Shown one piece after another: positions 1 to 16,902 of a stretch of 16,902 bases of DNA. The stretch comes from Brevundimonas sp. (lineage in GTDB: Bacteria > Pseudomonadota > Alphaproteobacteria > Caulobacterales > Caulobacteraceae). Position 1 is the first letter of the stretch. Each line of letters starts with the position of its first letter. The position numbers were made by a program, and so were the translations under genes. The stretch is taken from contig JADGMZ010000244.1 in NCBI GenBank assembly GCA_015234495.1, positions 1 to 16,902 of the forward strand. Direction: 5' to 3'. The notes below the pieces were generated by a model that worked only from the letters and a program-made list of their open reading frames with translations, made no database searches and had not been told where the DNA came from.

Positions 1-732
1 GGTCTTGGGCTCGGCCTTGATCTGCTCGCGCCCCATCCGGGTCTCGACCCCGGCGGCTTCGAGCTTGCCGTTGATATGGGCCAGCACGTTATCGAGGGTG
101 CGCGGGGCGGCCCCCATGTCGGCCAGGTCAATCGCGACGGCCGTGGTCTGGGACCCGTCGACCCCGACCGGAACCTTGATGGTGATGCTGAAGCGGGTGT
201 CGCCCTGGAAGGCGGCGACGGGCGTGTCGATCGAGCCTTCGTGGATCGGACCAGTGATGGACCGGGCGCTGTCGCGCGGCACGGCGGCCGTGGTCTTGCT
301 GGTCGTCCTGGAGGTGCCCTGGACCATGCGAAGGGCGTCGAACTCGGCATTGGACAGCCACGATCCGATCTCGGCCAGGCCAGCCGAGAAGCGCTTGTCC
401 AGCTGCGTGAGCTCGAGGGCCCCCACACCCGTCGTCCGCGACCGGTTGACCAGGGCGTTGAGTGTGTCCAGCCCCTGATAGAGGGCGAACAGCTTGCGAT
501 AGTCGGCCGAGGCGTTCTTGACGTCGAGCTGGGCGGCGCCTTCGTTGATGAATTTCCGACCACCGAGAGCGGCGCGAACCAGGGCGTCGGCCTTTGGCGG
601 CTCGGCGCTGCTGGACCACGGGGGGGTCGGCTGCTTCCGGGCGGCCTTGTTCAGGGCGGCGGCCGTGGACGCGCCCATCGACATGGGCGCCGCGCCCCCG
701 AACAATCCCAGAAGATAGCTGTTGTCGATCAC
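1..732 (-). CDS. flaE: FlaEY-type flagellar regulatory protein, N-terminal part (runs off left edge)
   Basis: The reading frame is open for 244 codons from a GTG at 732 down to base 1, so the 3' end lies outside the window. The GTG is chosen because a GGGAG ribosome-binding site lies 6 nt upstream, and the only upstream ATG (747-749) is in another frame and soon meets a stop. The visible protein starts VIDNSYLLGLFGG and is rich in Ala, Ser and Thr, with no signal peptide or membrane segment. In Caulobacter the large FlaEY protein, needed for normal flagellin production and filament assembly, is encoded beside flagellin genes, and the N-terminus and position here resemble it. The name therefore rests on remembered resemblance plus context. 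An alternative is a hook-associated or other flagellar assembly protein with the same location. Confidence 0.65.
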   Translation of the reverse strand, partial: MIDNSYLLGLFGGAAPMSMGASTAAALNKAARKQPTPPWSSSAEPPKADALVRAALGGRKFINEGAAQLDVKNASADYRKLFALYQGLDTLNALVNRSRTTGVGALELTQLDKRFSAGLAEIGSWLSNAEFDALRMVQGTSRTTSKTTAAVPRDSARSITGPIHEGSIDTPVAAFQGDTRFSITIKVPVGVDGSQTTAVAIDLADMGAAPRTLDNVLAHINGKLEAAGVETRMGREQIKAEPKT

Positions 733-858
733 GGCGCGCTCCCGGCCATCAGTGTGACGGCGCGGGCGTAATGAGGTCTTAACATCCGGCGACGGAGCGA
801 CTCCGAACGCGACTCAGGGAACAATGGCTGGCGGCGAGGGTTCAGCCGTCGCCGTGGA

Positions 859-874
859 AGCTGGAGACGTGCCT
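859..874 (-). promoter_or_regulatory. Weak sigma54 promoter candidate for flaEY
   Basis: On the minus strand the sequence AGGCAC-N5-CAGCT has the obligatory GG-N10-GC spacing of a -24/-12 promoter. It matches GGCAC fully but has CAGC instead of TTGC at -12. It would start transcription about 116 bases before the flaEY GTG. No ftr-like palindrome was seen near it, so this is only a candidate. Confidence 0.25.
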
Positions 875-875
875 C

Positions 876-1001
876 ATGTCTGCCTTCGTCGAAGCCCTGA
901 GATCGCTGCTCGCCCTTTACGGATTCGGCTCCCGGATTCAGCGGCGGCGGCCCGCCCCTGTCTATATCGGACGGTCCGGCGCAGGCGGGCCCCGGCTCTA
1001 G
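876..1001 (+). CDS. Possible small protein (41 aa), doubtful
   Basis: An ATG with GGAG 9 nt upstream opens a 41-codon frame on the strand opposite to the flagellar genes. It overlaps the stop codon of the FljJ-like flagellin by 3 bases. The product begins MSAFVEALRSLLALYGFG, a possible short amphipathic helix, then turns Arg- and Gly-rich. About three quarters of third codon positions are G or C, lower than in the surrounding genes, and the frame overlaps a terminator-like inverted repeat and a promoter candidate. I do not recognise it. It may be a chance ORF. Confidence 0.2.
   Translation: MSAFVEALRSLLALYGFGSRIQRRRPAPVYIGRSGAGGPRL
949..991 (-). terminator. Terminator-like stem after the FljJ-like flagellin
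   Basis: Eight bases, GGCCCGCC (949-956), pair with GGCGGGCC (984-991), enclosing a loop that itself contains the near-palindrome CGGACGGTCCG. It begins 7 bases after the flagellin stop codon. There is no U-tract, so it could protect the mRNA 3' end or act with Rho, and is not a classic intrinsic terminator. Confidence 0.3.
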
Positions 1002-1834
1002 CCGCCGCGGAACAGCGACAGGATGATCTGCGGCGCCTGGTTGGCGATCGACAGCGATTGCGCCCCGAGCTGCTGCTGCACCTGCAGGGCCTGAAGCCGG
1101 GCGCTCTCCTTGGCCAGATCGGCGTCGACGAGGTTGCCGATCCCTGATTCAAGGGTGTCGACCAGCTTGGTGACGAAGGTGTTGTGCGCCTCGACCTGCT
1201 TGGCCTGGGAGCCCAGCTCGCCGAGCGCCGCGTTCAGCTGGGTGATCGAAGCGTCCAGACGACCCAGGGCCTGGGTTGCGCCGGTCAGGGTCATCAAACT
1301 GTCCGACAGGGCCAGTTCGATGATGGAGCCGCCGAGGTTGAGGTTCTTGGCCGACAGGGTCACGAACGAACTGGCGTCGGCGTTGGCCAGGAAGCGGATG
1401 CCGGTCGAAAGCGACCCGTCGAGGATGTTGCCGCCGTCGAAATTCGCGTTCTCCACCGCCGAGGCGATGGCCCGCAGCAGCGCCTGGAAGTCGCCGTTGA
1501 GAAGCTGGCGGGACTGGGTCTTCAGCGAGGAGTCCTTGGCCGCGACCACCTTCTCCTTCAGCTGGTTCAGCAGGTCGGAGATGGATTCGCCGGCGGACAG
1601 GGCCACGTCGGCGATCGAGGTCGCCCGGTCGAGGCTCTGCTTCACCGCGCTGAGGGCGCCGACATCCGCGCGCTGCTGCTGGGCGATGGCCCAGATGGCG
1701 GCGTTGTCCTTGGCGCCCTGCACCTTCAGGCCGGTCGAAATGCGGCTCTGAACGTCGCCGAGACGCTCGTTCGTGCGCGCCAGGTTCTGCAGCGCGATGG
1801 CGGCGGAAGTGTTGGTGTGGACGCTGTTCGTCAT
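998..1834 (-). CDS. Flagellin, FljJ-like (278 aa)
   Basis: Flagellar filament subunit, exported through the flagellar type III apparatus. The N-terminal D0/D1 part (about residues 1-140, opening MTNSVHTNTSAAIALQNL) and the C-terminal part (about 200-278, with LVDADLAKESARLQALQ and ending LFRGG) are typical. The middle is short, as in Caulobacter flagellins. The ATG at 1834 is used because it begins at the conserved flagellin N-terminus. An upstream in-frame GTG (1885) would add 17 unlike residues. AAAGG lies about 10 nt upstream. It differs clearly from the second flagellin (SRISTGLKVQGAKDNAAIWAI versus NRINTGKAISSAKDNGAIWAI). Its place next to flaEY and the lack of a sigma54 motif upstream point to the FljJ type, which in Caulobacter is a minor, specialised flagellin. 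The exact paralogue assignment is inferred. Confidence 0.9.
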   Translation of the reverse strand: MTNSVHTNTSAAIALQNLARTNERLGDVQSRISTGLKVQGAKDNAAIWAIAQQQRADVGALSAVKQSLDRATSIADVALSAGESISDLLNQLKEKVVAAKDSSLKTQSRQLLNGDFQALLRAIASAVENANFDGGNILDGSLSTGIRFLANADASSFVTLSAKNLNLGGSIIELALSDSLMTLTGATQALGRLDASITQLNAALGELGSQAKQVEAHNTFVTKLVDTLESGIGNLVDADLAKESARLQALQVQQQLGAQSLSIANQAPQIILSLFRGG

Positions 1835-1885
1835 CCGACTCGGCCTTTCAGGTTTGGCCAAGGCTAGAAGGCGAACGGTGCACAC

Positions 1886-1893
1886 ATGGTTAA
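1886..1893 (-). promoter_or_regulatory. CtrA-type half site upstream of FljJ-like flagellin
   Basis: The minus strand reads TTAACCAT, the octamer associated with CtrA binding in alphaproteobacteria, 51 bases before the flagellin ATG. A second TTAA lies at 1913-1916, but the spacing is not the TTAA-N7-TTAA of a full CtrA box. Binding is therefore inferred, not shown. Confidence 0.4.
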
Positions 1894-1965
1894 CGGTCGT
1901 TCACCACGCGTCTTAACCGCGCGGATCGCTCCTGCGCGGCGGGGTCTTGCGGATACGCTGTGGCG

Positions 1966-2253
1966 TCAGGCCTTGGTGTCGATCACCGCGCCGGCGCTGT
2001 ACTGAACCGCCTGCATAAGATCGACGACCTGTTCGCGCGGCAGTTGCTTGACGACCTCGCCGGTGATCCGGTCGAGGGTCTTGTAGATGAAGGACCCCGA
2101 CTGCGGTCCTTCCTCGATCACCAGGCGATAGCGGGCAGCGCGTTCGGCTTCCTGCGCAAACCTGGAATCGTGGAAATCGCCGCTCGCGGTCGACGCGGCG
2201 GCGGGCTGGACGGCGATGGCGCCGATCGGGATTATCCTGTCATTGCTCTGCAT
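1966..2253 (-). CDS. flaG: FlaG family flagellar protein (95 aa)
   Basis: Small flagellar accessory protein of the FlaG family (PF03646), whose members influence filament length or assembly. The family signature is in the C-terminal half (about residues 43-85): LVIEEGPQSGSFIYKTLD followed by GEVVKQLPREQVVDLM. The first 40 residues are Ala- and Ser-rich and probably disordered, as is usual. Its ATG has a strong AAGGGAGAG immediately upstream. It sits between the two flagellin genes, 91 bases after the FljK-like gene and 131 bases before the FljJ-like gene, all on one strand. I saw no promoter of its own, so it may depend on read-through past the hairpin at 2309-2331. Confidence 0.85.
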   Translation of the reverse strand: MQSNDRIIPIGAIAVQPAAASTASGDFHDSRFAQEAERAARYRLVIEEGPQSGSFIYKTLDRITGEVVKQLPREQVVDLMQAVQYSAGAVIDTKA

Positions 2254-2308
2254 CTCTCCCTTCGCCGCCGGTCAGGACGGCGTCTCCGTGATGCGGCCCG
2301 GATCGGTC

Positions 2309-2331
2309 GGGCGGGGCGCGAGGCCCCGCCC
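2309..2331 (-). terminator. GC-rich hairpin between FljK-like flagellin and flaG
   Basis: A perfect 9-bp inverted repeat (GGGCGGGGC at 2309-2317, GCCCCGCCC at 2323-2331) with a 5-nt loop starts 13 bases past the flagellin stop. No U-run follows on the minus strand. It may be a partial terminator or an mRNA-stabilising element that lets flagellin outnumber FlaG. Confidence 0.5.
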
Positions 2332-2344
2332 TTCCGGTCGATCC

Positions 2345-3178
2345 TTAGCGGAACAGTCCGAGCAGGATGGAGGTCGAGGAGTTGGCGATCGACAGCGCCT
2401 GCACACCCAGCTGTTGCTTGGTTTGCAGAGCCTGGAGTCGGGCGCTTTCCTTGGCCAGATCGGCGTCCACCAGGTTGCCGACGCCGGCTTCCAGGGCGTC
2501 CTGGAGCTTGCCGACGAAAGTCAGGTGGGTGCCGAACGACTTGGAGCCGGTGCCCAGGCGAGCCAGGGAGGCCGACACGTTGTCGATCGAGGTGTTGACC
2601 AGACCCAGGGCCGTATCGGCCAGGGTCGAGGTACCGATGGTGGTGGTTGCGGTCACGGTGACCTGGCCGCCGCCCAGGGTCAGGTTTTCACCGTCCACCT
2701 TGATGGTGGTGCCGGCCGTGTTGGCCAGCGCCTGGTAGCCCGCCGTCCCGGTCGAATTGTCGAGCAGGTTGACGCCATTGAACTTGGCGTTCGTGACGAC
2801 CGTGGCGATCTGGTCGCGGATGGCGGTGAAGTCCTCGTTGAGGGCCGCGCGCGCCGAAGTGGTCAGGCTGGTGTCCTTGGCGGCGAGCGCCTTCTCTTTG
2901 AGCTGGAGAAGCAGGTCGGAGACCGACTCGCCAGCCGCGAGAGCGACGTCCACGGCCGACTGGCCACGGTTCAGACTGTCCTTGACGGCGTTCAGGGCGC
3001 CCATTTCGGCGCGTTGGCCCTGGGCGATGGCCCAGATGGCGCCGTTGTCCTTGGCGGACGAGATCGCCTTGCCGGTGTTGATCCGGTTTTGAACCGTTTG
3101 CAGTTCCTTGTTCGTGACCGACAGGTTCTGCAGGGCGATCATTGCGCCCACGTTCGTGTTAACGCTGTTCAGCGCCAT
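2345..3178 (-). CDS. Flagellin, FljK/FljL-like (277 aa)
   Basis: Main-type flagellin. The N-terminus (MALNSVNTNVGAMIALQNL) and C-terminus (NLVDADLAKESARLQALQTK through to LLGLFR) closely follow the Caulobacter FljK/FljL pattern as I remember it, and the length is typical. The ATG at 3178 is chosen for this conserved N-terminus and for AAGGA about 10 nt upstream. An upstream in-frame start at 3256 would lie before the predicted transcription start. The gene has a convincing sigma54 promoter and an upstream palindrome array, so it should be a late flagellar gene activated by FlbD-like protein once the hook-basal body is complete. In Caulobacter, flagellin mRNA of this type is also controlled by FlbT at the 5' UTR. 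Confidence 0.92.
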   Translation of the reverse strand: MALNSVNTNVGAMIALQNLSVTNKELQTVQNRINTGKAISSAKDNGAIWAIAQGQRAEMGALNAVKDSLNRGQSAVDVALAAGESVSDLLLQLKEKALAAKDTSLTTSARAALNEDFTAIRDQIATVVTNAKFNGVNLLDNSTGTAGYQALANTAGTTIKVDGENLTLGGGQVTVTATTTIGTSTLADTALGLVNTSIDNVSASLARLGTGSKSFGTHLTFVGKLQDALEAGVGNLVDADLAKESARLQALQTKQQLGVQALSIANSSTSILLGLFR

Positions 3179-3209
3179 GGCACGTAGTCCTTCTTTCAAG
3201 GTGTCCGAC

Positions 3210-3239
3210 GCCATTTTGGCTGCCGGGAGCATTTTGCTC
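3210..3239 (-). promoter_or_regulatory. Twin mini-hairpins in flagellin 5' UTR
   Basis: Two small perfect stem-loops lie side by side in the predicted leader, 6 bases apart: GAGCA/TGCTC (3227-3239) and GCCA/TGGC (3210-3220). On the transcribed strand both have the same three-base AAA loop. The first begins within about two bases of the predicted transcription start, and both lie upstream of the AAGGA ribosome-binding site. They are candidates for a FlbT/FlaF-type translational or stability control element. This role is an inference. Confidence 0.4.
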
Positions 3240-3251
3240 GACAGGGTCCGC

Positions 3252-3267
3252 AGCAAGGACGGGACCA
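3252..3267 (-). promoter_or_regulatory. Sigma54 (-24/-12) promoter of the FljK-like flagellin
   Basis: The minus strand reads TGGTCC-N5-TTGCT, compared with the consensus TGGCAC-N5-TTGCW. The GG and GC have the exact 10-base spacing, and only two of the eleven consensus positions differ. It places the transcription start near 3241 and a leader of about 63 bases before the flagellin ATG. The ftr-like array lies 75-131 bases further upstream, the usual arrangement for Caulobacter late flagellar genes. Confidence 0.8.
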
Positions 3268-3341
3268 GTCGCCCCGCGGCCGTGCCAGATCACCTGCCCT
3301 TGTTTTCGCTGCGTTAGTTCCTGTTAAGCACGCCGCCCGAA

Positions 3342-3398
3342 CGGACGTTTCTGCCGGGCCCACGGCAAGTTTTGCCGGGCGGTCGGCACAATTTGCCG
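3342..3398 (-). promoter_or_regulatory. Three ftr-like palindromes at exact 21-bp spacing (FlbD-type sites)
   Basis: Three 15-bp inverted repeats of the form CGGCA-N5-TGCCG lie at 3342-3356 (imperfect, CGGAC at one end), 3363-3377 (perfect) and 3384-3398 (perfect). Their starts are exactly 21 bp apart, two helical turns, so all face the same side of the DNA. They resemble the ftr elements bound by FlbD upstream of sigma54 flagellar promoters in Caulobacter. The binding protein is inferred from sequence likeness and position. Confidence 0.75.
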
Positions 3399-3427
3399 CG
3401 TCCAGGGGCGACAGTCGTCAGCGGCGC

Positions 3428-3715
3428 TCATCGCCAGCGGTCCTGCAGGGCGCGTTCGGCGCGCAGGGTCTCGACGGCCAGGCGACGCGCCGCGTCGCAT
3501 TCTGCGAGGGCCAGGCCTCGCGCCATATAGGAGGTCTCAAGGTCGGCCAGCGTCGCCGCCTCCGGCAGTCGATCCAGGCGGCACGGCGTCACCGCTTCTC
3601 TCGGCAGGGTCAGGCGCGGCGGCGTCACAGACGGCGGGGGCGAGGCGGCACAGCTCGCGATCATGAGCGCGCAGGCGAGCGGCGCGAGCGGGGTGGAGCG
3701 GTTGATCGGCGTCAT
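3428..3715 (-). CDS. Rz1-like outer-membrane spanin lipoprotein (95 aa), embedded in Rz
   Basis: The start at 3715 lies inside the Rz-like gene in another frame, as with lambda Rz/Rz1. Here the gene also extends 109 bases past the end of Rz. The ATG has AGGA about 10 nt upstream. Residues 1-22 form a short lipoprotein signal with lipobox IAS-C22. The mature part starts with a proline-rich stretch (ASPPPSVTPPRLTLP), the hallmark of Rz1-type o-spanins, and then a charged helical tail (about 55-95). Such lipoproteins pair with an inner-membrane spanin across the periplasm and fuse the two membranes at the last step of lysis. It is the last gene of the lysis operon. Frame, lipobox and context all agree, but the sequence itself is not one I recognise. 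Confidence 0.75.
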   Translation of the reverse strand: MTPINRSTPLAPLACALMIASCAASPPPSVTPPRLTLPREAVTPCRLDRLPEAATLADLETSYMARGLALAECDAARRLAVETLRAERALQDRWR

Positions 3716-4022
3716 CGGCGTTCCTGGCTTGGGCGTCGGCGGCCGCGGTCGTCCGGGCCAGTTCGACGGATTGTCGGTGTTGATGGTCGAGCCGGCGGGC
3801 CAGATCGGCGGCGCCTTCCGCCTCGAGGCGACGGGCGCGCGCGTCATCGACGGCGGCCCCGGCGCGGCGCTCGGCGGACTCCAGCCGCCGCTCGCCGATC
3901 CCGAACGGGTCCCAGTGCAGACCCAGCCCGCGACCTAGGAGCGCGAGGACGGCGGCCAGGGCGACGGCGCACAGCAGCCAGCCCAGCGGGGTCAACGCCC
4001 TGAGAATCAGGCGCGGGCTCAC
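3537..4022 (-). CDS. Rz-like inner-membrane spanin (161 aa)
   Basis: Residues about 10-31 (LTPLGWLLCAVALAAVLALL) form one N-terminal membrane anchor. After it comes a long charged, helix-prone segment (about 43-105, many Arg, Glu and Ala), as expected of an i-spanin crossing the periplasm. The C-terminal 59 residues are translated from DNA that also encodes the Rz1-like lipoprotein. The ATG overlaps the endolysin stop codon as ATGA, implying coupled translation. The topology and gene order identify it more than sequence does. A generic small membrane protein is the alternative. Confidence 0.7.
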   Translation of the reverse strand: MSPRLILRALTPLGWLLCAVALAAVLALLGRGLGLHWDPFGIGERRLESAERRAGAAVDDARARRLEAEGAADLARRLDHQHRQSVELARTTAAADAQARNADDADQPLHPARAARLRAHDRELCRLAPAVCDAAAPDPAERSGDAVPPGSTAGGGDAGRP

Positions 4023-4402
4023 GGGAACGCCTTCCGATCGAGTTCGATGTGCGGCCCGTCGCGCAGCGTCGGCCAGTCGCCGCCCCAGACGATGGCGGTC
4101 CCCTGCCGCACGGCGGCGGCCTTGAAAGCCGCGGCGATGCGCGGATACAGCGGCCAGTCCCAGCGCACCTGGCCGTCGACCACGGCCGCGACGTCGATGG
4201 CGTGGCCGGTCAGGTGACGCGAGCGCCAGGTCCGGCTGGCCCCGGCGCGGACCAGCAGGGCCTGGCGCGCCCTGGTCCGCAGCCCCTCAGTGATCATGAA
4301 GTCGACCGGGCTGAGGGCGATGGCCTCGCGGGCCAGGGCGGCGAGCCGGGGGTGGACGCCCTCGAGCCGCTTCAGCGACCGGCTGGAAAGTGCGTAGCCC
4401 AT
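4019..4402 (-). CDS. Phage-type endolysin, M15 L-alanyl-D-glutamate peptidase (127 aa)
   Basis: Peptidoglycan-cutting zinc peptidase of the VanY/phage T5 endolysin group (M15), expected to cut the stem peptide between L-Ala and D-Glu. The zinc-site pattern is visible: H63 and D70 in SRHLTGHAID, and H118 in GPHIEL, with FMITEGLRT earlier (35-43) as in the family. The small single-domain size is normal. There is no signal peptide, so export to the periplasm should depend on the adjoining holin. The start ATG overlaps the holin stop (TGATG), and the stop overlaps the Rz start. An upstream in-frame extension to 4621 only reads holin DNA in the wrong frame. Confidence 0.88.
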   Translation of the reverse strand: MGYALSSRSLKRLEGVHPRLAALAREAIALSPVDFMITEGLRTRARQALLVRAGASRTWRSRHLTGHAIDVAAVVDGQVRWDWPLYPRIAAAFKAAAVRQGTAIVWGGDWPTLRDGPHIELDRKAFP

Positions 4403-4686
4403 CAGCGCCCCTCCCCGTCCAGCGGCCGGCGCAGGGAGCGCAGACCGGCGATCAGTTGCTGCGCCGTCGGGGCCACGAGGTAGAGGATCATGGTCAGGGC
4501 CAGCAGCGCCATCAGCGCCCGCGCCAGCGACAGCGCCGCCTCGGGCGGGGTCAGGGCGATCAGCCGGTCGAGCAGCAGCCAGGCCGCGCCGGTGCTGGCG
4601 AAGACATAGAGCCGGCGCCACAGCCAGCGGCCCTCCGCCAGCGGCGACGGCGCCGGCGGCGGAGACGGATCGGCAGGGCGGGTCAT
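4402..4686 (-). CDS. Holin-like protein with two membrane segments (94 aa)
   Basis: The protein has a proline-rich cytoplasmic head (residues 1-18), a basic WLWRRL, a first hydrophobic segment (about 25-46), a second (about 54-72, LARALMALLALTMILYLVA) and a short basic tail (RSLRRP). This is the layout of small two-TM holins or phage holin-like proteins, which make the membrane lesion that releases the endolysin. It starts at 4686, where its ATG overlaps the stop of the preceding 51-aa ORF (ATGA). It ends overlapping the endolysin ATG. No family-specific motif is visible, so the holin call rests on topology plus location. Confidence 0.7.
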   Translation of the reverse strand: MTRPADPSPPPAPSPLAEGRWLWRRLYVFASTGAAWLLLDRLIALTPPEAALSLARALMALLALTMILYLVAPTAQQLIAGLRSLRRPLDGEGR

Positions 4687-4838
4687 CGGTCGTCCTCCTG
4701 TTGTTCGAAAGGCCAGTCCCCGGCGCGCCACTGGCCGGCCGTTTCGAGGATGAAGTCCTGATCGGTCAGCCGGTCCGGCGTCTCGAGGACGTCGCGGTCG
4801 AGCATCGCGGTTTCGGTCGGACAGCGTCGGCGGGTCAT
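4683..4838 (-). CDS. Small acidic protein of the lysis operon (51 aa), unknown
   Basis: An open frame with an ATG 5 bases after the DUF2793 stop codon and with AGGGG about 8 nt upstream. Its TGA overlaps the holin ATG as ATGA, so it is tightly packed into the operon. The product starts MTRRRCPTETAMLDRD and is acidic after that, with WRAGDWPFEQQEDD near the end and no membrane segment. I do not recognise a family. The position suggests a holin regulator (antiholin-like) or a fibre chaperone, but neither can be shown from sequence. It is short enough for automatic annotation to miss it. Confidence 0.6.
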   Translation of the reverse strand: MTRRRCPTETAMLDRDVLETPDRLTDQDFILETAGQWRAGDWPFEQQEDDR

Positions 4839-4843
4839 GGCGC

Positions 4844-6322
4844 TCACCCCTGCGCGATCAGCCAGACGCAGCCGGCCGCGCCGGCTCCGCCCGCGCCGCC
4901 TGCGGTTTCGCCAGCGCCACCGCCGCCGCCTCCGCCGCCCGCATTTCCGCCGACGCCGCCGTCGCGCCCCGGGCCGGTCGCCGAGGCCGAGCCGCCCCCG
5001 CCTCCGCCGCCCGCCCAGTGGAGACCCGGTTGGGGCGACGCCGCGTCGGACAGACCGGCGGCGCCGGACCCGCCGGCCCCGCCGACCGCCTTCACGGCCA
5101 GAACGCCGCCGTCTCCGCCCGCACCGCCGGAACGCATCGCGCCCCCCGCGTCCAGGCCGCCGCCTCCGCCGCCGCCGCCGGGCCCGTCAGGCCGGTCGAG
5201 GCTACGTCCGGATCCGGCCGTCGCCGCAAGGCTGGAGTCGCCGCCGCCGTTGGCGACCGGCGCACCTGCGCCGCCAGGGCCTCCGAGGCCGCTGCTCGCA
5301 TCGCCCAGATCGCCGCCTCCGCCGCCGGCGGCGATCAGCAGGACAGTGGAGCCGAGTGAGACGACGGAGTCCCCGCCGTCCCCGCCGGCGGCGGCGGCGC
5401 CGGCCGCGCCGCCTTCGCCGACCGTCACGGTCAGGCCCGCCGACAGCAGGTCCGCCGGCCAGACGCCGCGGCCGAGTCCGCCGGCGCCGCCGCCGCCTCC
5501 GCCAAAGCGGGCGCCCGAGGCGCCGAACGCCCCGGCCCCGCCGCCCCCGCCGCCGCCGACGGCGACCGCCTCGACGGTCCGCGCCCACGATGGCGCGGCG
5601 TAGTCGCCGTCGGCGGTCAGGACCGTCACCGTGCGGCGGGCGGCGCCCTGGTCAAAGACGATCCGGCCGGACGCCCGGTCCACCGACCAGACATCGCGCC
5701 AGATCGCCCCGTCTGCGCTGACCTTCAGGCGCAGGTCGTCATCGCCGATCAGGCCCAGTTCGGCCCGCCCGCCCCAAGCGCTCTGGAACAGCAGCGACAG
5801 GACGTCCGTCGCCCCTTCCTTGTTGAGGGTCAGACGCAGGTCGCCATCGCCGCCCTCGCCGACGCCCAGCGCCGTCCAAAGCGCCTTGTTCAGCCGCGCC
5901 GCGAACGGATTGACGGCGTCCGCGGTCGTCCCCAGTCCGAGCCGGTCCAGCCCCTGGATCGCCTCCAGCCGCTCGCCGAGCGGGACCCAGCCGCCGGCGT
6001 GGCGGACCACCAGTTCGGCGGCGTCGGTCACCAGGGCGATCAGCCCGTCAGCCGCCTCGACCATGCTCCAGCCGCCGGCCTCGGCGCGCAGCAGTGCGCC
6101 CTCGGGGCGGCCCTCCCAGGCGGGCCCGGTCGCCCCGTCCGGCAGAATGTACAGCGCCCCGTCCGGCGGTGCGGCGGGCTGGGTCGGCTCGGTGCGGCTG
6201 ACGACGGCGGTCTGGACCACGGCGTCGAGCCGGGTCAGGGCCTCGTTCAGCGTCACATGCTTCTGCATCTGGCCGGCCGCCAGATAGGGCAGGCCGAGGC
6301 GGGCGGTTTGGTCGTCGCTCAT
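4844..6322 (-). CDS. DUF2793 phage-type protein with polyglycine fibre tail (492 aa)
   Basis: Residues 1-115 match the DUF2793 pattern common at the end of alphaproteobacterial prophage and gene-transfer-agent structural clusters (TARLGLPYLAAGQMQKHVTLNEAL, GALYILPDG, AWEGRPEGAL, GGW repeats). Residues 116-230 form a linker with a second structured segment (GLIGDDDLRLKVSADG, WRDVWSVD). From about 240 a glycine-rich domain begins (ADGDYAAPSWARTVEAVAVG, then many runs of Gly) and continues to the C-terminus CVWLIAQG. Such domains fold as packed polyglycine-II helices in some phage adhesins. The likely role is a tail or head fibre that contacts the host surface. It is the first gene of the lysis operon in this window. 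GGAG lies about 9 nt before the ATG. Confidence 0.8.
   Translation of the reverse strand: MSDDQTARLGLPYLAAGQMQKHVTLNEALTRLDAVVQTAVVSRTEPTQPAAPPDGALYILPDGATGPAWEGRPEGALLRAEAGGWSMVEAADGLIALVTDAAELVVRHAGGWVPLGERLEAIQGLDRLGLGTTADAVNPFAARLNKALWTALGVGEGGDGDLRLTLNKEGATDVLSLLFQSAWGGRAELGLIGDDDLRLKVSADGAIWRDVWSVDRASGRIVFDQGAARRTVTVLTADGDYAAPSWARTVEAVAVGGGGGGGAGAFGASGARFGGGGGGAGGLGRGVWPADLLSAGLTVTVGEGGAAGAAAAGGDGGDSVVSLGSTVLLIAAGGGGGDLGDASSGLGGPGGAGAPVANGGGDSSLAATAGSGRSLDRPDGPGGGGGGGGLDAGGAMRSGGAGGDGGVLAVKAVGGAGGSGAAGLSDAASPQPGLHWAGGGGGGGSASATGPGRDGGVGGNAGGGGGGGGAGETAGGAGGAGAAGCVWLIAQG
4868..5560 (-). repeat. Glycine-codon low-complexity tract of the fibre gene
   Basis: About 690 bases encode the polyglycine part of the DUF2793 protein, with repeated GGC/GGA/GGG triplets and short GGxGG(A/D) units. 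On the plus strand the same DNA appears as long proline- or arginine-rich open frames, which are shadows. The triplet character means that copy-number slippage would usually keep the frame. Confidence 0.75.
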
Positions 6323-6480
6323 CAGAAAGGTCTCCGAAAACTGTCGAAGACCAGTCTGGGGCCGCCCGCTCCTCAGGCGCGTTCAGGACGCTGACTCGAG
6401 ACCCATCTTGTGGAATATCAATGGGTAAGGCTCGAAAAGTATGATGACAGTCGGCGAAATGCCAGCACTCGATACCGCCG

Positions 6481-6960
6481 TTAGTCGTGCAGGTAGACGA
6501 CCCGCCGAAGCCCGCCCTTGGCCCGCATCTCGGCGAGGTGACGCTCGTGCTCGCCCGAGGCGCGCGCCTCGCGTTCGTTGGCCTCGACCCAGTGGGTGGT
6601 CTCGATGTCCTTCTGCAGCGCCCTGGCCGCCATCAGGTGGCCGGGAAACAGGACGTCGACGACATTGGGCACGAAATCGAGGAAGGGCACCTCGCCGATG
6701 GCCGTGGTCACGCTGTCCAGTCCGAGATAGGCCGCCATCCGCGCCACGGTGGCCGGCGAGGCCTTGACCCGGGCGGCCTGGACCAGCAGCCAGCCGGCCG
6801 CGCCGAGGCTGTAGGCTGTGCCCACCACCGGCACCCAGGTCAGCAGGCCATCGAGGCCGACGCCGAAGGGTCCGATCCCAATGGCGCGGTCGGAGAGCTT
6901 CTTCACGCCCTCGACATTGGTCCAGATTTTCTCGATATCGCCGATGGTCCGTCTGGCCAT
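6481..6960 (-). CDS. DUF4112 family membrane protein (159 aa)
   Basis: The protein matches the DUF4112 pattern: a hydrophilic start, then SDRAIGIGPFGVGLDGLLTWVPVVGTAYSLGAAGWLLVQ (about 23-61) with a Gly- and Pro-containing hydrophobic hairpin, then GEVPFLDFVPNVVDVLF (about 88-104) and a charged tail. The function of the family is unknown and the protein is probably membrane-embedded. The start at 6960 is supported by a strong GGAGG 6 nt upstream. An in-frame extension to 6993 lacks one. It diverges from the EEP-family gene with only 31 bases between start codons, so the promoters must overlap or lie inside the coding parts. No functional link to the phage module is evident. Confidence 0.8.
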   Translation of the reverse strand: MARRTIGDIEKIWTNVEGVKKLSDRAIGIGPFGVGLDGLLTWVPVVGTAYSLGAAGWLLVQAARVKASPATVARMAAYLGLDSVTTAIGEVPFLDFVPNVVDVLFPGHLMAARALQKDIETTHWVEANEREARASGEHERHLAEMRAKGGLRRVVYLHD

Positions 6961-6991
6961 TCCAACCTCCGAAGCGGGACCGTAACGCGCC

Positions 6992-7993
6992 ATGACGACG
7001 CCTGTTCACCGCGGCCTGCAAGCCCTGCGTCGACGGCGACCGCATCGGAGCGGAACGTCCCGACCGCTCGCAGGCCTCGTCCGTCTGGCGATGACCATCC
7101 CGCTTGGCCTGGCCCTGATCGCCCTGTCGGGGATCGGCCACCGCGGGTTCGACATTCTGGCCCAGTTCACCGCGCCGGCGCTGGCGGGGACGGCGATCCT
7201 GAGCCTCCTGCTGGCGCTGTTCCGGCTGCGGACGGCGGCGCTGATCGGCCTCGTTTCCTGTCTGGCCCTGCTGGCGGCCGTCGGCCCGCAGTGGTTTCCG
7301 GGCGGACCGCGGCCCGACGAGGGCGCCCCGTTGCTGCGGCTGTATTCAGCCAACCTGTGGGCCCGGAACACAGACGTCGAGGCGATCGCCGCCTCGGTCC
7401 GGGCCGCCGACGCCGATGTGGTGGTGCTGATCGAACTGGGCGACGCGCCGGCGGCGCGGCTGGACGAGGTTCTGGCCGGCTATCCGCACCGGATAGCGAC
7501 GCGACGCCTTGATCGCGCCTCCGGCCCGGCCCGGTCCCTGATCGCCTCGCGGCTGCCGCTCGTGGCCATCCGCGACCGGCCCGATGGTCTGCACGCCGTC
7601 GGGGCCAGAGTGCAGTCGCCGCTGGGGCCCGTGAACGTGCTCGGCGTCCACCTGACCCGGCCGTGGCCGTTCCAGGAACAGTGGGGCCAGATCAGCCAGA
7701 CCATGGCCCTGGCGGCGGTGATCGACGACCTCGACGGGCCGGTGGTCGCGGCAGGCGACTTCAACAGCGTGTCCAGCGCCCGCATCGGCAAGCAGGTGCG
7801 GCGCGACCTGGGCCTGCATCCGACGCCCGGTTTTCCGGGCACCTGGCCGGCCTTCCTGCCGGCCGCGTTCGGCATGACCATTGACCAGGTCTACGTCTCG
7901 CCGGACCTCGCCTTCGTCAGCCGCCGGCTGGGCCGGGCCACCGGCTCGGATCACCGGCCGGTGGTGACGGAGATCACCCGGGCCGCCCGGTGA
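6992..7993 (+). CDS. Membrane-anchored endonuclease/exonuclease/phosphatase (EEP) family protein (333 aa)
   Basis: The C-terminal two thirds carry the EEP metal and catalytic motifs in order: SANLW (Asn), VLIELGD (Glu), LGVHLTRPWP (His), AAGDFNSV (Asp/Asn), IDQVYVS (Asp) and TGSDHRPV (Asp-His). The N-terminal third has about three hydrophobic helices (roughly 35-48, 62-78, 83-96), so the catalytic domain is probably tethered at the membrane and faces the periplasm. The substrate may be a phosphodiester of nucleic acid, phospholipid or inositol type and cannot be read from the sequence. The ATG at 6992 has only a weak upstream GCGGGA. Met34 (7091) just before the first helix is an alternative start. 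The 3' end overlaps the convergent CCA gene by 20 bases. Confidence 0.82.
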   Translation: MTTPVHRGLQALRRRRPHRSGTSRPLAGLVRLAMTIPLGLALIALSGIGHRGFDILAQFTAPALAGTAILSLLLALFRLRTAALIGLVSCLALLAAVGPQWFPGGPRPDEGAPLLRLYSANLWARNTDVEAIAASVRAADADVVVLIELGDAPAARLDEVLAGYPHRIATRRLDRASGPARSLIASRLPLVAIRDRPDGLHAVGARVQSPLGPVNVLGVHLTRPWPFQEQWGQISQTMALAAVIDDLDGPVVAAGDFNSVSSARIGKQVRRDLGLHPTPGFPGTWPAFLPAAFGMTIDQVYVSPDLAFVSRRLGRATGSDHRPVVTEITRAAR

Positions 7994-9194
7994 GCAGGGC
8001 CTGCAACCGCGCCTCGTGACCCGCGGCGGGAAAGTCGTCGGCGATCCAGCCCTCCTCGAAGGCCTTCAGCAGGCGCCCTGTCTCGGGCCCGGGCTTGACG
8101 CCGAGCCGGGCGAGGTCGCGGCCGCCCACCGGCATGGAGGGACGGGTCCAGCCCTCCGCCAGCGCCAGCAGACGCCGCGCGGCGCCCGCCTGTTCCGGCG
8201 ACCCGGCCCAGCGGCGGCGGACAGCGTCGGACACGGCCGCGACGCCGTGGCGATACAGGGCGGCGCGGGCCTCGCGGTCGCTCATCGTCAGGCTGACGGT
8301 CGGGACGGCCCGGGCGGCGAATGCCAGCCGGTCGCGCGTGGCGTTGGGAAACCGCAGCCGGCTCGCGGCCTCGCGCGCCACCCTCTCGTCGGCCGGCAGC
8401 AGGACCATCAGCCGGACCACCGGATCGCCGCTCTGCTCGACCGCGGCCGCAAACAGCGGCGTCAGGTCCGCCTCGGGCAGGACCTCCGCCAGCACCCCGG
8501 CCCCGGCCATGGCGGCGACGGCCGGGCGCGGGTCCGGAGCCGAAAGCAGCTTCATCAGCTCGCTGGAGACGCGCTCGGCCGACAGGCGGCTCATGCCGGA
8601 CGCGAGGGCGCGGCAGGCGGCGAGGCCGGCGGCGTCCGGCTCGCCCTTTCCGTACCAGGCGTGAAAGCGGAAGAAGCGAAGCACCCGCAGGAAGTCCTCG
8701 CGGATGCGCGTCTCCGGCTCTCCGACGAAGACGATCCGTCCCGCCCGCGCGTCCTCCACCCCGTGGCCGGTCGGGTCGAACACCCGTCCGTCGGCGTCGG
8801 CGTAGAGGGCGTTGAGGCGGAAGTCGCGGCGGGCGGCGTCCTCGGCCCAGTCGTCGGTGAAGGCGACAGTGGCGTTGCGCCCGTCGGTCGAGACGTCGCG
8901 GCGCAGGGTGGTGATCTCGAACGGCCGTCGCTCCACTATGGCGGTGACGGTGCCGTGGGCGATGCCGGTCGGCACAGCCTTCAGTCCGGCGGCGCGAACG
9001 GCCGCCTCGGTCTGCTCCGGCCGCAGGGTGGTGGCGATGTCGATGTCGGCCACCGGAGCGCCGATCAGGGCGTTGCGGATGCAGCCGCCGACGAAGCGGG
9101 CGCAGCCGGGACCGCCGGCGGCCTCAAGCGCGGCGATCACCGCACGGGTCGCCGGAGCGGTCAGCCATGGCTGATCGAGCCGGACGCCGGTCAC
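7974..9194 (-). CDS. cca: CCA tRNA nucleotidyltransferase / poly(A) polymerase family (406 aa)
   Basis: Adds or repairs the 3' CCA of tRNAs (class II nucleotidyltransferase), or is a poly(A)-polymerase-like relative. Visible motifs are VGGCIRN (35-41), the metal-binding ADIDIAT (DxD at 50-52), TLRRDVSTDGRNATVAF (96-112), RRDFRLNALY (122-131) and RIREDFLRVLRFFRF (163-177), followed by an Ala-rich helical C-terminal half without an HD domain. The length is normal for the alphaproteobacterial enzyme. The start is a GTG at 9194 that overlaps the Nudix stop codon (GTGA). The longer in-frame extension to 9392 is Arg-rich shadow sequence of the Nudix gene. The second position usually Asp in GGxVRD is Asn here. 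Confidence 0.93.
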   Translation of the reverse strand: MTGVRLDQPWLTAPATRAVIAALEAAGGPGCARFVGGCIRNALIGAPVADIDIATTLRPEQTEAAVRAAGLKAVPTGIAHGTVTAIVERRPFEITTLRRDVSTDGRNATVAFTDDWAEDAARRDFRLNALYADADGRVFDPTGHGVEDARAGRIVFVGEPETRIREDFLRVLRFFRFHAWYGKGEPDAAGLAACRALASGMSRLSAERVSSELMKLLSAPDPRPAVAAMAGAGVLAEVLPEADLTPLFAAAVEQSGDPVVRLMVLLPADERVAREAASRLRFPNATRDRLAFAARAVPTVSLTMSDREARAALYRHGVAAVSDAVRRRWAGSPEQAGAARRLLALAEGWTRPSMPVGGRDLARLGVKPGPETGRLLKAFEEGWIADDFPAAGHEARLQALLTGRPG

Positions 9195-9853
9195 GCTGCG
9201 TCCTCGTCGACGGCGGCGGCTATCCCGGGCTCCTCGCCGTAGAGGCGCGACCGCAGCGCCCGCACGATGGCGGCGGTGGCTCCCCAGATGTAGCGCTCGC
9301 GGTACGGCATGGCCCAGAACCAGCGCCGCGGCCCGCTGTCGGGATCGTAGAAGTCGCGGCGGTGGTTGGCCGGGTCCATCAGGAAGTCCCACGGCGCCTC
9401 GAACACCTCGGCCACCTCGTCGGGCGACGGGGTGACCACGGGCGGCTCGGCCAGCCAGCCGACGACGGGGGTGACCATGAAGCCGGTCACGGTCTCGTGG
9501 CCGTCGCCGACGCCCAGCACTTCGACCGCGGCCGGAGCGAGCGCCACCTCCTCCCAGGCCTCGCGGACGGCGGCCTGGGCGGCGGTCTCGCCGGGATCGA
9601 GGCGGCCGCCTGGGAAGGCGATCTGGCCGGTGTGTCTGGCGAGGCTGTCGGAACGGCGGGTCAGCAGCACCGTCGGCCCCTCCGGCCGGGCGATGACCGG
9701 CACCAGCACCGCGGCGGGCCGCAGGGTGCGGCCCGGGCGTGGCGCGTCGGGATTGAGATCGAAGTCCGACCGCAAGGGGCGGCCGTCCGGCCGCCAGGCG
9801 GCGGCCGGGTCCAGTCGCTCGACCAGCCGCCGCCGCAGGGTGTCCAGGCTCAT
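9191..9853 (-). CDS. Nudix hydrolase, CoA pyrophosphatase type (220 aa)
   Basis: The Nudix box G-x5-E-x7-REAWEEVAL spans residues 83-105 (E89, R97, E98, E101, E102), with Ala104 where the consensus has Gly. It is preceded by LLTRRSDSLARHTGQIAFPG (63-82), the UPF0035-type signature that marks coenzyme-A diphosphatases such as NudL/PCD1. The expected reaction is cleavage of CoA or oxidised CoA to phosphopantetheine and 3',5'-ADP. The start at 9853 overlaps the DUF1285 stop (ATGA), and the end overlaps the cca start (GTGA). The extension to 9979 is shadow sequence. CoA specificity is inferred from the signature. Confidence 0.9.
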   Translation of the reverse strand: MSLDTLRRRLVERLDPAAAWRPDGRPLRSDFDLNPDAPRPGRTLRPAAVLVPVIARPEGPTVLLTRRSDSLARHTGQIAFPGGRLDPGETAAQAAVREAWEEVALAPAAVEVLGVGDGHETVTGFMVTPVVGWLAEPPVVTPSPDEVAEVFEAPWDFLMDPANHRRDFYDPDSGPRRWFWAMPYRERYIWGATAAIVRALRSRLYGEEPGIAAAVDEDAA

Positions 9854-10458
9854 GCCACGCCCGCCCCGGCCGGACCGAGCGGAAAGGCGGCGCCCGCGGA
9901 GCGCACCACCAGCCGGTCGTCCTCCACCACCGCGCGATCGACCAGGTCGTAGAACACCGGCCGGGCGATCCGGGCCCACAACTCGCCGCGGACGTGCAGG
10001 GCCGGGGCCGGCTCGCCGGTGCGCGGGTCGGTCTCCACCCGGACGGGGTGGTCGGGACCGGCCTCGACCACGTCCCCGACGTCGGTGGTGAAGACCAGAA
10101 CCCCGTCCCGCTCGACGGCGGCGACGGCGCGGAACGGCAGGTCCTCGACCCGGATGGTCAGCTTCTCGACGGGGGTGACCAGGCAGTAGCCGTCCGGATC
10201 CTTGCGCAGCACGGTGGAGAACAGCCGCACCAATTTGGGCCGCCCGATCGGCGACCCCTCGTGCAGCCAGGTCCCGTCACGGCGGATGACGATGTCGATG
10301 TCGCCGCAGTGGTCGGGGTTCCACAGGTGGACCGGCGGCAGGCCGCGGCCCGGCGCTTGCGCCGCGGCGTCTGCGACGGAGGCCAGACCGGACGGGCTGT
10401 CGGCGGGATCGGACATGGATGCAGACTTAAGGCGCCGGGCCGCGCTGGCAATGCTCAT
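9850..10458 (-). CDS. DUF1285 domain protein (202 aa)
   Basis: The body from about residue 40 (LPPVHLWNPDHCGDIDIVIRRDGTWLHEGSPIGR through LVRLFSTVLRKDPDGYCLVTPVEK) matches the DUF1285 pattern. Its function is unknown, and it commonly sits beside a CoA-pyrophosphatase-type Nudix gene and cca in alphaproteobacteria. The ATG at 10458 is preferred because GAGG lies 4 nt upstream, overlapping the GNAT stop 6 bases away. An internal ATG at 10416 (188 aa) lacks a visible ribosome-binding site but is possible, since the first 38 residues are outside the conserved domain. Confidence 0.82.
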   Translation of the reverse strand: MSIASAARRLKSASMSDPADSPSGLASVADAAAQAPGRGLPPVHLWNPDHCGDIDIVIRRDGTWLHEGSPIGRPKLVRLFSTVLRKDPDGYCLVTPVEKLTIRVEDLPFRAVAAVERDGVLVFTTDVGDVVEAGPDHPVRVETDPRTGEPAPALHVRGELWARIARPVFYDLVDRAVVEDDRLVVRSAGAAFPLGPAGAGVA

Positions 10459-10464
10459 CCCGCC

Positions 10465-10947
10465 TCAGGCAGGGCGCACGGCTCCGGAAACCGGGGCGTC
10501 GCCGCGCCACAGCACCCGGCGCGAATCGACCGGGCCGGGCAGGCGAACCCCGGCCGCCGCGGCGAATCCGAAGCGGCCGAAATAGGGCGCATCCCCGACC
10601 AGCAGGATCCCTTGGCCCCCCTCACCCGCCCAGGCCAGGCAGGCCTGCACCAGCTCGGCCCCGAGCCCGGCGCGGCGATTGCGGGCCGAAACGGCGATGG
10701 GGCCGAGGAACAGGGCCGGCCGGCCGCCGACGGTGACCGGCCACAGCCGCACCGATCCGACCGCCACACCGCCGTCGCGGGCCACGAATCCAACCGCCGG
10801 AGAAGCGCCCTCGCGCAGCCGCTCGGCGGTCTTGGCGAAACGGCCCGGGCCGAAGGCGGCGAGCACCAACGCCTCGACGGCGACGCCGTCGGCGGGGGTC
10901 TCCACAACGATGTGCGGAGGCAGGGCGAAGGCGGGCGTGGCGGACAT
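10465..10947 (-). CDS. GNAT family N-acetyltransferase (160 aa)
   Basis: Acetyl-CoA-dependent acyltransferase fold. The CoA-pyrophosphate loop is RNRRAGLGAELV (89-100, RRAGLG), preceded by the beta strand ALFLGPIAVS and followed by GILLVGDAPYFGRFGF (113-128), the pattern of the YhbS-like subgroup of uncharacterised bacterial acetyltransferases. The substrate is unknown. The start at 10947 is chosen because the GTG 12 bases upstream gives only four extra residues, and neither has a strong ribosome-binding site. It follows the crotonase gene after 34 bases that contain a GC palindrome (10965-10976), and it precedes DUF1285 by 6 bases. Confidence 0.85.
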   Translation of the reverse strand: MSATPAFALPPHIVVETPADGVAVEALVLAAFGPGRFAKTAERLREGASPAVGFVARDGGVAVGSVRLWPVTVGGRPALFLGPIAVSARNRRAGLGAELVQACLAWAGEGGQGILLVGDAPYFGRFGFAAAAGVRLPGPVDSRRVLWRGDAPVSGAVRPA

Positions 10948-10981
10948 GGGCGCGCGCACCTAAGGGCCGCGCGGCCGCGAA

Positions 10982-11755
10982 TCAACCGGATTTCGAGAAA
11001 TCGGCGGCCCGCTTCTGCGTGAAGGCCATGAAGGCCTCCATCGCCTCTGGGCTCTTCATCTGACTACCGAAGGCCTCGCCTTCCCGCTGCATCAGGGCCC
11101 AGAGGGCTTCGGCGTCGCGCATCAGCCGCTTGGTCTTGCGGATCGAATTGGGCGCGCGGGCGGCCAGCTTGTCGGCCAGGGCGGCCGCCGTCGATTCGAC
11201 CTGGTCGGCGGGAACGGCGCGGTTGGCCAGGCCCCAGGCCACGGCCGTGCGGCCGTCGACCGGCTCTCCGAGCGCGAACATCTCGAAGGCTCGCTGGTGG
11301 CCGATGGCGGCCGGCAGCAGCAGTGAGGACGCCGCCTCGGGGGCCAGGGCGAGGTTGATGAAGGGGACCGACAGAAGGGCGTCTTCGGCCACCACCACCA
11401 TGTCGCAGTGGAGCAGCAGGGTCAGGCCGATGCCGACCGCCCGCCCGCGCACCGCCGCCACCGCCGGCTTGTCCAGCTCGGCCATCGCCCGGAGGAAACG
11501 GAACACCGACATGTCGAACGGTTGATCGGTCTGCGAGCCGATGGCGATGAAGTCGCCGATGTCGTTGCCCGCCGAGAAGGCGTCGCCCTCGGCGCGGAAG
11601 AGCAGGACGCGCACGGCCTCGTCAGTGCGGGCCCGTTCCGCCGCGTCCGACAGGGCGACGTACATGGCCTGGGTGATGGCGTTCTTCTTTTCCGGCCGCG
11701 CCAGCGTCACGGTCAGGACGCCGCCGCTCAATTCTGTCTGGATGTGATCGGTCAC
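10982..11755 (-). CDS. Crotonase family enoyl-CoA hydratase/isomerase, isomerase-like active site (257 aa)
   Basis: Acyl-CoA-binding crotonase fold: LARPEKKNAIT (18-28), the oxyanion-hole segments FSAGNDIGDF (60-69) and GRAVGIGLTLLLHCD (104-118), then VPFINLALAPEAASSLLLP (130-148). The Glu that in hydratases sits in PEI is Phe132 here. A Glu is present at 140 in PEAASS, the place used by delta3,delta2-enoyl-CoA isomerases (ECI2/Eci1 type). Isomerase is therefore the more likely activity, possibly in beta-oxidation of unsaturated fatty acids. The GTG start at 11755 overlaps the MBL stop (GTGA). An in-frame start at 11785 would run into MBL coding sequence. Confidence 0.88.
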   Translation of the reverse strand: MTDHIQTELSGGVLTVTLARPEKKNAITQAMYVALSDAAERARTDEAVRVLLFRAEGDAFSAGNDIGDFIAIGSQTDQPFDMSVFRFLRAMAELDKPAVAAVRGRAVGIGLTLLLHCDMVVVAEDALLSVPFINLALAPEAASSLLLPAAIGHQRAFEMFALGEPVDGRTAVAWGLANRAVPADQVESTAAALADKLAARAPNSIRKTKRLMRDAEALWALMQREGEAFGSQMKSPEAMEAFMAFTQKRAADFSKSG

Positions 11756-12843
11756 GCCCCTGCCTCCTCGCTGATTGCGGTCCACCAGTCCACGCCGTCC
11801 GGATCGCGCCGACGTGACGCCCGCCCCCGGTGCAGCAGGTAGTTCAGATGCGCCAGACTCTCGCCCGTCGCCATGCCGCGCACGCCGTCATCGACGGGGC
11901 GGGCGAACAGGGCGGCGAACACATCGACCGCGCGGCGCGGCTCGGCCAGCGCGCGCTCCAGCCGGCGCAGGGCGGTCCTGTGCCCGCGGATCAGGGCGTC
12001 GATGCGAGGCTGCACGCCATGGAACGGCTCGCCGTGCGACGGCAGGACCAGGGCGTCTTCGGGAAGCACGTTCCGGATCCGCTCCAGCGAGGCAAGCCAG
12101 TCGCCGAGCGGATCGGCCTCCGGTTCGGTGGGCCAGACGGAGACGTTCGAAGAGATTTTCGGCAGGATCTGGTCTCCGCCGAGGACCACGTCGTCGTCCT
12201 CGCGCCACAGGCAGGCGTGCTCCGGGCTGTGACCTTCGCCGACGACCACCCGCCATTGGCGGCCGTCGATCGTCAACCGGTCCCCCTCGCGCATGCGGAC
12301 ATACCCCGCCGGCAGCGATGAGACCGCCTTGCCGAAACCCCCGAAGCCGGTGCGGTATCCGGCCACCTGCGCCTCGTCCCAGCCCGCCGCGCGATAGTAG
12401 ACGGCGCCTTCTTCGGATGCGGGCTGGCCGGTGTCGGCGATCAGCATTCGGGCGGTGACGTATTCCAGCCGGGTCATCACCAGCGGCGCCTCGAACCGGC
12501 GGCAGAGCCAGCCGGCCAGGCCGATGTGATCGGGATGCATGTGGGTGCAGATCACGCGGGTGACCGGTCGGCCTTCCAGCGGCCCGGCCAGCAGCCGGTC
12601 CCACTCATCGCGGCTGGCGGCCAGGTTCAGCCCCGTATCGACCAGCGCCCAGCCGTCGCCGTCGCGCAGGGCGTAGACATTGATGTGGTTCAGGACGATG
12701 GGCATGGCCAGCCGCATCCAGCGGATGTCCGGCGCGATTTCGACCGCCTCTCCGGGGCCCGGCGGCGGACCGAACGGATAGGTCAGGCCCCGCTCTTCGC
12801 GGGACGCGGCATCCGTGCCAGCCACTACGACGCCGTCGGCCAA
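11752..12843 (-). CDS. Metallo-beta-lactamase-fold hydrolase with C-terminal winged-helix-like part (about 363 aa)
   Basis: Binuclear metal hydrolase. THMHPDHIG holds H101, H103, D105 and H106, with a further His in GEGHSPEHACL, the bridging Asp in LGGDQILPKIS and the last His in VLPSHGEPF. The C-terminal 90 residues (AVDVFAALFARPV, GESLAHLNYLLHRG) resemble the winged-helix tail of LACTB2-like proteins. The substrate is unknown. Coupling to the crotonase suggests an acyl-CoA or thioester substrate. The start is uncertain. A TTG at 12843 has GGAG 6 nt upstream and is used here. A GTG at 12825 and a GTG at 12951 (GGAAGG before it) are alternatives. Bases 12844-12951 have low GC at third positions and hold a hairpin, so they are probably not coding. 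Confidence 0.82.
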   Translation of the reverse strand: MADGVVVAGTDAASREERGLTYPFGPPPGPGEAVEIAPDIRWMRLAMPIVLNHINVYALRDGDGWALVDTGLNLAASRDEWDRLLAGPLEGRPVTRVICTHMHPDHIGLAGWLCRRFEAPLVMTRLEYVTARMLIADTGQPASEEGAVYYRAAGWDEAQVAGYRTGFGGFGKAVSSLPAGYVRMREGDRLTIDGRQWRVVVGEGHSPEHACLWREDDDVVLGGDQILPKISSNVSVWPTEPEADPLGDWLASLERIRNVLPEDALVLPSHGEPFHGVQPRIDALIRGHRTALRRLERALAEPRRAVDVFAALFARPVDDGVRGMATGESLAHLNYLLHRGRASRRRDPDGVDWWTAISEEAGA

Positions 12844-12856
12844 GTCCGTCTCCAAT

Positions 12857-12892
12857 CGCAACTGAGGCAGGATAGGACGAACCTGCGTTGCG
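12857..12892. promoter_or_regulatory. Bulged inverted repeat between divergent MBL and secreted-protein genes
   Basis: CGCAAC (12857-12862) pairs with GTTGCG (12887-12892), and GCAGG (12867-12871) pairs with CCTGC (12882-12886). This gives 11 base pairs with a 4-base bulge on one side and a 10-base loop. It lies just upstream of the preferred MBL start and its ribosome-binding site, and 83 bases from the divergent gene. It could be an operator or an mRNA leader structure. No U-run follows. Confidence 0.4.
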
Positions 12893-12975
12893 GCGCCACC
12901 CGTTTCTGTCGCCTTGACCCCGCCACATGCGGCAGCCAAGGATTTGGGCACGATTTCCCTTCCCGGAGTTTCACT

Positions 12976-13974
12976 GTGTTGCAAAAGAAGTTGCTTGCGC
13001 TGGTCGGCGGCGCGATGGCCCTGGCGCTGCTCTCAGCCCAGCCCGCTCTGGCGCAGGTTGCGCCGAATGACCCGAGGGGCGACGACGTCTCCGACCGCGC
13101 CAGCGGCAACATCCGCGGCGACCGGGTTCTGCCGGGCCGGATGAGCGACGGCGCCCGGGAGCGCCGCGACCGCCGCCGTGACCGCGACCAGGAACAGACG
13201 CCGGAGGCGGCCGCCGCCGCCACGCCGGAAGAGAACAAGGCCGCCGCCCAGGCCGTGCTGACCGCCGCCGGCGTCAACTGCGTGGTCTCGGAAGCGTCCC
13301 TGCTGGGCGTCACCGCCGAGCAGCACTCGACCTATGAGGCCGTCTGCACCGAAGGACCGGGTTATCTGGCTGTCAGCTCGACGCCGCCCCAGACCTTCAA
13401 CTGTCTCGAACTGGCCGGCCAGGCCGAGACCACCCGCCTGCGGGATCCCGAAGCCGACGTCGGCCAGCAATGCACCCTGCCGGTCAACCTCGACCCGGCG
13501 CCGGTCCTGACCTCCTACGCCCGCGCCGCCGGCATCGCCGACTGCACGGTCGACCGGGGCTCGGCCATCGGCAAGAGCACCGCCGGCAACACCATCTTCG
13601 AGATCGGCTGCGCCGATCGGGACGGCTTCTGGCTCGAGCAGGTCGGCGACTCCTGGCAGGCCACGCCGTGCTGGGACCTGGCCCTGATGCAGGAGGCCTG
13701 CCGCTACTCCACCGAAGCCGAGATCAAGGGCGCCTGGGGCCGGGTTCTGGCGGGCACCGCCGCCGCCGCCTGCGACGTCCAGGAAGCCCGCCGGGTCGGC
13801 CGCGACGCCCAGAGCCTGACCGTCTATGAGGTCAAGTGCGGCGCTGGCGACGGCTATTTCGCGCGCGTCGGCAACACCTTCACCGCCCAGCGGGTCCACA
13901 CCTGCGTCGAGGCGGCGAACATCGCCGGCGGCTGCACCCTGACCGCTGCCGCGCCGGCGACCAGCGAGCAGTAA
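12976..13974 (+). CDS. Secreted protein with three tandem four-cysteine repeats (332 aa), unknown function
   Basis: The GTG at 12976 has GGAG 7 nt upstream and opens a clean signal peptide (KK, hydrophobic LLALVGGAMALALLS, cleavage near PALA-Q27). Residues 30-90 are a charged, Arg/Asp-rich, probably disordered linker (RERRDRRRDRDQ). After that three repeats of about 80-90 residues each hold four cysteines: C102, C124, C143, C166; C190, C212, C232, C242; C266, C288, C310, C320. The first-to-second cysteine spacing is 21 residues in all three, and the second cysteine follows a (T/F)(Y/E)E(A/I/V)-type strand, then GY/GF. Twelve paired cysteines and a signal peptide fit a disulphide-rich periplasmic or outer-surface protein. 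No family recognised. A CTTGAC at 12913-12918 could be its -35 box. The gene ends at a strong terminator. Confidence 0.85.
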   Translation: MLQKKLLALVGGAMALALLSAQPALAQVAPNDPRGDDVSDRASGNIRGDRVLPGRMSDGARERRDRRRDRDQEQTPEAAAAATPEENKAAAQAVLTAAGVNCVVSEASLLGVTAEQHSTYEAVCTEGPGYLAVSSTPPQTFNCLELAGQAETTRLRDPEADVGQQCTLPVNLDPAPVLTSYARAAGIADCTVDRGSAIGKSTAGNTIFEIGCADRDGFWLEQVGDSWQATPCWDLALMQEACRYSTEAEIKGAWGRVLAGTAAAACDVQEARRVGRDAQSLTVYEVKCGAGDGYFARVGNTFTAQRVHTCVEAANIAGGCTLTAAAPATSEQ

Positions 13975-13998
13975 ATCCGCACGACAGGATCGAAGACG

Positions 13999-14030
13999 AC
14001 GCCCCGGAGTTCGCTCCGGGGCGTTTTCGT
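13999..14030 (+). terminator. Intrinsic terminator of the cysteine-repeat protein gene
   Basis: An 11-bp perfect stem (CGCCCCGGAG / CTCCGGGGCG plus a closing A-T) with a TTCG tetraloop is followed by TTTTCGTTT. It lies 24 bases after the TAA stop and before xthA. Confidence 0.9.
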
Positions 14031-14081
14031 TTGGGCGATCGGCGCTTCACAGAAGGCCCCGACGCGCCGTAATCATGGGGC

Positions 14082-14879
14082 ATGCGCATCGCCACCTGGA
14101 ACGTGAACTCGGTCAACGCCCGTCTGCCCACCGTGCTGGCATGGCTGGAAGCGGCCGCGCCGGACGTCGCCTGCCTGCAGGAAATCAAATGCGTGGATGA
14201 GAAATTCCCGCGCGAGGCCTTCGAGAGCCTCGGCTACAACGTCGAGATCCACGGCCAGAAGAGCTACAACGGCGTCGCCCTGCTGTCGAAACTCCCGCTG
14301 TCCGACGTGAGCCGCGGACTGCCCGGCGTCGACGCCTCCGGGCACGAGGCCGAGGCCGAGCAGTCCCGCTATATCGAAGCGGTGGTCGAGGGCCCGCGGC
14401 CCGTCCGCGTCGGCTGCATCTACCTGCCCAACGGCAACCCGGTCGGAACCCCCAAATTCGCCTACAAGCTGGCCTGGTTCGACCGGCTGCGGGCCCATGC
14501 CCGCGACCTGCTGGCGCTGGAGGAAGCCTTCACCCTGTGCGGCGACTACAACGTCATCCCGACCCCGGACGACGCCCGGAACCCCGCCGCCTGGGTCGAT
14601 GACGCCCTGTATCAGCCCGAGAGCCAGGCCGCCTTCCGGGCCCTGCGCCATCTCGGCCTGTACGACGCCGGCGAACTGGGCGGCCAGCCGCCCGGAACCT
14701 ACACCTTCTGGGACTATCAGGCAGGAGCCTGGCAGCGCGACCACGGCATCCGCATCGACTTCCACCTGCTGTCGCCGCAGGCCGCCGACCGCTTCCGCTC
14801 GATCGAGACCCATCGCGAGGCCCGCGACCTGGACAAGCCCTCCGACCACGTCCCGGTCGTGGTCGAGTTGGCGGACTGA
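14082..14879 (+). CDS. xthA: Exodeoxyribonuclease III (265 aa)
   Basis: AP endonuclease and 3'-5' exonuclease of base-excision repair, cytoplasmic. All EEP motifs of ExoIII are present: MRIATWNVNSVNAR (N7), CLQEIKCVDEKFP (E34), IYLPNGNPVGTPKF (Tyr), LCGDYNVIPTPDD (Asp/Asn), WDYQAGAWQRDHGIRIDF and SDHVPVVVEL (catalytic Asp-His). Length is normal for the alphaproteobacterial enzyme. The start is fixed by the conserved MRIATWN. An earlier ATG (14075) is in another frame. It lies 52 bases after the terminator and 2 bases before the next gene, so it probably heads a two-gene operon with a short promoter region between. Confidence 0.96.
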   Translation: MRIATWNVNSVNARLPTVLAWLEAAAPDVACLQEIKCVDEKFPREAFESLGYNVEIHGQKSYNGVALLSKLPLSDVSRGLPGVDASGHEAEAEQSRYIEAVVEGPRPVRVGCIYLPNGNPVGTPKFAYKLAWFDRLRAHARDLLALEEAFTLCGDYNVIPTPDDARNPAAWVDDALYQPESQAAFRALRHLGLYDAGELGGQPPGTYTFWDYQAGAWQRDHGIRIDFHLLSPQAADRFRSIETHREARDLDKPSDHVPVVVELAD

Positions 14880-14881
14880 GC

Positions 14882-15397
14882 ATGGCCGAGGCGCTGCGGG
14901 TCATCCTGCTTGTGGCCCTGGCGGCGGCGGCCCTGACCACCGCCGCCCTGGTGCTGGCCTGGTGGATGGAGCCGGTGCGGCGGATGCGTCGGGCCCTGCT
15001 CAGGTCGCTGGGCGCCACGCCCGAGGCCGAGGCCCTGTCGCCGGCCGAGGGCCGGGCCGCCGGTCTGGACTTCGACGGCGCCCAGATCGCCGTGCTGTGG
15101 AACCGCGGCGCCACCGGTCTCGTCTACGCCTTCGAGGAGATCGACGGCGGCGAGATCATCGTCGACGGCCACGTCGTCGCCCGGGTGCGTCGCGGCGAGA
15201 CGCGCAAGTCGCTGGACATCCTCGCCCCCGACGCCGAGCAGGTGGTGCTGCGGCTGATGTTCGCGGACGCCCGCCACCCCGAGTTCGAACTGGCCCTGTG
15301 GGACGCGACCCTGCCGGTCCAGACCAGTTCGCCGGGCGAGGCCCTGCGACTGGGGCGCCGCTGGTTGTCGCACCTCGAGGCCCTGCTGCGGGCCTGA
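14882..15397 (+). CDS. Small membrane-anchored conserved protein downstream of xthA (171 aa)
   Basis: One N-terminal hydrophobic segment (about 6-27, VILLVALAAAALTTAALVLAWW) is followed by a basic stop-transfer (EPVRRMRRALLR) and a soluble, mixed alpha/beta domain (about 60-145) with no motif I recognise. It begins 2 bases after the xthA stop, so is likely co-translated, but a role in repair cannot be inferred from that alone. An imperfect CCTCCC/GGGAGG inverted repeat lies after the stop (15399-15428). Confidence 0.75.
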   Translation: MAEALRVILLVALAAAALTTAALVLAWWMEPVRRMRRALLRSLGATPEAEALSPAEGRAAGLDFDGAQIAVLWNRGATGLVYAFEEIDGGEIIVDGHVVARVRRGETRKSLDILAPDAEQVVLRLMFADARHPEFELALWDATLPVQTSSPGEALRLGRRWLSHLEALLRA

Positions 15398-15477
15398 GCC
15401 TCCCGGCCATTGCTGCGCGAGGGGGAGGAGACTAGGTAGCCCCAATCCCTGTGACCCGAGTTTCCGGAGCGCCCGCC

Positions 15478-16383
15478 GTGGCCCGCCTGTTTGACGCCTA
15501 CATCATCGCCGACTGGACCGCCGCCGAGGGCAAGAAGCTGGGCGACCAGTCCGTCTGGATCGGCGTGGCCAAGCGCGATGTCCGGTTCCGCCTCTATACC
15601 GAGACCCACAACGTCGCCACGCGGGCCGAGGGCGAGAAGCTGCTCGCCTCGCTGCTGGCCGAGCACCGCAAGCGCGGCGACCGGGTGCTGGTCGGGTTCG
15701 ATTTCAACTTCGGCTATCCGGCCGGGACGGCGGAGCGGCTCAAGCTGACCGGAACGCCCTGGCAGGCCATGTGGAAATTCATCGCCTCCAACGTGGTCGA
15801 CAAGCCGGACAACACCAACAACCGCTACCAGGTGGCGGCCAAGATCAACCGGCTGATGACCGATCAGCCGTGGCCGATGTGGGGGGCGCCGGCCAGCCAG
15901 GCCCAGCGCTGGTTGACCACCACCAAGCCGCCGGCAGGCTCGGGCGCCGACATCCCCGAGTTCCGGGTCACCGAGGACGCGGTGCGCAAGGGCCGGCTGC
16001 AGCCCAAGAGCGTCTGGCAGATGCACGGCGCCGGCGCCGTCGGCGGCCAGACCCTGGTCGGCATCCCGGCGGTGCGACGGCTGCTGGACAGCCTCGGCCC
16101 GTCGGGCGCGGTCTGGCCCTTCGGCACCGGCTGGCGGGCCCTGACGCCCGAGGATGTCGAGCCCCTGTCGGCCCTGGTGGTCGAGGTCTGGCCCTCGATG
16201 TTCGACGGCAAGCCGCAGACCGGCGAGTTCAAGGACCAGGCCCAGGTCCGCGCCACCGCCGAGGCGCTGGCCAAGATGGATGAGGCCGGCGCGCTGTCCG
16301 AAGCCTTCGCCCCGCCGAAGGGCGCGGACGAGGCCCTGATCCAGAAGGTCGAACAGGAAGAAGGCTGGATCCTGGGGGCCTGA
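15478..16383 (+). CDS. Conserved protein, DUF429/RNase-H-fold-like, often given cobalamin or molybdopterin names (301 aa)
   Basis: The protein opens VARLFDAYIIADWTAAEG and has VLVGFDFNFGYPAG in the middle (about 77-90), two Asp-bearing strands that suggest an RNase-H-like fold as in DUF429. Alphaproteobacterial relatives, as I remember them, carry labels such as CbiG or molybdopterin-guanine dinucleotide synthesis protein, which look untested. No signal peptide or membrane segment. The GTG at 15478 is preferred because GGAG lies 8 nt upstream and the conserved text begins there. A GTG at 15451 has no ribosome-binding site. The gene ends 10 bases before a convergent gene. Confidence 0.6.
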   Translation: MARLFDAYIIADWTAAEGKKLGDQSVWIGVAKRDVRFRLYTETHNVATRAEGEKLLASLLAEHRKRGDRVLVGFDFNFGYPAGTAERLKLTGTPWQAMWKFIASNVVDKPDNTNNRYQVAAKINRLMTDQPWPMWGAPASQAQRWLTTTKPPAGSGADIPEFRVTEDAVRKGRLQPKSVWQMHGAGAVGGQTLVGIPAVRRLLDSLGPSGAVWPFGTGWRALTPEDVEPLSALVVEVWPSMFDGKPQTGEFKDQAQVRATAEALAKMDEAGALSEAFAPPKGADEALIQKVEQEEGWILGA

Positions 16384-16393
16384 CCCCGGCCGG

Positions 16394-16902
16394 TCAGGGC
16401 CGTCCGGCCTCGCGATCCAGTTCGCGGCGCATGAGCTCGGCGACCCCGGCGGCATTGGCGCGGGGATTGGTGCTGGTCTGCTCTGCGCCATAGAGCGCCT
16501 GCAGGAAGGCGCGGTCCCATTCCGTCAGCGTCGGTTCCGGCGGGCGGTCGGAATCGAACAGTCCGAGAATTGTCGGCACGGCGCTGGTGTCTCCGCGCAT
16601 GTCGATATGGGCCAGGGCGACCATGGAGATGAAATCGGCCAGTTGGCCGAAGTCGACACGGTCCAGGGCGTCGATGTCGACGACGACGACGGCCTGTTGC
16701 AGGTCATCGCGGGTCCGGCGAGTCAGCCGAGAGCCGAATCCGTGGAGGACGTTCGGCCCGAAGTCCGAAGGCCGGCTCAGCTTGCCCCCTCCAGCGGACA
16801 GAGCTTCGCCCGGCAGCCGCACGGCCGGACGTTCCGTGTCCGGGTTCATGGGCAGGGCGACGTGCCACCATCGCACGGGGCGAGGGTCGTGCTGGAAAGC
16901 CG
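16394..16902 (-). CDS. Conserved hypothetical protein, C-terminal part (runs off right edge)
   Basis: The frame is open to the end of the window, reading AFQHDPRPVRWWHVALPM and onward, so the start codon is outside. A GTG at 16876 and an ATG further in are not convincing starts, because the upstream residues continue the same style. Visible features are GFGSRLTRRTRDDLQQAVVVVDIDAL, then LADFISMVALAHIDMRGDTSAVPTILGLF and TEWDRAFLQALYGAEQ before a charged C-terminus. The pattern feels like a conserved Caulobacterales/Sphingomonadales protein of unknown function, perhaps a processed or secreted protein, but I cannot name a family. It is convergent with the preceding gene. Confidence 0.65.
   Translation of the reverse strand, partial: AFQHDPRPVRWWHVALPMNPDTERPAVRLPGEALSAGGGKLSRPSDFGPNVLHGFGSRLTRRTRDDLQQAVVVVDIDALDRVDFGQLADFISMVALAHIDMRGDTSAVPTILGLFDSDRPPEPTLTEWDRAFLQALYGAEQTSTNPRANAAGVAELMRRELDREAGRP

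Follow-up and report, generated by a model that had tools for sequence, protein, structure and literature searches.

Organisation of the fibre-lysis locus

The window analysed here is a 16,902-nt stretch of Brevundimonas sp. (contig JADGMZ010000244.1). Reading of its open reading frames (ORFs) identified six close-packed genes on the minus strand (Table 1). The original prediction of a lysis-plus-fibre module, comprising a fibre, a 51-aa ORF, a holin-like protein, an M15 endolysin, Rz, and Rz1, was confirmed, and so were its flanks, a flagellin gene on one side and a DUF4112 gene on the other. The original prediction saw no capsid, terminase, or integrase gene beside the module, and none was seen among the window ORFs that were scanned (998-6993) or read.

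Table 1. Features of the fibre-lysis locus and its surroundings (window positions).
Feature	Position	Strand	Description
Flagellin (flanking gene)	2345..3178		profile search
Rz1-type outer-membrane lipoprotein	3428..3715	(-)	~95 aa; overlaps Rz in another frame; putative lipobox IASC
Rz-type inner-membrane spanin	3537..4022	(-)	161 aa, one TM
M15 endolysin, L-Ala-D-Glu endopeptidase type	4019..4402	(-)	127 aa
Holin-like protein	4402..4686	(-)	94 aa, two hydrophobic segments
51-aa ORF, no assigned role	4683..4838	(-)	54 codons if counted from GTG 4847
DUF2793 and glycine-rich fibre	4844..6322	(-)	492 aa; first gene of operon
GTA-type promoter core	6352..6381	(-)	CGCGCCTGAGG element, 12-nt GC-rich stretch, CAGACT (putative -10); putative -35/-10 assignment
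IHF-like site	6416..6428	(-)	TTACCCATTGATA on minus strand; from sequence
DUF4112 (flanking gene)	6481..6993		profile search

The fibre matched the Pfam families DUF2793 (E 1.9e-22) and Gly_rich_2 (E 4.7e-10), and chain S of PDB 8gtc among the solved structures (E 3.5e-8). The endolysin matched Peptidase_M15_4 in Pfam (E 2.6e-10) and the phrog_465 endolysins in PHROG (E 2e-54); its nearest solved structure is ChiX (5opz, E 3e-36). The H..G.A.D motif is conserved in 38 of 39 loci, and the PH motif in all 39. Rz1 was similar to LysC (E 2.2e-4, under the Pfam cut-off) and to the phrog_456 Rz-like spanins (E 0.0021). A frame with the Cys and RLxLP was found in 30/39 loci, 24 of which also fit the lipobox pattern used. 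The holin-like protein and Rz matched no Pfam or PHROG family at E<=1, and were named by hydropathy, gene order, and conservation. Two hydrophobic segments are present in the holin-like protein in 35/39 loci; it adjoins the endolysin in 17 syntenic loci, in which Rz is also kept. The 51-aa ORF is the ATG-started version of a 54-codon frame. It matched no Pfam family and one PHROG weakly (E 0.28), and is weakly conserved (33-38%) in L066, L074, L076, and L077.

Conservation and constraint in Brevundimonas

An endolysin match at E<=0.001 was found in 106 of 121 Brevundimonas genomes (101 of them strong in our own grouping), and the module is therefore not a chance observation. The site between the flagellin and the EEP/CCA genes is kept in 17 of the 23 loci fetched. 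The module is vertically inherited: its genes track host descent, with a Mantel r of 0.79-0.88 against six flanking genes. The genes are mostly open across the genus, and the endolysin is under purifying selection (median dN/dS 0.24). Judged from its sequences, the module is a conserved locus rather than a remnant, because of this kept site, host-like descent, and constraint.

A minority of the genomes carry a decayed cassette (G022, G101, G106, G108, and G125). Related endolysin genes are found elsewhere in some genomes, and three loci (L079, L080, and L082) are without synteny. The candidate release enzyme also varies: an M15 endolysin is present in most Brevundimonas, a GH19-type lysin takes the endolysin slot in G126, and a phrog_7-type endolysin lies behind the fibre in another Caulobacteraceae genus (g20).

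Gene-transfer agent and promoter similarity

The genome of the window has an RcGTA-like head-tail cluster, as indicated by GTA_TIM (contig C130, E 4e-128), a GTA capsid gene (C54, E 2.3e-204), and a portal gene identified by eye (C18). The gene-transfer agent (GTA) of Brevundimonas sits away from the module locus. GTA_TIM was over the cut-off in 100/121 genomes, and a GafZ-type DUF6456 gene was found in 20 of 21 genomes searched. The expected GTA cluster elsewhere was thus found in the genome itself, but the genus-wide association was not significant. Among 103 good genomes, 77 have both endolysin and GTA_TIM, 13 the module only, 10 GTA_TIM only, and three neither (Fisher p 0.42; p 0.36 for all 121), a test of low power since both genes are near-universal. 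As it is not significant, co-occurrence was not used as proof of a GTA link. Among the genomes without GTA_TIM, the operon is still open in G096, G109, and G115, and the fibre frame is shortened in G129. The GTA-core promoter is retained in several GTA_TIM-negative genomes, which makes the loss of their GTA look recent.

The CGCGCCTGAGG-type element is conserved before the fibre across the genus and is shared with GTA-type sites of the window's own genome. An AT-rich stretch like that at 6416..6428, named for its likeness to the IHF consensus, is also found in GTA promoters. GTA starts were located by a pattern search in 60/121 genomes, with 0 control matches. Model R1 was built from 36 GTA-core promoters only. 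It matched nine times at E<=5 across 36 module loci, which total 505,919 bases (best 5.6e-8), and three times across another 28 loci totalling 245,854 bases. In each of these 12 cases among the 64 loci (0.75 Mb), the match stops 43-51 nt short of the fibre start codon. Most single fibre upstreams fall below the R1 threshold; 27 of the 36 module loci were unmatched, as was the window. In the reverse direction, model R2, built from 34 fibre upstreams, had 32 matches; of these, 28 lie on GTA-core promoters, among them the 26 best-scoring. In ungapped within-genome comparisons, the fibre upstream outranked all other positions (out of 16,000-40,000) in 10 of 25 genomes, and came within the top ten in 14. 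The promoter similarity of the window is based on its own genome and not on R1: its fibre upstream (6324-6486) was the best of 5586 segments against seven own-genome R1 sites (z 4.5; four overlapping segments tie). Neither 20 gafYZ loci nor 18 loci from other genera of Caulobacteraceae gave an R1 match. R1 sites also occur in front of intergenic elements for which no GTA role is apparent; 11 element loci and the window had no Rfam match. At the level of DNA sequence, the module and the GTA core have regulatory DNA in common.

Possible function and relationships to known systems

The original prediction had offered a GTA lysis/fibre locus apart from the head-tail cluster as one reading. The two-way promoter similarity and the conserved, vertically inherited site argue for it, as does the fibre family, since DUF2793 is listed as the RcGTA tail-fibre family co-evolving with GTA genes (in the part of PMC10883770 consulted). 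The GafZ-type gene in nearly all genomes searched, the GafA binding at the lysis promoter in R. capsulatus, and the lysin that takes the endolysin slot in G126 point the same way. It is quite likely that the operon is a Brevundimonas GTA accessory unit, giving both a receptor-binding tail fibre and particle exit. Since its promoter resembles the GTA promoter, the operon is probably how GTA particles leave the cell. The GTA-type promoter, which is probably GafY/IHF-dependent, would fire in step with the head-tail cluster, whose genes lie at another site of the genome. Production would begin with the DUF2793 fibre, which would be added to particles; the holin would next permeabilise the inner membrane; the M15 endopeptidase would then cut peptidoglycan peptides, and Rz/Rz1 would disrupt the outer membrane. 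The producer would burst and release fibre-bearing particles.

Several observations count against the GTA reading. The presence of the endolysin is not associated with that of GTA_TIM, GTA-less genomes keep the module, and the cassette is damaged in the GTA-positive G101, G106, and G108. The lack of R1 matches at the gafYZ loci, at most module loci, and in the window, as well as the R1 sites before intergenic elements, also count against it.

The module might instead be a general cell-lysis operon (altruistic death, DNA or matrix release) that shares the GTA activator, with the fibre as a binding or matrix protein. The non-significant co-occurrence and the GTA-type promoters before intergenic elements would fit this; however, the DUF2793 family provides particle proteins in RcGTA and Rhodobacteraceae phages, and the apparently recent GTA loss in several genomes speaks against it, so that this explanation is unlikely. 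Type 10 secretion, also suggested originally, would mean that specialised cells release proteins, or else the fibre, with no GTA particles involved. ChiWXYZ is composed of a holin, an endopeptidase, and two spanins, and the same set is found here (the holin and Rz by hydropathy only). The ChiX match and the persistence of the module in GTA-less genomes also agree with this reading. The match is non-specific, however, because phages often carry M15 enzymes of this kind (1208 phage records). The enzyme set thus fits, but the first gene belongs to a GTA/phage tail-fibre family, the promoter is GTA-type, and no secreted cargo gene was noticed beside the module, whose flanks are flagellin and DUF4112, although cargo may be unlinked. 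Type 10 secretion is therefore considered quite improbable. The reading as a prophage remnant is hardly credible. All module genes are phage-like, related endolysin genes lie at other sites in some genomes, and a minority of cassettes is damaged; but the position is common to the genus, the descent is host-like, the genes are mostly open and constrained, and the promoter is GTA-type. Apart from the decay in that minority, neither a variable or random placement, nor adjacent phage genes, nor the edge of a complete prophage was seen at the locus.

The operon, present in most of a genus, provides a candidate for how GTAs leave Caulobacterales cells, down to named genes and a promoter. We tentatively suggest, at somewhat less than even confidence, that the Caulobacteraceae GTA exit might be an exchangeable slot, filled here by an operon in which a GTA-type promoter precedes fibre and lysis genes, and by LypABC in C. 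crescentus, with fibre and lysis coupled in one transcript and the release enzyme swapped. LypABC is complete in only 4/11 GTA-encoding Caulobacter species, according to the part of PMC13236601 consulted. The candidate operon suggests that release systems may have been swapped around a retained GTA core. Further GTA accessory genes may come to light with the promoter model.

The Serratia ChiWXYZ system shares with the module a holin, a ChiX-like M15 endopeptidase, and two spanins; unlike it, the Brevundimonas module has a leading fibre gene, a GTA-type promoter, and no cargo gene noticed. In another Caulobacteraceae genus (g23), the fibre follows EEP and DUF4112 as in Brevundimonas (4/4 loci fetched). 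G146 (g20) has, behind its fibre region, a phrog_7 endolysin (E 3.5e-21) and a gene with weak Rz similarity (E 0.036), but the locus is at another site and the enzyme is non-homologous. The endolysin, holin, and Rz of the window were unmatched in all 20 DUF2793 loci fetched from other Caulobacteraceae.

In Rhodobacter capsulatus, the RcGTA fibre and holin-endolysin genes also lie outside the head-tail cluster, and are co-activated with it. The fibre and lysis genes of R. capsulatus are separate loci, whereas in Brevundimonas the fibre, holin, endolysin, Rz, and Rz1 form one apparent operon. The RcGTA genes are dispersed over five loci (PMC11409702, in part), and R. capsulatus GafA binds both the GTA promoter and the lysis-cassette promoter (PMC6363796, in part). 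Caulobacter crescentus (CcGTA) is in the same bacterial family and has GafYZ-type regulators, as in Brevundimonas. Its DUF2793-like fibre gene ccna_02456 is induced with the GTA (PMC9632790, in part). The portions of PMC13236601 and PMC9632790 consulted describe lysis by LypABC and report no holin-endolysin homologue in C. crescentus. The candidate exit of Brevundimonas is thus of the holin-endolysin-spanin type, whereas C. crescentus uses LypABC.

The fibre-plus-lysis operon and its locus

All six genes of the originally predicted minus-strand fibre-lysis unit were found in the window (contig C244), which belongs to a Brevundimonas genome of 2.16 Mb and 75.8% completeness. From the 51-aa ORF through the holin and endolysin to Rz, the genes overlap one another by 1-4 nt; Rz1 is read in a different frame from Rz and lies mostly inside it. 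The endolysin has an intact M15 motif, and ChiX is its nearest solved structure (E 3e-36). Its closest phage matches by identity (62%) are MH992157.1 and MH992174.1, two honeybee-associated microviruses with 4.8-kb genomes.

Features of the fibre-plus-lysis locus and of one related operon
Feature	Position	Strand
Fibre (DUF2793/polyglycine), 51-aa ORF, two-TM holin-like protein, M15 endolysin, Rz, Rz1	6322 to 3428	minus
Fibre upstream segment	6324-6486	
Flagellin tandem	998-3178	
GH19-type lysin of genome G126	L234:7247-7819	minus

Window proteins were used as queries against 23 fetched loci, picked mainly for long contigs. Seventeen loci keep the arrangement flagellin - Rz - endolysin - holin - fibre - EEP - CCA, and DUF4112 was seen in 15 of them. 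The adjoining flagellin tandem comprises about 2 to 7 copies, depending on the genome, in the window and these 17 loci. Among the six remaining loci, three have the endolysin without synteny (L079, L080, L082), two have divergent endolysins (L094, L095), and L096 (genome G022) is the same locus with a broken fibre and endolysin.

Mantel correlations between the distances of module genes and those of six flanking genes in 18 genomes were 0.79 for the endolysin, 0.85 for the fibre N-domain, 0.88 for the holin and 0.84 for Rz; none of 2000 permutations reached the observed values. Purifying selection was also apparent, with median dN/dS of 0.24, 0.36, 0.44 and 0.48 for the endolysin, fibre N-domain, holin and Rz, respectively (Nei-Gojobori; non-independent pairs with dS 0.05-1.2), which indicates a constrained module; single pairs are as high as 0.65-1.13, and Rz is overlapped by Rz1.

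GTA-type promoter sequences

A conserved sequence, CGCGCCTGAGGACGCTGG..TATAGT..TTGGGCATG, lies ahead of the gene transfer agent (GTA) small-terminase gene, and the fibre upstream contains a CGCGCCTGAGG-like element. In an ungapped within-genome scan of 25 genomes, the 105 nt preceding CGCTGG were compared with the module locus; the position 30-60 nt ahead of the fibre ranked first in 10 genomes, within the top ten in 14, and from 22 to 814 in the remaining 11. The R1 model, built from 36 GTA promoters, gave 9 matches in 36 module loci and 3 in 28 others at E<=5, all 12 at a fibre; all other loci scanned, including the window, were under threshold. The reverse model R2, built from 34 fibre upstreams, was scanned against 54 sources, 48 of which hold a GTA-core promoter by our own count. 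By position, 28 of its 32 matches, including the 26 best, fell on GTA-core promoters. When the window was compared with seven R1 sites of its own genome (six intergenic elements and one ahead of a portal-like gene), the fibre upstream was the best of 5586 segments (z 4.5). Genome-wide, R1 matched at least 117 of 121 genomes at E<=10, with at least 28 matches in one genome and at least 17 in the window's own.

Dispersed intergenic elements, each pairing a GTA-type (R1) promoter with a downstream 16-mer, GGTCTTTGACAAYCGA, lie on contigs C25, C31, C89, C193, C239 and C282 of the window's genome (loci L207-L210, L212, L213) and in clade mates. The 16-mer, which we take to resemble an antitermination boxA, has 11 exact copies in this genome, is carried by six of the seven own-genome R1 sites fetched, and matched 9 of 26 genomes and no control. 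Rfam gave no match for the GGTCTTTGACAAYCGA elements scanned. In another clade, R1 sites precede repeated GGAGGGCTCGTAAGGCCTGCGACCTTGCGGCGGCGGGAGCG instead (L214, L215, L217 and L219 of genome G107; L226 of G113).

In C. crescentus, GTA promoters are activated by GafY together with IHF; about 20 GafY sites are described, and GafZ serves as an antiterminator (PMC11150451). A GafZ-type DUF6456 gene was found in 20 of the 21 Brevundimonas genomes searched, the sole miss being the incomplete window genome. In all four loci read, a small gene that is HTH-like by eye lies ahead of it; none of the 20 DUF6456 loci gave an R1 site.

GTA and module across the genus

GTA pieces are present in the window's genome, on contigs other than C244. 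The module is a fibre-plus-lysis operon that is conserved and under constraint and carries a GTA-type promoter; together, these features favour the proposed GTA lysis/fibre locus away from the head-tail cluster. Judged from sequence, the operon is most likely the GTA's predicted fibre and exit operon.

GTA_TIM was above cut-off in 100 of 121 genus genomes, and a GTA-capsid query matched at E<=0.001 in 107, a few of them weak or paralogous. Endolysin matches were strong in 101, weak in 5 and absent in 15. Endolysin and TIM were not associated among 103 good genomes (both in 77, the module alone in 13, TIM alone in 10 and neither in 3; Fisher p 0.42, with two partial-TIM genomes scored as TIM-less). 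Both are near-universal in the genus, and the missing association is a fair negative result. TIM is absent from four of the 17 syntenic genomes (G096, G129, G109, G115). The GTA-core promoter was not seen in G109; it is retained in G096, G129, G115, G011 and G081, where TIM is missing or partial and the capsid missing. Its persistence in several TIM-less genomes suggests recent GTA loss, which seems to have been repeated within the genus in these five.

The CCA locus was fetched for 13 of the 20 genomes with weak or no endolysin matches, and 8 have the fibre there. Three of these (G062, G111, G057) could not be judged for the endolysin because the contig stops at the fibre. G125 has every module gene except the endolysin; in G101 and G108, fibre and holin were seen, with no endolysin or Rz ahead of the flagellin; and in G106 the fibre frame continues into Rz. 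The endolysin slot of the G126 operon is filled by a GH19-type lysin, followed by genes Rz- and Rz1-like by eye. In G068 the contig stops, and the CCA loci of G058, G063, G073 and G099 gave no match to any window gene. On another contig of G063 (L094), a divergent M15 endolysin, under Pfam's cut-off, and a phrog_456 spanin adjoin DUF4112 in an arrangement different from the window's. G022, checked as a twentieth case, is the broken locus L096.

Relatives outside the genus

A search of titles and abstract starts, with subscription papers and most preprints outside its coverage, returned no description of this operon. Passages of two sources report that a holin/endolysin homologue was not found in C. 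crescentus (PMC13236601, PMC9632790). Within the family, DUF2793 is present in 57 of 119 genomes, spread over 8 of 22 genera. Among the matches listed for 20 DUF2793 loci, 18 of them from other genera, none involved the endolysin, holin or Rz of the window. In genus g23 (4/4 loci), the fibre comes after EEP and DUF4112, like the window; in G146 (genus g20), a phrog_7 endolysin and then a weakly Rz-like gene lie behind the fibre region.

The fibre N-domain has phage homologues in 58 records, 52 of which are phages named for Rhodobacter, Roseobacter, Dinoroseobacter or Paracoccus. The fibre also matches chain S, a putative fibre, of the roseophage R4C entry PDB 8gtc; the R4C baseplate and fibre are described, in passages of the source, as RcGTA homologues (PMC10276861).
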